Assembly (NCBI GenBank): GCA_019637095.1
Contig: JAHBWG010000058.1
Coordinates: forward strand, 1 to 61,900
Direction: 5' to 3'
Length of the DNA stretch: 61,900 nucleotides
Source: Sandaracinaceae bacterium
GTDB taxonomy: Bacteria > Myxococcota_A > Polyangia > Polyangiales > Sandaracinaceae
The number at the start of each line of letters is the position of its first letter. Within the stretch, counting starts at the first letter, position 1. Below, one piece after another: positions 1 through 61,900 of the stretch. The notes under the pieces are model-generated. The model was not told where the DNA came from. It saw only the letters and a program-made list of their open reading frames with translations, and ran no database searches. A program made the position numbers and the translations under genes.

Positions 1-198
1 CTCGTAGCGCGGGGCTCGAGCGCGTGAACGATGCCTGGGACCGCGAGGCTCCCGGGCCTCGGTGCGTCCGTCGCGTGGCAGCGGGTGCAATCGGACGGTG
101 AGGGCGGCCGCTGGGAGCGCGCGGCGCACGCCGAACGGGGCCCCGAGAGGGGGCGAGGCCGGTTGGCGCCGGGGTCGAGCTGGGCCGCCTGTAGCAAT
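1..198. other. no recognisable gene
   Basis: The first 198 bases are GC-rich and contain only short overlapping open frames rich in Arg, Gly and Pro. No start, signal or conserved motif was recognised. They may be the tail of a gene to the left or plain intergenic sequence. Confidence 0.4.
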
Positions 199-296
199 CA
201 CAATCTTCGTTGACCACGACCCCGGCACAATCTTCGTTGACCACGACCCTGGGTCGTTGACCACGGGGTCGTTGGGTCGTTGACCACGGGGTCGTT
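199..296. repeat. composite tandem repeat, core TCGTTGACCACG x4
   Basis: Two 27-bp units (199-225 and 226-252, one mismatch) are followed by two identical 23-bp units (251-273 and 274-296). All four contain the core TCGTTGACCACG (207, 234, 254, 277). The shorter unit carries GGTC and GACC arms, so it could fold. The array lies just upstream of the lipoprotein gene that starts at 330, so it could be regulatory or simply an intergenic repeat family. No other copy of the core was seen in the window. Confidence 0.8.
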
Positions 297-329
297 CACA
301 AGTATCGCCTCAAGTAGGATCGCGGGGTC

Positions 330-809
330 GTGTACCGCTGGCTTCCGGTCCTCGCGCTCATGCCCGCGCTCTTCGCGCAGACGAGCTGCTCGCCACCGCG
401 TTGGTTTCTGGAGGAGGTTGCCCTCGTCGAGCTGGAGATCGCTCCGGGGGAGACGGAAGACATCCGACACGTGACGCTCTGGCTCTCGACCGGGGGGTGC
501 TCGCCGCAGTGCACGGCGTTGTGGCAGCTCGAGCTCTTCGGGCATGCCGGCAGCAGGGCGATCTGGCGAATCCCGGACGAGGCGGCGAGCGAGCGGGAAC
601 GGCTGTTCACCGTGGGGCGCCACGCTGCGGGCGCGATCTCGGTCGAGGAGTGCGCCGACGAACCCTGTGTTTCGTCGTTCAGCCTGGAGCTCGCCGGGGC
701 TCCCGGCGAGCGCGCCGAAGTCGAGGTGGCGATCGTCCTGGCGGGAGCCGCCCCTCGTTACGGCGCGCCTCCGCCCGAGGGGGTCAGCGCGCGGCTCTGG
801 GTCGAGTGA
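330..809 (+). CDS. putative lipoprotein of unknown function
   Basis: A 159-residue protein starting at GTG with a basic/hydrophobic leader (MYRWLPVLALMPALFAQTSC) whose Cys20 is a plausible but non-canonical lipobox cysteine (QTSC). The mature part is about 140 residues, mixed beta-strand in character, with four further cysteines in CSPQC and CADEPC patterns that could pair as disulphides. No known domain was recognised. It starts 33 bases after a tandem repeat array and ends 2 bases before the stop of the convergent phosphatase gene. Codon use is as GC-rich as its neighbours. Probably outer-membrane or periplasmic; function unknown. Confidence 0.65.
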   Translation: MYRWLPVLALMPALFAQTSCSPPRWFLEEVALVELEIAPGETEDIRHVTLWLSTGGCSPQCTALWQLELFGHAGSRAIWRIPDEAASERERLFTVGRHAAGAISVEECADEPCVSSFSLELAGAPGERAEVEVAIVLAGAAPRYGAPPPEGVSARLWVE

Positions 810-811
810 CG

Positions 812-1309
812 TCAGAGCGAGCGAGGGTGGATGAGCGCTTCGACGCGCCAGCCGCCTTCGCGGTCGGCGGCGTCGCGCCAGCTCGGCGCGTCGACGACGA
901 GGAGCGCGCACGAGCCGGTCTTCATGGGTCCGTCGTGCCCAGCCAGCCAGTCGAGCGCTTCCTCCCAGCCGGGGTTGTGGCCGAGCGCGAGCACGGTGAG
1001 GGCGCCGTCGGGGAGCGCGGCGATCGCGGCGCGCAGCTCGTCGATGCCGCCGTGGTAGAGGTCCGCGCGCAGCTCGGGGCTGCCGGCGAAGCCGAGCGCC
1101 TCGCGCATGCGGGCGAGCGTCTCGGTGGTGCGGGCGGAGTCGCTCGAGAGGACGTGGTCGGGGGTCCAGCCGCGCCGGGCGAGCTCGGCGCCGAGCTTCG
1201 GCGCGTCGCGGCGGCCGCGACCGTTGAGGGGGCGCTCGTGATCCGAGGGGGCGCCCGAGGACCAGGAGCTCTTGGCGTGCCGCATCAGGCAGAGGCGCAG
1301 GTGGGGCAT
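812..1309 (-). CDS. SixA-like histidine phosphatase
   Basis: A 165-residue member of the histidine phosphatase (phosphoglycerate mutase-like) superfamily, of the short SixA type that removes phosphate from phosphohistidine in signalling proteins. The catalytic signature is the N-terminal MRHAKSSW with His11, followed by SSDSART (Arg60) and a second His in GHNPGWEE (His111). Length matches SixA proteins (about 155-165 residues). There is no signal peptide, so it is cytoplasmic. It ends next to a convergent lipoprotein gene, and the CBS gene lies upstream on the same strand. The superfamily is certain from the motifs; the in vivo substrate is not. Confidence 0.88.
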   Translation of the reverse strand: MPHLRLCLMRHAKSSWSSGAPSDHERPLNGRGRRDAPKLGAELARRGWTPDHVLSSDSARTTETLARMREALGFAGSPELRADLYHGGIDELRAAIAALPDGALTVLALGHNPGWEEALDWLAGHDGPMKTGSCALLVVDAPSWRDAADREGGWRVEALIHPRSL

Positions 1310-1351
1310 CGCCGCGGAGCGTAGCTCAGCTCGCGACAGGGACGCGCGGCG

Positions 1352-1798
1352 TCACGGCTCGTGCGGCGGCTCGTGCGGCGCGAGCTCGAACGCGAACGGG
1401 AGCGGGCGCGCGAGCGAGGACTCGGCGAGCAGGAGCAGGAGGTCCGTCGAGGTGACGAGCCCGACGAGCCGCTCGCCCTCGTCGAGGACGGGCATCGCGT
1501 CGATCTTCTCCTCGACCATGGTGCGCACGACGTCGGCGACGTCCGTCGTCGGGTCGCAGACGAAGGGGAAGGGCGACATGACCTCGGCGACCTGGACCTC
1601 GGGGACGTCGATCGCGTCGCCCACGATGCGCCCGTGCACGAGCGCGTCGCGGTCGGACACGATCCCGAGCAGCAGGCCGCCGCGCACGACGGGGAGGTGG
1701 CGGATGCGGCAGGTGACCATGAGCTCCCATGCGGTGCGCAGCGTCGTGGACGGCGCGATCACGATCACGCGGCGGGTCATCGCGGAGGAGGCATGCAT
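1352..1798 (-). CDS. CBS-domain-pair protein
   Basis: A 148-residue protein made almost wholly of two CBS domains (about residues 7-60 and 70-128), recognisable from the repeated pattern of an IRHLPVV / IDAMPVL strand followed by GIVSDRDAL / GLVTSTDLL. CBS pairs bind adenine nucleotides and usually act as energy or redox sensors. There is no fused catalytic domain, so this is a stand-alone Bateman module. An alternative start is Met7. It is divergent from the lipoprotein gene at 1941, and the 140-base gap carries an AT-rich promoter-like element. Confidence 0.88.
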   Translation of the reverse strand: MHASSAMTRRVIVIAPSTTLRTAWELMVTCRIRHLPVVRGGLLLGIVSDRDALVHGRIVGDAIDVPEVQVAEVMSPFPFVCDPTTDVADVVRTMVEEKIDAMPVLDEGERLVGLVTSTDLLLLLAESSLARPLPFAFELAPHEPPHEP

Positions 1799-1887
1799 GC
1801 GCTCGAGGTACGCGCGCTCTAGCGGCTCGCCACCCGCGGTTCTCGCCGGGCGCGTGAATCGACGGTCACGAAGTGGCCCGAAACGGA

Positions 1888-1893
1888 TATGAT
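1888..1893 (+). promoter_or_regulatory. possible -10 box (TATGAT)
   Basis: TATGAT stands out in very GC-rich DNA 48 bases before the lipoprotein start at 1941. It overlaps a small inverted repeat GATAG-CT-CTATC (1891-1902). No convincing -35 box is visible. Confidence 0.35.
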
Positions 1894-1940
1894 AGCTCTA
1901 TCGTGTCGGATGGCACGGGACCCGCTGAGGCGGGCTCGCC

Positions 1941-2450
1941 ATGCGAAATCTCCTCACGATTCTCCTCTCATTCGCCGTGCTCGGCTGCGGTGGCGGCCAG
2001 GACCTCTCGCCCGACGGCGTGCGCTCGATCCCACCGGGCGACGCGAGCGGCGCGGCCCTCGCTGGCGAGTACCGCGTGCGCGTGCGCGTCGTCGAGTGCG
2101 CGGGCGCGTGCGGCCCGTTCTCCGTCGGGATCTTCAGCAGCACGGTGTGCGACGTCGGCGATGTCGACGAGGTGTCGCTGCTCGTCGCGCACGACGGCGG
2201 GCGCCTCGCGATCGACACCGACGATCTGCCGTCGCGCTTCGAGGGCGGCGCGTTCACCGACGGCTCGTTCGACGTCGGCGGGTACGCGACGCAGTTCGGC
2301 GGCGGTCTGGAGATCACCGCGCGGAGCCTCGGCACGATCGACGCGTCCGGGCGCATCGAGGCGACGGTGCGCTCGCGGACGTGGGGCCGGATCGGGGAGC
2401 AGTCCGCCGACTGCTATGGCGTCCGCGAGGTCGTCGGCACGCGCCGCTGA
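1941..2450 (+). CDS. putative lipoprotein of unknown function
   Basis: A 169-residue secreted protein with a clear lipoprotein leader, MRNLLTILLSFAVLGCGG, in which VLGC is a canonical lipobox. The mature chain is beta-rich, with an internal CAGAC motif and two further cysteines (TVC, ADC) that may form disulphides. No domain was recognised. It begins downstream of an AT-rich promoter-like stretch and ends 10 bases from the stop of the convergent kinase gene. Likely anchored in the envelope; function unknown. Confidence 0.78.
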   Translation: MRNLLTILLSFAVLGCGGGQDLSPDGVRSIPPGDASGAALAGEYRVRVRVVECAGACGPFSVGIFSSTVCDVGDVDEVSLLVAHDGGRLAIDTDDLPSRFEGGAFTDGSFDVGGYATQFGGGLEITARSLGTIDASGRIEATVRSRTWGRIGEQSADCYGVREVVGTRR

Positions 2451-2460
2451 GGCTCGCCGA

Positions 2461-4299
2461 TCAGCGCCAGCCGGGGCCACCGCGCGGGTCGCGTCCGTCG
2501 TCGCGCCACGCTGGCGGGAGCGGCGGCTGCTGCTGCGGTTGGGGCGGGCGGCGCGGTGGGGTCGCGCTGCGCCGAGGCACGGACGCGGGCTCGCCGAGCG
2601 CGAGGATCAGCTCGTACGCGCCGAGCTGGTCGTGGCGCGCTCCGCTCACCTCGAGGTGGTAGTCCCCGCCGGCGCGCGGGACGTAGACGAGCTGCGCGTT
2701 GGTTCCGTCCGCCATCGCGCTCGCGTCGTCGTTGGCCGCGACGACGCGCCCGCTCGGATCGCGCAGGACGAGGTAGGTGTCGAACGCGTCGCTCATCGCC
2801 CAGACCTCGACCCGCTCTCCCGCGGTGAGCCGCAGCGCGTAGCGGTCGAGGGGCGCGCCGCCGTCGCTCGCGTCGCTCGCCTCGAGCGCGCCCGCGCTCA
2901 CGCCCTCGGTGAGCGTGCCCGCGATCGGGAGCATCGGCGGCGTCGGGTCGTACGCGCAGACGGTGCCGCTCGTGAGCTGGCTCGCGCACCACGCGGCGAC
3001 GGTGTCGATGGTCTGGCCGACCTGCACCGACCGGCGGAGCGAGGCGACCATACTGCGTGCACGATCGCAAATCGCCTGGCGGTGCTCTCCCGGGCAGGTG
3101 CATGAGCGCTCGAGGTACTCCTCGCAGGTCGCGGCGCGCGCGACGACCTCGGCGCTCCGATCCATCGGGGGCGGCGGGGGCAGCGCCCCACCGTCCTCGG
3201 CGCGCGCGCCGAGCGAGTAGCCGGCGAACGCCGCCGCACCGGCGAGCAGCAGCGAGACGCCGAGCATCGCGACCACGATCAGCGCGAGCGGCCCGCGCCG
3301 CGGCGCGTCGGGCGCCGCCGAGGGCTTGGGCGCACCGCCCGCCTGCGCCGCGACGATCGCGACGGACGGCCGCGCCGCGTCGTTGGCGTCCGCGCCCTTC
3401 GCGCGCTGTCCGCCGAGCGCGTCCATCATCGCGCGCGCGCTCTGGAAGCGCTGCGCCGGATCCTTCGCCATCGCGCGCGTGATGATCTCCGCGACCGCGG
3501 GCGTCACGAGCGGGTTGATGATGCGCGGGTCGGGCGGCTCCTGCTCGAGCACGGCGCGGATCAGCTCCGCGTCGGGCCCCGCGAACGGCGGCCGCCCCGT
3601 CAGCATGCCGTACAGCAGCCCGCCCGCGCCGTAGACGTCGGTGCGCGCGTCGACCACGCCGCCCTTGAGCTGCTCGGGCGCGGCGAAGCGCGGCGTGCCG
3701 ACCATCTCGCCGACGGCGGTGAGCTTGCGGTTGCCCGGGCTCTCGCGGAGCTTCGCGATGCCGAAGTCGAGGAGCTTCACCATCTCGTCGCCCCCCGCGA
3801 GCGAGACGAGGAACACATTCGCGGGCTTGAGGTCGCGGTGCACGATGTCCGCCTCGTGCGCCGCCTGCAGCGCGTCGAGGAGCTGCACGGTGATGCGGAG
3901 CGCGCGCGGTACGGACAGCATGCCCTCGCGGGTGAGCACGTCGACGAGCGGCTCGCCCACGAGGCGCTCCATCACGAGGAACGGCGGCCCGTCGCTCGGC
4001 AGCACGAAGTCCGTCACGTCCACGATGTGCGGGTGGCCGAGCACCGCCGACGCCAGGGCCTCGCGGCGGAAGCGCTCGAGGATGCTCGGCACCTTCGCGA
4101 GCTCGGGGATGAGCACCTTGAGCGCGACGCGCCGTCCGAGCTCGACCTGCACCGCGTCGTAGACGCGCCCCATCCCGCCGCCGCCGAGGAGGCGCTCGAC
4201 GCGGTACCGCCCGTCCAGCACGCGGCCGACGAGGGGGTCCGGCCCGGGCGCCCCAGGGTGGTTCACGCCCCGCAGGCTACCACGCTCGCGTGCGCGCAC
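2461..4299 (-). CDS. Ser/Thr protein kinase with C-terminal pre-peptidase-like domain
   Basis: A 612-residue transmembrane kinase. The kinase domain (about 30-290) has the glycine loop LGGGGMGRVYD, VALK (ATP lysine), HRDLKPANV (catalytic loop) and DFG, all intact. A linker leads to one membrane helix (about residues 335-360, ALIVVAMLGVSLLLAGAAAF). The extracytoplasmic part has a Cys-containing stretch (CEEYLERSCTC) and ends in a pre-peptidase C-terminal-like beta domain (LRLTAGERVEVWAMSDAFD ... LVLRDPSGRVV). The GTG at 4299 gives the longest form; a GTG at 4266 (VNHPGAPGPDPLVG) is equally likely. It lies 6 bases after the aminopeptidase gene and may be co-transcribed. Its substrates cannot be read from the sequence. 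Confidence 0.9.
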   Translation of the reverse strand: MRARERGSLRGVNHPGAPGPDPLVGRVLDGRYRVERLLGGGGMGRVYDAVQVELGRRVALKVLIPELAKVPSILERFRREALASAVLGHPHIVDVTDFVLPSDGPPFLVMERLVGEPLVDVLTREGMLSVPRALRITVQLLDALQAAHEADIVHRDLKPANVFLVSLAGGDEMVKLLDFGIAKLRESPGNRKLTAVGEMVGTPRFAAPEQLKGGVVDARTDVYGAGGLLYGMLTGRPPFAGPDAELIRAVLEQEPPDPRIINPLVTPAVAEIITRAMAKDPAQRFQSARAMMDALGGQRAKGADANDAARPSVAIVAAQAGGAPKPSAAPDAPRRGPLALIVVAMLGVSLLLAGAAAFAGYSLGARAEDGGALPPPPPMDRSAEVVARAATCEEYLERSCTCPGEHRQAICDRARSMVASLRRSVQVGQTIDTVAAWCASQLTSGTVCAYDPTPPMLPIAGTLTEGVSAGALEASDASDGGAPLDRYALRLTAGERVEVWAMSDAFDTYLVLRDPSGRVVAANDDASAMADGTNAQLVYVPRAGGDYHLEVSGARHDQLGAYELILALGEPASVPRRSATPPRRPPQPQQQPPLPPAWRDDGRDPRGGPGWR

Positions 4300-4305
4300 G
4301 CGCGG

Positions 4306-7098
4306 CTAGCGGGCGAAGAACGCGCGCGCGTCGGCGCGGTGGTGCTCGGCGCGCGCGGCGCAGAGCCGGATCGTCTCGACCGTCGCCGCGAGGTTGCGGG
4401 GGCCGCCGTGCGTGTCGCCGATGCGGGGCGCGAAGAACGCCTCGACGCGGGCGGCGTCCTCGCTCGTGCAGTAGCCGCCGGCGACGTACGGCAGGTAGCC
4501 GGCGTAGTCGGGGCCGAAGCGCGCGCGCACCGCGTCGTAGTGGGCCTCGAGCCACGCCCACGCCGCCGGGCGGGCGCGCGCGTCGCGCATCGGGCCGCCC
4601 AGCGTGCGGAAGCGCTCGTTCTGGCGCAGGCGCTCGTCGAGCGTGAGGTCGAGCACGCGCTCGCGCAGCGGCTCGTGCACGGCGAGGCGCGCGAGCCCGA
4701 CGAGCAGGCGCTGGCGCACGACGCCATCGCTCGTCGCGCCGAGCGCGGCGAGCAGCGGCTCGAACAGCGCGGGGTCCTCCTCGGCGGCGACCGCGACGCA
4801 CGTCTCGGCGAGGTCGGCCGCGACGGCGTCCGCGTGGACGTGGTGATCGCCGCCGGGCTCCTCGCCGAGGAACGCGCGGCCGCGGCGCGCCGCCTCGCGC
4901 CGGACGGCCGGGTCGCGCGCCTCGAGCGCGAGGAACGCGATCACCGCGGCGCGCAGCGCGCGCGTCTCGGGCGTGTCGGATGGCCGCGCGTCCCAGCCGA
5001 GGCGGCGCAGCGCCGGCTGGTAGAGCCTGCGCCCGTAGCGCTCGACGCGCTCGCGCTGCGCCTCCTCGAGCAGGTGCTCCGACGCGAGCGTCAAGAGGCC
5101 GATCGGCGCGCTCGCCACGGCGCGCTCCTCGCTCGCGGCGAGCGGCGCGAGCAGCTCCATCGCGGCCGAGAAGGTCATCGCGCCCGAGCGCACGGACGCC
5201 TCGACGCTGTCGGCGAGCGCCATCAGATCGCGGCCCGACGCGACGCCGCCGCGCGCGCCGTCGACCCACGGACGCCGCGCGCGGCCGGGCGCGAGCGCGG
5301 CGCGGACGTGCGGCACGAGCGCGCGCGTCGCCGCGGGCGTGAGCGCGTAGCGGTAGTACGCGCTGCCCTCGGGGTTGGGCCACACCCACGCGGGGCACGT
5401 CGGCAGCGTGATCACGCCCTCGGCCTCGTCGAGCAACGTGCAGCTCGTCTGCAGCACGCCGCCGCGATCGGCGTGGCGCACGCAGACGGGCAGGACCCAG
5501 CGCGCGTCCGCGGGCGCGCTCGAGCCGAGCGGGCGGTAGCGCGTCTGGCGCACCGGGATGCTCACGTCGGGGTGCCCCGCGTCCAGTGCGCAGCGTGCCT
5601 CGCCGACCTCGACGAGCGGGATCCCGGGCTGCGTGGTGAAGCGCTCGAGGATCTCGGCGGCGTGGGCGTTGTGCCCGTCCTCGGCGAGCGCGGCGACGAG
5701 GTCGGCCGTCGTCGCGTTGCCGCCGGCGTGCCTCGTGAGGTAGCGGCGGATGCCGGCTTGGAAGCGCTCGGCGCCGACGAACGCGGAGAGCATGGCGAGC
5801 ACGCTCGCGCCCTTCGAGTACGTGATTCCGTCGAACGCGTTGGCGATGTCGTGGCTGCTCTCGATCGGCTGGCGCACCACGCGCGCGCTCGCGAGGCCGT
5901 CCGCGTCGAACGCCTCGAGCTGCGTCGAGAGCTCGAGCGTGCGCGCGCCGAGCGCGGGGAACGTGGCCTCGACGATCGGCGTCTCGATCCAGGTGGCGAA
6001 CGCCTCGTTGAGCCAGAGGTCGTCCCACCACACCATCGTGACGAGGTTGCCGAACCACTGGTGCGCGAGCTCGTGCGCCATGATGAACGCGAACGCGCGC
6101 TGCTGCGCGACGCTGGGCTCGCCCGACAGCAAGAGGAACTGATCGCGGAACGTGATGAGGCCCGCGTTCTCCATCGCGCCGGCGGCGAAGTCGGGCACCG
6201 CGACGAAGTCGAGCTTGTCGTACGGGTACGGCATCTCGAACCAACGCTCGAGCGCCTCGACGAGCCGCGGCGTGTGCTCCATCGCGAAGGCGAGGTCGCC
6301 GCCGCGCCCGCGCGGGGCGAGGCCGCGCAGCGCGAGCGGCGTCGAGCGCACGGCGTTGGGTGGGATCGTGGCCTCGACGACGTCGAGGGGCCCGACCGCG
6401 AACGCGACGAGGTAGGTCGGCAGCGGCGCGGTCGGCGTGAAGCGGTGGCGCACGAGGTTCCCTTCGCGCTCGGCGCCCGCGTCGCGCGCGTTGGCGAACG
6501 CGCGCAGGCCCTCGGGCACGACGAGCGTCACCTCGAAGGGCACCTTGAAGCGCGGCTCGTCGAAGCACGGGAACGCCTTGCGGGCGGAGAGCGCTTCGAA
6601 CTGCGTGAACGCGTAGTGATCGTCGCCCACCGCCACGCGGTAGAGGCCCTCGAGGTTGGGATCGAACGGGCGCGCGTAGCGGATCGTCAGCCGCGCCTCG
6701 CCGGGCCCGAGCGGGCGGGACAGCGTCACCCGCGCCATCCCCTCCTCCGCGTCGACGAGGTGCCAGGTGCCCTCGACGCGCGCGCCGTCGGCGCCGGTCG
6801 CAAAGACCTCCGAGACGTCGAGCCCGTGCCCATGGATCCACACGTGCCGGCTCGCCGCGTCGAGCGCGATGTCGATCTCGGCCACGCCCGAGAAGCGCTC
6901 CGCGGACGGATCGATCTCGAGGCGCAGCGCGTAGCGCAGCGGCCGCACGCCGTCGGGCAAGCGAAACGGCGCCTCCGTCGGCGGCGCGTCGACGGGCTCC
7001 GGCGCCCGCGCGGCGGGCGCGTGCACCGGCTCCGGGACCGAGGGGCCGCACGAGGCGGTGAGCGCGGCGAGCGAGAGCGCGGCGAGGCGAGCGAGCAT
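4306..7098 (-). CDS. M1-family metallo-aminopeptidase lipoprotein
   Basis: A 930-residue zinc aminopeptidase of the M1 (aminopeptidase N) family, which cleaves N-terminal residues from peptides. The exopeptidase signature GAMENAGLITF and the zinc site HELAHQW (His342, Glu343, His346) with Glu365 in LWLNEAFATW are complete, with the family's 18-residue spacing. A long helical ERAP1-like C-terminal domain follows. The N-terminus (MLARLAALSLAALTASCG) has a lipobox, so the enzyme is probably anchored in the periplasm or at the outer membrane rather than cytoplasmic like classical PepN. It lies directly upstream of the kinase gene on the same strand. Confidence 0.94.
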   Translation of the reverse strand: MLARLAALSLAALTASCGPSVPEPVHAPAARAPEPVDAPPTEAPFRLPDGVRPLRYALRLEIDPSAERFSGVAEIDIALDAASRHVWIHGHGLDVSEVFATGADGARVEGTWHLVDAEEGMARVTLSRPLGPGEARLTIRYARPFDPNLEGLYRVAVGDDHYAFTQFEALSARKAFPCFDEPRFKVPFEVTLVVPEGLRAFANARDAGAEREGNLVRHRFTPTAPLPTYLVAFAVGPLDVVEATIPPNAVRSTPLALRGLAPRGRGGDLAFAMEHTPRLVEALERWFEMPYPYDKLDFVAVPDFAAGAMENAGLITFRDQFLLLSGEPSVAQQRAFAFIMAHELAHQWFGNLVTMVWWDDLWLNEAFATWIETPIVEATFPALGARTLELSTQLEAFDADGLASARVVRQPIESSHDIANAFDGITYSKGASVLAMLSAFVGAERFQAGIRRYLTRHAGGNATTADLVAALAEDGHNAHAAEILERFTTQPGIPLVEVGEARCALDAGHPDVSIPVRQTRYRPLGSSAPADARWVLPVCVRHADRGGVLQTSCTLLDEAEGVITLPTCPAWVWPNPEGSAYYRYALTPAATRALVPHVRAALAPGRARRPWVDGARGGVASGRDLMALADSVEASVRSGAMTFSAAMELLAPLAASEERAVASAPIGLLTLASEHLLEEAQRERVERYGRRLYQPALRRLGWDARPSDTPETRALRAAVIAFLALEARDPAVRREAARRGRAFLGEEPGGDHHVHADAVAADLAETCVAVAAEEDPALFEPLLAALGATSDGVVRQRLLVGLARLAVHEPLRERVLDLTLDERLRQNERFRTLGGPMRDARARPAAWAWLEAHYDAVRARFGPDYAGYLPYVAGGYCTSEDAARVEAFFAPRIGDTHGGPRNLAATVETIRLCAARAEHHRADARAFFAR

Positions 7099-7184
7099 CG
7101 GCCGGGCATAGCAGCCGCGCTCACCCGACGCCGCATCACCCGGCTGCCGAGCAGTGCCGCGCGGCCCTCGCGCCGCAAGGTCGG

Positions 7185-8924
7185 TTGTGGCCTGCGCCGC
7201 TGCGGGGTAACTTTCTCAGCAGACCGCACTCCGATGCGCCAGCGCCACCCCCGATTGCCGACGTGAGATCACCGAGCGAGACGGAGTCGGATGCCGGGCG
7301 AACCATCGCCTCGGATGGAGGCGGCGCGTCGACTCCCGGCTCGTCCGGCGGGTCGAGCCCGCACAGAGAAGCGCACGACCTCCTCGAGCGGCAGGAGCAC
7401 GTCGCGAACGTCCAGCGTCTTCGCTCGACGCTCACCCTGGCCCTCGCTGTTTGGCCGACCTTCATCGTGCTCGACGCGATCGTCGACATCTCCGTCCGGC
7501 CGGGGGTCTTGCTCCCCTTTGCCGTGCTTCGTGGTCTGTTCTGGCCGGTGATCGGCTTGACCGTCTGGAGGCTGCATCGGGCGCCGCCGCCGACGCCCGC
7601 GCTGCTGCGCGGGCTGCAGGTCCTCAACTTCGGTGGGGCGGCCCTCACGGTCAGCCTGATGTGCATCTGGTATGGCGGTCTCCCGAGCCCGTACCTGAAC
7701 GGCGTTTCCGCCATCGCGGCCTTGCAAGGCGCGGCGTTCGCCGAGCAGTGGCGCCGGGGCGGGCTGCTTCTAGGGGGGACCGCGGCGATCGGTCCGGTCA
7801 CTCTGATCGTCGCGGCTGCGTTCGTCCCCGAGCTGGCGGATCAGCTCCGGGATCCGGCTGCGCTCGCGGTGTTCGGTCAACACGTGACGTTCGCGGTCAC
7901 GGTCGCCGGTTTCGCGACGCTGGGGACGCATCTCCAATGGTCGCTCCGTCGCGAGGTCTTCGAGTCGCGGAGCATCGGTCGGTACCGGCTCGAGACACGC
8001 CTCGGCAAGGGTGGTATGGGGGAGGTCTGGGCCGCGTGGCACAACGGCCTTCGCCGCAACGTCGCGCTCAAGCTCCTCCGGGCGTCCGATGCTCGTCCCA
8101 GCGCGATCGCGCGTTTCGAGCGCGAGGTCGCGGCCATGAGCGAGCTCACCCATCCAAACACCGTTCGCGTGTTCGACTACGGAGTGACCGAAGACGGAAT
8201 CTGGTACTACGCGATGGAGCTCCTCGAGGGCGAGGACCTCGGCAAGGTGCTTTCGCGCTCTGGTGCGCAGCCCGTCGAGCGCGCCGTGCACCTGATCTGG
8301 CAAGCGGCTCGCGCGCTCGCCGAGGCGCACGTCCGCGGTACGGTGCATCGGGACTTGAAGCCGGAGAATCTGTTCGTGACCACCGCCGGGATAGAGCGCG
8401 ACTTCCTCAAGGTGCTCGACTTCGGGATCGCGAAGCGAGCCGAGCGCGACGTCACCGTCACGCAAGCGGGTTGGATCGGCGGAACCCCGGCGTACATGTC
8501 ACCTGAGGCTGCATCGGGGCGACCATGCGATGCACGAGGAGACGTCTACGCCCTCGGGGTGGTCCTCTACGAGCTTCTCGCGGGTCGCGCACCCTTCGAA
8601 GGCGACAACGCGGCCCGCCTCCTGTTCGCGCACATGCACACGGCTCCGCCGCCCTTATCGCAGTGGTGTGGGGATCGGATTCCGGCTGACGTCGACGCAG
8701 TGGTGATGCGATGCCTCGAGAAGGAACCAGACCGTCGGTTCTCGGATGCGGGCCAGCTGGCCGAGGCCCTCGCGCGGTGCGACTGCTTCGGGAGGTGGGA
8801 CGCTCGGCTCGCCGCGGAGACCCCCGGGAGCAAGCCGCGCGAGGGGCACCGGAGGGCTGACAGCCTCGCCGCGACGGTGGACGGAGAGGCCCAGACCCTG
8901 GAGCACGGCGCGGAAGGCGCCTGA
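7185..8924 (+). CDS. Ser/Thr kinase with N-terminal multi-pass membrane domain
   Basis: A 579-residue kinase of inverted layout. Residues about 75-255 form five or six hydrophobic helices (for example LALAVWPTFIVLDAIVDI and LLLGGTAAIGPVTLIVAAAF), and the kinase domain is C-terminal (about 268-535). The kinase has LGKGGMGEVW, VALKLL, HRDLKPENLF and DFG, so it is probably active. Most myxobacterial receptor kinases place the kinase first. The start is uncertain: TTG at 7185 has AAGG five bases upstream, and GTG at 7263 (VRSPSETESD) is the alternative. Third-position G/C bias is visibly weaker than in neighbours, which may mean later acquisition. The membrane part could sense an envelope signal. 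Confidence 0.88.
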   Translation: MWPAPLRGNFLSRPHSDAPAPPPIADVRSPSETESDAGRTIASDGGGASTPGSSGGSSPHREAHDLLERQEHVANVQRLRSTLTLALAVWPTFIVLDAIVDISVRPGVLLPFAVLRGLFWPVIGLTVWRLHRAPPPTPALLRGLQVLNFGGAALTVSLMCIWYGGLPSPYLNGVSAIAALQGAAFAEQWRRGGLLLGGTAAIGPVTLIVAAAFVPELADQLRDPAALAVFGQHVTFAVTVAGFATLGTHLQWSLRREVFESRSIGRYRLETRLGKGGMGEVWAAWHNGLRRNVALKLLRASDARPSAIARFEREVAAMSELTHPNTVRVFDYGVTEDGIWYYAMELLEGEDLGKVLSRSGAQPVERAVHLIWQAARALAEAHVRGTVHRDLKPENLFVTTAGIERDFLKVLDFGIAKRAERDVTVTQAGWIGGTPAYMSPEAASGRPCDARGDVYALGVVLYELLAGRAPFEGDNAARLLFAHMHTAPPPLSQWCGDRIPADVDAVVMRCLEKEPDRRFSDAGQLAEALARCDCFGRWDARLAAETPGSKPREGHRRADSLAATVDGEAQTLEHGAEGA

Positions 8925-9094
8925 CGCGGGCCTCGGAGGCGCTGGAGCGCGCGCACGGTCCTCTCGGTCACCTGCTCGCTCGAAGACGCGAAGCCGCGAA
9001 GGCGAGCGTCGTTCGACACCCCCTCTGCGGTCTCCGTCTCGCGCGCGCCTCGACCGCCCGGCGGGACGCCGGCGCGAGCGAGGCCCCGATGCGG

Positions 9095-9601
9095 TCACTG
9101 CACGACGAGGAACTCGACGCGGCGGTTCTGCCGGTGGCAGTCCTCGGTGGTCTCCTGGCAGAGGAGCTGCGTCTGTCCGCGGCCGAGCGGCTCGAGCCGC
9201 TGCTGCACCCCGCGCTCCTGGAGCGCGCGGACGACGGCGGCGGCGCGCCGCTCGGAGAGATCTTGGTTGCTGCGCGCGTTGCCCTGCGTGTCGGTGTGGC
9301 CGATGACCTGGAGCGCGGGCACCTCGGCGACGTGGTTGTTCAGGAACTGCGCGAGGTGGTCGAGGATGGTGCTCGACTCTCCGAGGATCTCGTCGCTGTT
9401 GAGCGCGAAGCGGATCCGCTCGTCGATGGTGACGTGGTCGCCTTCGAGGTGGACGTCGCTGGGATCCTCGGGCGGCGGCGGCTCCTCCTGGCCGGCCGCC
9501 TGGGCGACGACGGGGCGGGCGCTCGCCTCGCGGCGGGTCGAGCAGGCGAGGGCGCTCAGCGCGAGGACGAGGACGACGAGCACGGTGACGTGACGGTTCA
9601 T
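9095..9601 (-). CDS. OmpA-family peptidoglycan-binding lipoprotein
   Basis: A 168-residue protein. The ATG at 9601 was chosen because AAAGGAG lies 8 bases upstream and the encoded leader MNRHVTVLVVLVLALSALAC ends in a lipobox (Cys20). The C-terminal OmpA/Pal domain has the HTDTQGNARSNQDLSERRA signature, including the Asp and Arg that bind diaminopimelate in peptidoglycan. A Pro/Glu-rich linker joins the two parts, as in Pal-type lipoproteins. Two C-terminal cysteines (LLCQETTEDC) may form a disulphide. It likely tethers the outer membrane to the cell wall. The tol genes are 30 kb away, so there is no local pairing with them. Confidence 0.9.
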   Translation of the reverse strand: MNRHVTVLVVLVLALSALACSTRREASARPVVAQAAGQEEPPPPEDPSDVHLEGDHVTIDERIRFALNSDEILGESSTILDHLAQFLNNHVAEVPALQVIGHTDTQGNARSNQDLSERRAAAVVRALQERGVQQRLEPLGRGQTQLLCQETTEDCHRQNRRVEFLVVQ

Positions 9602-9720
9602 GAAGGAAGCTCCTTTCGAGTAGGGGGCTCGGACGCGGCAGCGCGCCGCGGGCCGCAGGATGCTCGGTGCGAGCCCCCGCGTCGACGTGCGAGAGGCGGG
9701 TTCGTTCACCAGAGCCGCGC

Positions 9721-11334
9721 TCACGAGCTGCACGAGAGCATGGAGCAGCCGGCGCGGTGCCGCGCCCACTCGGGGCGCTTCTCCGCGTAGCGCTCCTTGC
9801 CGGGCTGCTCGCCGTACGGGTCGCGCAGCACGTCGAGCAGCTCGCGCACGACCGATGGGTCACCCTCGGCCGCGGCGTCGATCGCGAGCTGCGCGAGGTA
9901 GTTGCGCAGGACGTACTTCGGGTTGGCGGCGTCCATGCGCGCACGTCGCGCCGCGTCGGTGAGCCCGTCCTGGCGGGCGCGCGCGAGGTAGCGGCGCAGC
10001 CAGCCGGCGATGCGCGCGCGCTCGCCCGCGCCGACGGCGTCGGGCGCGTAGAAGGCGTCGGCGAGCGGCGCGACGAGCCGCTCGTCGGTCGTGTCGGTCG
10101 TGTCGGCCGTCGTGTCGGCGAGCGCGACCGGCAGCGTCGCGAGCTTGCGGTAGAAGATCGTCATGTCCGTCTCGACCACGCGCAGGGTCTCGAACAGGCC
10201 CTCGGCGAGCGCGTCGTCCTCGTCGGGCCGCCACTCGGTGAGGCCGAGCTTCTGCGCGAACATCTCGCGCTGCCCGCGCGCGAGCGCGTCGGGGTAGGCG
10301 TCGAGCGCAGCCTCGAGCGGGCCCGGCTCGCCGACGAGCGGCACGAGCGCGTTCGCGAGCCGCACGAGGTTCCAGAACGCGACGCGCGGCTGGTGCCCAT
10401 AACGGTAGCGCCGGCCCTGCGCGTCGGTGGTGTTCGGCGTCCAGTCGGGGTCGTAGTCCTCGAGCCAGCCGTAGGGGCCGTAGTCGATCGTGAGCCCGAG
10501 GATCGACATGTTGTCCGTGTTCATCACGCCGTGGACGAACCCGACGCGCATCCAGCCGACGACCATCCGCGCGGTGCGCCGCGCGATCTCCTCGAGCCAG
10601 CGCGCGTAGACCTCGGGCCCGGGCTCGCCGAGCTCGGGGAAGTGGGTGCGGATCGTCCAGTCGGCGAGCCGCGTCAATACGTCGTGCTCGCCACGCGCGG
10701 CGAAGATCTCGAAGTTGCCGAAGCGCACGAAGGTCGGCGCGACGCGGCACACGATCGCGCCCGGCTCGGGGGCGGGGTGGCCGTCGTAGAACATGTCGCG
10801 CACGACGCGCTCGCCGGTGGTGACGAGGCTGAGCGCGCGCGTGGTCGGCACGCCGAGGTGGTGCATCGCCTCGGAGCAGAGGAACTCGCGCACGCTCGAG
10901 CGCAGGACGGCGCGGCCGTCCGCGGTGCGCGAGTAGGGCGTGGGCCCGGCGCCCTTGAGCTGGAGCTCGTAGCGCTCCCCGGCGCGCGGGACGGCCTCGG
11001 CGAGCGTGATCGCGCGGCCGTCGCCGAGCTGGCCGGCCCAGTTGCCGAACTGGTGGCCGCCGTAGCACGCGGCGTAGGGGGCCATGCCGTCGCCGACGCG
11101 GTTGCCCGCGAGCGCGGCGACGACGTCGGGGTCCTCGAGCGCGTCGGGCGCGAGGCCGAGCAGCGCCGCGACCTCGCGCGAGTGGGCGACGAGCGCCGGG
11201 GCCGCGACGGGGGTCGGCGCGACCTTCGACCAGCACGCGCCGCGGACCTGGCGGCGGCGGTTCTCCTCGATCGGATCGCCAGGGAGCTCGCGGACGAACG
11301 AGTTGTCGAGGGGCAGCTCGAAGAGGGACGCCAT
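9721..11334 (-). CDS. selO: SelO-type protein adenylyltransferase
   Basis: A 537-residue pseudokinase-fold protein of the SelO/YdiU family, which transfers AMP from ATP to Ser/Thr/Tyr residues of target proteins. Family blocks are plain: [51 protein letters not shown] and [12 protein letters not shown]. The C-terminus ends in GCSMLSCSS, so a cysteine occupies the place where animal SelO has selenocysteine. Length is near the usual bacterial size. A short coding microrepeat (10083-10115) gives an [12 protein letters not shown] stretch. It is divergent from malQ across 105 bases and probably acts in redox homeostasis, as known for the family. Confidence 0.94.
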
Positions 11335-11439
11335 GGTGCGAGCCTCGGGCGTCCAGCGCCGGACCGCAATCCCCGCCCGCGGTGGCGTGCGCGCCGTGGC
11401 GGGATCGCGTAAGGTCCGCGCCTCACCGCTGAGGTACCG

Positions 11440-12999
11440 ATGTCGATCCTCGAGCGCCGGCTGGCCGGCGTCGTGCTCCCGCTCTTCTCGATCCGCTCCG
11501 CCTCCGACTGGGGGGTCGGCGAGCTGCCCGACCTCGCGCGCACGGCGCCGATGCTCGAGCGCGCCGGCCTGCGCGCGCTCATGACGCTGCCGCTCCTCGA
11601 GCCGTCGCCGGGCCAGGAGAGCCCGTACTCACCGGTGAGCGCGTTCGCGCTCGATCCGCTCTACGTCTCGCTCGACGAGGTCGAGGAGATGGTCGCGCTC
11701 GGGGGGCGCGAGGCGCTCTCCGACGACGACCGCGCCGCGCTGCGCGTCGCGCGCGGCGCATATCACGTGCGCCACGACGTCGTGCGCGGGCTCAAGCAGC
11801 GCTGGCTCTCGCGCTGCCACGCGCGCTTCGTCGAGCACGTCGACCCGGCCTCGGAGCGCGCGCGCGACTACGCGCGCTTCTGTGACGAGCACGCGCACTG
11901 GCTCGACGACTACGCGCTCTTCCGCACGCTGAAGGATCACCACCCTCAGAGCTGGCGGGCGTGGCCGGAGCCCCTGCGGCACCACGACGCCGCCGCGCTC
12001 GCCGCCGCGCGCGCCGCGCACGCGGGCGAGATCGAGACGCGCAAGTACGTCCAGTGGCTCGCGTTCCGTCAGCTCGAGGACGCGCACCGGGCGCTCGGCG
12101 CGCGCGGGATCCTGCTCGGCGGCGACGAGCCCTTCCTCGTCGCCGAGGACAGCGCGGACGTGTGGGGCAACCAGCGCCTCTATCGCTTCGACGCGACGGT
12201 CGGCGCGCCGCCCGATCCGTTCAGCGCGACCGGGCAGGACTGGGGCCTGCCGCCGTACCGGTGGGACCGCCTCGCCGAAGGCGGCTACGCGCTCTTCCGC
12301 GCGCGCGGCCGGCACGCCGCGGCGCTGTTCGACTTCGTGCGCATCGACCACGTGGTCGGCCTCTACCGCACGTACGTGCGGCCGCTCGACGGCTCGGACT
12401 GCTACTTCGTCCCCGCGCACGAGGCCGAGCAGCGCGCGCAGGGCGAGGCGGTGCTCGCCGCGTTCCGCGAGGGCGGCGCCGCGCTCATCGCGGAGGACCT
12501 CGGCGTCATCCCCGACTTCGTGCGCGAGTCGCTCGATCGCCTGCGCATCCCGGGCTTCCGCGTGCTGCGCTGGGAGCAGCGCGACGGGCGCTTCCGCGTT
12601 CCGTCGAGCTGGCCCGAGCTCAGCGTCGCGACCAACGGCACGCACGACACCGAGACGACCGCGGCGTGGTGGGAGTCGTTGCCCGCGTGGGAGCGCGCGG
12701 CGATCCGCGCGATCCCCGAGCTCGGCGCCGTCCCCGAGGACCTGGTGAAGAGCTGGAACCATCACGTCGAGGGGGCGCTCCTCGCCGCGCTCTACGGCAG
12801 CCCGAGCGACCTGATGATCCTGCCGATCCAGGACGTGTTCGGCCTGCGCTCGCGCATCAACGTGCCGAACACCGTCGGCCCGCAGAACTGGTCGTGGCGC
12901 ATGCCGTGGTCGCTCGACACGATCGAGCGCGAGGACTTCCTCGGCGCGCGCCTCGACACGCTCGCGGCGCTCGCGCGGACGAGCGGGCGCGCCGCGTAG
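11440..12999 (+). CDS. malQ: 4-alpha-glucanotransferase (amylomaltase, GH77)
   Basis: A 519-residue GH77 disproportionating enzyme that moves alpha-1,4-glucan segments between chains in glycogen or maltodextrin metabolism. The three catalytic acids are in place: nucleophile Asp303 ([12 protein letters not shown]), acid/base Glu352 (AEDLGVIPD) and transition-state Asp403 (NGTHDTET). The N-terminus ([20 protein letters not shown]) and the [11 protein letters not shown] block are typical of the plant/bacterial D-enzyme type. TGAGG lies 7 bases before the ATG. It is cytoplasmic. The next gene on the strand (cysteine synthase) starts 35 bases on; the functions are unrelated. Confidence 0.95.
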
Positions 13000-13034
13000 G
13001 TGCGCGCGCCGGCGAAGGCTGACATCCTCCGCCC

Positions 13035-13943
13035 GTGGACGACCGAATCTACGACGGGATGCGCGAGCTCGTCGGGCGCACGCCGCTCGTTCGCCTCGCG
13101 CACCTCTCGCCGCGCCGCGGCGCGGAGGTGTGCGCCAAGCTCGAGCGCAACAACGCCGCCGGCTCCGTGAAGGACCGCCCCGCGCTCTACATGATCGAGG
13201 CCGCCGAGGCCGCGAACCGGCTGCAGCGCGGCGCCACGATCGTCGAGGCGACGAGCGGCAACACGGGCATCAGCTTGGCCGCGATGGCGGCGATCAAGGG
13301 TTACCGCTGCGTGCTCGTCATGCCCGAGGACATGAGCGTGAGCCGCCGGCAGATCCTGCGCAGCTACGGCGCCGAGGTCATCCTGACGCCGGCCCAGGAG
13401 GGGATGGCCGGCGCGGTCGAGCGGGCGACCCGGATCCTCGAGGAGACCGACGGCGCGTACATGCCGAGCCAGTTCGAGAACGAGGCCAACCCGCGCGCGC
13501 ACTACGAGACGACGGCGCGAGAGATCTGGCAGGCGACGCAGGGCGCGCTCGACGCCTTCGTCGCGGGCGTCGGGACGGGCGGCACGCTGACGGGGGTCGG
13601 GCGATTCCTGCGCGAGCGGCGCCCGTCGATCAAGCTCGTCGCGGTCGAGCCGCGCGCGAGCGCGGTGCTCAGCGGCGGGCGGCCGGGGCTGCACGGGATC
13701 CAGGGCCTCGGCGCGGGGTTCGTGCCGGCGGTCCTCGATCGGTCGCTGATCGACGAGGTGATCACCGTGACGGACCTCGCGGCCGATCGCATGACGCGGC
13801 GGCTCGCGCGCGAGGAAGGGATGTTGCTCGGTCCGTCGTCGGGCGCGAACGTGCACGCGGCGGTCGAGGTCGCCAAGCGGCTCGAGCCGGGCGCGCGGGT
13901 CGTCACGATCCTTTGCGATGGTGGAGAGCGCTACCTCTGCTGA
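13035..13943 (+). CDS. cysteine synthase (O-acetylserine sulfhydrylase family)
   Basis: A 302-residue fold-type II PLP enzyme that replaces the acetyl (or phospho) group of activated serine with sulfide to make cysteine. Visible are the PLP lysine in AAGSVKDRP (Lys46), the substrate loop TSGNTGISLA, the phosphate-binding GVGTGGTLTGVG and the C-terminal GPSSGAN. The sequence is closest in style to CysM/CysK; which of the two, or a cystathionine beta-synthase-like variant without a regulatory domain, cannot be settled by eye. It starts at GTG, 35 bases after malQ, and could be read through from it. Confidence 0.92.
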   Translation: MDDRIYDGMRELVGRTPLVRLAHLSPRRGAEVCAKLERNNAAGSVKDRPALYMIEAAEAANRLQRGATIVEATSGNTGISLAAMAAIKGYRCVLVMPEDMSVSRRQILRSYGAEVILTPAQEGMAGAVERATRILEETDGAYMPSQFENEANPRAHYETTAREIWQATQGALDAFVAGVGTGGTLTGVGRFLRERRPSIKLVAVEPRASAVLSGGRPGLHGIQGLGAGFVPAVLDRSLIDEVITVTDLAADRMTRRLAREEGMLLGPSSGANVHAAVEVAKRLEPGARVVTILCDGGERYLC

Positions 13944-13995
13944 GCGTTCGCGCTCTTGCGTGGATCCGGGCGACGTGTAAAGCCCGGAGATCAAC

Positions 13996-16359
13996 GTGGA
14001 GAGCTCTGCACGACCGCTGCCCGCTCGCCCGCTCGTCGTCGTCGGAGACGCGGACGGCTCGCTCGTGGCGGCCCTCGGGCGCGAGGGCGCGCGCGCGTCG
14101 AGCGCGGCGCTCCACGAGCTCGGGCGCCAGGCCGGGAGCCACCTCGTCATCGTCGGCAAGGCGGCGGTCGACGGAGGCAAGCACGCGTTCGCGCAGGCGC
14201 CCGAGGGCGTCGAGGCGACGGTGGTGCTGCCGCGCGCGGCGGCGGCGGCGCGGATGGCCGCGTGCGCGATCGGCGCGCGCGTGGTCGAGCCCGCGGAGCC
14301 GGCGCAGCTGGCGCGCGCGGTGATCGAGAGCCTGGACGCGCCGCCCGCGCGCGCCCTGGGCTGGACCGATCTCGGCTCGCTCCTCGACGCGACGGCGGAG
14401 CGCGTGGCGCTGGTGCTCGGGGCGGAGCGCAGCCGCGGTCTGTTGCTCCAGCTCGGCGACGCGGGTGAGGTCGCGGCGCGCATCGACGGGTTCGCGCGCG
14501 AGCTCGCGGCGCTGTGCGAAGACACGCGCCGGCCTGACGCGCTCGGCCCGACGGTGGCCATCGCGGACCTGAGCTGGGACGACGATCCGCAGACGCAGCG
14601 GCTCGAGGACGAGGAGATGGCGCGCTGGCGGCGCTTGTCCGCGCGCGGCGCGGGCGGCGCGATGGTCGACGGGCTCGAGGGGGACCAGGGCGAGCGTCGC
14701 AGCGACGTGGTCGCGGCGCGGCGCGCGGGTCCGCGCCTGCCGAGCCCGGCGCCGCTGCCCGGGCTCGCGCCGCGCGGGACGGCGATCGGGCTCGGCTGGG
14801 CGAGCGATCCGGACATCGACGAGACGGCGCCGCGGCCCGCGGCCACGCCGGACTCGGGCGAGCTCGCGACGACCGAGCTCGACGCGCTCGACGCGCTGCG
14901 CGCGTCCGACGGCGAGGCGCGCGCGACGGTGCTCGAGCGGCCGCCGCGGGGCGCCGCGCTGGTGAGCCGCACGGCCGCGCCGCCGCCCGCCCCGGGCACG
15001 CGCCTGGCCTCGTCGCCTTCGCGGCCTGCGGTCCGCGAGCGCGCGTCTTCGCCCGCGCTGCCCGCGGTGGCGCGCGCCGACGCGACGCCGACGCCACGCG
15101 CGGTGGGCTCGGCGTCGGAGCGTCGCGCGTCGTCGCCAGGGCGGCGCGCGTCGGACGCGCCCTCGCCGCTCGGGTCGTCGGGCCTGCTCGCGTCGAGCGC
15201 GCCGTCGGGGCGCGCGTTCCCGCCGGCGCCGCCGCCTTCGTCGGCCTCGACCGCGCCGGGCTCGCCTTCGTCCGCCTCGCCTTCGTCGCTCGCGTCGCCG
15301 AAGCGCGCGTCCTCGTCGGAGCGCCCGTCGTCGCCGGGGCGCGCGTCGGATCCGTCGTCGTCGTCGGGCTCGCTGCCGTCGTCGCCCGGACGCGGCGCGG
15401 AGTCGCCTGCGTCGCTCGCGTCCGCGCCTGCGTCGCTCGCGGCTGCGTCGTCCGCGGCTGGGTCGTCCGCGGCTGGGTGGCGCGAGCCTGGATCGCTCGC
15501 GCCTGAGCCGTTCGCGCCTGAGCCGTTCGCGCCTGAGCCGTTCGCCTCCGAGTCGTCCGCGCCCGAGTCGTCCGCGCCCGAGTCGTCTGCGCCCGACTCG
15601 TCCGGGTCGGGCGCGCCGCCGTCGGAGCTCGCGCGCGCTTCGTCCGCGCCGGGGGAGGCCGCGCCCGCGGCCGCGGCGGGGGCTCGGCCCGCGCCTTCGC
15701 CGCGCCGGGTGTGGCCGTGGGTCGCCGCGCTCGCGGTCTTCCCGTTGCTCGTCGTCGCCGCGGCGCTCGTGGGCTTCGCGCTCTTCGGAGGCGACGCGAC
15801 GGCGGCGCTCGCCGGCGTCCGCGCGGCGGAAGGGCGCGCCTCGTCCTCGGGCCCGTCGGGCGCCGCCGGGCCGTCGCCGCGCGCGCCGCGCGTGCCGGAC
15901 GAGGCGCGCGCCGAAGACGCGGCCGAGGAAGCGGCCGACGAACCGGCGGAGGAAGAGACGGACGAAGCGCCGGACGGCGCCGCCGACCCGAGCGGGGACG
16001 TGGCCGCGCGCCGCGCGCGCTCGGACGCGCTCGTCACCGACGGCCAGACCGCGGAGCGCGGCGGCGACTGGGCGAGCGCGCGCGCGTCGTACGAGGCGGC
16101 GCTCGCCGCGTACCCCGCGAACCCTCACGCGCACGCGGGCCTCGCGCGCGAGCGCCTCCACGCGGAGGACGGCGCCGGCGCGCTCGTCCACGCGCGCCGC
16201 GCCGCGAGCCTGCGGCGCCGCCGCGCCGACTACCAGGTGCTGCTCGGCCGCGCGCACCGGCTCGCGGGCGACGCGCCCGCCGCGCGCGCCGCGTTCGACC
16301 GCGCGCTCGAGCTCGACCCCGCCGAGCCCGAGGCGCTGCGCGCCCTCGGCACTCGTTGA
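13996..16359 (+). CDS. receiver-like / disordered / TPR membrane protein
   Basis: A 787-residue protein starting at GTG, six bases after GGAG. Residues about 12-110 read like a degenerate response-regulator receiver (PLVVVGDADGSLVAAL ... LVIVGKAAV ... ATVVLPRAAAA). Next comes about 350 residues of Ser/Pro/Ala-rich disorder, including seven pentapeptide units (see 15499-15603). One membrane helix follows (about 571-598, VWPWVAALAVFPLLVVAAAL), then an acidic linker and C-terminal TPR-like helices (about 680-785, with AYPANPHAHAGLAR and ELDPAEPEALRAL). This layout resembles myxobacterial polar or gliding scaffold proteins, but I do not recognise the exact family. The helix and TPR order make the frame convincing despite long antisense frames. 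Confidence 0.8.
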   Translation: MESSARPLPARPLVVVGDADGSLVAALGREGARASSAALHELGRQAGSHLVIVGKAAVDGGKHAFAQAPEGVEATVVLPRAAAAARMAACAIGARVVEPAEPAQLARAVIESLDAPPARALGWTDLGSLLDATAERVALVLGAERSRGLLLQLGDAGEVAARIDGFARELAALCEDTRRPDALGPTVAIADLSWDDDPQTQRLEDEEMARWRRLSARGAGGAMVDGLEGDQGERRSDVVAARRAGPRLPSPAPLPGLAPRGTAIGLGWASDPDIDETAPRPAATPDSGELATTELDALDALRASDGEARATVLERPPRGAALVSRTAAPPPAPGTRLASSPSRPAVRERASSPALPAVARADATPTPRAVGSASERRASSPGRRASDAPSPLGSSGLLASSAPSGRAFPPAPPPSSASTAPGSPSSASPSSLASPKRASSSERPSSPGRASDPSSSSGSLPSSPGRGAESPASLASAPASLAAASSAAGSSAAGWREPGSLAPEPFAPEPFAPEPFASESSAPESSAPESSAPDSSGSGAPPSELARASSAPGEAAPAAAAGARPAPSPRRVWPWVAALAVFPLLVVAAALVGFALFGGDATAALAGVRAAEGRASSSGPSGAAGPSPRAPRVPDEARAEDAAEEAADEPAEEETDEAPDGAADPSGDVAARRARSDALVTDGQTAERGGDWASARASYEAALAAYPANPHAHAGLARERLHAEDGAGALVHARRAASLRRRRADYQVLLGRAHRLAGDAPAARAAFDRALELDPAEPEALRALGTR
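15499..15603 (+). repeat. seven 15-bp coding repeats (APEPF/APESS)
   Basis: Seven consecutive 15-bp units inside the disordered linker encode APEPF three times, then ASESS, APESS twice and APDSS. The first three units are identical at DNA level, which points to recent slippage or unequal exchange. The copy number is likely to vary between strains. Confidence 0.85.
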
Positions 16360-16364
16360 CCGTC

Positions 16365-16391
16365 GGGCCGAAGGGCGTGGCGGCTCGGCCC
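16365..16391 (+). terminator. possible terminator hairpin
   Basis: GGGCCGA and TCGGCCC form a perfect 7-bp stem with a 13-base loop, starting 6 bases after the stop codon at 16357-16359. No U-tract follows, so it is a weak call. Confidence 0.35.
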
Positions 16392-16501
16392 CGCGTGCCG
16401 CGTCTTCACGCGCGCCCGTGAAGCTCGGGCACGCCGCCGGCGCGCGCTGGCGCGCGGCGCCGCGCGCGCGGTTGGCACCAGAGATGCCAGGGCGTGCGCC
16501 C

Positions 16502-17434
16502 ATGCGACGCCTCTTCCCGCTCTGCGCCGCCCTGCTCGCCACGCTCGCCGCGCCCGCGCGCGCCGCGCCCGTCGCGCCGATCAACGCGGTCGTCGGGGAC
16601 GCGAGCTGGCTCGCGCGCTACGGGCGCCTCCCGACCGAGGCCGACGCGCGCGAGCGAGACGAGCTGCGCCACGAGGTGCACCTCGCGTGGATCGAGCGGC
16701 ACCTGCGCGCCGCGCCGGTCGACCACCTCGCGCCCAAGGTGCGCGCGCGGCGCGCGCGCCTGCTCGACGCGCTCGCCGAGTACCGCGCGCGCGGCGTGCA
16801 CCCGGTGAACGAGCGCCGCGAGCGGCTCCCGCGCTTCCTCGATCGGGAGGGGCGGATCTGCGCCGTCGGCTACCTGATCGAGGTGAGCGCCTCGCGCGCG
16901 CTCGTCGAGGCGATCAACGAACGCCACGAGTACGACTACCTCCTCGAGATCGAGGACCCCGCGCTCGACGCGTGGATCGCGAAGAGCGGCTTCACCGCGC
17001 GCGAGCTCGCCTCGATCCAGCCCACGGGCTACACGGGCCCGTCCCTGCGCGTCGACGCGGGCGACGGCGACGCGTGGCTGGCCGCCCTCGGCGCAGGGAT
17101 CGTCCTGGCCGCGGACGTCGCGCTCTTCGTCGCCGACGTGAGTCTGCGCGCGCGCGGGCGCGCGCCGGGCGCGCTCCCCGTCACGCAGGTGGTGTTCGGC
17201 GGGCTCGAGCTCGCCGGCGCCGTGGCGACGCTCGCGTACGCGGCGCGGCTCGGCCAAGGGGACGCGTGGCGCGACCCGCTGCTGGGCACGTCGATCGTCG
17301 CGGGCCTGTTCGGGCTCGTCCACGTCGTGCTCGGCGCGACGACCCTCGGCGCCGCCGCGGATCCGCCTCCCGCGCGCCTCGCCTTCGCGCCCGCGCCCGG
17401 CGGCGGGATGCTCTGGCTCGACGGCCGGCTCTGA
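16502..17434 (+). CDS. exported protein with C-terminal membrane segments
   Basis: A 310-residue protein. The ATG at 16502 was chosen because it gives a proper signal peptide (MRRLFPLCAALLATLAAPARA, cleavage after ARA). The N-terminal domain has the pattern FLDREGRICAVGYLIEVS ... YDYLLEIEDPALDAWIAKSGF ... ELASIQPTGY, which I recall from uncharacterised proteins of Bacteroidetes and Myxococcota. Two or three hydrophobic segments follow (about 185-285), so it is probably anchored in the inner membrane. The lone cysteine in RICAVGYL looks conserved in that family. The function is unknown. It is convergent with the lipoprotein at 17627. Confidence 0.75.
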   Translation: MRRLFPLCAALLATLAAPARAAPVAPINAVVGDASWLARYGRLPTEADARERDELRHEVHLAWIERHLRAAPVDHLAPKVRARRARLLDALAEYRARGVHPVNERRERLPRFLDREGRICAVGYLIEVSASRALVEAINERHEYDYLLEIEDPALDAWIAKSGFTARELASIQPTGYTGPSLRVDAGDGDAWLAALGAGIVLAADVALFVADVSLRARGRAPGALPVTQVVFGGLELAGAVATLAYAARLGQGDAWRDPLLGTSIVAGLFGLVHVVLGATTLGAAADPPPARLAFAPAPGGGMLWLDGRL

Positions 17435-17510
17435 TCTCTGCGCGCATCGCCACGGACCTCGCGCCGTGGGGCGATCTCGCGCCCGACGGGGTGAAGGGGC
17501 GCGGTCGATG

Positions 17511-17605
17511 ATCTCGCGCGAAGGCGCGAAGGGGTGCGGAGGCGAAGGGTGAAGGAGCGAAGGGCAGAGGAGTCGTCGCTCCTCCTCTGCGTCTTCGCGC
17601 GAGAT
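17511..17605. terminator. nested inverted repeats between convergent genes
   Basis: An outer perfect 13-bp inverted repeat (ATCTCGCGCGAAG at 17511-17523 with its complement at 17593-17605) encloses a 9-bp hairpin (GCAGAGGAG at 17564-17572 with CTCCTCTGC at 17582-17590). Lying between the ends of two convergent genes, it probably works as a bidirectional terminator. The purine-rich GAAGG stretches between the arms are also notable. Confidence 0.55.
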
Positions 17606-17626
17606 GGCAGCGCGTCGCGAGCCCGT

Positions 17627-18640
17627 CTACCAGGGCGTGCAGTCGGGCGTGACCGGCAGGTACTCGGAGAGCGGCGGCATCGACGCCTCGCTCACCGTGA
17701 AGTAGGCGCGGCCGTCCGCGCGCCAGCCGATCGCCTCGCCTTGGGGCTCGGACGCGGCCGGCAGGCGCGCCGGCGCGCGCTCGAGCGCGCTCGCCCACGG
17801 CTCGCCCGGCTCGCGCGTGAAGAGGTGCACGCGGTTGTACGTGCGCAGCAGCAGCGCGCGCCCGCTCGGTGACAGGTCCATCGCCGTCGTCTGCCGCCCG
17901 CCCGTGATCGTCGGGCCGCCGACGTCGAGCGTGGTGACCGCCTCGAGCGTCACCGCGCCGGCGAACGGCGCGCGCGCGACGTAGAGCGTCGAGAGCCCCG
18001 CGTCGACCTTCGAGAGGAGGTAGAGGTCGCCGTTCTCCGCGATCGCGAGCGACTCGCAGTCGTGCGGTCCGTCGGGGTAGGTGAGCGTGATCGTCTCGGG
18101 GACGACGCTCGCGGCGCCGAAGGAGCCGCCGATGCTCACGGCCGCCTCGGGGAAGCGATGCACGGCGACGTTCGCGCGCGGCGTCCCGCTCCCCGTGCGC
18201 GCGGCGTTGTCGCCGATGTCGCCGACGAACACCCACGGCGTCCCGTCCGCGCCCGGCCCCACCGCGATGTCCTCCCAGTCGCGCGCGCTCGCGCCCTCGA
18301 GGGTGATCACGCCGCGCACGGTTGCGTCCGCCGCGTCGATCACGAACACGCGGGGCCCGTCGCCGCTGTCGTTGTGGACGTAGAGCGCGCCCGGCGCAGC
18401 GCGGCTCGCCGCGAGGCCCGAGAGCTCGTCGAGCGCCGCGTCGGCGATCGCGCCGACGACGCGCGGCCGCTCGAACTCGACGCACGCGCCGGGGGCGCTC
18501 GCGTCGCCCGGGGCGCTCGCGTCGTCGAGCACGCCCGCGTCGTCGAGCACGCCCGCGTCGTGGAGGCCACCGTCGCGCTCGGCGGGTCCGTCGCAGCCGG
18601 CCCCGACGAGCGCCGCGAGCGCGAAGGCGAAGCGTCTCAT
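17627..18640 (-). CDS. beta-propeller-type lipoprotein
   Basis: A 337-residue protein starting at the ATG at 18640, which gives the leader MRRFAFALAALVGAGCDG with a lipobox (Cys16). A short Asp/Ala/Gly linker follows, containing the tandem heptad DAGVLDD. The mature part reads as a propeller of the kind found in phytase-like or esterase-like lipoproteins: LYVHNDSGD, DWEDIAVGP, VFVGDIGDN and LYLLSKVD recur at roughly blade spacing. The DWEDIA and VGDIGDN blocks are recalled from conserved hypothetical proteins of Actinobacteria and Myxococcota. The Asp clusters suggest calcium binding. The substrate is unknown. Confidence 0.82.
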   Translation of the reverse strand: MRRFAFALAALVGAGCDGPAERDGGLHDAGVLDDAGVLDDASAPGDASAPGACVEFERPRVVGAIADAALDELSGLAASRAAPGALYVHNDSGDGPRVFVIDAADATVRGVITLEGASARDWEDIAVGPGADGTPWVFVGDIGDNAARTGSGTPRANVAVHRFPEAAVSIGGSFGAASVVPETITLTYPDGPHDCESLAIAENGDLYLLSKVDAGLSTLYVARAPFAGAVTLEAVTTLDVGGPTITGGRQTTAMDLSPSGRALLLRTYNRVHLFTREPGEPWASALERAPARLPAASEPQGEAIGWRADGRAYFTVSEASMPPLSEYLPVTPDCTPW

Positions 18641-18724
18641 CCGGCGCAGCGTAGTCGCGTCGCGCCACGCGGGCTCGCCTCGTGCGCGATCGCCCGAGGC
18701 GCCCGCGCGGCTTGCTCCGGCGCC

Positions 18725-18737
18725 GTACGGTCCGTAC
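18725..18737. promoter_or_regulatory. candidate antitoxin operator
   Basis: A perfect inverted repeat GTACGG-T-CCGTAC lies 9 bases before the antitoxin GTG, overlapping a possible -10 box (TACACT, 18734-18739). Phd-type antitoxins repress their own promoters through such palindromes, so this is a good operator candidate. Confidence 0.5.
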
Positions 18738-18746
18738 ACTTTGCTC

Positions 18747-18998
18747 GTGTCGGGCAAGAGGCAGAGCGTCGGGGCGGAAGAGGCGCGGGCGCGCCTGCCC
18801 GATCTCCTCGAGCGCGCCCACCACGGCAAGTCGACGCTCATCACGAAGCGGGGCCGACCGTACGCCGTGCTCGCGCCGGTGCCGGAGGCGCGCGTCAGGG
18901 CGCGCGTCTCGATCCTCGCGCTCAAGGGCTCGGGCGCAGGGCTCTGGGGATCGAGCGCCTCCGAGACGGTCGCCGCGATGCGCGACGAGTGGGGATGA
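18747..18998 (+). CDS. Phd/YefM-type antitoxin
   Basis: An 83-residue protein. The GTG at 18747 was preferred over the TTG at 18741, since SGKRQSVGAEEARARLPDLL then begins at once with the Phd DNA-binding fold. The middle (HHGKSTLITKRGRPYAVLAP) is the standard Phd strand-helix, and the C-terminal tail (about 50-83, with the ALKGSGAGLWG stretch) is the usual toxin-wrapping segment. Its stop overlaps the PIN toxin start by four bases (ATGA), and a palindrome lies just upstream. Expected roles are binding PIN and autorepression of the operon. Confidence 0.9.
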   Translation: MSGKRQSVGAEEARARLPDLLERAHHGKSTLITKRGRPYAVLAPVPEARVRARVSILALKGSGAGLWGSSASETVAAMRDEWG

Positions 18999-19423
18999 GC
19001 CTCGCCGATCGCATCCCGGACGGCGCGGCCGTCGTGATCGACACCAACCCGATCGTCTACCTGCTCGAGGCGAATCCGCTCGGCGACGTGTTCGAGCCGA
19101 TCTTCGAGCACATCGACGCCGGTCGGATCCACGCCGTCGTCACGCCGATCACGGTCGCCGAGGTGTTGGCCGGTCCGATCGCGGCGGGCGACGAGGCGCT
19201 CGCCGCGCGCTACCTCCGCGCGCTCACCGCGAGCGCGGGCTGGTCCCTGCGGGAGATCGACGCGGAGATCGCGGTGCTCGCGGCGCGGCTCCGGATCCGA
19301 TATCGGCTGAAGCTGCCGGATGCGATCCAGCTCGCGGTGGCGCTCCACGAGGATTGCTTCGCGCTCGTGACCCACGACCGCGACTTCGCGAGTGTCTCGG
19401 AGCCGCCGATCCTCGGCGCTTGA
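18995..19423 (+). CDS. PIN-domain ribonuclease toxin (VapC-like)
   Basis: A 142-residue PIN domain. The acidic metal site is complete: Asp in VVIDTNPIVYLL, Glu in TVAEVLAG, Asp in KLPDAIQLA and Asp in THDRDF. PIN toxins cut specific RNAs (tRNA or rRNA) when freed from the antitoxin. It is translationally coupled to the Phd antitoxin by ATGA. A strong hairpin 80 bases downstream probably ends the transcript. The family is clear; the RNA target is unknown. Confidence 0.92.
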   Translation: MSLADRIPDGAAVVIDTNPIVYLLEANPLGDVFEPIFEHIDAGRIHAVVTPITVAEVLAGPIAAGDEALAARYLRALTASAGWSLREIDAEIAVLAARLRIRYRLKLPDAIQLAVALHEDCFALVTHDRDFASVSEPPILGA

Positions 19424-19502
19424 TCCCGCGCGGGCGCGCCGACTCACGAGGGCTCTCGATCACTCGAGCCCGCGCCGTAGGCGCCCTCTCCTCGCCTCCG
19501 GG

Positions 19503-19540
19503 TCTCGTCGCCTCCCGCTTCTTCACGGGAGACGAAGAGA
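19503..19540. terminator. strong hairpin between convergent genes
   Basis: TCTCGTCGCCTCCCG (19503-19517) pairs with 19526-19540 at 13 of 15 positions around an 8-base loop. It lies between the PIN toxin gene and the convergent radical SAM gene and could terminate both. A short direct repeat TTGGAACG (x2) lies just to its right. Confidence 0.55.
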
Positions 19541-19591
19541 GAGGAGGAGACGAGGAGGCGTTGGAACGTTGGAACGTGCACCTCGGCAAAC

Positions 19592-22327
19592 TCAGCGGAG
19601 CGCGCGGGAGGCGGCGTGGCGCGGCTCCTCGGGCCGCTCGAAGACGACGCCCGCGGCCTCGAGGCGATCGAGCGCCTCGCCCGCGAGCGCGACGACGCGC
19701 GCGGTCGCGGCCGGCGAGAGCGCGGGCGCCTCGCGGCCCGCGAGCACCTCGCGGAAGTGCGCGAGGAGCGCGCCCGTCGCGGCCGGCGACGCGGTGACGG
19801 ACTCGCCCGCGCGGCGCGAGAGGAGCCGCGGCGCGCGCCCCTCGAGGTCGAGCACGAGCTCGCGCGCGCCGAGCGCGAGGCGCACCTCGCGGGGCTGGAC
19901 CTCGCCGAGCGCGGTGACGGCGTCGAGCGCGGCGCCTCCGTCCTCGCGCACCGCGAGCGCGAGGAGGTCCTCGAGGAGCGGGCCGAGCGTCCGGCGCGAC
20001 CACGTGCGCGGCGCGGCGGGGCCGACCGTGAACGTCCAGCCGAGCGCGCCCGCCGCGCCAGGGACGTGGAGCAGCTCGTAGCCCGGCACGATGGTGTCCT
20101 CGAGCGTGACGGAGGCGAGCGGGCGCGAGACGAGCACCGGGAGCCCGCGGGCGCGCGCGAGCGCCGCGAGCGCGCGCTGCGCCGCGGGCGCGGCGGCGAC
20201 GATCACGGCGTCGGGCCGCTGCGCGTCGAGCGCCTCCTCGGCGTCGCGGTACGAGGGACGGCCGCCGAAGTCGTCGGACAGCGCGTCGTCGGGCGCGTGC
20301 GGCGAGGCGACCGCGCCGAGCGCGAGGCCGCCGGGGAGCGCCGCCGCGATCGCGCGGGCGCGCGCGGCGCTGCCGAGGAGCGCGACGCGGAGCGGGCGCG
20401 AAGGCGCCGGCGCGAAGGGCTCCTCGGGCAGCGGCGCGGGCGCGGGCGGCGCGCCGATCGCGGCCTCGCCGGCGCGGTCGCGCAGCGCCTCCGGGAGCGC
20501 GTCGAACGACGGCGGCGGCAGGCCCCAGCGCGGCTCGCCGAGCGCGCGGAGCGCGACGCGCTCGCGGCCGCTGAACGGCGGGCCCTCGATCGGCGTGAGC
20601 TCGTCCGTCCCGTAGCGGTCCGCGTACGGGCGCCAGAGGCCCGTGCACACCTCCGTGTAGCGGCAGCGATCGCAGCCGGGCGCGCGGACCTTCTGCGGCG
20701 CGTCCTCGGCGATCCCGGCGTCCGCGTGCTCGAACACGTCCGACCACGCGCGGAACGGCCCGAGCTGGCAGGGCGGCAGGCCCTGTCGCGCCCCGACCCA
20801 GATCGGCTGGCCGATCGCGAGCGCCTCCGCGAGCGCCGCGTGCACGTACGGCCGCGCCTCGCTCATGCGCGGCATCAGCTCGAGGTGCTCGAGCGCCTTG
20901 TACTGCGGCGTGACGAACGCGAGCGAGATCGCCACGCGCCCGCCGAAGCGCGCGCGCACGAAGCGCACGAAGTCCGGGAGGTAACGTACGTTGCGCCGTA
21001 CGATCACGTGGTTGACGGCGGTCTTCACCCCCGCCGCGTCGAGCCGCTCGATCGCGCGCACCGTGCGCTCGAAGTCGCCGATCTTCTGCGTGAGGTGCCG
21101 CGAGAGCAGCTCGTCGTGCGCGTGCAGCGACACGAACGCGTGCGTGAGGCCGGCGTCCGCGAGCGCCTCGACGCGTCCGGCGCGGTCGAGCAGGACGCCG
21201 TTGGTGACGAGCTCGACCTCCTCGAGCCCGAGCTCGCGCGCCGCGCGCACGTACCGCGGGAGGTCCCTGGCGAGCGTCGGCTCGCCGCCGCCGAACGCGA
21301 GCCGCTCGACGCCGCGCCGCGCCGCGCGCGCGATCTCCGCGAGCATCGCCCCCTCGCTCGTCCAGACGTTGTCGGACGTCTCGTTGGCGCTGCAGAAGAG
21401 GCAATCTTGGTTGCAGTCGACCGTCGGCCGCAGCACGAGCAGCCCGGTGCGCTTGGCGGCCTTGCGCGCGCGATCCGTCCACGCGCGCGGCGGGCTCGTG
21501 CGCTGGTGGTAGAGGCGCTCGGGCTTCGCGTCGAAGGGCGTGATCCCGCGGGTGCCGTGCGCGCGCGCGTAGCTCTCCGCGACGCCGGGGCACTGGCCCG
21601 CGCACGCGCAGCGCGCGCAGGGCCCCGTGCGCGCGCAGCCGCGCGCGGGCGGTCGCGTCTTCTGCGGATCGAACCGATACGCGCCCGCGAGCGCCTCGTC
21701 GTGACCGAGCGCGCAGAGCGGGATCGCGTCGTCGCGCCGCAGGTCCGCCGCGACGCCGGCCTCGCGGCACCACGCGAGCGCCTCGGCGAGCAGCGCGGCG
21801 CCCTCGGGCCAGGGCGGCGGCGCGAGCGACGACGGCACCTCCCCGCGCGCGATCACGAACCGCGCGCGCGCCAGCGTCACCCCGGCCGCGCGCACCCGCG
21901 CGAGGATCGAGCGTGGGTGCGACAGCTTGCGCGCCAGGAGCGGGATCTCCACCTCGACGCGCACACCCGCGCCCGCGTAGCGCCGCATCGCCTCGAGCGC
22001 GCGCGCGAGCGAGCCCGGCCCGACCACGCGGTCGTGCACCGCGTCCGCGTGCGACACGATCGGCACCCGCACCGCGGCCGGCCGCGCCCCCTCGAGCGGC
22101 GCGCCGTGCGTGTGCCACACCACCTCGCGCCACCCGCTCGCCGCGCCGATCAGCGCGCGCGTCTCGCTCGCCTCGCCGCGCAGCGTCAGCCGCCCCCCGC
22201 CGCGCGCGAGCGCCCGCGCCGGATCCCTCGTCGCCGCCGGCCCCGTCCCCGGGCAGAGCGCGCAGCCCGCGTCGCACGCCGCCGCGAGCCGGATCACCGC
22301 GTCGCGCGGGGGGACGATCCTCGTCAT
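19592..22327 (-). CDS. double radical SAM / Gfo-Idh-MocA fusion protein
   Basis: A 911-residue protein with three enzyme-like modules. Module 1 (about 1-265) starts with a radical SAM triad CDAGCALC (Cys18, 22, 25), has LTLRGEASE, and ends in an auxiliary Cys cluster (CARTGPCARCACAGQC, 231-246). Module 2 (about 290-585) has a second full triad CNQDCLFC (Cys305, 309, 312), the glycine motif AFGGGEP and a SPASM-like end (CDRCRYTEVC, 552-561). Module 3 (about 646-900) reads as a Gfo/Idh/MocA Rossmann oxidoreductase (VALLGSAARARAI; VLVSRPLASVTLED in place of the usual EKP block). It lies 22 bases after the DHS-like gene. The ATG at 22327 lies inside a dispersed repeat; GTG at 22297 is the alternative. 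The substrate is unknown. Confidence 0.85.
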   Translation of the reverse strand: MTRIVPPRDAVIRLAAACDAGCALCPGTGPAATRDPARALARGGGRLTLRGEASETRALIGAASGWREVVWHTHGAPLEGARPAAVRVPIVSHADAVHDRVVGPGSLARALEAMRRYAGAGVRVEVEIPLLARKLSHPRSILARVRAAGVTLARARFVIARGEVPSSLAPPPWPEGAALLAEALAWCREAGVAADLRRDDAIPLCALGHDEALAGAYRFDPQKTRPPARGCARTGPCARCACAGQCPGVAESYARAHGTRGITPFDAKPERLYHQRTSPPRAWTDRARKAAKRTGLLVLRPTVDCNQDCLFCSANETSDNVWTSEGAMLAEIARAARRGVERLAFGGGEPTLARDLPRYVRAARELGLEEVELVTNGVLLDRAGRVEALADAGLTHAFVSLHAHDELLSRHLTQKIGDFERTVRAIERLDAAGVKTAVNHVIVRRNVRYLPDFVRFVRARFGGRVAISLAFVTPQYKALEHLELMPRMSEARPYVHAALAEALAIGQPIWVGARQGLPPCQLGPFRAWSDVFEHADAGIAEDAPQKVRAPGCDRCRYTEVCTGLWRPYADRYGTDELTPIEGPPFSGRERVALRALGEPRWGLPPPSFDALPEALRDRAGEAAIGAPPAPAPLPEEPFAPAPSRPLRVALLGSAARARAIAAALPGGLALGAVASPHAPDDALSDDFGGRPSYRDAEEALDAQRPDAVIVAAAPAAQRALAALARARGLPVLVSRPLASVTLEDTIVPGYELLHVPGAAGALGWTFTVGPAAPRTWSRRTLGPLLEDLLALAVREDGGAALDAVTALGEVQPREVRLALGARELVLDLEGRAPRLLSRRAGESVTASPAATGALLAHFREVLAGREAPALSPAATARVVALAGEALDRLEAAGVVFERPEEPRHAASRALR

Positions 22328-22337
22328 CTCGTCATTC
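22311..22337 (+). repeat. dispersed 27-bp repeat, copy 1
   Basis: One of six copies of a 27-bp intergenic element whose core is GACGATCCTCGTC followed by ATCTCGTCATTC. This copy overlaps the 5' end of the radical SAM fusion: on the minus strand it supplies the ATG at 22327. Next to it, the 9-mer TCAGTCGCC is repeated at 22341 and 22350, running into the stop of the DHS-like gene. Confidence 0.9.
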
Positions 22338-22349
22338 GCCTCAGTCGCC

Positions 22350-23330
22350 TCAGTCGCCCAAGAGGTACGCGAAGATCAGCGGCGCCACGATCGACGCGTC
22401 CGACTGGATCATGAACTTCGGCGTGTCCGCGTCCAGCTTGCCCCACGTGATCTTCTCGTTCGGGACCGCGCCGGAGTAGCCGCCGTAGCTCGTGGCGGCG
22501 TCGCTGATCTGGCAGAAGTAGCCCCAGAACGGCGTGTCCTCCCACTCGAGGTCCTGGATCATCAGGGGCACCGCGCAGATCGCGAAGTCGCCCGCGATGC
22601 CGCCGCCGATCTGGAAGAAGCCGACGCTCGGGTGGCCCTCCTTCGCGCCGTGGTTCGCGGTGTACCACTCGACGAGCGCCTGCATCTGCGCGGTGCCCGT
22701 CTTGACGCAGTGGTGATGCGGCAGCTCGCCCTTGATCACGCGCGCGGCGAACATGTTGCCCGTCGTCGAGTCCTCCCAGCCGGGCGCGAACACCGGGATC
22801 CCGACCTCCTTCGCGGCGAGCATCCAGCTGTCGTCGCGCGGGATCTGGAAGTGCTCGGCGAGCGTCGGGTCGTCGAGCACGGTGAAGAGGTGCTCGGCGG
22901 GCGTCTTGCTCGTCCCGCGCTCGCAGCAGTCGCTCCAGCTCCGGTGCAGGCGCTTGGCGAGGTGCTTCATGATCGTCTCGGGGATGCACGTGTCGGTGAC
23001 GCGGTTGAACCCGCGCTCGTACAGCGCGACCTCGTCCTCGACGCTCAGCGCGCGCCAGTCGTGGATGATCTCGTACTCGTTCGCGGCGAGCAGGTTGAAG
23101 AGGTCCTCCTCGAGGTTCGCGCCGGTGCAGGAGATCGCGTGGACCTTCCCCGCGCGGATGAGGCGGCCCAGGATGCGGCCGATGCGGGCGGTGCTCATCG
23201 CGCCCGCCAGGGTGACCATCATCTTGCCACCCTTGGCGAGGTGCTCCTCCCACGCGCGCGCGGCGGCGACGACCTCGCGGCTGTTGAAGTGAAGGTAATG
23301 ACGGTCCATGAACTCGCGCACGCTGCCCAT
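22350..23330 (-). CDS. deoxyhypusine synthase-like enzyme
   Basis: A 326-residue member of the deoxyhypusine synthase family, which uses NAD and spermidine to move a 4-aminobutyl group. The catalytic lysine stands in NEKITWGKL (Lys298, matching the eukaryotic SWGKI lysine), and QIGGGIAGDFAICAVP, GWEDSTTGNMFAA and DASIVAPLIFA are family blocks. GGAGG lies about 7 bases before the start. Bacteria lack eIF5A, and bacterial homologues are thought to make homospermidine or modify other amines, so the substrate here is probably a polyamine or an unknown lysine acceptor. The double radical SAM fusion follows 22 bases downstream on the same strand. Confidence 0.9.
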   Translation of the reverse strand: MGSVREFMDRHYLHFNSREVVAAARAWEEHLAKGGKMMVTLAGAMSTARIGRILGRLIRAGKVHAISCTGANLEEDLFNLLAANEYEIIHDWRALSVEDEVALYERGFNRVTDTCIPETIMKHLAKRLHRSWSDCCERGTSKTPAEHLFTVLDDPTLAEHFQIPRDDSWMLAAKEVGIPVFAPGWEDSTTGNMFAARVIKGELPHHHCVKTGTAQMQALVEWYTANHGAKEGHPSVGFFQIGGGIAGDFAICAVPLMIQDLEWEDTPFWGYFCQISDAATSYGGYSGAVPNEKITWGKLDADTPKFMIQSDASIVAPLIFAYLLGD

Positions 23331-23375
23331 CGCATCCTCCGATCGAAGGCCGCGAGGATAGCAGGCCCGTGCGGA

Positions 23376-24017
23376 TCAGCGACCGCCCGCGCCGACGCGG
23401 TGCGGCGGGCGCAGCATGGCGCGCTCGAGGCTGTCGCGATGGTCGGAGCGCGGGAAGTCGCGCACGAAGTCGTAGTAGCGGCGCTCGGCCTCGGCGCTGC
23501 GCTCGAGCGCGAGGAGCGCCTCGATCGCGAAGACCTCCCGCTCCTCGCGCAACACGCCTTGCGCGAAGCGGCGGCGGTGCTCCTCGACGACGCCGAACGC
23601 CTCGGCCGGGTGCTCGCCGAGCAGCGTGCGCGCGCGCGACAGGATGCGCATCTCGGCGGCGAGCGTCGCCATGCGCGGGTCCTCGGGCGTGTCGGGCCGT
23701 GGCGGCGGGGGCTGCGTCGCGAGGTCCGGCACCGCCGGCAGGCTCGGCACGAAGTCGGGCCGCGCGGGCGGCTCGTCGGGCACCTCGAGGGCGATCTCGC
23801 TCCCGCGCGTCTCGCGCTCCGCGCGCGCGCGCGCCGCGGCGACCGGGTCGGCGGGCGCGGGCTCGGGGCCCTCCTCTTCGCTCGACATCCCGTTCGCGAT
23901 CGCGAGCCCGAGCGCGATCAGCGCGACGACGAGCGCGACGCCGTAGACGATCGTGTCCGTGCCCGCGCTGCGCGCGGGGGCGCGCGCCGGTGTCTCGAGG
24001 CTCTCGCGGTCGGCCAT
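23376..24017 (-). CDS. single-pass membrane protein with TPR-like C-terminus
   Basis: A 213-residue protein with a short cytoplasmic N-terminus, one membrane helix (about 22-43, DTIVYGVALVVALIALGLAIA), a Pro/Ala/Arg linker, and a helical C-terminal domain (about 115-200). The latter has the pattern LSRARTLLGEHPAEAFGVVEEH ... VLREEREVFAIEALLAL ... FVRDFPRSDHR. That pattern is common in myxobacterial proteins paired with sigma factors, where it resembles degenerate TPRs. No sigma factor is nearby here. The start at 24017 was chosen to place the helix near the N-terminus. Function unknown. Confidence 0.8.
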   Translation of the reverse strand: MADRESLETPARAPARSAGTDTIVYGVALVVALIALGLAIANGMSSEEEGPEPAPADPVAAARARAERETRGSEIALEVPDEPPARPDFVPSLPAVPDLATQPPPPRPDTPEDPRMATLAAEMRILSRARTLLGEHPAEAFGVVEEHRRRFAQGVLREEREVFAIEALLALERSAEAERRYYDFVRDFPRSDHRDSLERAMLRPPHRVGAGGR

Positions 24018-24091
24018 GGGGAGCCGGGAGCGTAGACGAGCGCGCCGAGGGTTTCGACTCTCGCGCGCCGAGCCGGCATGCTCGGGCGCGA

Positions 24092-24508
24092 ATGCGCGCG
24101 CACCGCTTCTTCGATCACACCGGGGACTTCGGCGCCGACCTCGAGGCGAGCTCGGAGGCGGAGCTGTTCGAGGCGTCGGCGGACGCGCTCGTCGCGCTGC
24201 TCGTCGAGGACCCGAGCGCGATTGCGGAGCGCGAGACGCGCGCGCTCGAGGTGAGCGGGCTCGACGCCGCCGAGCAGCTCGTCGCGCTCGGCAACGAGCT
24301 CCTGTATCGCTTCGAGACCGGGTGGCTCGCGCGCCGGGTGACGATCGACGAGCTCGGCGACGACCGGCTCCGCGCGACCGCGCATGGTGAGCCGTACGAT
24401 CCATCGCGCCACGCGATCGCGCGGCCGATCAAGGCGGTGACGCACCACGGCGCGCGCGCCGAGCCGCGCGAGGGCGGCTGGTCCGGGCGGCTGATCTACG
24501 ACCTCTGA
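24092..24508 (+). CDS. archease (RtcB activator)
   Basis: A 138-residue archease: HRFFDHTGDFGADLEASSEAEL at the N-terminus, an acidic metal-binding fold, and the C-terminal KAVTHHG ... SGRLIYDL that ends every archease. Archease helps RtcB become guanylylated and turns it into a multiple-turnover RNA ligase. rtcB itself lies 3.9 kb downstream on the same strand, separated only by the zinc-ribbon gene and an apparently inserted block, so the two were probably once a compact operon. Full length and intact. Confidence 0.93.
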   Translation: MRAHRFFDHTGDFGADLEASSEAELFEASADALVALLVEDPSAIAERETRALEVSGLDAAEQLVALGNELLYRFETGWLARRVTIDELGDDRLRATAHGEPYDPSRHAIARPIKAVTHHGARAEPREGGWSGRLIYDL

Positions 24509-24559
24509 TCCCGCGCCGAGGACGGGAGGTTTCGCGCGACGGCGTCGTAAGCTCGGGGC

Positions 24560-24934
24560 ATGTCGCAGCTCGAGACCGCCAACGACCCGCGCGCCACCCG
24601 CGTCCGCCGGTGCGCGTCGTGCGGGCAACCTTCCGTCCACTGCCGCGAGGTCACCCAGCACCTCTACGGCGGCCTCATCCCGTCCGGGCGCACGTACGTG
24701 CACGCGTGCGCCGGGTGTGGCGCCGAGTTCGAGACGCTCTCGCCGTTCCGGCTCGTGCGCGACCTCTTCTTCGCCACGATCAGCCCGTTCGTCGGCCTGC
24801 TCGTCGTGCTCTACGGCATCGACGGCCCGTGGTGGGCGCTCCTCGTCGGCGGCCTGATGACGCTGTTCGGGCTCTACTGGATCTACGCGACGATCCGCGC
24901 CTTCGTCGCGCAGGTGCGCAACCCCGCGGTGTGA
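24560..24934 (+). CDS. zinc-ribbon two-helix membrane protein
   Basis: A 124-residue protein with an N-terminal CxxC-x(n)-CxxC zinc ribbon (CASCG near 18 and CAGCG near 51) followed by two membrane helices (about 70-112, FATISPFVGLLVVLYGI and ALLVGGLMTLFGLYWIYAT). It ends AFVAQVRNPAV. It starts 51 bases after archease on the same strand. The final 37 bases, including the stop, reappear 3.4 kb downstream just before rtcB (with Ser for Asn), so the gene's 3' end marks an insertion boundary. The function is unknown; its position suggests a link with RNA repair. Confidence 0.8.
   Translation: MSQLETANDPRATRVRRCASCGQPSVHCREVTQHLYGGLIPSGRTYVHACAGCGAEFETLSPFRLVRDLFFATISPFVGLLVVLYGIDGPWWALLVGGLMTLFGLYWIYATIRAFVAQVRNPAV
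24898..24934 (+). repeat. left direct repeat (end of zinc-ribbon gene)
   Basis: These 37 bases, from CGCCTTCGTCGCGC to GCGGTGTGA, recur at 28327-28363 with one mismatch (A24921 against G28350). They code for the last residues and stop of the zinc-ribbon protein. A further copy of CGCGGTGTGATCGCGCG (24938-24954) matches the sequence around the right repeat exactly. Confidence 0.9.
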
Positions 24935-25022
24935 GCGCGCGGTGTGATCGCGCGTCGACGGAAGGGGGGCTTCGGCGGCTCGCGCGGGATGGCGAGCTGC
25001 CCAACTCGGCCACGGAGCGGTC

Positions 25023-25197
25023 CTGATCGATGGCGTGGTCGGGGCGCCACGCGATGGTCCAGCCGCCTTGGTGTTCGAGCAGCTCCACGTCCCTCGCCCA
25101 CGCGGCGAGCGACCTCCCTGAACGGATCCCAGCAGGCGAGCGCCGGCGGCTCCCAGGTGACGAACGGCGCGCACACCGAGCGAGCGCCGATCTTCGA
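25023..25197 (-). pseudogene. frameshifted remnant of an unknown gene
   Basis: Two adjoining minus-strand frames read as one protein-like stretch: GARSVCAPFVTWEPP, then ALACWDPFREVA (to 25108), then after a one-base shift AWARDVELLEHQGGW and TIAWRPDHAIDQ (to 25023). The Trp, Cys and Phe content is unlike random GC-rich translation. No start and no proper stop are visible, so it is a fragment. The family is not recognised. Confidence 0.45.
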
Positions 25198-25258
25198 GGC
25201 GCTGCGCCGCTCGGGCCACGAGCGCGAGCGGTCTCCGTCGCAACCCGACCGCGGTTCC

Positions 25259-26581
25259 TCAATGGCTGACCCGAAGGCGATCGTCGACGCGCCAAGCGAC
25301 CGAATACAGCCCGCGAGGAGCCGTCGCGGCGAGGGCCCCTGACGTCGTCTCGTGGCCGTTACGATCGATGGTGCGCACGTGGTACTCCCCGGCGGCACCG
25401 TAGATGACGAGCGCCTCGCGCGAGTCCGAGCGCCACCGAACTGATCCGCGGGCGATGCCGGGTTCCGTCAGGATCTCGGCCAGCGGCGTCATGTCGCTCA
25501 TGTCGTAGAGAACCAGGATGATGCCCGCCGGGCCGTCGCACGGCGCGAGGAATCGGCTGCCATCGGGCGACGACCGCCACGGTCCCCAGAAGCTGTCCCG
25601 CGCGGGGGAGCAAGGGAGCGCCGCCTCTCGAGGTGGCTCGGCGCTTCGTCGGCCCGCACTGAGGACAAGGAGATCGCTCTCGCTCTGTCGAGCGAGGACG
25701 TACCCGTCGTCGCCGGCCGGCGAGACGTCGACCCATCGAGCGCCCCACCACGAGCTGAGCTCTCGACGCTGCCTCCGCGCGATGTCTAGCAAACCCACAT
25801 ATCCGCCTTCATCAATGCGTGCGCGGACGAGGATCGCGCCGTCTCGGTGGACCGCGAGTGGAAGTTCTTCCGGCAGAAGAAAGCTACGGTCGATCTCCTC
25901 GCCGGTCACCGTGTCGTGGATCGACCACTCCGCGCCTCGAGCGCGTGGGGTCTCATGCCAGTTCGTCGGACAGGTCTCATTGAGTCGGAACTCGAGGCAG
26001 CTGCCCAGGCAAAAGAATCCCGCCGAGCACTCGCCGCTGCGCGCGAAGATCGCGCCGTGGGTCAGGTCGACGAGGTGCGTTTCCATCCGGCGTCGCGTGA
26101 CCGTGCCCGGCTCATCGACGAAGCAGGTGACGCCGAGTACGCGGCCGTCGCCCCGGTACTCGGCATCGAAGCCGACCACACCCGGTGGGGGCGTCGCGCC
26201 CGACGCTTCACAGCCCTCGAGCCCGCCCGCGGGAGGGAACCGCGCGATCGATCGGCCGGTAGCCACGTCGACGAGCGTGATCGAACTTCCGCGAGAGAGA
26301 ACGACCGTTCGCCCGTCCGGCGACCCGAGGACGTCGTCAGCCCCGATGGCGGCGGCGACGCGCCGGACGCTCCCGCCAGGCGCCAACTCGAGCAACGCGT
26401 CGTCCGACACGACGAGTACCGAGTCGACGGGCGCCGCGGGCATCGGGGGCGTCGACCCGCAGGCCGGCGGGTCGGCCACCGACGCCCGCGAGTGGGCGAG
26501 GTAGCACCCCGCGGTGCCGCACCCCAGGAGTACGGCGAGCAGCTCGACCGTTCGATCCCGCACCGCGCCGCAACGTGACAT
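25259..26581 (-). CDS. beta-propeller lipoprotein of the inserted block
   Basis: A 440-residue protein. AAGGG lies 7 bases before its ATG, and the leader (TVELLAVLLGCGTAGCYL) holds lipobox-like cysteines. The body has recurring WD40/propeller-like strands with a conserved rhythm: LVVSDDALLELAPGG, LGSPDGRTVVLSRG, SPAGDDGYVLAR, SSPDGSRFLAPC and WRSDSREALVIY. The SPDG tetrapeptides are typical of Tol-Pal propellers. Several paired cysteines (CSAGFFCLGSC) suggest an oxidising compartment. Codon use is less GC-biased than that of the genes outside the block. It is the last gene of the inserted block on this strand. Function unknown. Confidence 0.75.
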   Translation of the reverse strand: MSRCGAVRDRTVELLAVLLGCGTAGCYLAHSRASVADPPACGSTPPMPAAPVDSVLVVSDDALLELAPGGSVRRVAAAIGADDVLGSPDGRTVVLSRGSSITLVDVATGRSIARFPPAGGLEGCEASGATPPPGVVGFDAEYRGDGRVLGVTCFVDEPGTVTRRRMETHLVDLTHGAIFARSGECSAGFFCLGSCLEFRLNETCPTNWHETPRARGAEWSIHDTVTGEEIDRSFLLPEELPLAVHRDGAILVRARIDEGGYVGLLDIARRQRRELSSWWGARWVDVSPAGDDGYVLARQSESDLLVLSAGRRSAEPPREAALPCSPARDSFWGPWRSSPDGSRFLAPCDGPAGIILVLYDMSDMTPLAEILTEPGIARGSVRWRSDSREALVIYGAAGEYHVRTIDRNGHETTSGALAATAPRGLYSVAWRVDDRLRVSH

Positions 26582-26646
26582 GGTACCCTTCAGAATCGAA
26601 GGCGCCCCGGGGCGGGCCGCGGGCTAGGGCTGCTCAGCATGGCTGC

Positions 26647-27405
26647 TCAACATGGTGCAGGCACCACAACCCTCCCGCCGCATCTACTCCCGCGGCAACA
26701 CTCGCCTTGCACAGTTTCGCCATGCTCTTCGTAGGCGTCGCGTAGGAGGGCGAGTTCGGCATCACACGCCGCCTTCTGGGCCTCGACGCGAGTCAGCTCG
26801 CGCGTGAGCTCCGCCGCGAGGGCGAGCAACGCGGCCAGGGCGCTAGCCAACCCAATGACGATGGTCCAGAGTATGAAGGACGCAGGTCCAGCGCTCAGCG
26901 CGGCGATGAAGAACACGATGAGCGCCACGAGCAGAACGACGACACCAAGCCACGCTGTCGCGACTTCTGCGATGAGGGCCTCCAGGCGGCCAGCGATCCG
27001 CGCGCACTGCGCGCAAGCAGCCTCGAGCTCGAAGTACGTCCGATCGAGTGCGATGACGCCGTGGTCGCACCGAGGGAGCACGGGGCACATCAACGGGTCG
27101 CATTCTCGAGCCGCTACGCCGGACGTTGGGTCCGGTGGCGGCAAGTCGAGGACGTGGGGGCCGCTCGAGAGCGCCTGGCTCGCGCAGTCTTCTGCCCTCG
27201 CGAAGAGCGGCAGCCGCTCGCGCGCGACGAGAAGGCTTGCCTCCTCATGGAGCGGGCAGTCCTCGAATCGCAGCTCCGCCACCGATCCACCGCTGCGATC
27301 GACGATCGAGACGCGGCGAATGCCGACGCCGCCAAGATCTCGGAATGCGAAGAGGACACGGAAGGCATCGCCGTCCGGGTGGCCAACGGAGCGGGTCTCG
27401 ATCAC
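26647..27405 (-). CDS. Cys-rich membrane protein of the inserted block
   Basis: A 252-residue protein. The GTG at 27405 was chosen because it overlaps the previous gene's stop as GTGA and has AAAGAGG just upstream; GTG at 27429 would add 8 residues. The N-terminal half is a soluble domain with many cysteines (CPLHEE, ECDPLMCPVLPRCDHG, CAQCARIAG). Two adjoining membrane helices follow (LGVVVLLVALIVFFIAAL and FILWTIVIGLASALAALLAL), then a short coiled coil and a Cys-rich tail (CCRGSRC). The family is not recognised. Translational coupling to the gene at 27402 suggests the two membrane proteins act together. Confidence 0.7.
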   Translation of the reverse strand: MIETRSVGHPDGDAFRVLFAFRDLGGVGIRRVSIVDRSGGSVAELRFEDCPLHEEASLLVARERLPLFARAEDCASQALSSGPHVLDLPPPDPTSGVAARECDPLMCPVLPRCDHGVIALDRTYFELEAACAQCARIAGRLEALIAEVATAWLGVVVLLVALIVFFIAALSAGPASFILWTIVIGLASALAALLALAAELTRELTRVEAQKAACDAELALLRDAYEEHGETVQGECCRGSRCGGRVVVPAPC

Positions 27406-28103
27406 GGTCGCCTCTTTGCGCCGGAGCACTCACAGGCAGCGGTGGTGGCCACATGAGCATGGCCCGCTAGATGGGCGCGGCCTCCGAGCTCGACCAACCG
27501 TCGAACGTCGGGCCCGAGCCCTTGCGCCAGCTGGCCCGTCAGCGCATCGAGTCGATGCGCAAGTCGTCTAGACCGCCACAGCGCCAACAGGAGAATGATC
27601 GCTGTCGCCAACACTCCGGCGCCGAGGACTTGCGCCGCGGCGCTCGACGGAGTCAGCGTCAGCAGGACGATGTCGGCCGCAAGGAGGGGTGCCGTGATCA
27701 GTGCGGCTAGCGCGGCCGCGCTAGCGAGCCGTCCACGCTGTCGCTGGACATGATCGAACTCCCCTCCGGCCCGGAGGGATTGGGCGTGCTCGCGCTCCGC
27801 TGCGCGCCGAAGTGCGAGCGCCGCTGGGTCGTACTCGAAGTCGATCGCCGCGACAGGAAGTGGGTAGGCGTCGAGCGCAGGCTGATCCGTGTCGAAGGGA
27901 GAAGGGAAGATCGGGGCGGACGTGTGCGACGACCCGTCCTCGTAGAAGAGCTCCAGGCGGACGGGGAGATCGCGGCGACTCACGTCGTACAGCGCCACGA
28001 GGGCGCCGTCGGCCGTCGCCGGACGTTCGCCAAGAGCGCGGCCGTTCGCACCCCAAACAACGATTCGCGTCGCGGCGCGTGCAGCGTACGCGGCGAAGGA
28101 CAA
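27402..28103 (-). CDS. two-helix membrane protein, probably frameshifted near its start
   Basis: The open frame gives 233 residues from a TTG. A soluble N-terminal beta domain (TRIVVWGANGRAL ... LVALYDVSRRDLPVRLELFYEDG) is followed by two membrane helices (ALAALITAPLLAADIVLLTL and VLGAGVLATAIILLLALW) and a Cys-containing tail. The true start is probably the ATG at 28174, which has GGAGG upstream and reads MQRSDDARGRLDISLYLIGVTPER in another frame. One extra base near 28104 would join it to LSFAAYAARAATR. It overlaps the next gene by GTGA. Either a fresh pseudogene or a sequencing slip. Confidence 0.6.
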   Translation of the reverse strand: MSFAAYAARAATRIVVWGANGRALGERPATADGALVALYDVSRRDLPVRLELFYEDGSSHTSAPIFPSPFDTDQPALDAYPLPVAAIDFEYDPAALALRRAAEREHAQSLRAGGEFDHVQRQRGRLASAAALAALITAPLLAADIVLLTLTPSSAAAQVLGAGVLATAIILLLALWRSRRLAHRLDALTGQLAQGLGPDVRRLVELGGRAHLAGHAHVATTAACECSGAKRRP

Positions 28104-28326
28104 CGTTCCGGGGTCACCCCGATGAGATAGAGCGAGATGTCCAGCCTCCCGCGTGCATCGTCACTGCGCTGCATGCATGCCCCCTCCGTTCGTCGATCAC
28201 CCCATGCGGGCGGTCGGTCCGGAGTATAGCACATCGTGCGGATGGAGCCGCGCACGCCCGTGTGTGCGCGACGTCTGCGCCGTCGCGCTCATGGCTCTCG
28301 CGCCCTCGCCGCCGTCACGCCGGGAC

Positions 28327-28363
28327 CGCCTTCGTCGCGCAGGTGCGCAGCCCCGCGGTGTGA
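28327..28363 (+). repeat. right direct repeat before rtcB
   Basis: Second copy of the 37-bp sequence at 24898-24934. Here it could still encode AFVAQVRSPAV and stop, that is, the end of the zinc-ribbon protein without its body. It ends 45 bases before the rtcB start. Confidence 0.9.
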
Positions 28364-28408
28364 TCGCGCGGGCACCTCGTCGCGACGCCGCGCATACTCC
28401 GCGCTCGC

Positions 28409-29950
28409 ATGGGACGGCGCGACGAGCGGAAGAAGCGCAAGCGCGCGGCGGAGACGGCGGAGACGCCGGAGAGGTCGCGGGGCTCGCGGGCGCGCGTGCT
28501 CGCGGCGGCGCCGCCGTACGCCGGGCGGCCGGTGCCGCTCGAGCGCCTCGACGCCGCGCGCTGGCGCGTGCCCAAGGTGGGTGCGATGCGCGTCGACGGG
28601 ATCGTGTACGCCGACGAGCGCCTGCTCCCCTCGATCGCGGAGGACCGCGCGCTCGAGCAGGTCGCGAACGTGGCGACGCTGCCGGGGATCGTCGGTCACT
28701 CGCTCGCGATGCCGGACATCCACTGGGGCTACGGCTTCCCGATCGGCGGCGTGGCTGCGTTCGACGAGCAGCGGGGCGGCGTGGTGAGCCCCGGCGGCGT
28801 CGGCTACGACATCAACTGCGGGGTGCGCTTGCTCGCGGCGGACGTGGGCCTCGGCGCGGTGCGTCCGCGGATCGAGGAGCTCACGCGCGCGCTCTTCGAG
28901 GCGGTGCCCGCGGGCGTCGGCGGCAAGCGCGCGGAGCTGCGCCTCTCGGATCGCGACCTCGACGACGTGATGCGCGAGGGCCTCGGCTGGGCGGTGCGCG
29001 AGGGCTTCGCGACGCCGCACGACGCGGCGCACGTCGAGGAGCGCGGCGTGATCGACGACGCGGCGCCCGCGTACGTGAGCGCTCGCGCGCGCGAGCGCGG
29101 CCTGCCGCAGCTCGGCACGCTCGGCTCGGGCAACCACTTCGCCGAGATCGGCGTGGTCGACGAGGTGTTCGCGCCTCGGGTGGCCGAGGTGTTCGGCCTC
29201 CGCGAGGGGCAAGTCACCTTGATGATCCACAGCGGCTCGCGCGGGCTCGGGCACCAGGTGTGCACCGACTCGCTCGGCGTGATGCTGCGCGCCGCGGCCG
29301 ACCACGAGATCGCGCTCGTCGATCGGCAGCTCGCGTGCGCGCCGATCCGGAGCGAGCCGGCGCAGCGCTACCTCGGCGCGATGGCCGCCGCCGCGAACTA
29401 CGCGTTCGTGAACCGGCAGGTGATGGCGCACTGGGCGCGCGTGGTCTTCGACGAGCTGCTCGGCGCGAGCCTCACGACGGTCTACGACGTCTGCCACAAC
29501 ATCGCGAAGTTCGAGCGACACGAGGTCGACGGGCGCGAGCGGCGCCTGCTCGTCCACCGCAAGGGCGCGACGCGCGCGCTGCCGGCCGGGCACCCGAGCG
29601 TGCCGCCCGCCTACGCCGACGTCGGCCAGCCGGTGATCATCCCCGGCGACATGGGCCGCTACTCGTTCGTGCTCGCCGGCGCGGCGGGCTCGCGCGACAC
29701 GTTCGGCTCCGCGTGCCACGGCGCCGGCCGCCTGCTCAGCCGCTCCGAGGCCAAGCGCCGCGGCAGCGGCGAGCACGCGCGCGAGCTGCGCGAGATGGGG
29801 GTGTTCGTGATGGGCGCGTCGAAGGCCACCGTCGTCGAGGAGATGCCCTTCGCGTACAAGGACGTCGCCGACGTGGTCGAGGTCGTCGCCGCCGGCGGGC
29901 TCGCCTCGCGGGTCGCGCGCATCCGCCCGCTCGGCTGCGTGAAGGGCTGA
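28409..29950 (+). CDS. rtcB: RNA-splicing ligase RtcB
   Basis: A 513-residue RtcB, the GTP- and Mn-dependent ligase that joins 2',3'-cyclic phosphate (or 3'-phosphate) RNA ends to 5'-OH ends. All active-site blocks are present: GYDINCGVRLL (Asp134, Cys137), GSGNHFAE (His243), HSGSRGLGHQ (His274), YDVCHN (His363), HRKGATRA, and the guanylylated histidine in SACHGAGR (His437). The first 35 residues are a basic tail (RRDERKKRKR) that may contact RNA. Archease lies upstream. No RtcR-type sigma-54 activator or RtcA is visible, so regulation differs from the E. coli rtc operon. Confidence 0.97.
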   Translation: MGRRDERKKRKRAAETAETPERSRGSRARVLAAAPPYAGRPVPLERLDAARWRVPKVGAMRVDGIVYADERLLPSIAEDRALEQVANVATLPGIVGHSLAMPDIHWGYGFPIGGVAAFDEQRGGVVSPGGVGYDINCGVRLLAADVGLGAVRPRIEELTRALFEAVPAGVGGKRAELRLSDRDLDDVMREGLGWAVREGFATPHDAAHVEERGVIDDAAPAYVSARARERGLPQLGTLGSGNHFAEIGVVDEVFAPRVAEVFGLREGQVTLMIHSGSRGLGHQVCTDSLGVMLRAAADHEIALVDRQLACAPIRSEPAQRYLGAMAAAANYAFVNRQVMAHWARVVFDELLGASLTTVYDVCHNIAKFERHEVDGRERRLLVHRKGATRALPAGHPSVPPAYADVGQPVIIPGDMGRYSFVLAGAAGSRDTFGSACHGAGRLLSRSEAKRRGSGEHARELREMGVFVMGASKATVVEEMPFAYKDVADVVEVVAAGGLASRVARIRPLGCVKG

Positions 29951-29955
29951 GGGCG

Positions 29956-31410
29956 CTACGGCGCCGGCTTCTTCTGCGCGGTCACCACGACCTCGTGGTC
30001 GTCGCGGATCACGAGGTCCGCCGGCGGGTTCACCACGAAGCTCTCCTCGTGGCGCGCCCCCTCGCGCCGCTTCGGCTTCTTCTCCGCGACCGCGAGGAGC
30101 GTCGCGTCGTCTTGCTCCTTCAGGTACGCCATCGCGTCGGCGACCGTCATCCCGACGATCGCGGCCGGCGCCGGCACCTTGAACAGCTGCTGCCCGTGGC
30201 GCGCGGTGAGGATCTCGGAGATCACCGGCACCATCCCGCGGTTCTTCACCACGTTCGCCATCATCCCGCCGACGTAGGCGTCGGCGACGATGATGTCCTC
30301 GACGCCCGCGTCGCGCAGGCTCCCCTCGTTCTCGGCGTCGAGGAGCTGCACCGTCGTGTGGATGTTCGCGTTGAGCTTCTCGACGAGCATCGCCGCGAGC
30401 ACCGTGCGCGCGTCGCGGTCCTGCGTCGTGCGCTCGGTGCGGCTCGTGTCCGCGAGGATCACCGCGAACGCCGCGCGCTCGATGCCCGCCTTGCGCAGCA
30501 CCGTCGACTTGGTGAAGTCGCCCCGCAGCACGTGCGCCTGGTGCGTGTGGTCGCCGAGCAGCGTCTCGTCGAGCTCCTCGCTCTCCGTGATGATCACGAC
30601 CTGTCGCTTGTGGCTGCTGTGGAGCAGGAGCTCCGCGATGAACTCCTTGCCCGCGTTGTTCCAGCCGCAGACGACGACGTGCCCCTCCAGCTCCTCGAGC
30701 TCCATGCGCCGGTACCTCAACTTTCTGAGCGAGTCGATCATCACGGCGGAGACCGTGCCGGTGAAGAACGCGAAGAGCGTCATGCCGCCCAGCATCAGCG
30801 CGAGCGTCACCATGCGGCCCAGCCGCGTCTGCGGCGTCGCGAGCGTAGGCTCGTTGGCCGCGACGGTCATCACCGCGTACCAGAACGAGTGCTCGAAGTC
30901 CTCGAAGCCCTCCGTGTCGCGGCTCTCCGCGAAGCGGATCGAGAACGCCCCCATCAGCACCACGACGACGACGATCAGCGCGCCGAAGAAGTACTCCTGC
31001 TTCACGTACGCGAGGGCGCTCGAGTACTGCCGCGCGTGCTGCGTCAGCGTCGCGCCCAGCCGGAACAGCCGTAGGAGCCGCAGCACCCGCAGCATGCGGA
31101 AGGCGCGCAAGAGCGGCAGCACCGCGAGGATGTCGATCCAATAGCGCCGGAAGAAGCGCCGCTTGCGCTTCTCGACCCAGAACCGCAGCGCGAGCTCGAC
31201 GACGAAGATCCAGGTCACCACGTCGTTCGCGATCGCGACGACGTCCCGCTGCGGCGAGCCTGCCTCGAGGGACGCCTCGAACAAGAGCAGGCCGACGCTG
31301 AGCGCGATGAGCAACGCCACGACCGTCTCGGTGAGCGGGTGCTCGATCGCCCGCTCCACCCGCGCGCGCAGCGACGTCTCCTCCTGCGACGGCCTCACCG
31401 CCGGCATCAT
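29956..31410 (-). CDS. six-helix cation channel with RCK domain and atypical filter
   Basis: A 484-residue protein starting at the ATG at 31410. It has six membrane helices with an Arg-rich S4 (LRAFRMLRVLRLLRLFRLG, about 101-119), a pore helix HSFWYAVM, then RCK/TrkA-N (HVVVCGWNNAGKEF, near 244-257) and TrkA-C-like domains that bind nucleotides or ions. The architecture is that of a voltage-gated K+ channel, but the selectivity filter reads T-V-A-A-N-E-P (182-188) instead of TVGYGD. Both filter glycines that shape K+ sites are absent, so ion selectivity must differ or be lost. It is convergent with rtcB, six bases away. Confidence 0.88.
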   Translation of the reverse strand: MMPAVRPSQEETSLRARVERAIEHPLTETVVALLIALSVGLLLFEASLEAGSPQRDVVAIANDVVTWIFVVELALRFWVEKRKRRFFRRYWIDILAVLPLLRAFRMLRVLRLLRLFRLGATLTQHARQYSSALAYVKQEYFFGALIVVVVVLMGAFSIRFAESRDTEGFEDFEHSFWYAVMTVAANEPTLATPQTRLGRMVTLALMLGGMTLFAFFTGTVSAVMIDSLRKLRYRRMELEELEGHVVVCGWNNAGKEFIAELLLHSSHKRQVVIITESEELDETLLGDHTHQAHVLRGDFTKSTVLRKAGIERAAFAVILADTSRTERTTQDRDARTVLAAMLVEKLNANIHTTVQLLDAENEGSLRDAGVEDIIVADAYVGGMMANVVKNRGMVPVISEILTARHGQQLFKVPAPAAIVGMTVADAMAYLKEQDDATLLAVAEKKPKRREGARHEESFVVNPPADLVIRDDHEVVVTAQKKPAP

Positions 31411-31487
31411 ACGGCACCGCGATCGGTCGGGACGGACGCAACCGTCCGTCCCGCGGCGCCGCCCGCGATCGCGGCGTGGGCGTGGGA

Positions 31488-31625
31488 TCACTCGGCGCCG
31501 GGACCGCCGTACACGAGCCGGACGATCTGCCCGCCGTAGGGGATGTAGGTGCTCGGCGCTCCGATCAGCGCGTGCGCGTAGCCGTCTGCGTAGAAGCCAC
31601 CGTTCTGCGCCACGTACCTCTCGCT
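31488..31625 (-). pseudogene. C-terminal remnant, FG-GAP-like
   Basis: A 45-residue tail ending in a stop at 31488 contains GFYADGYAHALIGAPST and GQIVRLVYGGPGAE, the pattern of integrin-type FG-GAP repeats (DGYADALIGAP). Nothing upstream continues it in any frame, so it looks like the stump of a deleted gene. Confidence 0.35.
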
Positions 31626-31914
31626 CGAGGCTCCTCCGCCGGGGATCGGATCCGCGCGCCGAGGGCGCCCAGGACGTCGAGCGCGAGGGCGCGTCGCCCG
31701 ATCACGATGCGCCGCCCACCGAGCGCGAGTCCCCTCCGCGGGCTGATGGCCGAGGCCGACCGCGCGCGCCGCGACGACCTCGGCCGCGCGGAAGGGGCGG
31801 GCCGCGCGCGGGTCCTCGCGCTCGTGATCGCCGACTTCGTCGAGCGTTCTGTCGTTCGGCCTTGCGTCGCACGGCGTCTTCGGTGGACCTCGGCCGCAGC
31901 AGAAGAGAAGGCTG
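31626..31914. other. no recognisable gene
   Basis: Between the FG-GAP-like stump and the broken lipoprotein gene the frames are Arg/Ala-rich without convincing structure. One plus-strand stretch (LVIADFVERSVV, near 31815-31860) looks protein-like but has no start or partner. Probably decayed sequence. Confidence 0.3.
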
Positions 31915-33228
31915 ATGCGCGGGTCCGTTGGGGTGCTCGGGTGGTGCGCGGTGTTGGTTCTCGTGACGGCCTGCGGGGAGATCCCGCGGCGCCAGATGCT
32001 GGTGGCGGCGCGGACGCGTCGATGGACCGAGACGCGGGGGCGATGGGCACGGAGCTCCGGGTCCGGGTCCTCGACCTCCTCGGTCCCGTGGACGGCGCGA
32101 CCGTCACCGCCGTGCACGCGGCGGGCGGGGCGGTGTCCGCGACGACGGGCGCGGACGGACGCGCCACGCTCGCGGGGGTGCTCGAGGACGACGTCCTGCA
32201 CACGACGGCGGACGGCCGCCTCCCGTTCACGTTCACCCGGATCCCCAACCGTGACGAGGCCGCGTACTTCGACGGCGAAGGCACGTTGTCGCTCCGCGTC
32301 TTCCGGCGGGTCAGCGACCTCTCGCGCGTCACCGTGCGCGGCGCGTTCTCCAACGGGGACGCGGCCGCCGACTGGCGCATCGTGAGCCCGACTCCGTTCG
32401 TCGGTTCGGCGTTCGCGGGCCCCGCGGACTACGAGATCATGGTGTCTGCCGGCGAAGCGTCGGTGGCGACGGTGCTCGAGTTCGACGTCAACCCGTGCCG
32501 ATCGGCGCGCGCGCCGGACGCAACGCGGTGATCACCACGGGCCGGCTGTTCTCGATCCCGGCGACCACGAGCGAGGTGACGCTGGACATCGATCTAGCGG
32601 TGGACGCCCAGCCCATCCACACCGCGACCGGGACGTTCCCGATCCCGACGGCCCCTCACGCGATGCACGAGCGCGGCGCGGGCTTCTTCGTGGTCCAGTC
32701 GCTCGTGCAGCGCGGCTGGTTCCTCGGCGAGAGCGGCTTCGTCGAGGCGGACGACGCGAACACCCGCTTCCGCTACGAGGCGAGCTGGATGGCCCCTTCG
32801 GAGGTCACGCGCCCGATCACGACCTACTCGATCGTCGCGGACACGACCTCGGTCGCCACGACGCTGGACGGGTACCCGGCGGGCGGCGATCAGGCCGTCA
32901 CGTTCCTCGACCTGATCGAGGTCACGACGCCCGACCTCTTCACGACCTGGCGCCCGGGCGAGCCCGCGACGGTGGCGGGGCTCGCGCCGACCAGCGAGCT
33001 GCTGATCGAGCTCTCCGCGCCGCCCGCGGAGCCCGCGGTGCAGCCCGACTGGGTCGTGATCGTGCCGCGCGGCGCGCCGGTTCGTCTCCCCGCTCCTCCG
33101 CCGGGAGGTGTCGGCGCGACCACCCTCTCGGCGCGCCCCACCGCCTGCGAGCGGGAAGCGTCGCGGGCGAGTTCCTCGCCTTCTGCCGCCGCGCGGCGAC
33201 CGGGCAGGCGCGGGACGTCGAGCTCTGA
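31915..33228 (+). pseudogene. lipoprotein gene broken by three single-base shifts
   Basis: The gene starts with a clear lipoprotein leader (MRGSVGVLGWCAVLVLVTACG). After a shift near 31975-31978 (run GGGG) it continues as DPAAPDAGGGADASMDRDAG and a carboxypeptidase-regulatory-like beta domain (VDGATVTAVHAAGGAVSATTG). After a shift near 32494 it continues from VPIGARAGRNAV. After a third shift near 33135 it ends RLRAGSVAGEFLAFC and RRAATGQARDVEL, stop at 33226-33228. Each shift is repaired by adding one base in a G/C run. The protein would be about 435 residues. Three shifts in the same direction fit either decay or homopolymer under-calling in the assembly. Confidence 0.7.
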
Positions 33229-33356
33229 TCACACGTCCCGAGGCGCATGAGGAGCGCGCCTGTCGTCCTCGCCGAGGTCGCGCCGCTCCGGGGCTGGCGT
33301 CCGCCTCGCCTCGTGCGATCTCGACGACGTGGAAGTCCGCGTCGTGAGGTGCGCGA

Positions 33357-35294
33357 TCACTCGCGCAGGTCGAACGACTCGGTGACGTGCTCTCCCGGGC
33401 CGACGCGGACGGTGCGGTGGTGTTCCTGCCCGTCGCGGTCGACCAGGCGCAGGCGCACGCTCCCGCTCGGCACCTCGACGCGGCCGATCGGCGTCGTGCC
33501 GAGCAGGCGCCGCCCGACGTACACCTTCGACCACGGGCGCGTGTTGAGCGAGAGCGCGCCCGGCGCGTTGGCCGGCGGGCGCGTGCCGCTCTGCGCGACG
33601 CGGCGGAGGTCCGCGGTGAGCGCGGCGCGCCGCCCGGCGACCACCACCACGCGCCCTTCGTAGTCGTGGTGGCCCTCGAGCCGCACGCGCACGCGGTGCT
33701 CGCCCGCCTCGACGAGCCCGATGTCGAGCGGCGTCCGGCCCGCGACGTCGCGGCCGTCGAGCGAGACGAGCGCGCCGGGCGGATCGCTCTCGATGTACAC
33801 CGAGCCGGTCGTCGCCGAGATCGCGCCCTCGACGTCGATCAGGGGCACGTCGCCCGTCGAGCGCGGGGCGGTGTCGAGGGGCGGCGTCGCGGAGGAGTCG
33901 ATGCGCGGCGTCCCGGGGAACGTCGCCGACGGGTCGCTCACCGCGAACGGCTCGCCCCCCTCGCGCGCGCTGAACATCCAGAACGCGCCGCCGCCGAGCC
34001 CGGCCGCGCCGAGCAGGCACACGAGCCCGGCCGCGACGACGAGCCCGAGCGCGATCACCATCCCGCTCCGCCGCTTCTTCGGCGCGGGCGGCGGTACCGA
34101 GCGCGCGGGCAGCGCCATGGCGTCGCGCGGCGTCGCGCCCGGCGGCGCGGAGCGCGGCCCCGGGTCGATCGACTCCTGCGACGACGGCGGGTGCGACGGC
34201 ACCTGACCCGCGCGCGTGTCGAGGATCGGCCCGTCGCGCAGCTCCTCCGGGAAGAGCGCCGTCACGTACTCGCTCAGCCGCGCCGACGTCACGAACGTGC
34301 CGCGCGACGCGATCACCTGCTCGAGCGCCATCTGCATCTCGCCCGCGGTCTGGTAGCGCCGCTCGGGCTGCTTCATCAGCGCGCGCTCCGTGACCACCGC
34401 GAGCGCCTCGGGCGCGTCGTGCCGCCGCATCAAGAGATCGGGCGTCGGGTCGCCGACGATCTTCGTCATCGTCTCGAACTCGGTCTTGCGGCGGAACGGG
34501 TTCTTGCCGGCGACCGCCTCGAACAAGCAGATGCCGAGCGCGAAGATGTCGGCGCGCGCGTCGATCGGCTCGCCGACGCACTGCTGCGGCGACATGTACG
34601 CGAACTTGCCCTTGATCACGCCGGCCTCGGTCCGCGTGCTGTGGCTCGTCGCCTTCGCGATGCCGAAGTCGAGCAGCTTCACGACGCCGTCGAAGCTCAC
34701 CATCACGTTCTGCGGGCTCACGTCGCGGTGCACGATGCCGAGCGGCTCGCCGCCCGCGTCGGTCGCGCGGTGCGCGTAGTCGAGCGCCTCGGCGACCTGC
34801 GCGATGATGCGCGCGGCGATCTCGATCGGGATGCCGCCGTGATCTCGCGCGCGGCGGATGATCTTCGAGAGCGGGACGCCGTTGACCCACTCCATCGCGA
34901 GGTAGTAGGTGCCCTCCGCCTCGCCGAACGAGTAGACGTGGCAGATGTGCGGGTGGTTGAGCTGCATCGCGAGGCGCGCCTCGTCGCGGAACATGTCGAC
35001 GAAGTGCGGGTCCTCCGCGACGTGCGGGAGCACGCGCTTGACCACCACCATGCGGCGCGCGCCGTCCCCGCCGAGCTCGCGCGCGAGGAAGATCTCCGCC
35101 ATGCCGCCATACGCGATGCGGCCGAGCAGCTCGTAGTTGCCGTAGGTCGCGATCTTCGGGACGTCGAGCAGGGTGATGCGCTCGAAGTCGTTCGAGTCGA
35201 GCGCGAGCTCCCCCAAGGCGAGCGGAATCCCCGCGAGCTCTTCGTCGATCGCGGTGCGCGTAGCCGGGGAGCGGGATTGGTCGTCGAAGCTCAT
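33357..35294 (-). CDS. Ser/Thr protein kinase with two PEGA domains
   Basis: A 645-residue kinase starting at the ATG at 35294. The kinase domain (about 50-330) has IAYGGMAEIF, VVVKRV, HRDVSPQNVMV and DFGIAKA. HRDVSPQN in place of HRDLKPEN is a hallmark of one large myxobacterial kinase subfamily. A Pro-rich linker leads to one membrane helix (about 410-440, MVIALGLVVAAGLVCLLGAA). Outside the membrane are two PEGA-type repeats (VYIESDPPGALVSLDG and LSLNTRPWSKVYVGRR), which often bind cell-wall or surface ligands. Its upstream region carries a dispersed repeat at 35476. Substrates unknown. Confidence 0.92.
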   Translation of the reverse strand: MSFDDQSRSPATRTAIDEELAGIPLALGELALDSNDFERITLLDVPKIATYGNYELLGRIAYGGMAEIFLARELGGDGARRMVVVKRVLPHVAEDPHFVDMFRDEARLAMQLNHPHICHVYSFGEAEGTYYLAMEWVNGVPLSKIIRRARDHGGIPIEIAARIIAQVAEALDYAHRATDAGGEPLGIVHRDVSPQNVMVSFDGVVKLLDFGIAKATSHSTRTEAGVIKGKFAYMSPQQCVGEPIDARADIFALGICLFEAVAGKNPFRRKTEFETMTKIVGDPTPDLLMRRHDAPEALAVVTERALMKQPERRYQTAGEMQMALEQVIASRGTFVTSARLSEYVTALFPEELRDGPILDTRAGQVPSHPPSSQESIDPGPRSAPPGATPRDAMALPARSVPPPAPKKRRSGMVIALGLVVAAGLVCLLGAAGLGGGAFWMFSAREGGEPFAVSDPSATFPGTPRIDSSATPPLDTAPRSTGDVPLIDVEGAISATTGSVYIESDPPGALVSLDGRDVAGRTPLDIGLVEAGEHRVRVRLEGHHDYEGRVVVVAGRRAALTADLRRVAQSGTRPPANAPGALSLNTRPWSKVYVGRRLLGTTPIGRVEVPSGSVRLRLVDRDGQEHHRTVRVGPGEHVTESFDLRE

Positions 35295-35475
35295 CGCGCG
35301 GTCGGGGCCTGGCCGAGTATAGCCTCCGCGCCCCGCGGAGCCGCCCGTGACGGTCGCGTGACCCGATCGGGGCTCCGCTCGCGTCGCGCCGCTCGCGCAA
35401 TGGTGTCCATGGTCTCCTGGCCCGCCCCCGCTCGTTCTCGACACTGCCCCGTCGGGAGACGATCACCCGGGCTCG
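35295..35475. other. intergenic, no gene seen
   Basis: Upstream region of the PEGA kinase, up to the dispersed repeat. Only GC-rich frames without structure are present. A GAGTATAGCC stretch near 35313 (GGCTATACTC read towards the kinase) may hold its promoter. Confidence 0.3.
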
Positions 35476-35502
35476 GGGACGATCCTCGTCATCTCGTCAT
35501 TC
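35476..35502 (+). repeat. dispersed 27-bp repeat, copy 2
   Basis: Identical to copy 1 over all 27 bases and preceded by GGGCTCG, which it shares with copy 3. It lies between the kinase 5' end and the HepT gene 3' end. Confidence 0.9.
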
Positions 35503-35649
35503 GAAGGTTGGGCGCCGCCGCCGAGCGCGCCGTTCGCTCGACCTCACGGCGCGTCGCGGCCTGCGGTACCGAGCGAGGCGTAGCGCGCGCGCCCCTCGAC
35601 CGCGACGTCGCGCACGTCGATCCCACGTCTGATGGGGTGGGCCACGCCC

Positions 35650-35667
35650 GGCGCCTCGCGAGGCGCC
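35650..35667. terminator. 18-bp perfect palindrome at the end of hepT
   Basis: GGCGCCTCG-CGAGGCGCC is a perfect palindrome that overlaps the stop codon of the HepT-like gene by one base. It could terminate the mntA-hepT transcript or bind a dimeric protein. There is no U-tract. Confidence 0.35.
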
Positions 35668-36089
35668 TACTCGTCCCCCGCGAGCGCGCCGAGCCAGGCG
35701 TCGAGCCGATCGAGGTCGCGCGCGAGGAGCGGCCGCAGCGCCGCCGCCGTCGCTGCGAGCGCGGACAGGCGCGCGGCGTCGAGCTCGACCGCGTACCCGT
35801 GCCGAACGAAGTGGCGGAACGAGCGCAGCTCGTGCAGGCGCGCCCTCGCGTCCACGCCGAGGAGCGCGGGCCGGAGCCCCTCGACCTCGAGGGTCGCGAG
35901 CTCGAGGAGCTCGACGAGGGAGGCCGGTCCCTCCGAGATCACGCCGTCGACGAGCCGAAGGACGCGCTCGAGGATCGCCTCGAGCGCCGTGTACGCGTGG
36001 TGGAGGTTCCATGCGGCGCGGGCGAGCTCCCCGGGCGAGGCGTCCTCGTCGAGCGATCCGCGCGTGAGGTCGTCGAGTCGCGCGTCCAT
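35667..36089 (-). CDS. hepT: HepT-like HEPN ribonuclease toxin
   Basis: A 140-residue all-helical HEPN protein of the HepT/DUF86 type. The catalytic motif R-x4-H-x-Y is present as RHFVRHGY (Arg92, His97, Tyr99). In known HepT/MntA pairs HepT cuts tRNA and is silenced when MntA adds AMP groups to the tyrosine of this motif. The partner nucleotidyltransferase gene lies 51 bases upstream on the same strand in the usual order. Intact and of normal length. Confidence 0.9.
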   Translation of the reverse strand: MDARLDDLTRGSLDEDASPGELARAAWNLHHAYTALEAILERVLRLVDGVISEGPASLVELLELATLEVEGLRPALLGVDARARLHELRSFRHFVRHGYAVELDAARLSALAATAAALRPLLARDLDRLDAWLGALAGDE

Positions 36090-36140
36090 GGCCGCGCGAT
36101 CACCCGCGCACCTGCGCGCGCGCCGACAACCACCGCGGGC

Positions 36141-36491
36141 TCACAGGGGCACTCCGTCGCGCGCGATGGCCTCGCGCAGCGCGGGGCTCGCTTCGTCGAT
36201 GACCACGAGGTCGACGTCGCACGCGAGCGTCGCGGACGCGGCGGCGAGCGCCGCGAAGTACACGTCGGGCGAGAGGCGGTCGACCGCGAGATCGACGTCG
36301 CTCGCCTCGTGCAGGTCGCCGCGCGCGAGCGAGCCGAAGAGCCAGATCTCGCGGGCCCCGTAGGCGCGGAGTCGGCTCACCACCTCGGGAAGGCGCGCCC
36401 GGAGCGCGGCCGCCCGCTCGCTCGCGCGCGCGCGTCGCTCCGCGTCGCGGCCCGCGATCACGGCACGGGTGGCGGAGAGCGGGACGGGCAC
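36141..36491 (-). CDS. mntA: MntA-like nucleotidyltransferase antitoxin
   Basis: A 116-residue minimal nucleotidyltransferase. The motif GS-x10-D-x-D is exact: Gly53-Ser54 in WLFGSLARGD, then Asp65 and Asp67 in SDVDLAV. These acids bind the metal and ATP used to AMPylate the HEPN toxin. An N-terminal helical stretch (AERRARASERAAALRARL) precedes the domain. It is the first gene of a two-gene operon with hepT. Type VII toxin-antitoxin systems of this kind may act in phage defence or stress. Confidence 0.9.
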   Translation of the reverse strand: MPVPLSATRAVIAGRDAERRARASERAAALRARLPEVVSRLRAYGAREIWLFGSLARGDLHEASDVDLAVDRLSPDVYFAALAAASATLACDVDLVVIDEASPALREAIARDGVPL

Positions 36492-36551
36492 GCTCGAATG
36501 CTAGAGCGCCGCCCGCATTCGAAACCAGACGCGGGCTCGGGCGCGGGCTCG

Positions 36552-36578
36552 GGGACGATCCTCGTCATTTCGTCATTC
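36552..36578 (+). repeat. dispersed 27-bp repeat, copy 3
   Basis: Differs from the other copies at one base (CATTTCG for CATCTCG). It is preceded by GGGCTCG as in copy 2 and lies in the divergent gap between mntA and the lipase-like gene. Confidence 0.88.
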
Positions 36579-36680
36579 GACGGTCGCACCGAGACGAGCG
36601 CGGGTGCCTGCTCGAGGAGAGCGCGACCGGCTCGTCGTGGTCGTCTGGCCGGGGCGCCGCGGCCGCGTCACGCTCGCACG

Positions 36681-37955
36681 ATGAGGACGGTCCGCCGCTG
36701 GCGTGGTCTCAAGGCGCTCCTGCACGACGCGGTCGACGCGACGGTGGATCTCGTCGGCGAGGGGCACGAGTCGACGGCGCGCACGGTGCGCCGGGTGACC
36801 GACGCGGCGCCGGCGATCCGCGAGCCGGCGCGCGCGATCGACGCGCTCCGGCGCGTGTCGACGCACGGGGTGCTCGGGGCGATCAAGGTGACGAACCGCG
36901 CTCTCGAGGCGGTGACCGACGCGGGGCTCGACGTCGCGGAGCGCGCCCTGCTCACCGACGCGACGCCGCCGGCGCCGGTGCCGATGCGCGACGACGCGCC
37001 GGGCGGGGCGAGCTGGCTCGGCGACGCGGCGCTCGGCCTGGTCAACGCGGCGGTCGGCCACCACCTGCACGAGAAGGACAACGGCCTGGGCCTGTCGATG
37101 GTGCTGCGCGCGGGCGATCGCTACGTGGCGCCGGAGGCGCTCGGCGAGGCGCTGCCCGAGGCGTCGCCGCGGGTGGCGCTGTTCGTCCACGGGCTCGGGA
37201 CGACGGAGTGGTCCTGGTGCCTCGAGGCGGAGGCGTACCACGGCGATCCGGGCGCGAGCTTCGGCTCGCTGCTCGCGCGCGACCTCGGGGTGACGCCGCT
37301 GTGGCTGCGCTACAACACCGGCCGGCACGTGTCGGAGAACGGGCGCGAGCTCGCCGCGCTGCTCGAGCGAGTGCGCCTCGGCTACCCGGGCGGGGTCGAG
37401 GAGCTCACGCTGGTCGGGCACAGCATGGGCGGGCTCGTGGTGCGCAGCGCGTGCCACTACGGCGAGCAAGACGGCTTGCAATGGCCCAGTCTCGTGCGCC
37501 ACGCCTTCTACCTCGGCTCCCCGCACCGCGGCGCGCCGCTCGCGAAGCTCGCGCACGCGCTCGACGGGGTGCTGGAGGCGATCGATCTGCCGGGCACGCG
37601 GATCACGTCGCGGGTGCTGCGGGGCCGCAGCCACGGGATCGGCGACCTGCGGCACGGCGCGATCGTCGACGAGGACTGGCTCGCGCCGCTGCCGGAGGCG
37701 TCGAGCGACGCGCCGCTGCTCTCGGGGGCGCGGCACTACTTCGTGTCGGCGACGCTGACCGAGGACGCGGCGCACCCGCTCGGCCGGCTCGCCGGCGACC
37801 TGCTCGTGCGCGTCCCGAGCGCGTCGGGGCCGGCGCTGCGCGCGCAACACAGCTTTCCCATCGACACCGTGCACCGCGGCGGCGTGCTGCACCACCAGCT
37901 CCAGAACCACCCCGCCGTCTACGCGCAGCTCTTGGAGGCGCTGCGCGCGCCCTGA
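36681..37955 (+). CDS. alpha/beta-hydrolase, lipase-like
   Basis: A 424-residue protein. After a helical N-terminal region of about 110 residues comes an alpha/beta-hydrolase domain: oxyanion HGLGTTEWSW near 174, nucleophile serine in LVGHSMGGLV near 250, LGSPHRGAPLAKLA, and a C-terminal His in HHQLQNHPAVY. The order and the SPHRGAP block are those of PGAP1/triacylglycerol-lipase-like hydrolases. No signal peptide is seen, so it is probably cytoplasmic or peripheral. It begins about 100 bases after a dispersed repeat and its stop lies one base from the end of the convergent bestrophin gene. The lipid substrate is unknown. Confidence 0.88.
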   Translation: MRTVRRWRGLKALLHDAVDATVDLVGEGHESTARTVRRVTDAAPAIREPARAIDALRRVSTHGVLGAIKVTNRALEAVTDAGLDVAERALLTDATPPAPVPMRDDAPGGASWLGDAALGLVNAAVGHHLHEKDNGLGLSMVLRAGDRYVAPEALGEALPEASPRVALFVHGLGTTEWSWCLEAEAYHGDPGASFGSLLARDLGVTPLWLRYNTGRHVSENGRELAALLERVRLGYPGGVEELTLVGHSMGGLVVRSACHYGEQDGLQWPSLVRHAFYLGSPHRGAPLAKLAHALDGVLEAIDLPGTRITSRVLRGRSHGIGDLRHGAIVDEDWLAPLPEASSDAPLLSGARHYFVSATLTEDAAHPLGRLAGDLLVRVPSASGPALRAQHSFPIDTVHRGGVLHHQLQNHPAVYAQLLEALRAP

Positions 37956-37956
37956 T

Positions 37957-38856
37957 TCACATCAGGACGCCCTGCGCGTCCGGCTCGAGCATCGGGGGCA
38001 GGCCCGTCTCGCCGAGCCGCTGGCGCACGTTCACCTCGATCATCCGGCTCATCGCCGAGAGCGGCAGGCCGTTGTAGAACATCGTGAACGGGTCCTCGAG
38101 CACGCGGCCGGCCTCGGCGATCAGCGCGAACGCGATGCACACGAGGACGTTCACGGGAACCGTCCACCACACGAGGTCGCGCACGACCGAGAGCGGGAAG
38201 AGCACCGCGTAGAACTGGACGAGCCGCGTCGCGAGCAGCCCGTAGAGCGGCGGCATCGGCGTCTTCTTGATGCGCTCGCAGCCGCCCTGGATGTTGATCA
38301 GCTCGCGCAGCGTCGTGTCCATCGAGGCGAGGCGGAACGCGCTGAGCGCGCCGTCGCGCTCGAGCGCGGCGATCGCGTCGAGCTGGCGCGCGAGCAGCGC
38401 GTGCGTGAGGTTGGACTCCTTGCGGAGCGCCGGGTCGTCCTCGATCAGGCGCGCGACCTCCTCGTCGGCGAACGGATCCTGCCCGCGCAAGAGGCAGCGC
38501 AGCGTGTGGACGTACGCGGCGTGCCGGTGCACGAGCGCGCGCCGCGTCGCCTCGTCGCCGACGTACGAGCCGACCTGCGAGGCCCAGTGCCGCGACTCGT
38601 TGATCAGCCGGCCCCAGAGCTTGCGGCCCTCCCACCAGCGGTCGTACGCGGTGTTGGTGCGGAAGCTGACGAAGATGCCCAGCGCCGCGCCGACGACCGC
38701 GAGCGGCAGCGTCGGCAGCGCGAGGTGGCGCGCTTCGAAGAGCTCGTGCAGCGCGACGATCCCCACCCCCGCGACCGTGAAGGTGAGGGTGTTGCGCCAC
38801 TGCCAGAACAGGACGACCCGCGTGAAGACGAACTGCCGCCGACCGGAGACGATCAC
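37957..38856 (-). CDS. bestrophin-family ion channel
   Basis: A 299-residue bestrophin-like (UPF0187) membrane protein. Family blocks are clear: FVSFRTNTAYDRWWEGRKLWGRLINESR, CERIKKTPMPPLYG and the calcium-site-like EDPF near the C-terminus. Bestrophins form pentameric channels (anions in animals, often cations in bacteria). Length matches the bacterial family. It is convergent with the lipase-like gene with only one base between their stops, so the two transcripts must overlap. Confidence 0.92.
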   Translation of the reverse strand: MIVSGRRQFVFTRVVLFWQWRNTLTFTVAGVGIVALHELFEARHLALPTLPLAVVGAALGIFVSFRTNTAYDRWWEGRKLWGRLINESRHWASQVGSYVGDEATRRALVHRHAAYVHTLRCLLRGQDPFADEEVARLIEDDPALRKESNLTHALLARQLDAIAALERDGALSAFRLASMDTTLRELINIQGGCERIKKTPMPPLYGLLATRLVQFYAVLFPLSVVRDLVWWTVPVNVLVCIAFALIAEAGRVLEDPFTMFYNGLPLSAMSRMIEVNVRQRLGETGLPPMLEPDAQGVLM

Positions 38857-38927
38857 GGCGGCAAGCCTAAGGAACCCGCGGCCCGGCGGGGAGCGCGAAA
38901 GCGCCGTGGTGTGCTACGAGAGGCGAA

Positions 38928-39758
38928 ATGCGGCTCGAGGAGGTGGCTGACGAGGGGCAGAACCGCCGCTTCCGCGTGCTCCTCGCGGACGGAGCGAGCG
39001 TCGAGGCCGTCCTCTACCGCGGCGACAGCCTGTGCATCTCCTCGCAGGTCGGCTGCGCGGTCGGCTGCCCGTTCTGCGCCTCGGGCGCGCGCGGGCTCTC
39101 GCGCTCGCTCACCCTCGAGGAGCTGCTCGGCCAGCTCGACGCGGTGCGCGCAGAGGGCCACGCGGTCTCGCGCGTGACCGTCAGCGGCGTCGGCGAGCCG
39201 CTCCACTGCCGCGCGGTGCTCCCCTTCCTCGACGCGTGCCGCGCCGCGCGCATCAAGCCGAGCCTCACGACGAGCGGCGGTCCGCTCGCGCGCCTGCGCG
39301 AGGCGATCGGGGCGCCGCACAACGGGCTCACCGTCTCGGTGCACGCGGGCACCGAGCCCGCGCGCGCGCTCGCGGTGCCGCACGGGCCCGCGCTCGCGCC
39401 GCTGTTCGACGTGCTCGGCGAGGAGGTCCCGCGCCTGAGCCGCTCGCGGCAGCGCAAGGTCGCGCTCGCGTACCTCTTGGTCGAGGGCCTGAACGACGCG
39501 GACGCCGAGCTCGACGCGTTCGCCGCGCGCGCGGCGCGGCTCGGGCTCTGGACGCACCTCTACGCCTACAACCCGGTGCCGACGAGCGCGCACCGCCCCG
39601 TCTCGCGCGCCCGCTACGAGGCCGCGTACGCGCGGCTGAGCGCCGCGGGCCTGCGCGTGCGCATGAGCTGCCAGGCGCGCGTCGAGCCCAACGGTGGGTG
39701 CGGCACGCTCGTCGCGACGCGCCGGCTCGTTGACACCGATCCGCGGGCGAGGCACTAG
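38928..39758 (+). CDS. short RlmN/Cfr-like radical SAM enzyme
   Basis: A 276-residue radical SAM protein of the RlmN/Cfr type, whose members methylate adenine in RNA. The SAM cluster triad is CAVGCPFC (Cys43, 47, 50). The resolving cysteine seven residues earlier is present (Cys36 in SLCISSQVGC), as is the C-terminal methyl-carrier-like cysteine (Cys258 in PNGGCGTL). It lacks the roughly 90-residue N-terminal RNA-binding domain of true RlmN, so the substrate may be different. GAGAGG lies shortly before the ATG. Ten bases separate it from tolQ, implying one transcript. Confidence 0.88.
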   Translation: MRLEEVADEGQNRRFRVLLADGASVEAVLYRGDSLCISSQVGCAVGCPFCASGARGLSRSLTLEELLGQLDAVRAEGHAVSRVTVSGVGEPLHCRAVLPFLDACRAARIKPSLTTSGGPLARLREAIGAPHNGLTVSVHAGTEPARALAVPHGPALAPLFDVLGEEVPRLSRSRQRKVALAYLLVEGLNDADAELDAFAARAARLGLWTHLYAYNPVPTSAHRPVSRARYEAAYARLSAAGLRVRMSCQARVEPNGGCGTLVATRRLVDTDPRARH

Positions 39759-39768
39759 TCAGCCGCCC

Positions 39769-40476
39769 ATGTTCGTCTATCTGCAAGCCACGCCCGACGA
39801 CTACAACTTCTGGAACCTCGTCATGGGGGCGCCGCTGGTCGTCAAGGCGCTCATCCTCGTGCTCGCGGTGATGATGCTCGTGAGCTGGTTCATCGTCGGC
39901 GCCAAGCTGGTGCGGATGTTCCAGGCCACGGCGCAGACCCGCAAGTTCCTCCGCCTGTTCTGGGCCGAGGAAGAGAGCGGCACCTGGGCGCCGGAGCGCA
40001 TCGAGAGCGTCTACGCGCAGATCAAGTCGCTCAGCGGCTCGCCGCTCGCCAAGGTGTTCCACGCGGGCTACGTCGAGCTCGCGCGCCTCACGAGCGGCGC
40101 CGTCACGCGCGAGGGCGCGACCGACAACATCGAGCGCGCGCTGCGCCGCTCGAGCACCACCGAGCTGACCAAGCTCGAGTCGCTCCTGCCGTTCCTCGCG
40201 ACCACCGGCTCGACGGCGCCCTTCATCGGCCTGCTCGGCACGGTGCTCGGCATCCTCGAGGTGTTCCACCAGCTCGGCAGCACCGGGGACGCGAGCCTGG
40301 GCGCGGTCGGCCCCAAGATCGCGGAGGCGCTCTTCGTCACCGCGATCGGCCTCTTCGCGGCGATCCCCGCCGTCATGGCCTACAACTACTTCCTGCGCCG
40401 CGTGCGCGTGATCGAGGCCGAGGTGGAGACCTTCGGCAGCGACTTCCTCAACATCGTCAAGCGGCACTTCCTGTGA
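39769..40476 (+). CDS. tolQ: TolQ/ExbB-type proton channel subunit
   Basis: A 235-residue protein with the ATG at 39769, which gives MFVYLQATPDDYNFWNLV and three membrane helices in the TolQ arrangement (about 20-44, 140-165 and 185-210). The conserved core LLPFLATTGSTAPFIGLLGTVLG and the ALFVTAIGLFAAIPAVMAYN helix are diagnostic. With TolR it turns proton motive force into movement of the TolA-like partner, which keeps the outer membrane attached during division. It is followed by tolR after 7 bases. Confidence 0.95.
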   Translation: MFVYLQATPDDYNFWNLVMGAPLVVKALILVLAVMMLVSWFIVGAKLVRMFQATAQTRKFLRLFWAEEESGTWAPERIESVYAQIKSLSGSPLAKVFHAGYVELARLTSGAVTREGATDNIERALRRSSTTELTKLESLLPFLATTGSTAPFIGLLGTVLGILEVFHQLGSTGDASLGAVGPKIAEALFVTAIGLFAAIPAVMAYNYFLRRVRVIEAEVETFGSDFLNIVKRHFL

Positions 40477-40483
40477 GCGTCCG

Positions 40484-40972
40484 ATGGGCATGAGCAGCGG
40501 TTCGAGCGGCGGGCGCGCCCCGCTGAGCGAGATCAACGTGACGCCGCTCGTCGACGTCATGCTGGTGCTGCTCGTCATCTTCATGGTGACCGCGCCCCTG
40601 ATGACCGCGGGCGTCGAGGTCGCGCTCCCGCGCGCCGAGGCCGAGCCGATGCCGCTCGAGGAAGAGAAGCTGCTCCTCGTCATCGACGCCGAGCAGAACG
40701 TGTGGCTGCGCGTCGTGGGCACCGACCGCCCCGAGGACACGCGCGACCTCATCCCCTTCGAGCGCCTGCTCGAGGTGCTCTCGACGAACGCCATCCTGCG
40801 CTCGACGCACGAGATCTACGTCCAGGCGGATCAGGCGGTCAGCTACGGGTTCGTCGCGCAGGTCCTCGCGATCTGCCGCCAAGCCGGGGTCGAGAACCTG
40901 GGTCTGGTGACCGACCCGCGCGGCGGCGGCCCGCCGACCCCCGCGACCCCGACCGAAGCGCCGATCGAATGA
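40484..40972 (+). CDS. tolR: TolR/ExbD-type subunit
   Basis: A 162-residue protein with a short cytoplasmic tail, one membrane helix with the proton-carrying Asp (INVTPLVDVMLVLLVIFMV), and a periplasmic ExbD domain (LLLVIDAEQNVWLRV ... IYVQADQAVSYGFVAQVLAICRQAG). It ends in a Pro/Thr-rich tail. It overlaps the following tolA-like gene by four bases (ATGA), so the two are translationally coupled. It forms the stator with TolQ. Confidence 0.95.
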   Translation: MGMSSGSSGGRAPLSEINVTPLVDVMLVLLVIFMVTAPLMTAGVEVALPRAEAEPMPLEEEKLLLVIDAEQNVWLRVVGTDRPEDTRDLIPFERLLEVLSTNAILRSTHEIYVQADQAVSYGFVAQVLAICRQAGVENLGLVTDPRGGGPPTPATPTEAPIE

Positions 40973-41802
40973 ACCGCGCCCTGTACTACGACCCCGCCGA
41001 CGGCCGGCCCGACTCCGGGCTCACGCCCTTCGAGTGGGTGAGCGTGGGCTCGGTGCTCGGCGGCCTCGCGTTGACGGTGACGATCCCGGCGGTGACGGGG
41101 CTCCTGTTCCTCGTGGTGGTCGTGGTCGAGGTCACGCGCGCCGCCATCGGCGACGACGCGCCCGACGAGCGCGCGCGGATCCTCGAGGAGGAGGACATCA
41201 TCGAGGCGCGCTTCGTCCAGCTCGGGCGCGACTTCGAGCACGAGCTCCCGAACCGACAAGTCCCGTTGCTCTCGACCGCGCCGCCCGAGCCCGCGCTGGT
41301 CCCGACGGAGGCGACGCCGACCGCGCGCGCCGAGCCGCGCGAGCGCCCGCGCGAGCGCCCGCCCGACCCGGTCGAGGACCTGATCGCGCGCATCGGCGAT
41401 CGCGCCCACGTCTTCGCCGAGATCGCGGAGCGCCGCGAGCGCGAGGGCAGCCCCGACGGGCTGGAGGAGGGCACCGAGCGCACCGCGACGCCGGGCGACG
41501 TGTACCGCGGCCGGCTGTACTCCTTCTTCCGGCGCGGCTGGACGATCCCGACGACGCTGAACCGCAACGAGGCGAACGCGCTCACCGCGGCGGTCGACAT
41601 CGAGATCGGCCAGGACCTCGAGATCGTCTCGTTCCGCCTGCGCTCCGGGAGCGGCAACGCGCTGTTCGACCAGTCGGTGACCGAGCAGCTCGCGCGCCTG
41701 CAGTCGGGCGACCAGCGCATCCCGCCGCCGCCCGACGAGGTGGCGAGCCAGTACATCGGCCAGACGATCGCCGTGCGCTTCCACGGCCGCCAAGCGCGCT
41801 GA
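40969..41802 (+). CDS. TolA/TonB-like energy transducer
   Basis: A 277-residue protein starting at the ATG that overlaps the tolR stop. It has one membrane helix (about 25-60, SVGSVLGGLALTVTIP and TGLLFLVVVVVEVTRAAI, possibly two passes). A charged Pro/Glu/Arg-rich linker spans about 100-140. The C-terminal TonB/TolA-type domain (about 175-270) reads FRRGWTIPTTLNRNEANALTAAVDIEIGQDLEIVSFRLRSG. It is the expected third partner of TolQR. The linker is shorter than in E. coli TolA. TolB and Pal are not in the cluster; an OmpA lipoprotein lies 30 kb away. Confidence 0.88.
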   Translation: MNRALYYDPADGRPDSGLTPFEWVSVGSVLGGLALTVTIPAVTGLLFLVVVVVEVTRAAIGDDAPDERARILEEEDIIEARFVQLGRDFEHELPNRQVPLLSTAPPEPALVPTEATPTARAEPRERPRERPPDPVEDLIARIGDRAHVFAEIAERREREGSPDGLEEGTERTATPGDVYRGRLYSFFRRGWTIPTTLNRNEANALTAAVDIEIGQDLEIVSFRLRSGSGNALFDQSVTEQLARLQSGDQRIPPPPDEVASQYIGQTIAVRFHGRQAR

Positions 41803-41983
41803 TCTTGCTGAGGGCGCCAGCGGTGGGCGCTCGATCGATCGACGGGCTTCGAGCGCGTGGCACACGTGTGCGCCTCGCTCACGCGGGCGGGCGCTCGGAC
41901 CGTTGCTTGCACCGACGCGCCACGGCGCGCGCCCCGGCACGATGCGTGCGCTAGGGATGGGTCTACCTTTGGAGGTGACCTCG

Positions 41984-42766
41984 ATGCGACGCCCGATCCT
42001 GCTGGTCCTCGTCCTCGCGCTCTTCGCGCCCGCGTGCAGCTTCGAGCCGTTCGACGGAACGTTCGGCGACTCCACCGACGGCGATCGGGGGCGCTCGCGC
42101 TGGAGCCTGAGCGACGGGCTCTGCCCTGGCTTCGGGCTCTGCGCGCTCGACGTGGCCGTCGCGACGGGCGCCAGCACGCGGCTCGTCGTCGTCGTGCCCG
42201 ACCGCGTCGTCGCCGAGCTGAGCCCGCTCGTCCTGTCCGGCGCCGCCACGATCGGCGAGGTCACGCGCGCCCCCGAGTCGGACGAGCTCCGCTTCGAGCT
42301 CCACGTCACCGGGCCCGGGATCATCGAGCTCGCGATCGTGAGCCCGGACGGAGAGCGCGTCGACACCGCGCGCTTCGAGGCCCGCGCTCCCGAGGGCCTC
42401 GAGTGCGGCGTGCTCGCGGCGGGCGCGCAGGTCCGCTACCCGATGGTCTCGATGAGCGAGGGGGTGCGCGAGGTCACCCTGCGCTCCTCCGACACGGAGG
42501 GTGTGCCGGAGCTCGGCTGTCGCGTGACCGACGCGAGCGGCGCGCCGCTGCTCTCGGTCGACATCGTCGCCTGGCGGATCGTGCGCGAGCCCGACGAGGA
42601 CCCCCTCATCGCCGTGCGCTCGCATCCGTTCGAGCTCGTGGCCGACGTCGTCCACGGCGCGCGTGTCTACGTCCACCCGCTCGACACGGAGCGCACCGGC
42701 ACCGCGACCCTCGAGGCCTCGCTCGGCGCGAGCGCGCAGACGTTCACCGTCCACGTCGTCGAGTAG
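41984..42766 (+). CDS. putative lipoprotein
   Basis: A 260-residue protein. The ATG at 41984 follows a near-perfect ribosome site (GGAGGTGA) and yields the leader MRRPILLVLVLALFAPACSF with a lipobox cysteine. The mature protein is beta-rich with two or three immunoglobulin-like segments (ELHVTGPGIIELAIVSPDG, VREVTLRSSDT, TATLEASLGASAQTFTVHV) and one cysteine pair in LCPGFGLC. No specific family is recognised. It follows the tol genes after about 180 bases and may have its own promoter. Confidence 0.82.
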   Translation: MRRPILLVLVLALFAPACSFEPFDGTFGDSTDGDRGRSRWSLSDGLCPGFGLCALDVAVATGASTRLVVVVPDRVVAELSPLVLSGAATIGEVTRAPESDELRFELHVTGPGIIELAIVSPDGERVDTARFEARAPEGLECGVLAAGAQVRYPMVSMSEGVREVTLRSSDTEGVPELGCRVTDASGAPLLSVDIVAWRIVREPDEDPLIAVRSHPFELVADVVHGARVYVHPLDTERTGTATLEASLGASAQTFTVHVVE

Positions 42767-42769
42767 CCC

Positions 42770-42963
42770 CAGCCGCCGAGCCGCGCGCCGCCTCACCGCG
42801 AACCGCGCCCGCGCCGCGACGCCGAGCCCGCCCACGAGCACGAAGCCGGTCCGAGCGCGCGCAGACAGTCCGCTGCGCGCCTCAGCTCGTCCGCGAGCGC
42901 GCTCACGTCCTCACTCCTTCGCTTCGAGCCACCCGTCGAGCAACGCGTCGAGCGCGCGAGACG
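42770..42963 (-). pseudogene. remnants of two genes, the second a nucleotidyltransferase
   Basis: On the minus strand the tail of one gene (RALDALLDGWLEAKE, stop at 42919-42921) is followed, after GGAG, by a GTG at 42913 reading VSALADELRRAADCLRALG. A one-base shift then gives FVLVGGLGVAARARFAVR, the start of an AbiEii/DUF-type nucleotidyltransferase (LVGGLAVAARA is typical). Nothing follows: the gene is cut off at the end of the lipoprotein gene. The upstream tail begins abruptly at the dispersed repeat. Probably a decayed two-gene toxin-antitoxin or defence operon. Confidence 0.5.
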
Positions 42964-42971
42964 AGGATCGA

Positions 42972-42998
42972 GGGACGATCCTCGTCATCTCGTCATTC
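42972..42998 (+). repeat. dispersed 27-bp repeat, copy 4
   Basis: Identical to copy 1. With the preceding bases it forms GACGAGGATCG-AGGGA-CGATCCTCGTC, a perfect 11-bp hairpin. It starts right next to a decayed gene. Confidence 0.9.
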
Positions 42999-43019
42999 TC
43001 AGCGCGGGATGAGGATCGA

Positions 43020-43046
43020 GGGACGATCCTCGTCATCTCGTCATTC
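43020..43046 (+). repeat. dispersed 27-bp repeat, copy 5
   Basis: Identical to copy 4 and placed 48 bases after it, so the two make an imperfect tandem. The preceding GAGGATCG again pairs with CGATCCTC. Both copies lie between convergent genes. Confidence 0.9.
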
Positions 43047-43067
43047 TCGGCTCCTTCGCCGACGCGA

Positions 43068-43619
43068 TCAGCGGCGCAGGCTGCGGCACGCCGCGACGGC
43101 GGCGCTCTGTTGCTCGGCGCTCGAGACGGTGGTCGTGCACATGTACGCGGTGCCGCCGATCTCGCGCCGCGCGGTGACGAAGTAGTTCGTGCCCATGCCG
43201 CCGGTGTTCTCGTACGTGAGGACCCAGCCGTCGGCGAGCGTCTCTTCGCGGAGGTTCTGGGGGGTGAAGAGGTCGGCCTCGGTGCGCGCCGCGGCGAGCG
43301 TCGCGGGGCTCGCCGCGTTGGCCGCCTCGACCGAGACGACGAGGCCGACGCCGCTGATCATCTGCGAGCCCAAGAGCTCGGTGACGCTCGAGCCGGCGGG
43401 CGCGTCGACGCGGAGGTTCAGCGCGGGGATCGCGAGCTCGGCCGGGGCCGGCGGAGTGGGCTCGGCGACGGCGGCCGCGAGGTCTGCGAGCCCGAACGGG
43501 TCGTCGTTGCGCGCCTCGTCGCCGTCGCTCCCACCGCAGGCCACGAGGGCCGCGAGGCAAGCGGCGGAGGCGAGCTGGGCGAGCGCGATGCGGAGCGGCG
43601 AGCGGTGGGTTCGGTGCAT
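43068..43619 (-). CDS. putative lipoprotein
   Basis: A 183-residue protein starting at the ATG at 43619, preceded by AGGAGACG. The leader (HRSPLRIALAQLASAACLAALVACGG) carries a lipobox. After an acidic/Ala/Pro linker the mature domain (about 70-183) has TPQNLREETLADGWVLTYEN and a Cys pair near the C-terminus (YMCTTTV ... AVAACRSLRR) that may close the fold. I do not recognise the family, though such domains are common in myxobacterial paralogue sets. It lies beside the tandem dispersed repeats. Confidence 0.8.
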   Translation of the reverse strand: MHRTHRSPLRIALAQLASAACLAALVACGGSDGDEARNDDPFGLADLAAAVAEPTPPAPAELAIPALNLRVDAPAGSSVTELLGSQMISGVGLVVSVEAANAASPATLAAARTEADLFTPQNLREETLADGWVLTYENTGGMGTNYFVTARREIGGTAYMCTTTVSSAEQQSAAVAACRSLRR

Positions 43620-43745
43620 GGGTCTTTCGTCTCCTGTGCTTCGATGCCCGCGACGTGCGGGTCGACGCCAGACCCTCGCAGCACGCGCGCCGCCCCGCGG
43701 TTCCGGCGGCGCGAGGCTCACGTCCCATCGGCTCGCGCGCGATGT

Positions 43746-43759
43746 CCCGCCTTCGCGGG
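43746..43759. repeat. short REP-like hairpin
   Basis: CCCGC-CTTC-GCGGG is a perfect 5-bp hairpin with a tetraloop, followed by GCCGG...CCGGC-rich sequence. It resembles the many intergenic hairpins of high-GC proteobacteria. Only this copy was noticed. Confidence 0.35.
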
Positions 43760-43827
43760 GCCGGTGTCCCGGCGCCCGACGCTCACGGCGAATCCGTCGC
43801 GGCGCAGCGTTCGTGGGACCGGCGCGC

Positions 43828-46800
43828 TCAGGGCCGGAGCGCGCGGGCGAGGAGCTCGGCGTCCGCGAGGGCGGTGTCGAGCGCGGGCGCGACGGCGAGG
43901 GCGCCGTTCGCGAACGCGCGCACGCGGACGCCGCGGGCGAGGAGCGCGTCTGCGTCGGCGCCGGCGGTGATGACGCGGTAGAGCCCGAGGCCGCGGGCGG
44001 TGACGCCGGCGAGCGCGGCGTCGAGCGCGGCGCTCGCGGCAGCGACGTCGAGGTGGCGCGCCGCGCGGAGCTGGTGGTGCATCTGCACGAGGCTCAGCTC
44101 GTCGCCGTCCCACGTGCTCACGAGCGTGAAGGGCGCGGCGACGCGGTAGCGCTCGTTCGTGTGGACGAAGCCCGCCTGGCCGCCCGTCCACCAGATCATC
44201 ACGTCGGGCTCGACGCCCAGCTCCCGGTACGCGAAGGCGCCGAGGCCGGAGCGGTAGTAGGCGCTCGCCGTCTCGACGAGGACGAGCGGCACGCCGGTCT
44301 GTACGCGCAGCGCCGCGAGCGCGGGCCAGAACGCGGCGGGCACGACGCGGCCGGTGCGCTCCTGGACCGGCTCGAGGTAGAGGCCGAGCACGCGCTCGGG
44401 CGCCGCGCCGATCGCCTCGCGCAGCGCGCGCACGCTCGCGTCGAGGTCGTCCGCCGGGTGCGGCACGCGCGGCCAGTCGAAGTACGGCGCGCCCGCGCGG
44501 TGCGTCGACGGATCGCTGATGGAGCGCGCCGCGGCGGTGGTGTGCCCGACGTACGTACCCGCGAACGAGATGACGGTGTCGGCGGCCTTGCGGTGCCAGC
44601 GCAGCGCGCGGATCGACTTGTCGACCGTCTCGTCGCGGCTCGAGCAGAGGTACGCGTGCGGCAGGCCGGGCGTGAGCGCGGCGACCCACTCGGTCGCGCG
44701 CACGGCCGCGGGCGTGAGGTAGTTCAGGAGCGTGACCTTGTTCACCGCGGGCCCGAAGAGCGCGCCCGCGTCGCGCAGCGCGGCGAGCGAGGCGGGCGGC
44801 GCGGCGAGCGGGCGCGCGAGGCCGTCGGCGAGGTCGCACGCGGGCGCGTCCTTCGCCTCGGGCGCGCGCACCGGGTCGACGACGAACGCGCCGAGCGGCT
44901 GGCGGTAGTAGCGCGCGACGCCCACGCCCTCGTACGCGCGCTCGATCCGCGCGACGGTGTAGGCGCCGAGCGAGTCGTTGAGCTTCGCCATCGCCGAGGC
45001 GTCGGGCAGGCGGTTGCGGCCGCTCGCGTGGCGGTAGCGCGGCGTCCCGTCCGGCCGCGTCATCGCGCGCGCCCGATCGAGCAGCGCGCGCTTGAGCGCG
45101 CGGCCGATCCCGTGGCCGTGGAGCGCGGGCTCGACGGTGACCGCGAGCGAGTAGAGCGTGTTGTCCTGGCCGAGCATCGGGTCGCGATCCGGGCCCTCGA
45201 CGTCCGCGACGCGCTCGAGCGGCGTCCCGAGCGCGGAGCCGATCACGCGCCCGTCGGGCGTCTCGGCGACGATCGCGACGCCGTCGGCCTCGAAGCCCTT
45301 CTTGAGGTGTTCGGGCTCGTCGCGACGCGCGGGCTCGTAGGTGCGCGCCTCGATCGCGAGGATCGCCGGCAAGAGCGCGTCGGCCTCCTCGGGCGCGGCG
45401 ACGCGCAGCGCGACCTCGGGCGCGTCCGCGCGCGGCGCGCTCGCGGGCGCGGGGAAGTCTTCCCATGCCGGCGGCCTCTTGCCCGGGTGCGCCTCGATCC
45501 ACGCGAGCGAGCGCTGCATCGTCTCGAACACGAGGTCGATCGCGGCCTCGTCGAACGCGCGGCTCAGGCGGTAGCGCGCCGTCCGCGTGCCTGCGGCGAA
45601 CACCACGGCGCCGCGCCAGAAGCGCTGGTCGAGGAACGCGTTGAGGGTGGCCGCGTCGGGCAGCTCGAACGCGATCGCGTAGCCCTCCGCGCGCGGCCGC
45701 TCGACGAGGTGCGGCCAGCGCGCGGCGAGCGCGCGGAGGCGCGGGAGGACGAGCGCCTCGACGCGGGCCGCGTCGGACGGATCGACGGTGAGCGCGTGCA
45801 GCCGCCCGCGCGCGAGCGACGCGGGGAACGCGCTCGTCGGCTCGGGGTCCGCGAAGCGGCTGAGCACCACGCCGACCTGCGCGCGCTTGGCGAGGCACAC
45901 GCAGTCGGGCACGTCGGGCGCGCCCGTCGCGTCCACGTAGCCGAAGCGCTGGTGCCAGAAGAACGGGCCGCTCAGGCCGAGCCCGCACTGCACCTCGTCG
46001 ACGATGAGCGAGACGCCGTGGTGCCGGGTCAAGAGGCGCAGCGCCCGGTGGAAGCGCGCGCCGAGGTAGCGGTCGCCGCCCTCCGACTGCATCGGCTCGA
46101 TCGTCACCGCGAAGTACCCGCCCGCGCCGAGGGCCTCGTCGACGCGCGCGAGCGCCTCGATCTCGGCGGCGAGCAGCGCGTCGCCACGGAAGCGCGCGCG
46201 CGCCGCCGCGACGTCGCCCGCGCCCCACACCTCGACCCAGCCGGCGGGCTCGACCGGCTCGCCAGGAGCGTCCTCGACGACCGGCGCGGCGACGAACTCC
46301 ACCTCGTAGCCGGCGATCTGGAACGGGACGCGCTTGGACGGGTTGTGCGTCGCGTAGAGCGCGAGCAGCGTGCGGCCGTGGAAGCACCCCTCGAACGCGA
46401 GGAGCTTCTTGGCCCCCGGCGCCGCGTTCGCGAGGCAGAGCGCGTACGCCTTCTCGTTGGCCTCCGCGCCCGCGTTGACGAAGCTGACGGTGGAGAGGCC
46501 CGGCGCGCGCGCGCGCAAGAGCGCGGTGAACGCGTCCGCGTGCGGGTCGTCGCCGAGCGCGGTGTCGTGGCTCGTGGTGAGCGCGTCGCCGAGCTCACCC
46601 TCGACGTACGCCTTCACGACCTCGTCGGGCGAGAAGCCGGCGGGGAGCGTCGCGGTCTGGCTCATCGCGTCGAGCACCGAGAGCGGCGTCTCGTCGATCG
46701 AGACCATCCACGGCCCGACGCTGCGCAGGTGATCGAAGAGCGGCGGCTTCTTCTCGCCGGTGACGTAGCGGTCGCCCGCGTGGAAGCGCTCGAGCCACGC

Positions 46801-48405
46801 GGCGCTCTGGGGCAGCGCCCCGCCGGCCGGGAAGCGAAGGCCCAGCGGCCGCGGCGCGTCGAGCAAGGTACGACGCGCCTCCTCGCGCTCCTCGCGCGCG
46901 TGCCGCGCCTCGAGCGCGTCGAGGTCTGCGTCGGGCAAGAGCCGCTCGATCTGCGCGTGCCGCTCGTACACCCCGGCGGGGTTGTGGATCTCTGCGAGCG
47001 GGTAACACAAGTTGCGCGCCGCCCACGCGCCCGCCGGCCGGAAGTTCCCGCTTCGCTTGATGCCGCCGAAGGGCAGGCGCGGGCTCGCCTTGTTCGTGCT
47101 GCGGTTGCGGTTGAGGATCCCCGTCTCGACCTCGCGCTCGTAGCGCGCGAACGCCGCGAGGTCCTCGGTGAACACCGCGTGCGCGAACCCGTACGGCGTG
47201 CCGTTGAGCGCCGCGATCGCCTCCGCGTCGTCCTCGAACGTCTCGACGCACAGGTCCGGGCCGAAGAGCTCGTGGTCGGTGTAGCCGGCGAGCTCGTGCT
47301 TGCCTCGCGCGAGCCGGTGGAGCGAGGGCATGACGAACGCGCCGCCCGGGCGCGCGCCGCCCTCGACGATCGGCTCGGCGCCCCCCGCGCGCGCCCGCTC
47401 GATCGCGGCGAGGAAACCTTCCTGCGCTCGCGCGCTCGCCATCGGCCCGGCGAACGCGCGCGGGTCCTCGGGGTCGCCGAACACGAGCCCCGCGAGCACC
47501 TCGCGCAGCGCGCCGACGAAGCGGTCGGCGAGCCGCGCGTGCACGAGCACGCGATCGGCGCACGTGCAGCGTTGTCCGGTGGACAGGTAGCCGCTCGTGA
47601 CCACCTCGTGCACCGCCTGGCGCAGGTCCGCGTCCTCTCGCACGACGCACATGTTCTTGCCCCCCATCTCGAGCGCGAGGAGCAGCTCCGGCCTCTCGAG
47701 GGTCGCCTCGAGCAGGCGGCGCCCGGTCGGCCACGAGCCGGTGAACGCCAGCCCGCGCACGCGCGGATCGCGCGCGAGCGCCGCCCCGACCGCGCCGCCG
47801 CCCTGCACCACGTTCAGCACGCCGGGCGGCAGCCCCGCCGCGTCGATCGCCTCGGCGTAGCGCTGCCCCGCGAGCGGCGTGAGCTCGCTCGGCTTCACCA
47901 CCACCGCGTTGCCGAGCAAGAGCGCCGGCACCACGTGCGCGTGGCAGAGGTGCAGCGGGAAGTTGAACGGCCCCAGCACCGCGACCACCCCGTGCGGCCG
48001 GTAGCGCACGACCTCGTTGTCGTGCCCGCGCACCGGCCCGCCCGCGAGCTCCGCGCGCACGCCCGCTTCGACGAGCGCGAAGCGCGCGAGCAGCGCCGAG
48101 ACCTCCGCGCGCGCCTCGGAGCGCAGCTTGCCCATCTCGAGCGTGATCGCCTCGCTCAGCCCGTCGGCGCGCGCCTCGATCGCCGCGCGCAGCCGCCCGA
48201 GCGCCGCGGCGCGCTCGTCGAGCGAGCGCGCGCTCCACGCCGGCCACGCCGCCGCCGCCGCCTCGCAGGCCGCCGCCGCGCGCGCCGGATCGCCCGCGGT
48301 GGCGAGCACCACGCGGTGCTCGTGCGCCGGATCGTGGCTGGAGAAGGCCTCACCCGAGGGCGAGTGGAACGTGCCGCCGTAGTAGTCGCCGCGCGCTTCG
48401 TGCAT
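43828..48405 (-). CDS. ALDH-aminotransferase-GNAT-aminotransferase fusion
   Basis: A 1525-residue protein of four enzyme modules. Residues 1-480 are an aldehyde dehydrogenase close to AstD (GPFNFP with Asn148, Glu246 in LEMGGKN, Cys280 in TGQRCTC). Residues 545-985 are a class III aminotransferase with Asp803 (IVDEVQCG) and the PLP lysine Lys840 (CVCLAKRAQ). Residues 998-1175 are a GNAT acyltransferase (VEPALHGHGIGRALKR). Residues 1205-1525 are a second class III aminotransferase fold, but with ETASAY where DEVQ is expected and IWWTGGQ where the PLP lysine belongs, so it is probably inactive. The set of activities mirrors the AstA/AstC/AstD logic: acylate, transaminate, oxidise. Substrate likely an omega-amino acid such as ornithine or lysine. 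Confidence 0.88.
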   Translation of the reverse strand: MHEARGDYYGGTFHSPSGEAFSSHDPAHEHRVVLATAGDPARAAAACEAAAAAWPAWSARSLDERAAALGRLRAAIEARADGLSEAITLEMGKLRSEARAEVSALLARFALVEAGVRAELAGGPVRGHDNEVVRYRPHGVVAVLGPFNFPLHLCHAHVVPALLLGNAVVVKPSELTPLAGQRYAEAIDAAGLPPGVLNVVQGGGAVGAALARDPRVRGLAFTGSWPTGRRLLEATLERPELLLALEMGGKNMCVVREDADLRQAVHEVVTSGYLSTGQRCTCADRVLVHARLADRFVGALREVLAGLVFGDPEDPRAFAGPMASARAQEGFLAAIERARAGGAEPIVEGGARPGGAFVMPSLHRLARGKHELAGYTDHELFGPDLCVETFEDDAEAIAALNGTPYGFAHAVFTEDLAAFARYEREVETGILNRNRSTNKASPRLPFGGIKRSGNFRPAGAWAARNLCYPLAEIHNPAGVYERHAQIERLLPDADLDALEARHAREEREEARRTLLDAPRPLGLRFPAGGALPQSAAWLERFHAGDRYVTGEKKPPLFDHLRSVGPWMVSIDETPLSVLDAMSQTATLPAGFSPDEVVKAYVEGELGDALTTSHDTALGDDPHADAFTALLRARAPGLSTVSFVNAGAEANEKAYALCLANAAPGAKKLLAFEGCFHGRTLLALYATHNPSKRVPFQIAGYEVEFVAAPVVEDAPGEPVEPAGWVEVWGAGDVAAARARFRGDALLAAEIEALARVDEALGAGGYFAVTIEPMQSEGGDRYLGARFHRALRLLTRHHGVSLIVDEVQCGLGLSGPFFWHQRFGYVDATGAPDVPDCVCLAKRAQVGVVLSRFADPEPTSAFPASLARGRLHALTVDPSDAARVEALVLPRLRALAARWPHLVERPRAEGYAIAFELPDAATLNAFLDQRFWRGAVVFAAGTRTARYRLSRAFDEAAIDLVFETMQRSLAWIEAHPGKRPPAWEDFPAPASAPRADAPEVALRVAAPEEADALLPAILAIEARTYEPARRDEPEHLKKGFEADGVAIVAETPDGRVIGSALGTPLERVADVEGPDRDPMLGQDNTLYSLAVTVEPALHGHGIGRALKRALLDRARAMTRPDGTPRYRHASGRNRLPDASAMAKLNDSLGAYTVARIERAYEGVGVARYYRQPLGAFVVDPVRAPEAKDAPACDLADGLARPLAAPPASLAALRDAGALFGPAVNKVTLLNYLTPAAVRATEWVAALTPGLPHAYLCSSRDETVDKSIRALRWHRKAADTVISFAGTYVGHTTAAARSISDPSTHRAGAPYFDWPRVPHPADDLDASVRALREAIGAAPERVLGLYLEPVQERTGRVVPAAFWPALAALRVQTGVPLVLVETASAYYRSGLGAFAYRELGVEPDVMIWWTGGQAGFVHTNERYRVAAPFTLVSTWDGDELSLVQMHHQLRAARHLDVAAASAALDAALAGVTARGLGLYRVITAGADADALLARGVRVRAFANGALAVAPALDTALADAELLARALRP

Positions 48406-48446
48406 GGGGGCGCGGAGGATAGCAGCGCCCGCGCCGCAGGCAGGTG

Positions 48447-48473
48447 GGGACGATCCTCGTCATCTCGTCATTC
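48447..48473 (+). repeat. dispersed 27-bp repeat, copy 6
   Basis: Identical to copy 1, including the following GCC. It lies between the start of the four-domain gene and the end of the secreted-protein gene. Confidence 0.9.
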
Positions 48474-48506
48474 GCCGCCCGCGTCGAGGCGGATGACGCA
48501 GGTGGC

Positions 48507-48986
48507 TCAGCCCTCCCTCCATTGCACGGCGAGCAGGAGGTTGCGGCCATCCGGGGTGAGGTAGCCGCTCACCGGCCCGGATGGAGGGAAGCGCCGCGAC
48601 GCGCCGCCCCAGTACACCTCCCACACCCACCCCGTGGCGGGGAGCCGCGACGCGTCCCCGGCGAGCGCCGTCGACAGCGCGAGGGAGCGGCGCGCCTCGC
48701 CGACCTCGACGCGCCGCACGACGAAGTGCGCGTAGCCCTCCATGCACTCGGCGTACGCCCGGAGCACCGCGTCGCGGTGGCGGATGCCGCGGTAGGCGGC
48801 CCGGAAGCGGTCGACGAAGCGCCGCGCCTCCTCGGGGCTCGGCGGCGCGGTCGGCGCCGCGCCGATCGGATCGCCCGGAGCCGGCCACGTCGAGGGCTCG
48901 ACCGGGCGCTCGCAGTGGGGAGGCTGCGCCGCCGCCGCGCCCGCGGACGCGGCCACCAGGAGCAGGGCGAGCTGCGTCCGTCTCAT
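48507..48986 (-). CDS. secreted protein of unknown function
   Basis: A 159-residue protein with a signal peptide (MRRTQLALLLVAASAGAAAA, cleaved before QPPHC). The mature part has two cysteines (HCERP and AECMEG), a helical stretch (SPEEARRFVDRFRAAYRGIRHRDAVL) and a beta C-terminus (TGWVWEVYWGGASRRFPPSG ... LLLAVQWREG). It recalls small PepSY-like or DUF periplasmic domains, but no family can be named. It stands alone between a dispersed repeat and the GGDEF gene. Confidence 0.72.
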   Translation of the reverse strand: MRRTQLALLLVAASAGAAAAQPPHCERPVEPSTWPAPGDPIGAAPTAPPSPEEARRFVDRFRAAYRGIRHRDAVLRAYAECMEGYAHFVVRRVEVGEARRSLALSTALAGDASRLPATGWVWEVYWGGASRRFPPSGPVSGYLTPDGRNLLLAVQWREG

Positions 48987-49064
48987 GCGGTGGCATACGC
49001 GCGGCGCGAGCGCGCCTCCCCGTCGGCGCGAACGAGCGCAGCGCGTGCGCGCGCTCGCTCCGTC

Positions 49065-50522
49065 TCACCCCCCGGCGGCGGCGGCGCGCTCTTCGCGCGC
49101 GACGGCGACGCGGTCGCGACCGGCGCGCTTGGCCTCGTAGAGCGCGGCGTCCGCGCGCGCGAGCAGCTCGGCGCGCGCCTCGCCGGCGCGCCGGGCGGCG
49201 ACGCCGACGCTCACCGAGAAGCGCCCGAGCGGCTGGTCCGCGGCGCCCTTCACCGCGAGGCGCGCGACCTCCGCGCGCAGCTTCTCCGCGACGTCGGCCG
49301 CCGCGCGCAGCGGCGTCTGCGGCAAGAGCACCCAGAGCTCTTCGCCGCCGACGCGCGCGACGGTGTCGACCTCGCGCGTGTGCTCCTCGAGCGTGGCCGC
49401 GAGCGCGACGAGCGCGGCGTCGCCCGCCGCGTGGCCGTGCGTGTCGTTGAGGTGCTTGAAGTGATCGATGTCGAGCGCGAGCACGCTCAGCTCCTGCCCG
49501 TAGCGGTCCGAGTACGCGAGCGCGCGGTCGAGCCGCCGCTCGAAGAGGCGCCGGTTCGGCAGGCCCGTCAGCTCGTCGTGCGTCGCGAGCTCCTCGAGCT
49601 GCTTCACGAGCTGCGCGTTGTGGATCGCGAGCGCGGCTTGGTCCGCGACCGCCTCCAGGTAGTGCGCGGTCATCTCGTTGAGCGGGTCCTCCTCCGGCCG
49701 CGTCAGCACGAGCATCCCGATCTCCTCGTCGACGTGCCGGATCGGGATCGCCGCGAACGAGCCGGTGCGCGGGAGCTCGTCCCAGAAGTCGACCGCGCGC
49801 GGGATGCGCGTGACGTCGGGGACGACCATCGCGCCGTGATCGAGCGCCCACGGCCCGCGGCTCGGCGTCGCGATGGTGCGGCCGACCGGCGAGCCGTCGA
49901 AGCCCCACGCCGCGCGCACCTCGAGCCCGTCGCCCGGCGTCGTCAGCAGCACCGCGAGCCGGTTCGCGCGCAGCGCGGGCCCGATGCGGGTGACGAGCAC
50001 GTCGAGCACCGCGTCGAGGTCGTGGCTCGACGCGCTCTCGCGCAGCACCTCGAACAAGAGCGCGCGCTCACGCAGGCGCAGCTCGAGCTCGCGCTGGCTG
50101 ATCGCGAGCTCCTCGGCGAGCGCGAGCTCGCGCTCCTTGGCGGCGAGCTGCCGCTGTCCGTCGATCACGTCGCCTTGCAGCGTGGTGACGCGCGCGAGCA
50201 CGCGGTTGAACGACGCGGCGATGCGGCCCACCTCGTCGTCGCCCATCTCGGGCAACCGCCGGAGGTAGTCCTGATCCGCGGCGCGTCCGTCGAGCGCCTT
50301 GGCGAGGGTGGCGAGCCGCGCGCCGAACGCGCGGCGCACGACGAGGCCCGCGGCGAGGCCGCCGCCGAGCCCGGACGCGATCGACGCGAGCCACCACCAC
50401 GGCTCGAGCGAGGCGCCGCCGCGCGCGAGGTACACGACGCCCTGCACGACGGCGCCGGTCGCCGCGCCGGCGACCAGCGCCGCGAGCGCGACGCGGAGGG
50501 CCGCCTTTCGGAACGCGGACAT
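49065..50522 (-). CDS. membrane-bound diguanylate cyclase (HAMP-GAF-GGDEF)
   Basis: A 485-residue protein. Two membrane helices (about 8-30 and 40-62) are followed by a HAMP-like stretch (RRLPEMGDDEVGRIAASFNRVL), a coiled coil, a GAF domain (about 165-315, LDAVLDVLVTRIGPALRANRLAVLL) and a C-terminal GGDEF domain. The active loop reads ARVGGEELWV (near 390), and GGEEL is an accepted functional variant. An upstream RxxD inhibitory site is not obvious. There is no EAL domain. It should make cyclic di-GMP in response to a membrane or GAF-bound signal. It lies just downstream of the tRNA gene and its hairpin. Confidence 0.93.
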   Translation of the reverse strand: MSAFRKAALRVALAALVAGAATGAVVQGVVYLARGGASLEPWWWLASIASGLGGGLAAGLVVRRAFGARLATLAKALDGRAADQDYLRRLPEMGDDEVGRIAASFNRVLARVTTLQGDVIDGQRQLAAKERELALAEELAISQRELELRLRERALLFEVLRESASSHDLDAVLDVLVTRIGPALRANRLAVLLTTPGDGLEVRAAWGFDGSPVGRTIATPSRGPWALDHGAMVVPDVTRIPRAVDFWDELPRTGSFAAIPIRHVDEEIGMLVLTRPEEDPLNEMTAHYLEAVADQAALAIHNAQLVKQLEELATHDELTGLPNRRLFERRLDRALAYSDRYGQELSVLALDIDHFKHLNDTHGHAAGDAALVALAATLEEHTREVDTVARVGGEELWVLLPQTPLRAAADVAEKLRAEVARLAVKGAADQPLGRFSVSVGVAARRAGEARAELLARADAALYEAKRAGRDRVAVAREERAAAAGG

Positions 50523-50540
50523 GGTGGTGGTTCGGACGAA

Positions 50541-50572
50541 CGAGGCCCGGAGGAGCTGTGCTCCGGGCCTCG
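50541..50572 (-). terminator. terminator hairpin after tRNA-Met
   Basis: CGAGGCCCGGAG and CTCCGGGCCTCG form a perfect 12-bp stem with an 8-base loop, starting 20 bases downstream of the tRNA 3' end on the minus strand. No long U-tract follows, as is common at this GC content. It separates the tRNA from the GGDEF gene. Confidence 0.65.
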
Positions 50573-50591
50573 TCCTTCACTTCCCCCTGGA

Positions 50592-50665
50592 TGGCGATGA
50601 GTGGAATCGAACCACTGACCTAGCGCGTATGAAACGCCCGCTCTAGCCGACTGAGCTACATCGCC
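50592..50665 (-). tRNA. tRNA with anticodon CAT (elongator Met or Ile2)
   Basis: The cloverleaf is complete: acceptor GGCGATG/CATCGCC, D arm GCTC...GAGC, anticodon loop TTCATAC with CAT at 34-36, T arm AGTGG-TTCGATT-CCACT, discriminator A. The 3' CCA is not encoded (TCC follows). The first pair G-C rules out the initiator type, which has an unpaired 1-72. Elongator Met and lysidine-modified Ile2 cannot be told apart by eye. Confidence 0.93.
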
Positions 50666-50714
50666 TGGAATCGCGGGCGCGCAGTATAGGGACGCGCCCC
50701 GAGCTGTCAACGCG

Positions 50715-51203
50715 TCAGGGCGCGCCGTGGCCGCGGCGGGTCGCGCGGAACGCGCCGCTCAGCCGCTTCCACGAGGGCGAGCTGTCCTCGTCCTCCGGGA
50801 TCGACATGACCCGCAGCCGCAGCACCACGCGGCTCACCTCGGTCGTCGTCACGTACTCGACGCGCGGCGGCTCGCCGACCTCGAACACCGCGGAGTTGCC
50901 CGGCCGCGGCAGCGGGAACGAGAGCTCGAGGCTCCCGCCGCCGCGGTGCTGCCCGCCCGTGAGCAGCGCGCCGACCAGGCGGTGACCCGTCTGCTCGGCG
51001 CGCGTGCGCGCGTCGCGCACCGCGAAGCAGCGCATCCCCCAGTCCACCTCGTAGACGTGGTTCTGCGTCCAGACCTCGAGCGCGCACCACCCCTCGCTCG
51101 TCACGCCCGCGCGCGCCGCCTCGTAGACCAGCTCGACCTCCACGAAGGGCGGCGGCGCGATCAGCGTCTTCCCGTCGAGCTCCACGGCCTCGGACTCTAC
51201 CAT
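50715..51203 (-). CDS. conserved hypothetical protein
   Basis: A 162-residue cytoplasmic protein without signal or membrane helix. It is beta-rich and reads like a single globular domain (VELVYEAARAGVTSEGWCALEVWTQ, HVYEVDWGMRCFAVRDA, LELSFPLPRPGNSAVFEV, VEYVTTTEVSRVVLRLRVM). No family is recognised. It is divergent from the TetR gene at 51295 across an AT-rich control region and may be its target, and it lies upstream of the tRNA gene on the same strand. Confidence 0.65.
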   Translation of the reverse strand: MVESEAVELDGKTLIAPPPFVEVELVYEAARAGVTSEGWCALEVWTQNHVYEVDWGMRCFAVRDARTRAEQTGHRLVGALLTGGQHRGGGSLELSFPLPRPGNSAVFEVGEPPRVEYVTTTEVSRVVLRLRVMSIPEDEDSSPSWKRLSGAFRATRRGHGAP

Positions 51204-51217
51204 CGCCCGCGCGCGAA

Positions 51218-51254
51218 TGGACTTTCATATAGGCGCACTATGATCCATGAATCA
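51218..51254. promoter_or_regulatory. AT-rich promoter/operator between divergent genes
   Basis: A TGGACT and TATGAT pair (51218-51223 and 51239-51244, 15-base spacer) lies in an unusually AT-rich island. Two small inverted repeats overlap it: ATAG-GCGCA-CTAT (51229-51241) and TGAT-CCATGA-ATCA (51241-51254). Both are candidate sites for the TetR protein encoded next door. Confidence 0.4.
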
Positions 51255-51294
51255 CCTTGAATATGGGTGAGAGATCGTTCACAAGGACAGGGTC

Positions 51295-51891
51295 ATGTCC
51301 GCTCCGACCCGTGACGCGATCCTCGACGCCGCGCTCGGCGTGTTCGCGGAGCGCGGGTTCCACGGCGCGTCGATGCCCGCGCTCGCCGAGGCCGCGGGGG
51401 TCGGCGCCGGCACGCCGTACCGCCACTTCGAGAGCAAGGAGGCGCTCGTCAACGCGCTCTACCGCCGCACGAAGGAGGCGCTGATGGGCGCGCTGCTCGC
51501 GGACTTCCCGTTCGACGCGACCGAGCGCGAGCAGTTCCGCGTCTTCTTCTTCCGCCTCGTGGGGTTCTTCCGCGCGCGGCCCGAGGCGTTCGACTTCCTC
51601 GAGCTGCACCACCACCAGCCCTACCTCGACGCGGACAACCTCGCGCTCGAGGCGCGCTCGCTCGCCCCGGTGCTCGCGTATTTCGAGCGCGCGCGCCGCG
51701 CGCGGGTCACGCGCGCGATGCCGCCCGAGGCGCTGACCGCGATCGTGTGGGGGCTCTTCGCCAGCCTGTGGAAGGCGATCCGGCTCGGCCACCTCGCGCC
51801 GAGCGACGAGCTGTGGGCGCAGGCCGAGGCCTGCGCATGGGACGCCGTGCGGCGCCCCGACGATGGCCCCGACCCGGAGAGCGACCGATGA
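51295..51891 (+). CDS. TetR-family transcriptional regulator
   Basis: A 198-residue repressor. The N-terminal helix-turn-helix (TRDAILDAALGVFAERGFHGASMPALAEAAGVGAGTPYRHFESKEALVNALY) is textbook TetR. The C-terminal ligand domain is helical with aromatic residues (FFRLVGFFRARPEAFDFLELHHHQPYLD). It overlaps the next gene by ATGA, so regulator and partner are co-translated. It probably represses its own operon and perhaps the divergent gene through the palindromes upstream. The ligand is unknown. Confidence 0.93.
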   Translation: MSAPTRDAILDAALGVFAERGFHGASMPALAEAAGVGAGTPYRHFESKEALVNALYRRTKEALMGALLADFPFDATEREQFRVFFFRLVGFFRARPEAFDFLELHHHQPYLDADNLALEARSLAPVLAYFERARRARVTRAMPPEALTAIVWGLFASLWKAIRLGHLAPSDELWAQAEACAWDAVRRPDDGPDPESDR

Positions 51892-52415
51892 GACTCGACC
51901 CGACGACCCCGCCGACCCGTGCCCCCGTGGGCCCCGCGCACCTCGACGACCTCGCGCGCCTCTCGAGCGCGGAGCTCGAGGCGCTCTACCGCCGCGCCGC
52001 GCCGCCCGCGTCGCTCGACGCGCTCGCCGGCGCGCCCGTCGGCCGCATGCTCACCGTGCGCGGCCCGCTCGACCGCGAGGGGGCGCGCGCGCGCGTCGCC
52101 CGCCTCGCGCGGGCGTCGTTCTTCCCGTGGCTCGGCAAGAGCTTCGAAGCGTTCGACGCGGAGCGCGGCGAGGGCATCAACCGCGTGCAGCTCCTGGGCG
52201 AGCGCTTCCGCTTCGGCCTCTCCTTCGACCGCTCCGTGATCGACGGCGAGCCCTGCGTCCTGCTCGACTACGACCGCGCGGACAACCCCTGGCTCATCCG
52301 CCAGATCCGCGACGAGCTGCGCGAGCTGCGCCCGGGCCTGTTCCTCGGCCCCGCGCTCGCGAAGACGCGCGGCGAGCCCGTGCTCGTCCTCTGGTTCGCG
52401 ATCGACGCGCGCTGA
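51888..52415 (+). CDS. conserved hypothetical protein co-transcribed with TetR
   Basis: A 175-residue protein starting at the ATG that overlaps the tetR stop. It has no signal or membrane helix. Distinct blocks are SFFPWLGKSFEAFDAERGEGINRVQLLG, FGLSFDRSVIDGEPCVLLDYDRADNPWLIRQIRDELREL and FLGPALAKTRGEPVLVLWFAID. I recall the WLGKSF...GINR pattern from proteins of Actinobacteria and Myxococcota near TetR regulators and lipid genes, but cannot name a function. Probably the effector of the regulated response. Confidence 0.75.
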   Translation: MRLDPTTPPTRAPVGPAHLDDLARLSSAELEALYRRAAPPASLDALAGAPVGRMLTVRGPLDREGARARVARLARASFFPWLGKSFEAFDAERGEGINRVQLLGERFRFGLSFDRSVIDGEPCVLLDYDRADNPWLIRQIRDELRELRPGLFLGPALAKTRGEPVLVLWFAIDAR

Positions 52416-52458
52416 CCGCGCTCCCAAGGACTCGTCGGCGCCGCGGGTAGAGCCTCTC

Positions 52459-53025
52459 GTGCGCATCGAGATCATCACGCCGTGCGAGGAGCCCTGGGAG
52501 TCGATGGAGCCGCGCGACGGCGGTCGCTACTGCGGCCGCTGCGAGAAGGTCGTCCTCGATCTGTCCGTCCTGAGCCGCGCGCAGGCGGAGGCGAAGCTGC
52601 GCGCGCTCCGCGCCGCCGGGGCCAAGGACGCGTGCGTGCAGCTCGCGGTGGATCGCTTCGGCGACGCGGTGTTCTCGCGCCCGCCGCCGCGTCGCGCGCC
52701 GCACTGGGCCGCGGGCCTCGTGCTGGTCTCCGCGCTGAGCGCAGGGTGTCGCGGCGAGGACGCGCCGAGCGAGCCCGCCCTCGGCGCGCTCGTCCCCGAC
52801 CCCGGCGCGCCGATGCGGCCCGCGGAGATCGCCGTCGCCAGCGTCCCCGCGCCGACGTCGCGCGCCGTCCCGGCGAGCGAGCTCGTCTCCGCACCCGCGG
52901 AGGCGACCGCGGCGCAGCGCGCGCTCACCGCCGCCAAGCACGCGCCGCCCCCGCCGCCGCCGTCGTACACGCCCACGCCGACGATCCACCACATGCGCGG
53001 CGGCCTCTCGCTGAACTGGCCGTAG
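52459..53025 (+). CDS. zinc-ribbon-like protein with hydrophobic segment, paralogue 1
   Basis: A 188-residue protein starting at GTG. The N-terminus (about 5-45) is a small Cys motif domain: PCEEPWESM (Cys9), then GGRYCGRCEKVVLDLS (Cys25, Cys28). I recall this domain from many Bacteroidetes and Myxococcota proteins, where it is placed before a membrane anchor. A short hydrophobic stretch (HWAAGLVLVSALSAGC, about 75-95) follows, then a Pro/Ala-rich tail. The second half of a tandem pair lies at 53471. The Cys after the hydrophobic stretch looks like a lipobox, but it is internal. Function unknown. Confidence 0.75.
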   Translation: MRIEIITPCEEPWESMEPRDGGRYCGRCEKVVLDLSVLSRAQAEAKLRALRAAGAKDACVQLAVDRFGDAVFSRPPPRRAPHWAAGLVLVSALSAGCRGEDAPSEPALGALVPDPGAPMRPAEIAVASVPAPTSRAVPASELVSAPAEATAAQRALTAAKHAPPPPPPSYTPTPTIHHMRGGLSLNWP

Positions 53026-53069
53026 CGCGGACGGGGAGGCGCGCGGACGATCTCGCGTACGATGGCGCG

Positions 53070-53417
53070 ATGACCTCGCCCGTCCCCGCGCCCGCGGCGG
53101 CGCCTGCGCCGCGCGGCGGCCTCGCGATCGGCGTCGAGTGCTTCGGCTACGTGGCGCTCCTGCTCGGGATCGTGGCGGGGCTGAACTGGGGCTTCGACCT
53201 CGACCTGCGGATCAAAGGCTGGGGCGTCCCCGCGCACGCGGGCGTCGCGTGCCTCGGCGTCGCCAGCGGCGCCCTGTTCGCGGCGCTCGGGCGCTGGCTC
53301 TCGAGCGCGAGCTACGCGCGCGCCGTGTCCACCCGCCGCTGGATCCCGTGGCTCCTCTGGCCGTCCGTGGTCGCCCTCGGGCTGGTCGCGATCGCGGCGT
53401 CGGTGGGGCTCTTTTGA
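53070..53417 (+). CDS. small multi-pass membrane protein
   Basis: A 115-residue protein, ATG at 53070, with three membrane helices (about 17-42 FGYVALLLGIVAGLNWGF, 55-75 GVACLGVASGALFAALG, 92-113 IPWLLWPSVVALGLVAIAA). No motif identifies it. It sits between the two zinc-ribbon paralogues on the same strand and may form a unit with them. Confidence 0.65.
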   Translation: MTSPVPAPAAAPAPRGGLAIGVECFGYVALLLGIVAGLNWGFDLDLRIKGWGVPAHAGVACLGVASGALFAALGRWLSSASYARAVSTRRWIPWLLWPSVVALGLVAIAASVGLF

Positions 53418-53470
53418 GCGCGCGCCCCGAGCGGAGCAAAGGTCGCCGCGCGGGCCGCGGTCGAGCGGCC

Positions 53471-54028
53471 GTGCATTTCGAGATCACCGACCCGTGTGAG
53501 GAGCCCTGGGACTCGATGGAGCCGCGCGACGGCGGCCGCTACTGCGGGCGCTGCGACAAGGTCGTCGTCGACCTGTCCGTCCTGAGCCGCGCGCAGGCCG
53601 AGGCGAAGATCGGCGCGCTCGACGCGGACGAGGTGTGCGTGCGCCTCGCCGTCGACCGCTTCGGCGACGCGGTCTTCCAGCGCCCGCCGCCGAGCCGCGC
53701 GCCGCACTGGGCCGCCGGGCTCGTCCTCGTCTCCGCGCTGAGCGCGTCCGGCTGCGCGGTCGAGGAGCCGGCGCCGTGCCTCGCCAAGCACGCGCCGATC
53801 ACACCCGATCCCGGCCCGCCGATGATGCCCGCCGCCGTGGTGGCCGTCGCCGAGCCCCAGCCGGTGAGCGGCGCGGTCCCCGCCGATCAGCTCGCCGACG
53901 CCGGCGACGCGCGACCGACCTCGGAGCAGCGCGCGCTCACCGAGGCGAAGCACCGGCCGCCCAGTCACCACATCCACATGGTCGCGGGCCGGATGCCGCT
54001 CCCTCCTCGGCAGCCGACGTTCTTCTGA
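53471..54028 (+). CDS. zinc-ribbon-like protein with hydrophobic segment, paralogue 2
   Basis: A 185-residue protein starting at GTG, clearly paralogous to the protein at 52459. ITDPCEEPWDSMEPRDGG and RYCGRCDKVVVDLSVLSRAQ match almost residue for residue, as do the RFGDAVF, PPP and HWAAGLVLVSALSAS segments. The Pro-rich tails diverge. The near-identity of the first 100 residues against drifting tails suggests a fairly recent duplication with different C-terminal roles. Three Cys (CEEPW, CGRC) likely bind zinc. Function unknown. Confidence 0.75.
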   Translation: MHFEITDPCEEPWDSMEPRDGGRYCGRCDKVVVDLSVLSRAQAEAKIGALDADEVCVRLAVDRFGDAVFQRPPPSRAPHWAAGLVLVSALSASGCAVEEPAPCLAKHAPITPDPGPPMMPAAVVAVAEPQPVSGAVPADQLADAGDARPTSEQRALTEAKHRPPSHHIHMVAGRMPLPPRQPTFF

Positions 54029-54079
54029 TCGAGTGAAGACTGAGCGCGACCGTTTCCTGCACGATCGCGTCGCAGTTCC

Positions 54080-54136
54080 CAGTAAACACGCAGTAAACAC
54101 GGCGCTTCGTGAAGACTCCGTATACTCGCCGTATAC
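54080..54136. promoter_or_regulatory. paired direct repeats upstream of TIGR02147 gene
   Basis: CAGTAAACAC occurs at 54080 and 54091, and GTATAC at 54120 and 54131: two repeat pairs, both with 11-bp spacing, about one helical turn. TATACT (54121-54126) could be a -10 box. This AT-rich island precedes the regulator at 54193 and is a strong candidate for cooperative binding. Confidence 0.5.
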
Positions 54137-54192
54137 GAAATCACGAGGCGCCCCCGTAGCGCGGGCGTCCGTCGAGGGCTATCTGTTCGGGC

Positions 54193-55050
54193 ATGGGCAA
54201 GCTCGACGCGGCGCCCGACGTCTTCGCGTACCTCGACTACCGGGCCTTCCTCCGGGACCACTACGAGTCCCGCAAGGGCCGCGGCTTCTCGTTCCGCGCG
54301 TTCGCGCGCAAGGCCAACCTCGGCTCGCCCAACTACCTGAAGCTCGTCATGGATGGAGAGCGCAACTTGAGTGGACCGATGGCGGCGCGCTTCGCGAAGG
54401 CGTGCGGGCTCGAGGGCGACGCGGCCGCCTACTTCGAGGACCTCGTCCAGCTCGGCCAGGCGCGCACCTCGACCGAGCGCGCCGCCGCGTACGATCGGCT
54501 CAAGGGCTTCCGCCGCTACCGCAGCGTGCAGAAGCTCGAGCTCGACCACGCCGAGTACCACTCCACCTGGTACCTGCCTGCGATCCGCGAGCTCGCGGCG
54601 CGCGAAGGGTTCCGCGCCGACCCCGCGTGGATCGCGCGCGCGCTCCGGCCTCGGATCTCCGTCGCGGAGGCGCGGCGCGCGCTCGAGACGCTCTTGCGGC
54701 TCGGCCTGCTCACGCGGCGCGAGGACGGCAGCGTGCGCCGCGCGCAGGCGCACGTGACGACCGGCCCGGAGACCTCGGGCCTGCACATCACGCGCTACCA
54801 TCGGATGATGATGGAGCGCGCGTCGGAGGCGATCGATCGCGTCCCCGCCGCCGAGCGCGACATCTCCTCGCTCACGCTGTGCCTCGGCCCGAGCGGGCTC
54901 GCCGACCTCAAGCGCCGCGTGCAGGCGTTCCGGCGCGAGCTGCTCGATCTGTCCGAGCAGGACCCGGCGCCCGATCAGGTCGTGCAGCTCAACATGCAGC
55001 TGTTCCCGCTGAGCCACGCGTCGAGCGTCGAGGACGGAGGGGACGCGTGA
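54193..55050 (+). CDS. TIGR02147/DUF4423-type regulator-like protein
   Basis: A 285-residue protein of the TIGR02147 family (known mainly from Fibrobacter and Myxococcota): FAYLDYRAFLRDHYESRKG at the start, then a helix-turn-helix-like SFRAFARKANLGSPNYLKLVMDGERNLS and the long C-terminal helices YFEDLVQLGQA, YLPAIRELAAREGF and DISSLTLCLGPSGL. Members are thought to be DNA-binding regulators and are often followed by lipoprotein or repeat genes, as here. Its stop overlaps the next gene's GTG (GTGA). It may act on the repeat-rich promoter just upstream. Confidence 0.88.
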   Translation: MGKLDAAPDVFAYLDYRAFLRDHYESRKGRGFSFRAFARKANLGSPNYLKLVMDGERNLSGPMAARFAKACGLEGDAAAYFEDLVQLGQARTSTERAAAYDRLKGFRRYRSVQKLELDHAEYHSTWYLPAIRELAAREGFRADPAWIARALRPRISVAEARRALETLLRLGLLTRREDGSVRRAQAHVTTGPETSGLHITRYHRMMMERASEAIDRVPAAERDISSLTLCLGPSGLADLKRRVQAFRRELLDLSEQDPAPDQVVQLNMQLFPLSHASSVEDGGDA

Positions 55051-55736
55051 GGCGCGCGCGCGCCATCGTCGCGCTGCTGCTCGGCTGCGCGGGCTGCTTC
55101 GGCACCGAGACGGGCAACCCGCCGGTGAGCCCCGAGCTCGACGTCTCGCGGCTCGATCTCGTCGAGGAGGGCGGCACCATCACCGTCGTCGGCGCCGCGG
55201 GCGCGGTGCGCCCGGCGGGAGGGCGCGTCCACCTCGTCAACCTCGACGGCGCGGCCGGGCTCGCCACCGCCGACGTCGCCGCCGACGGCTCGTTCCGCGT
55301 GACCACCGAGGGAGACGGCGCGAGCCTCGTCCGCGTCCAGGCCAAGCAAGGCGCCTTGCGCTCTCTCCCCGTCGATCTCCAACTCGTCGCGTTGCCCTCG
55401 CCCTCGCTCGCGTGCGTCACCGTCGAGCCGCAGCGGGCCGCGGACCTCGGCAGCGTCCGCGTCGGCGAGCCGCTGCGCGTGCCGGTCGCGGTCACGAACG
55501 AGTGCGGCGTCGAGGTCACCGTCGAGGCCGCGCGGCTGCGGCTCGGCGAGCCCGCCTTCACGCTCGAGGGGCCGCCCACGCCGCGGCCGCTCGCCGACGG
55601 CGCGCGCGCCGACTTCGAGCTCGTCTTCACGCCGTCCGCCCCGGGCGAGGTCGAGGACGTGATCTTGTTCGACGTGGCCGGTGGCGCCGACCGCGTCCGG
55701 CTCGCCGTCACCGTGTACGGCGAGGGCGTGCTCTAG
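55047..55736 (+). CDS. GTETGNPP-type lipoprotein
   Basis: A 229-residue lipoprotein. The leader VRRARAIVALLLGCAGCFG ends at a lipobox and is followed by GTETGNPP, a start motif shared by many paralogous lipoproteins in Myxococcota and Fibrobacteres that sit beside TIGR02147 regulators. Two beta domains follow: TVVGAAGAVRPAGGRVHLVNLDG and, at the C-terminus, a domain with VPVAVTNECGVEVTVEA and FELVFTPSAPGEVEDVILFD, which resembles the choice-of-anchor/ASPM-like immunoglobulin fold. It is translationally coupled to the regulator. Confidence 0.85.
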   Translation: MRRARAIVALLLGCAGCFGTETGNPPVSPELDVSRLDLVEEGGTITVVGAAGAVRPAGGRVHLVNLDGAAGLATADVAADGSFRVTTEGDGASLVRVQAKQGALRSLPVDLQLVALPSPSLACVTVEPQRAADLGSVRVGEPLRVPVAVTNECGVEVTVEAARLRLGEPAFTLEGPPTPRPLADGARADFELVFTPSAPGEVEDVILFDVAGGADRVRLAVTVYGEGVL

Positions 55737-55848
55737 CCCCACCGGGGCGGCCTCGCCCCTCCAGCACCGAGCGCTCCTCATCCGCGCCCCACGCGCGGCG
55801 CCGGAGCGCTCCGTCCCAGACCCGTTCCCACCGAAGGAGACCCTCGAC

Positions 55849-56523
55849 ATGCGAACCGCTCCCCTCGCCCCCTCCGCCACGTTCCTCCTCTTCACCGCGC
55901 TCGCCGCGCTCACCGGCTGCGAGAGCGCCACCGGCCAGCCGCAGGCGATCACCTGCGACGACACGCGCCCGTGCGCGACGTGCGCCGGCCTCGACTGCCC
56001 CGACGTCGCGTGCGTCGACGGCGTCTGCACGGAGGTCGCGCCGACCGAGTGCGACGCCGCGCGCCCGTGCGCGTCGTGCCTCGCCGTCGGCTGCCCGGTG
56101 TTCGAGTGCGTCGCGGGCCGCTGTCAGGAGCTGGCCGCCGTCGAGTGCGACGACGTCACGCCGTGCGCGACCTGCGCCGGCCTCGACTGCCCGATCATGG
56201 ACTGCGTCGACGGTCGCTGCGTCGAGCGGCGCGAGGACGCGTGCGCGAGCGACGACGAGTGCGTCGCGTGCCTCGCGGTCGGCTGCCCCACGCTCGTGTG
56301 TGACGCGGGTCGCTGCGTCGAGACGCGCCCGGTCGAGTGCGACGCGACGACGCCGTGCGCGACCTGCGCGGCGCTCGGCTGCCCGGTGCTCGACTGCGTC
56401 GAGGGGCGCTGCGTCGAGGCGCGCCCGGTCGAGTGCGACGCGACGACGCCGTGCGCGACGTGCGCGGGCCTCGACTGCCCCGTGGTCGACTGCGTCGAAG
56501 GCCGGTGCGTCGTGGTCGAGTAG
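55849..56523 (+). CDS. lipoprotein of six Cys-rich 32-residue repeats
   Basis: A 224-residue protein, ATG at 55849 with AAGGAG eight bases upstream. The leader MRTAPLAPSATFLLFTALAALTGC is a lipobox signal. The whole mature chain is six tandem units of about 32 residues with six cysteines each, on the pattern C-x5-C-x2-C-x4-C-x4-C-x4-C (for example ECDATTPCATCAALGCPVLD then CVEGRC). Units 1, 3 and 6 have CATCAGLDC, and 2 and 4 have C(A/V)(S/A)CLAVGC, so the array looks alternately duplicated. Likely a disulphide-rich surface rod or adhesin-like stalk. It is the third gene of the TIGR02147 cluster. Confidence 0.85.
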   Translation: MRTAPLAPSATFLLFTALAALTGCESATGQPQAITCDDTRPCATCAGLDCPDVACVDGVCTEVAPTECDAARPCASCLAVGCPVFECVAGRCQELAAVECDDVTPCATCAGLDCPIMDCVDGRCVERREDACASDDECVACLAVGCPTLVCDAGRCVETRPVECDATTPCATCAALGCPVLDCVEGRCVEARPVECDATTPCATCAGLDCPVVDCVEGRCVVVE

Positions 56524-56557
56524 CGCGCGCGCTCGCGCCGCATGCGCGCCGGCAGCC

Positions 56558-56965
56558 TCAACCGCGCGGGCTCGGCGCGCCGACGGCGGTGACGCGCGCG
56601 GTGCTCTGGGCACGCGCGTGCTGCGCCGCACGGGCGGCATGCGCGCCGGCCGGCGCGGCGCACCCGCAGTCCTCGGCGCAGGTCGTCACGAACGCCGCGT
56701 CGGACAGCGCGCGCACCCGGTGCAGCGAGTCGGCCGGCGCCGCGAGCGCCTGCGCCGCGCGCAGCACGCGGCGCTCGTGGACCAGCTCTCCGTCCGGCCC
56801 GCGGTGCCAGCGCTCGTCGATCATCTCGCCCGCGACCACGTGGGTCCACGCGGCGCGCTCGCTGTGGTGATGGAGCGTCGTCGCCTCGCCCCGTCGCAAG
56901 AACACGGTCCGCACGGGCCGCGTCGCCTCGGCCTCGCGGCCACGCTCCGTCGTCGATCCCCGCAT
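56558..56965 (-). CDS. cupin, cysteine dioxygenase-like
   Basis: A 135-residue protein from the ATG at 56965. The core is a single cupin domain with a cysteine dioxygenase-like layout: VFLRRGEATTLHHHSERAAW (metal histidines HHH), VVAGEMIDERW, and LAAPADSLHRVRAL with the third metal histidine. True cysteine dioxygenases are longer (about 200 residues) and carry a Cys-Tyr crosslink, which is not evident here. The Ala/Arg/His-rich tail after CAEDCGC looks disordered. Probably a metal-dependent dioxygenase-like protein with an unknown thiol or small-molecule substrate. Confidence 0.65.
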   Translation of the reverse strand: MRGSTTERGREAEATRPVRTVFLRRGEATTLHHHSERAAWTHVVAGEMIDERWHRGPDGELVHERRVLRAAQALAAPADSLHRVRALSDAAFVTTCAEDCGCAAPAGAHAARAAQHARAQSTARVTAVGAPSPRG

Positions 56966-57086
56966 GCGCCGATTCCGACCACGGACCCGCCTGGTGGCGC
57001 AACAAAACGGCGGCCCGCGAGGCGCGGCGCTCACGCGCGCAAGCCGACGGCGTGCCGCCCCGGCGCGTGGAGGATAGAGTGCAGGC

Positions 57087-57674
57087 GTGAGCGATCCGGC
57101 CCGACCGACGCCCGAGGGCATCCGAGCCGAGGTCTGGCAGGCCTACCTCGACGCACCGGCGCACTGCGTCGCCGAGATCCTCGGCGGTGAGCTTCACGTG
57201 ATGCCGCGCCCCCGACCGCGGCACGCGAGCGTCGCGGGGCGGATGCGCAGTCGGCTTCGAGCGTTCGACGATCCCGAGGACGGGGAGCCAGGCGGCTGGA
57301 TCATCCTCATCGAGCCCGAGCTGCACCTCGGACCGGTGGACCGACCGGTCGTGCCCGACCTCGCCGGGTGGCGGCGGGAGCACGTCCCGGAGGACTTCTT
57401 CGAGGCCGCGGCGGTCTCCCTCGCGCCGGACTGGGTGTGCGAGGTCCTGTCGAACCGCACGCGCGCGATCGACCGGGTCAAGAAGCAGCGCATCTATCAC
57501 CGCGCCAGCGTCGCGTACGTGTGGCACCTCGACCCGGAGGCAGAGACGCTCGAGGTGTTCCGCCGGGAGACGACGACGTGGACGCTGCTCCACGAGGCCG
57601 AGGGCGATGAGCGCGTGCGGGCTGCGCCCTTCGAGGCGATCGAGCTCGACCTCGCCCGCCTCTGGGCTCGGTAG
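57087..57674 (+). CDS. Uma2-family (DUF820) putative endonuclease
   Basis: A 195-residue protein of the Uma2/DUF820 family, which adopts the PD-(D/E)xK restriction-nuclease fold. Typical blocks: VAEILGGELHVMPRPRPRHA, IIL-IEPELHLG, VVPDLAGWRRE (catalytic Asp) and PDWVCEVLSNRTRAIDRVKKQRIYH (Glu and Lys of the motif). Large Uma2 families occur in cyanobacteria and myxobacteria; their targets are unknown. It lies between a cupin and an EF-hand protein with no sign of an operon. Confidence 0.9.
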   Translation: MSDPARPTPEGIRAEVWQAYLDAPAHCVAEILGGELHVMPRPRPRHASVAGRMRSRLRAFDDPEDGEPGGWIILIEPELHLGPVDRPVVPDLAGWRREHVPEDFFEAAAVSLAPDWVCEVLSNRTRAIDRVKKQRIYHRASVAYVWHLDPEAETLEVFRRETTTWTLLHEAEGDERVRAAPFEAIELDLARLWAR

Positions 57675-57684
57675 CCCGCGGCGC

Positions 57685-59937
57685 TCACTCGGCGGCGGGC
57701 GCCTCCGCGGCGGGCGCCGGCGTCGCGGTCGCGGCCTGCGTGGCGCGCACGCGGACGCTCGCCGGCGCGGCGTCGCCGAGCACCTCGGTCGAGCGGACCG
57801 CTTCCCAGGGGAGGTAGGCGTCGAGCGCGCCGACGTACCAGCCGATCGCGAGCGCGAGCAGGAGGAGCAGCGCGACGTACAGCTTCCACGGCCGCTTCTT
57901 CTCGGCGAACGGATCGAACAGGTCGCGCTTGGAGCCGCTCGGCAGCGTCGCGACCTTCGTGAGCGCCTCGCCGAACGGGACGTTCACCTTCGCCATGGCG
58001 TTGACCGCCCAGCCGTTCGCGTCGAGCAGCGGGCCGAGGTTGCGCTGCCGGAGCTTCAGCCACGCGATCGCCATCGAGGGGCCGCTGATGATCAGGATGA
58101 TCCCGAGCACGCCGAGCGGCATCCAGAGGCCGAGGCCGAAGAAGCTCTCGAGCACCATGCCGAGCGCGGCGGTGATCCCGCCGACCGCGACGCCGAGGGC
58201 GGCGACGACGCCGATGTCGATCTTGCGCGGGGTGCTCGGTGTGCTCGCCGGCGCCGCCGGCGCCGTGCCGTCGACGGCCGCGTCCGACGCCGCGGCGGTG
58301 CGCTCGATGCTCGCGTCCGCGTCGGCCTCCGCGGCGGCGGCGCGCCGCGCGACCTGCTCCTCGATCAGGCGCAGCAGCTTCTTGTACGGCGCCCAGAACG
58401 CCTGCCGCACGCTGATCGGGTTGTCGACGATGCGCGTGACGGTCGCATCCCACGGGCTCCCCTTGCGGTCGTAGAAGAGGCCGTTGCGGCCGACCATGAG
58501 GTTGTCGGTGTCGCCGTTGGTGACCGCCGCGACGATCGACTTCGTCTCGTTCTTCGCGTTCTTCAGGTCGCAGTAGAGGAGGTAGGACTTGGCGTGCACG
58601 GACATCGTGGCGTGCTTGGCCGCGTCGTTGACGAGGATGCAGAGCTCGCACGCGCGCTGGTCGATGTAGAGCGTGCCGACCTGGAACATCGCCGGGCCCT
58701 TGCGCGCGTAGAAGTCGCGGAAGGACACGAAGTTGTTCGCGACCGACATGAGGTCGCGGCACATGTAGACGAGCTTCTCGACCTTCTCGCGCGCCTCCGC
58801 GAGCGGGCGCGCGGCCTCGTCCTTCGCGATGAGCGCCTCGAGCCGCGCCCGCCACTCGCCCCCGGCGAGCTCGCGCGCGCGCGCCGGGCCGAGCGCCTCG
58901 ACCACCGCGCCCGCCTTGGCGCCCTGCCACGCGACGTGCGCCGCCATCCGCGCGCGCACCGCGAGCCAGTCCTCGTACGTGAGCGCCGCGCGCGCGCCGA
59001 TCAGCGGCACCACGACGGCGGCGCGGAAGGCCTCGACCGCGTCGATCCACGCGGGGTTCAGGCCCTCGCCGAACGGGAGCTTCGCGCCGCTCTCGACGTG
59101 GGCGAGCGGGAAGTGCGCGACCTCGTCGGCGGTGATCTGCAGGTCCTTGGCTGCCGCGGCGAGGTACTCGCTCTCCTCGCGATTGACCGCGTTGAGCGCG
59201 CGCGGGTCGAACGCGGCGACGCGGCAGCGGGTGAAGAAGTCGTCGATCTTGCCCGCGACCTTGGCGTACGCCGCGTACGCGGCGGGCGTGTCGTCGCCGA
59301 GCGGCCGCTGCTCCTCGCTCTCGCCCGCGTCGAGCCACGCGACGTGCGCCGCGAGCTCTTCGTAGAACCTGGCGAGCAGCTCGGCGGTGATCCCCGGCTC
59401 GCCGCCCTTGTCGGTCGCGGGCTCCGCCGTGCAGGCGAGCACGTCGAGGACGGCCTGCTTCTCCGCCTCGTCGGCGACCGCGGCGGCCGGCAGGACGCCG
59501 TCCCCGTTCCACGCGCCGAGGTTGAACTTCTCGATGGCCTCCTTCACGTCGGCGATCGCGAGCGGCTCGTCCTCGTCTTTGCCGAGGCTCTCGAGCAGCG
59601 CGGCGGCGGTGTCGTGGACGAGCTTGCCCTCGTCGGTCTTCGTCGAGATGGCCGCGAGCGGCAGCGCCTCCGGCTGCTCGACGAGCAGCTCCGGATCCAC
59701 GAGCAGCTCCGTCGTCCAGCGCGCGACCTCGATCAGCTCGTTCGCGTGGACGCGGCCGTCGTGGTCGGCGTCGATCAGCGCGAGCGTGCGCTCGTCGAGC
59801 TCGAGGCCCTTCACCGGGCAGGTGAGCGCCACCCAGAGCTTCTGATCGAGCTCACCGAGCGCGGCGAGGTCGCGCGCCGAGGTGAGCTGGACTTGGTCGA
59901 CGCCGCCCGCCCGGAAGAAGCTCCACGTGTGTGCCAT
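57685..59937 (-). CDS. EF-hand multi-domain membrane protein
   Basis: A 750-residue protein starting at the ATG at 59937. Near the N-terminus is a canonical EF-hand loop, DADHDGRVHANE (near 58-69), and a second partial one (NLGAWNGDGVLP). A long helical soluble region follows, with a Cys-containing block (YIDQRACELCILVNDAAKHATM, about 430-450) and LVYMCRDLMSVANNFVSFRDFY. Membrane helices lie near 560-615 (VVAALGVAVGGITAALGMVL, MPLGVLGIILIISGPSMAIA) and 680-700, and the C-terminus is an Ala/Pro tail. I recall similar uncharacterised EF-hand proteins in Bacteroidetes and Myxococcota. Calcium control of a membrane process is likely. Confidence 0.78.
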   Translation of the reverse strand: MAHTWSFFRAGGVDQVQLTSARDLAALGELDQKLWVALTCPVKGLELDERTLALIDADHDGRVHANELIEVARWTTELLVDPELLVEQPEALPLAAISTKTDEGKLVHDTAAALLESLGKDEDEPLAIADVKEAIEKFNLGAWNGDGVLPAAAVADEAEKQAVLDVLACTAEPATDKGGEPGITAELLARFYEELAAHVAWLDAGESEEQRPLGDDTPAAYAAYAKVAGKIDDFFTRCRVAAFDPRALNAVNREESEYLAAAAKDLQITADEVAHFPLAHVESGAKLPFGEGLNPAWIDAVEAFRAAVVVPLIGARAALTYEDWLAVRARMAAHVAWQGAKAGAVVEALGPARARELAGGEWRARLEALIAKDEAARPLAEAREKVEKLVYMCRDLMSVANNFVSFRDFYARKGPAMFQVGTLYIDQRACELCILVNDAAKHATMSVHAKSYLLYCDLKNAKNETKSIVAAVTNGDTDNLMVGRNGLFYDRKGSPWDATVTRIVDNPISVRQAFWAPYKKLLRLIEEQVARRAAAAEADADASIERTAAASDAAVDGTAPAAPASTPSTPRKIDIGVVAALGVAVGGITAALGMVLESFFGLGLWMPLGVLGIILIISGPSMAIAWLKLRQRNLGPLLDANGWAVNAMAKVNVPFGEALTKVATLPSGSKRDLFDPFAEKKRPWKLYVALLLLLALAIGWYVGALDAYLPWEAVRSTEVLGDAAPASVRVRATQAATATPAPAAEAPAAE

Positions 59938-60303
59938 GCGCCGCGTTCTACCACGAACCGCCGCGCGCTCCCGGCGCTCGGAGCGCACGCGCCCGAGCGC
60001 GAGACCGCGGTCGCGCTCGAACAGGCGACGTCGCGCCGGTCGGGCGCGCTACCCGTCGCGGATCATCACGCGGCGCCGCGCTTGGCCATCACGCCGCGCT
60101 GCGCTTGGCGACCTCCACGAGCAGCGCGAGCGCCTCGACCAGCGGATTGTGCCCACGCTCCTAGAGTATACGAGCCGCACAGCCTGGCAGCCCACCTCGA
60201 GCGACGCGCGCCGGTAGCGGAGCACCTGGGGCGCCCCGCTGCCTCACCCCGCGTCCCAGGCGTAGGCTGCGGCGCGCCGCGAGCGCCGGCGCGACGATCT
60301 CCG
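59938..60303. other. divergent intergenic region
   Basis: This gap lies between the divergent starts of the EF-hand gene and the RCC1-like gene. It holds an AT-rich CTAGAGTATACGAG stretch near 60160-60174 and no convincing frame. A minus-strand Arg/Ala/Gly-rich run is most likely noise. Confidence 0.35.
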
Positions 60304-60359
60304 GAGCGGCCAGGAAACCGCGTTCCCGAACGGACGACAGTCCGTCCGCATGGCCGCTC
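60304..60359. promoter_or_regulatory. nested inverted repeats before the RCC1-like gene
   Basis: A 9-bp perfect inverted repeat (GAGCGGCCA at 60304-60312, TGGCCGCTC at 60351-60359) encloses a smaller one (ACGGAC-GACA-GTCCGT, 60330-60345). It lies 56 bases before the start at 60415 and could be an operator, an attenuator-like hairpin or a terminator of an upstream transcript. Confidence 0.4.
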
Positions 60360-60414
60360 GAGCCCTCGATGTCGTCTTCTCCGGCGTGGCGCCGTCCGCT
60401 AGGCTGCGAGCCTC

Positions 60415-61512
60415 GTGGGTCGGGAGATGATCGGGGCCACCATTTCGCGCGCGCGCGCCACGACGGATGCACTCGTCCCCGTCTCGATCTGTCTGCTTCT
60501 CGGGGCCGCCTGCGCGCGGCCGCCCGGGGAGTCCGGTAAGACTCGAATCGCGCACCCGCCGACCGGCTCGAGCCTGCACCTCCTCGAGGAACCTCCGCTC
60601 GCCTGCGGTCTCGAGAAGGGGGCAGTGCGCTGCGTCAGCCCCGACGGCATCGCCACCCGGTTCGAGGTCGACGAGCCGATCGTCGCCCTCGCCGGCAGCG
60701 TCTACCACCTTTGCGCGCTCGGCCTGTCAGGCGCCGTACGCTGCGCCGGCCAGGTCTACGCGCCTCCAGCGCTCGCGGAGGAGGCTGCCCGCTCCAGCTT
60801 CCACGCTCCGCTCGCGATCCCGCTGCCGGGGCCTGCGCGCTCCCTCATCGCTTCTTCGCATCGCACTTGCGCAGTGCATGCCACCGGCCGGGTCACCTGC
60901 TGGTCCCCCATGGAGCTGAGCACGTACCCCGCCACCGCCCACGCCCGGATGGGCCGCCTCGCTCCGTTCATGGGGCCCGAGCCACCACAGAGGCGCCAAC
61001 ACCCGTCCGCAGGTAGCGGTCGCGAGAAGGCTTTCCTGCAGCACGTGTCCCTCCTGGACATCGTCGCCGCCCACGACGCGCTCGAGTTCTGCTGTGCCGT
61101 CGAGGCGCACGGAGCCGTGCACTGTTATCGATGGAGCGGACTCCCCATCCCGCCGTCACGGACGCTCCAACTAACTCCGCTCTCGCTCTACTGCACGTGG
61201 GCCGGCTGTTGCGCACGTGGCACCACCGGCGCCTTGGAATGCTGGGCGGCCGAGCGTGAAGTCGCCGCGATCCTCCCGCTCGCTACTGCGACCTTCGCGT
61301 TCGGCGCCGACACGCTGTGCTTCACCACTCGCCGCGCGGAAGGTGGGTGCCACCGCGTCATGTGCATGGCCACGCCGTGGATCCAGCCGGACGACCCGAG
61401 GACGTACCTGGCTAGCGTCGAACCGCCGGCCCCTGGCTCCCCCTTCTACGGATTGGGCCCGGCGCCCATCTCCCTCTGTATCGATCTCCCGAGGACGGGA
61501 CCGAATGCGTGA
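60415..61512 (+). CDS. RCC1-repeat-like lipoprotein
   Basis: A 365-residue protein with GTG at 60415 (ATG at 60427 is possible but GGGAG would touch it). The leader SRARATTDALVPVSICLLLG then AAC gives a lipobox. The body contains recurring CxL/CAV...G.V.CW units: LCALGLSGAVRCAGQVY, TCAVHATGRVTCWSP, CCAVEAHGAVHCYRW and CCARGTTGALECWAA. These are the degenerate RCC1/beta-propeller blades common in myxobacterial lipoproteins, each holding a cysteine pair. Codon use is less GC-biased than the window average. The next gene overlaps its stop by 8 bases. Confidence 0.8.
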   Translation: MGREMIGATISRARATTDALVPVSICLLLGAACARPPGESGKTRIAHPPTGSSLHLLEEPPLACGLEKGAVRCVSPDGIATRFEVDEPIVALAGSVYHLCALGLSGAVRCAGQVYAPPALAEEAARSSFHAPLAIPLPGPARSLIASSHRTCAVHATGRVTCWSPMELSTYPATAHARMGRLAPFMGPEPPQRRQHPSAGSGREKAFLQHVSLLDIVAAHDALEFCCAVEAHGAVHCYRWSGLPIPPSRTLQLTPLSLYCTWAGCCARGTTGALECWAAEREVAAILPLATATFAFGADTLCFTTRRAEGGCHRVMCMATPWIQPDDPRTYLASVEPPAPGSPFYGLGPAPISLCIDLPRTGPNA

Positions 61513-61900
61513 CGTCATCATCGCCCCCAGCCGCGACTACTCGAGGGGCGCCGACCGAGCGCCCACGTTCCTTGCTGCCTACGCTGCGAGGGTCGATTGG
61601 GATGACCGCCAGGCCACCCCAGAAGTCGCGTCCTCGCGCACGAACCCGGGACCGCGAACAGCACTGGGACCCAACGCCACCAGCGTGGCACGAGGGCGCA
61701 TTCAGACACAGACCATCATGGCAAGCTATGTCAACAAACCATCGCCACTCACTGCCGATGCGGTGCTCGCGGAGACCTTTGAGGCGTTCGAACGAGCGGT
61801 CGGTTGGGCCGGCCAGGGAGGCCGACTGGCCGTGGGACTCGGCCACGGCGTTACGACCGCTGGGCAACTCTATCTCGCCATGGCCCCCCTGCGCTTCTTC
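61505..61900 (+). CDS. hypothetical protein, 3' end beyond the window
   Basis: An open frame from the ATG at 61505 runs to the end of the window without a stop (132 residues so far). It overlaps the end of the lipoprotein gene by 8 bases, a sign of coupling. No signal peptide. The visible end reads SYVNKPSPLTADAVLAETFE, AFERAVGWAGQGGRLAVGLG and HGVTTAGQLYLAMAP, which looks like a globular enzyme or effector domain, but no family is recognised. G/C bias is weaker than in core genes. Confidence 0.6.
   Translation, partial: MRDVIIAPSRDYSRGADRAPTFLAAYAARVDWDDRQATPEVASSRTNPGPRTALGPNATSVARGRIQTQTIMASYVNKPSPLTADAVLAETFEAFERAVGWAGQGGRLAVGLGHGVTTAGQLYLAMAPLRFF

Follow-up and report, generated by a model that had tools for sequence, protein, structure and literature searches.

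The arginine succinyltransferase (AST) enzymes AstA, AstC and AstD of Escherichia coli degrade their substrate in the order acylation, transamination, oxidation and deacylation. Lysine can be degraded via beta-lysine, for which a biochemical precedent exists in the Pseudomonas route that passes through N6-acetyl-beta-lysine, and a related set of genes forms the Bacillus kam/yod operon (kamA, yodP, yodQ, yodR, yodS, yodT). Class-III aminotransferases associate as two equal subunits that make two sites. Lys300 of E. coli PatA binds PLP and Asp271 binds the ring nitrogen of the cofactor, whose phosphate is held by Thr332 from the partner subunit (PMC4244111). For B. subtilis YodT and KamA, the roles were called undetermined in 2019 (PMC6522883).

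The DNA analyzed here, referred to as the window, is a stretch of 61,900 nucleotides from a Sandaracinaceae bacterium whose genome is a 9.25 Mb draft of 197 contigs, 96% complete. It encodes a large protein, hereafter the megaprotein, in which an aldehyde dehydrogenase (ALDH) domain, two class-III aminotransferase domains (AT1 and AT2) and a GNAT acyltransferase domain follow one another in a single chain. On balance we lean toward the view that it is a multienzyme for the middle part of lysine degradation via beta-lysine, with one composite aminotransferase site.

The four-domain chain and its distribution

The megaprotein ORF has an ATG start, 1525 codons and zero internal stops. The plus strand opposite carries merely a mechanical GC-rich shadow ORF of 1791 aa (43189-48564). 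The first-pass annotation had proposed a single chain of 1525 residues with four domains, and Pfam confirms it by Aldedh, Aminotran_3, Acetyltransf_1 and a second Aminotran_3; the minus strand is an addition to that annotation (Table 1). AT1 scores 167.7 bits against a cut-off of 30.5 for PF00202, and AT2 scores 44.9 bits against the same cut-off when the C-terminal piece, i.e. the last 335 residues, is scanned alone. The Acetyltransf_1 match covers residues 1014-1115 with 25.5 bits for a cut-off of 20.7.

Table 1. Features of the megaprotein gene in the window
Feature	Position	Strand	Basis
Whole four-domain ORF, ALDH-AT1-GNAT-AT2, 1525 aa	43828..48405	-	Pfam; recurrence as a single ORF in relatives
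Aldehyde dehydrogenase domain, aa 17-466, AstD-type by sequence; Glu246 and Cys280 (GQRCTC) conserved	47008..48357	-	Pfam Aldedh, 381 bits
AT1, class-III aminotransferase domain, aa 553-965; PLP lysine and PLP-N aspartate kept	45511..46749	-	Pfam Aminotran_3
Lys840 codon, predicted PLP Schiff-base lysine of AT1	45886..45888	-	Invariant, 102/102; aligns with E. coli PatA Lys300
GNAT acyltransferase domain, ~aa 1000-1175, between AT1 and AT2	44881..45408	-	Pfam, AlphaFold2
AT2, degenerate class-III aminotransferase domain, aa 1190-1525, without PLP lysine	43831..44838	-	Pfam and alignment
Thr1431 codon in STWDGDE, predicted cross-domain PLP-phosphate ligand, from AT2 to AT1	44113..44115	-	101/101 relatives; aligns with E. 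coli PatA Thr332

That separate genes had been joined by a missed stop or an assembly error, an objection foreseen in the same annotation, is refuted by recurrence across Myxococcota: the four-domain ORF is found at 1530-1600 aa in other genera and families. The megaprotein is not an assembly artefact, since dozens of Myxococcota genomes encode the four domains in the same order within one ORF, among them a genome of the same family assembled as one contig (G290, 10,327,335 bases).

The distribution was followed in two ways. The GNAT region, used as a query without motif bias against 144 genomes of the class, gave matches in 38 of them, many lying inside open frames of 1530-1600 aa. When the four domains were mapped on 30 of the matched regions, the order ALDH-AT1-GNAT-AT2 was recovered in families f1 and f16 and AT1-GNAT-AT2 without ALDH in families f3 and f11. 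A scan of public genome contigs yielded 180 relatives and 78 loci, biased toward the motifs [VI]STWDGDE and EPM[QM][SA]EGG with which it was seeded. These relatives belong to Kofleriaceae, Sandaracinaceae, Nannocystis, Enhygromyxa, Plesiocystis and other Myxococcota; further ones, of 29-33% identity, belong to Bacteriovorax and Bdellovibrio. AT1-GNAT-AT2 occupies one ORF at 73 of the 78 loci, with ALDH fused as well in 35 of these 73. The form without ALDH was found in Nannocystaceae and Bdellovibrionota; the latter resemble f11 in that ALDH is unfused to AT1-GNAT-AT2, and no unfused ALDH was found in f11 at E<1e-95.

Other arrangements were encountered. Genome G040 encodes an ALDH-GNAT fusion of 685 aa that lacks both aminotransferase halves (L045:9733-11790) and, about 12 kb from it, a C45 amidohydrolase gene (L191:10005-11078); KamA-L, the lysine-2,3-aminomutase homologue discussed below, is absent from this genome. 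Longer four-domain ORFs (1637-1715 aa) with extended linkers occur in other Myxococcota families (L199, L201), and an isolated GNAT match in G442 (L198), around which no gene was called, was set aside.

The two aminotransferase domains

In AT1 the aspartate D803 is kept, as is the PLP lysine K840, in each of the 102 aligned relatives. The threonine-bearing stretch of AT1 is deleted in every relative that was aligned with E. coli AstC, GabT, PatA and PuuE. In AT2 a lysine is missing from the PLP-lysine column in all relatives and the PLP-N aspartate is replaced; STWDGDE is kept in 101/101, the remaining sequence being gapped there. This complementary loss of residues also holds in relatives gathered without motif bias. 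Because the neighboring domains AT1 and AT2 have lost opposite halves of one site, their sequences indicate that they most likely form a single composite PLP site within the chain. AlphaFold2 modeled residues 530-1525 with a pLDDT of 85 and a pTM of 0.87.

Of the two aminotransferases announced earlier, the two class-III domains stand by Pfam; a second activity does not, AT2 being a lysine-less pseudo-subunit. Two independent aminotransferase activities were rejected on the ground that AT2 is without PLP lysine in any homologue. The earlier label of AT1 as AstC-like has to be given up as well. Lysine 6-transaminase ranks first among the NCBIfam models at 103.8 bits, below the curated cut-off of 520.8 bits of this model (TIGR03251), and the eukaryotic GABA aminotransferase (GABA-AT) ranks second at 99.8 bits. 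The nearest solved fold is the lysine epsilon-aminotransferase (LAT) of Mycobacterium tuberculosis (Z 22.7, rmsd 2.4, 399 residues), followed by acetylornithine (AcOAT) and GABA aminotransferases (Z 21.1-21.2).

The aldehyde dehydrogenase and GNAT domains

Judged by its sequence, the ALDH domain is of the AstD type and not of the succinate-semialdehyde type. In the tree a branch with 100/100 support places it with AstD and apart from succinate-semialdehyde dehydrogenase (SSADH), PuuC and PatD, a grouping that bears out its first description as AstD-like. It carries the AstD motifs GQRC and SGNxRP and scores 370 bits with the AstD model TIGR03240, below the curated cut-off of 579.3. The SSADH arginine motifs ITRK and [FY]RNxGQTC are absent from it, R being there in all three SSADHs compared. 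Its closest plasmid-borne matches are mostly annotated astD.

The GNAT domain was modeled by AlphaFold2 with a GNAT fold (pLDDT 91.7). Its fold neighbors are N-terminal acetyltransferases of the Ard1/RimI type (Z ~18-19) and amino-acid acetyltransferases (Z ~16.5), and are not substrate-diagnostic. At E 0.01 none of the NCBIfam models, AblB (beta-lysine N-acetyltransferase AblB/YodP) among them, was matched by the GNAT piece. The domain is not AstA, and with the E. coli protein as query no homologue of AstA was found in the 78 loci.

Gene neighborhoods

Neighboring genes were called by a simple codon-usage script and their starts are approximate. In relatives from both Myxococcota and Bdellovibrionota, the operon order is the megaprotein gene, a C45 amidohydrolase, a class-III aminotransferase (AT) with its own PLP lysine, CoA-transferase A and CoA-transferase B. 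An uncultured bacterium (L182:387-9187) has AT1-GNAT-AT2, C45, AT, CoA-transferase A, a KamA-type radical SAM enzyme 57% identical to KamA-L, CoA-transferase B and a gene that we take, by eye, to encode a thiolase. At a further locus (L032:5692-8112), C45 and the class-III AT are fused in one 806-aa ORF located directly after the AT1-GNAT-AT2 gene. In the genome of the window the parts are scattered: KamA-L lies on contig C123, C45-AT on C194 and the CoA-transferase pair on C66. The CoA-transferase families of the operon span both PcaIJ and ScoAB, and the substrate is not fixed thereby; their best matches on plasmids adjoin acetone-carboxylase-like and other genes and are not decisive between the two. 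C45 gave one weak match among plasmids.

Other genes were observed in the window around the megaprotein gene. A HAMP-GAF-GGDEF diguanylate cyclase is encoded two genes upstream on the same strand (49065-50522, minus). Two neighboring small genes (52459-53025 and 53471-54028) share the near-identical motif CEEPW[ED]SMEPRDGGRYCGRC[ED]KVV, apparently through duplication. A gene on the plus strand (38928-39758) presumably codes for an RlmN-like radical SAM protein, as named by eye.

Association with KamA-L

KamA-L forms a distinct KamA subclade of ~460 aa (L059-L066). The KamA-L of relatives exceeds the subfamily cut-off of the KamA family TIGR00238 (244.8 vs 199.2 bits) and falls short of the equivalog for lysine 2,3-aminomutase, TIGR03820 (259 vs 525 bits). 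Inspected by eye, it seems to keep the two aspartates (in YxxHD and DAPGGGGK) that bind the lysine epsilon-ammonium in the clostridial enzyme.

Among the 144 genomes, KamA-L (E<1e-90) is present in 36 of the 37 with AT1-GNAT-AT2, the exception being G131, a genome of 86% completeness. Within f11 KamA-L occurs in 17/17 genomes that have AT1-GNAT-AT2 vs 1/9 that lack it, and within the taxonomic order to which the window belongs in 4/4 vs 4/20; these counts include sister genomes and are not independent. Co-occurrence with the broad family TIGR00238, which matches nearly every genome, was dropped as uninformative and replaced by that with the KamA-L subclade. About 45 genomes of the class carry KamA-L without the megaprotein, so KamA-L also has other roles. 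Its location in one relative's operon and its co-occurrence in 36/37 genomes point to beta-lysine as the substrate and make ornithine, suggested by the first reading of the sequence, or arginine unlikely.

Proposed pathway

KamA-L, encoded elsewhere in the genome, would convert lysine to beta-lysine. The GNAT domain would then acylate the 3-amino group, preventing cyclization in the manner of N-succinylation in the AST pathway. The AT1/AT2 pair would take off the 6-amino group at one PLP site composed of Lys840 from AT1 and Thr1431 from AT2, and the AstD-type ALDH would oxidize the resulting semialdehyde to 3-acylaminoadipate. For this fourth step f11 and Bdellovibrionota, in which no ALDH is fused, would need another ALDH. 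The C45 amidohydrolase of the relatives' operon would deacylate 3-acylaminoadipate to 3-aminoadipate, from which the free-standing class-III AT of that operon would produce 3-oxoadipate. CoA-transferase A/B and thiolase would finally form the CoA ester of 3-oxoadipate and cleave it to succinyl-CoA and acetyl-CoA.

The sequences themselves give the domain order, the complementary residue loss of AT1 and AT2, the AstD type of the ALDH, an operon that is conserved, and KamA-L as a linked and co-occurring gene. What we infer is that the composite site physically exists, that beta-lysine is the substrate and N3 the position acylated, which acyl group is used and in what order the steps run. The AST-type logic previously attributed to the protein is kept for acylation, omega-transamination and oxidation, with the C45 amidohydrolase, next in the relatives' operon, as candidate deacylase; an ornithine or arginine substrate for it is unsupported.

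Alternative readings

The pathway of Barker in Pseudomonas, on which no paper was found in the open-licence literature, provides an alternative that we regard as unlikely. The GNAT domain would acetylate N6 of beta-lysine, the operon AT would form 3-keto-6-acetamidohexanoate, CoA-transferase and thiolase would yield 4-acetamidobutyryl-CoA, and C45 would deacetylate to GABA, for which AT1/AT2 would serve as GABA aminotransferase and ALDH as succinate-semialdehyde dehydrogenase. Such a route employs every operon gene, and AT1 is about as close to eukaryotic GABA-AT as to LAT, their scores being almost equal, which is also a caveat on the AST-like model. Four findings nevertheless favor the AST-like route, although none amounts to proof. 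Firstly, ALDH is on the AstD side and is missing the arginine motifs that all three SSADHs share. Secondly, the fusions of GNAT, AT1 and ALDH and of C45 and AT (L032) join consecutive steps in the AST-like route only and would join non-consecutive ones in the GABA route. Thirdly, the gene order of the operon matches the order of the AST-like steps. Fourthly, the ALDH-GNAT and C45 of G040, accompanied by neither KamA-L nor AT1/AT2, fit a sequence of acylation, oxidation and deacylation. Both gene fusion and gene order are no more than heuristics. The GABA route is further disfavored by the GNAT domain, which is without a match to the AblB model.

The earlier proposal, an AST-like pathway carried by one protein and acting on ornithine, lysine or another alpha-diamino acid, with KamA-L only loosely associated, appears quite improbable. 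It would agree with the AstD-type ALDH, with the logic of acylation, transamination and oxidation, and with the occurrence in G040 of ALDH-GNAT and C45 without KamA-L. However, no AstA homologue accompanies the 78 loci, KamA-L is part of one operon besides being present in nearly all genomes with AT1-GNAT-AT2, and neither N-acylglutamate nor N-acyl-2-aminoadipate suits the downstream AT and 3-oxoacid CoA-transferase, which fit a beta-amino acid.

It is very improbable that the megaprotein is a biosynthetic enzyme, e.g. for an acylated diamino-acid osmolyte or a natural-product building block: GNAT plus aminotransferase does resemble in type the synthesis of ectoine or N-acetyl-beta-lysine, but the relatives' operon is a catabolic set (amidohydrolase, 3-oxoacid CoA-transferase and, in L182, thiolase) and inspection by eye showed neither an ectoine synthase-like gene nor an NRPS/PKS gene beside the megaprotein.

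Novelty and significance

There is, in our estimate, an even chance that the lysine route via beta-lysine set out above constitutes an undescribed aerobic pathway through N3-acyl-beta-lysine, 3-acylaminoadipate, 3-aminoadipate and 3-oxoadipate, its middle steps run by one multienzyme whose aminotransferase is an intrachain pseudo-heterodimer that has one composite PLP site and carries an acyltransferase between its halves. The open-licence literature contained no description that we could find of a protein of this layout or of such a pathway, and nothing relevant on 3-aminoadipate or beta-lysine degradation or on how myxobacteria or Bdellovibrio degrade lysine. The domains themselves are already known; the megaprotein represents AST-like chemistry and a class-III aminotransferase in a new architecture and probably on a new substrate. 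If this is true, lysine would have a further catabolic route, one that connects beta-lysine with the 3-oxoadipate node, in bacteria for which lysine catabolism seems not to have been described. It would also be a natural experiment in enzyme evolution, in which a homodimeric aminotransferase was duplicated within one chain, each copy later lost the residue supplied by the other, and a further enzyme was inserted between the copies.

Comparison with known systems

With the AST enzymes of E. coli the megaprotein system shares the order of chemistry, from acylation to deacylation, and an ALDH that groups with AstD. It differs by gathering in one chain what AST distributes over three, by a GNAT without detectable relation to AstA, by an AT1 nearer to LAT and GABA-AT, by a C45 hydrolase in place of AstE and by its link to a lysine-2,3-aminomutase homologue. 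M. tuberculosis LAT (Rv3290c) and GABA aminotransferase resemble AT1 in fold, PLP-site residues, EGGD motif and omega-amine donor; they are homodimers with two equal sites, in contrast with the one predicted site formed by two unequal domains separated by GNAT. The Bacillus kam/yod operon and Barker's beta-lysine pathway offer a comparable set of aminomutase, GNAT, hydrolase, CoA-transferase pair and class-III AT, but the Bacillus proteins are separate, with neither ALDH fusion nor composite aminotransferase, and the hydrolase belongs to another family. Serine palmitoyltransferase (SPTLC1/SPTLC2) is likewise a pair of PLP fold-type-I partners of which only one has the lysine, although it is from another PLP family, in separate chains and with no GNAT between its halves.
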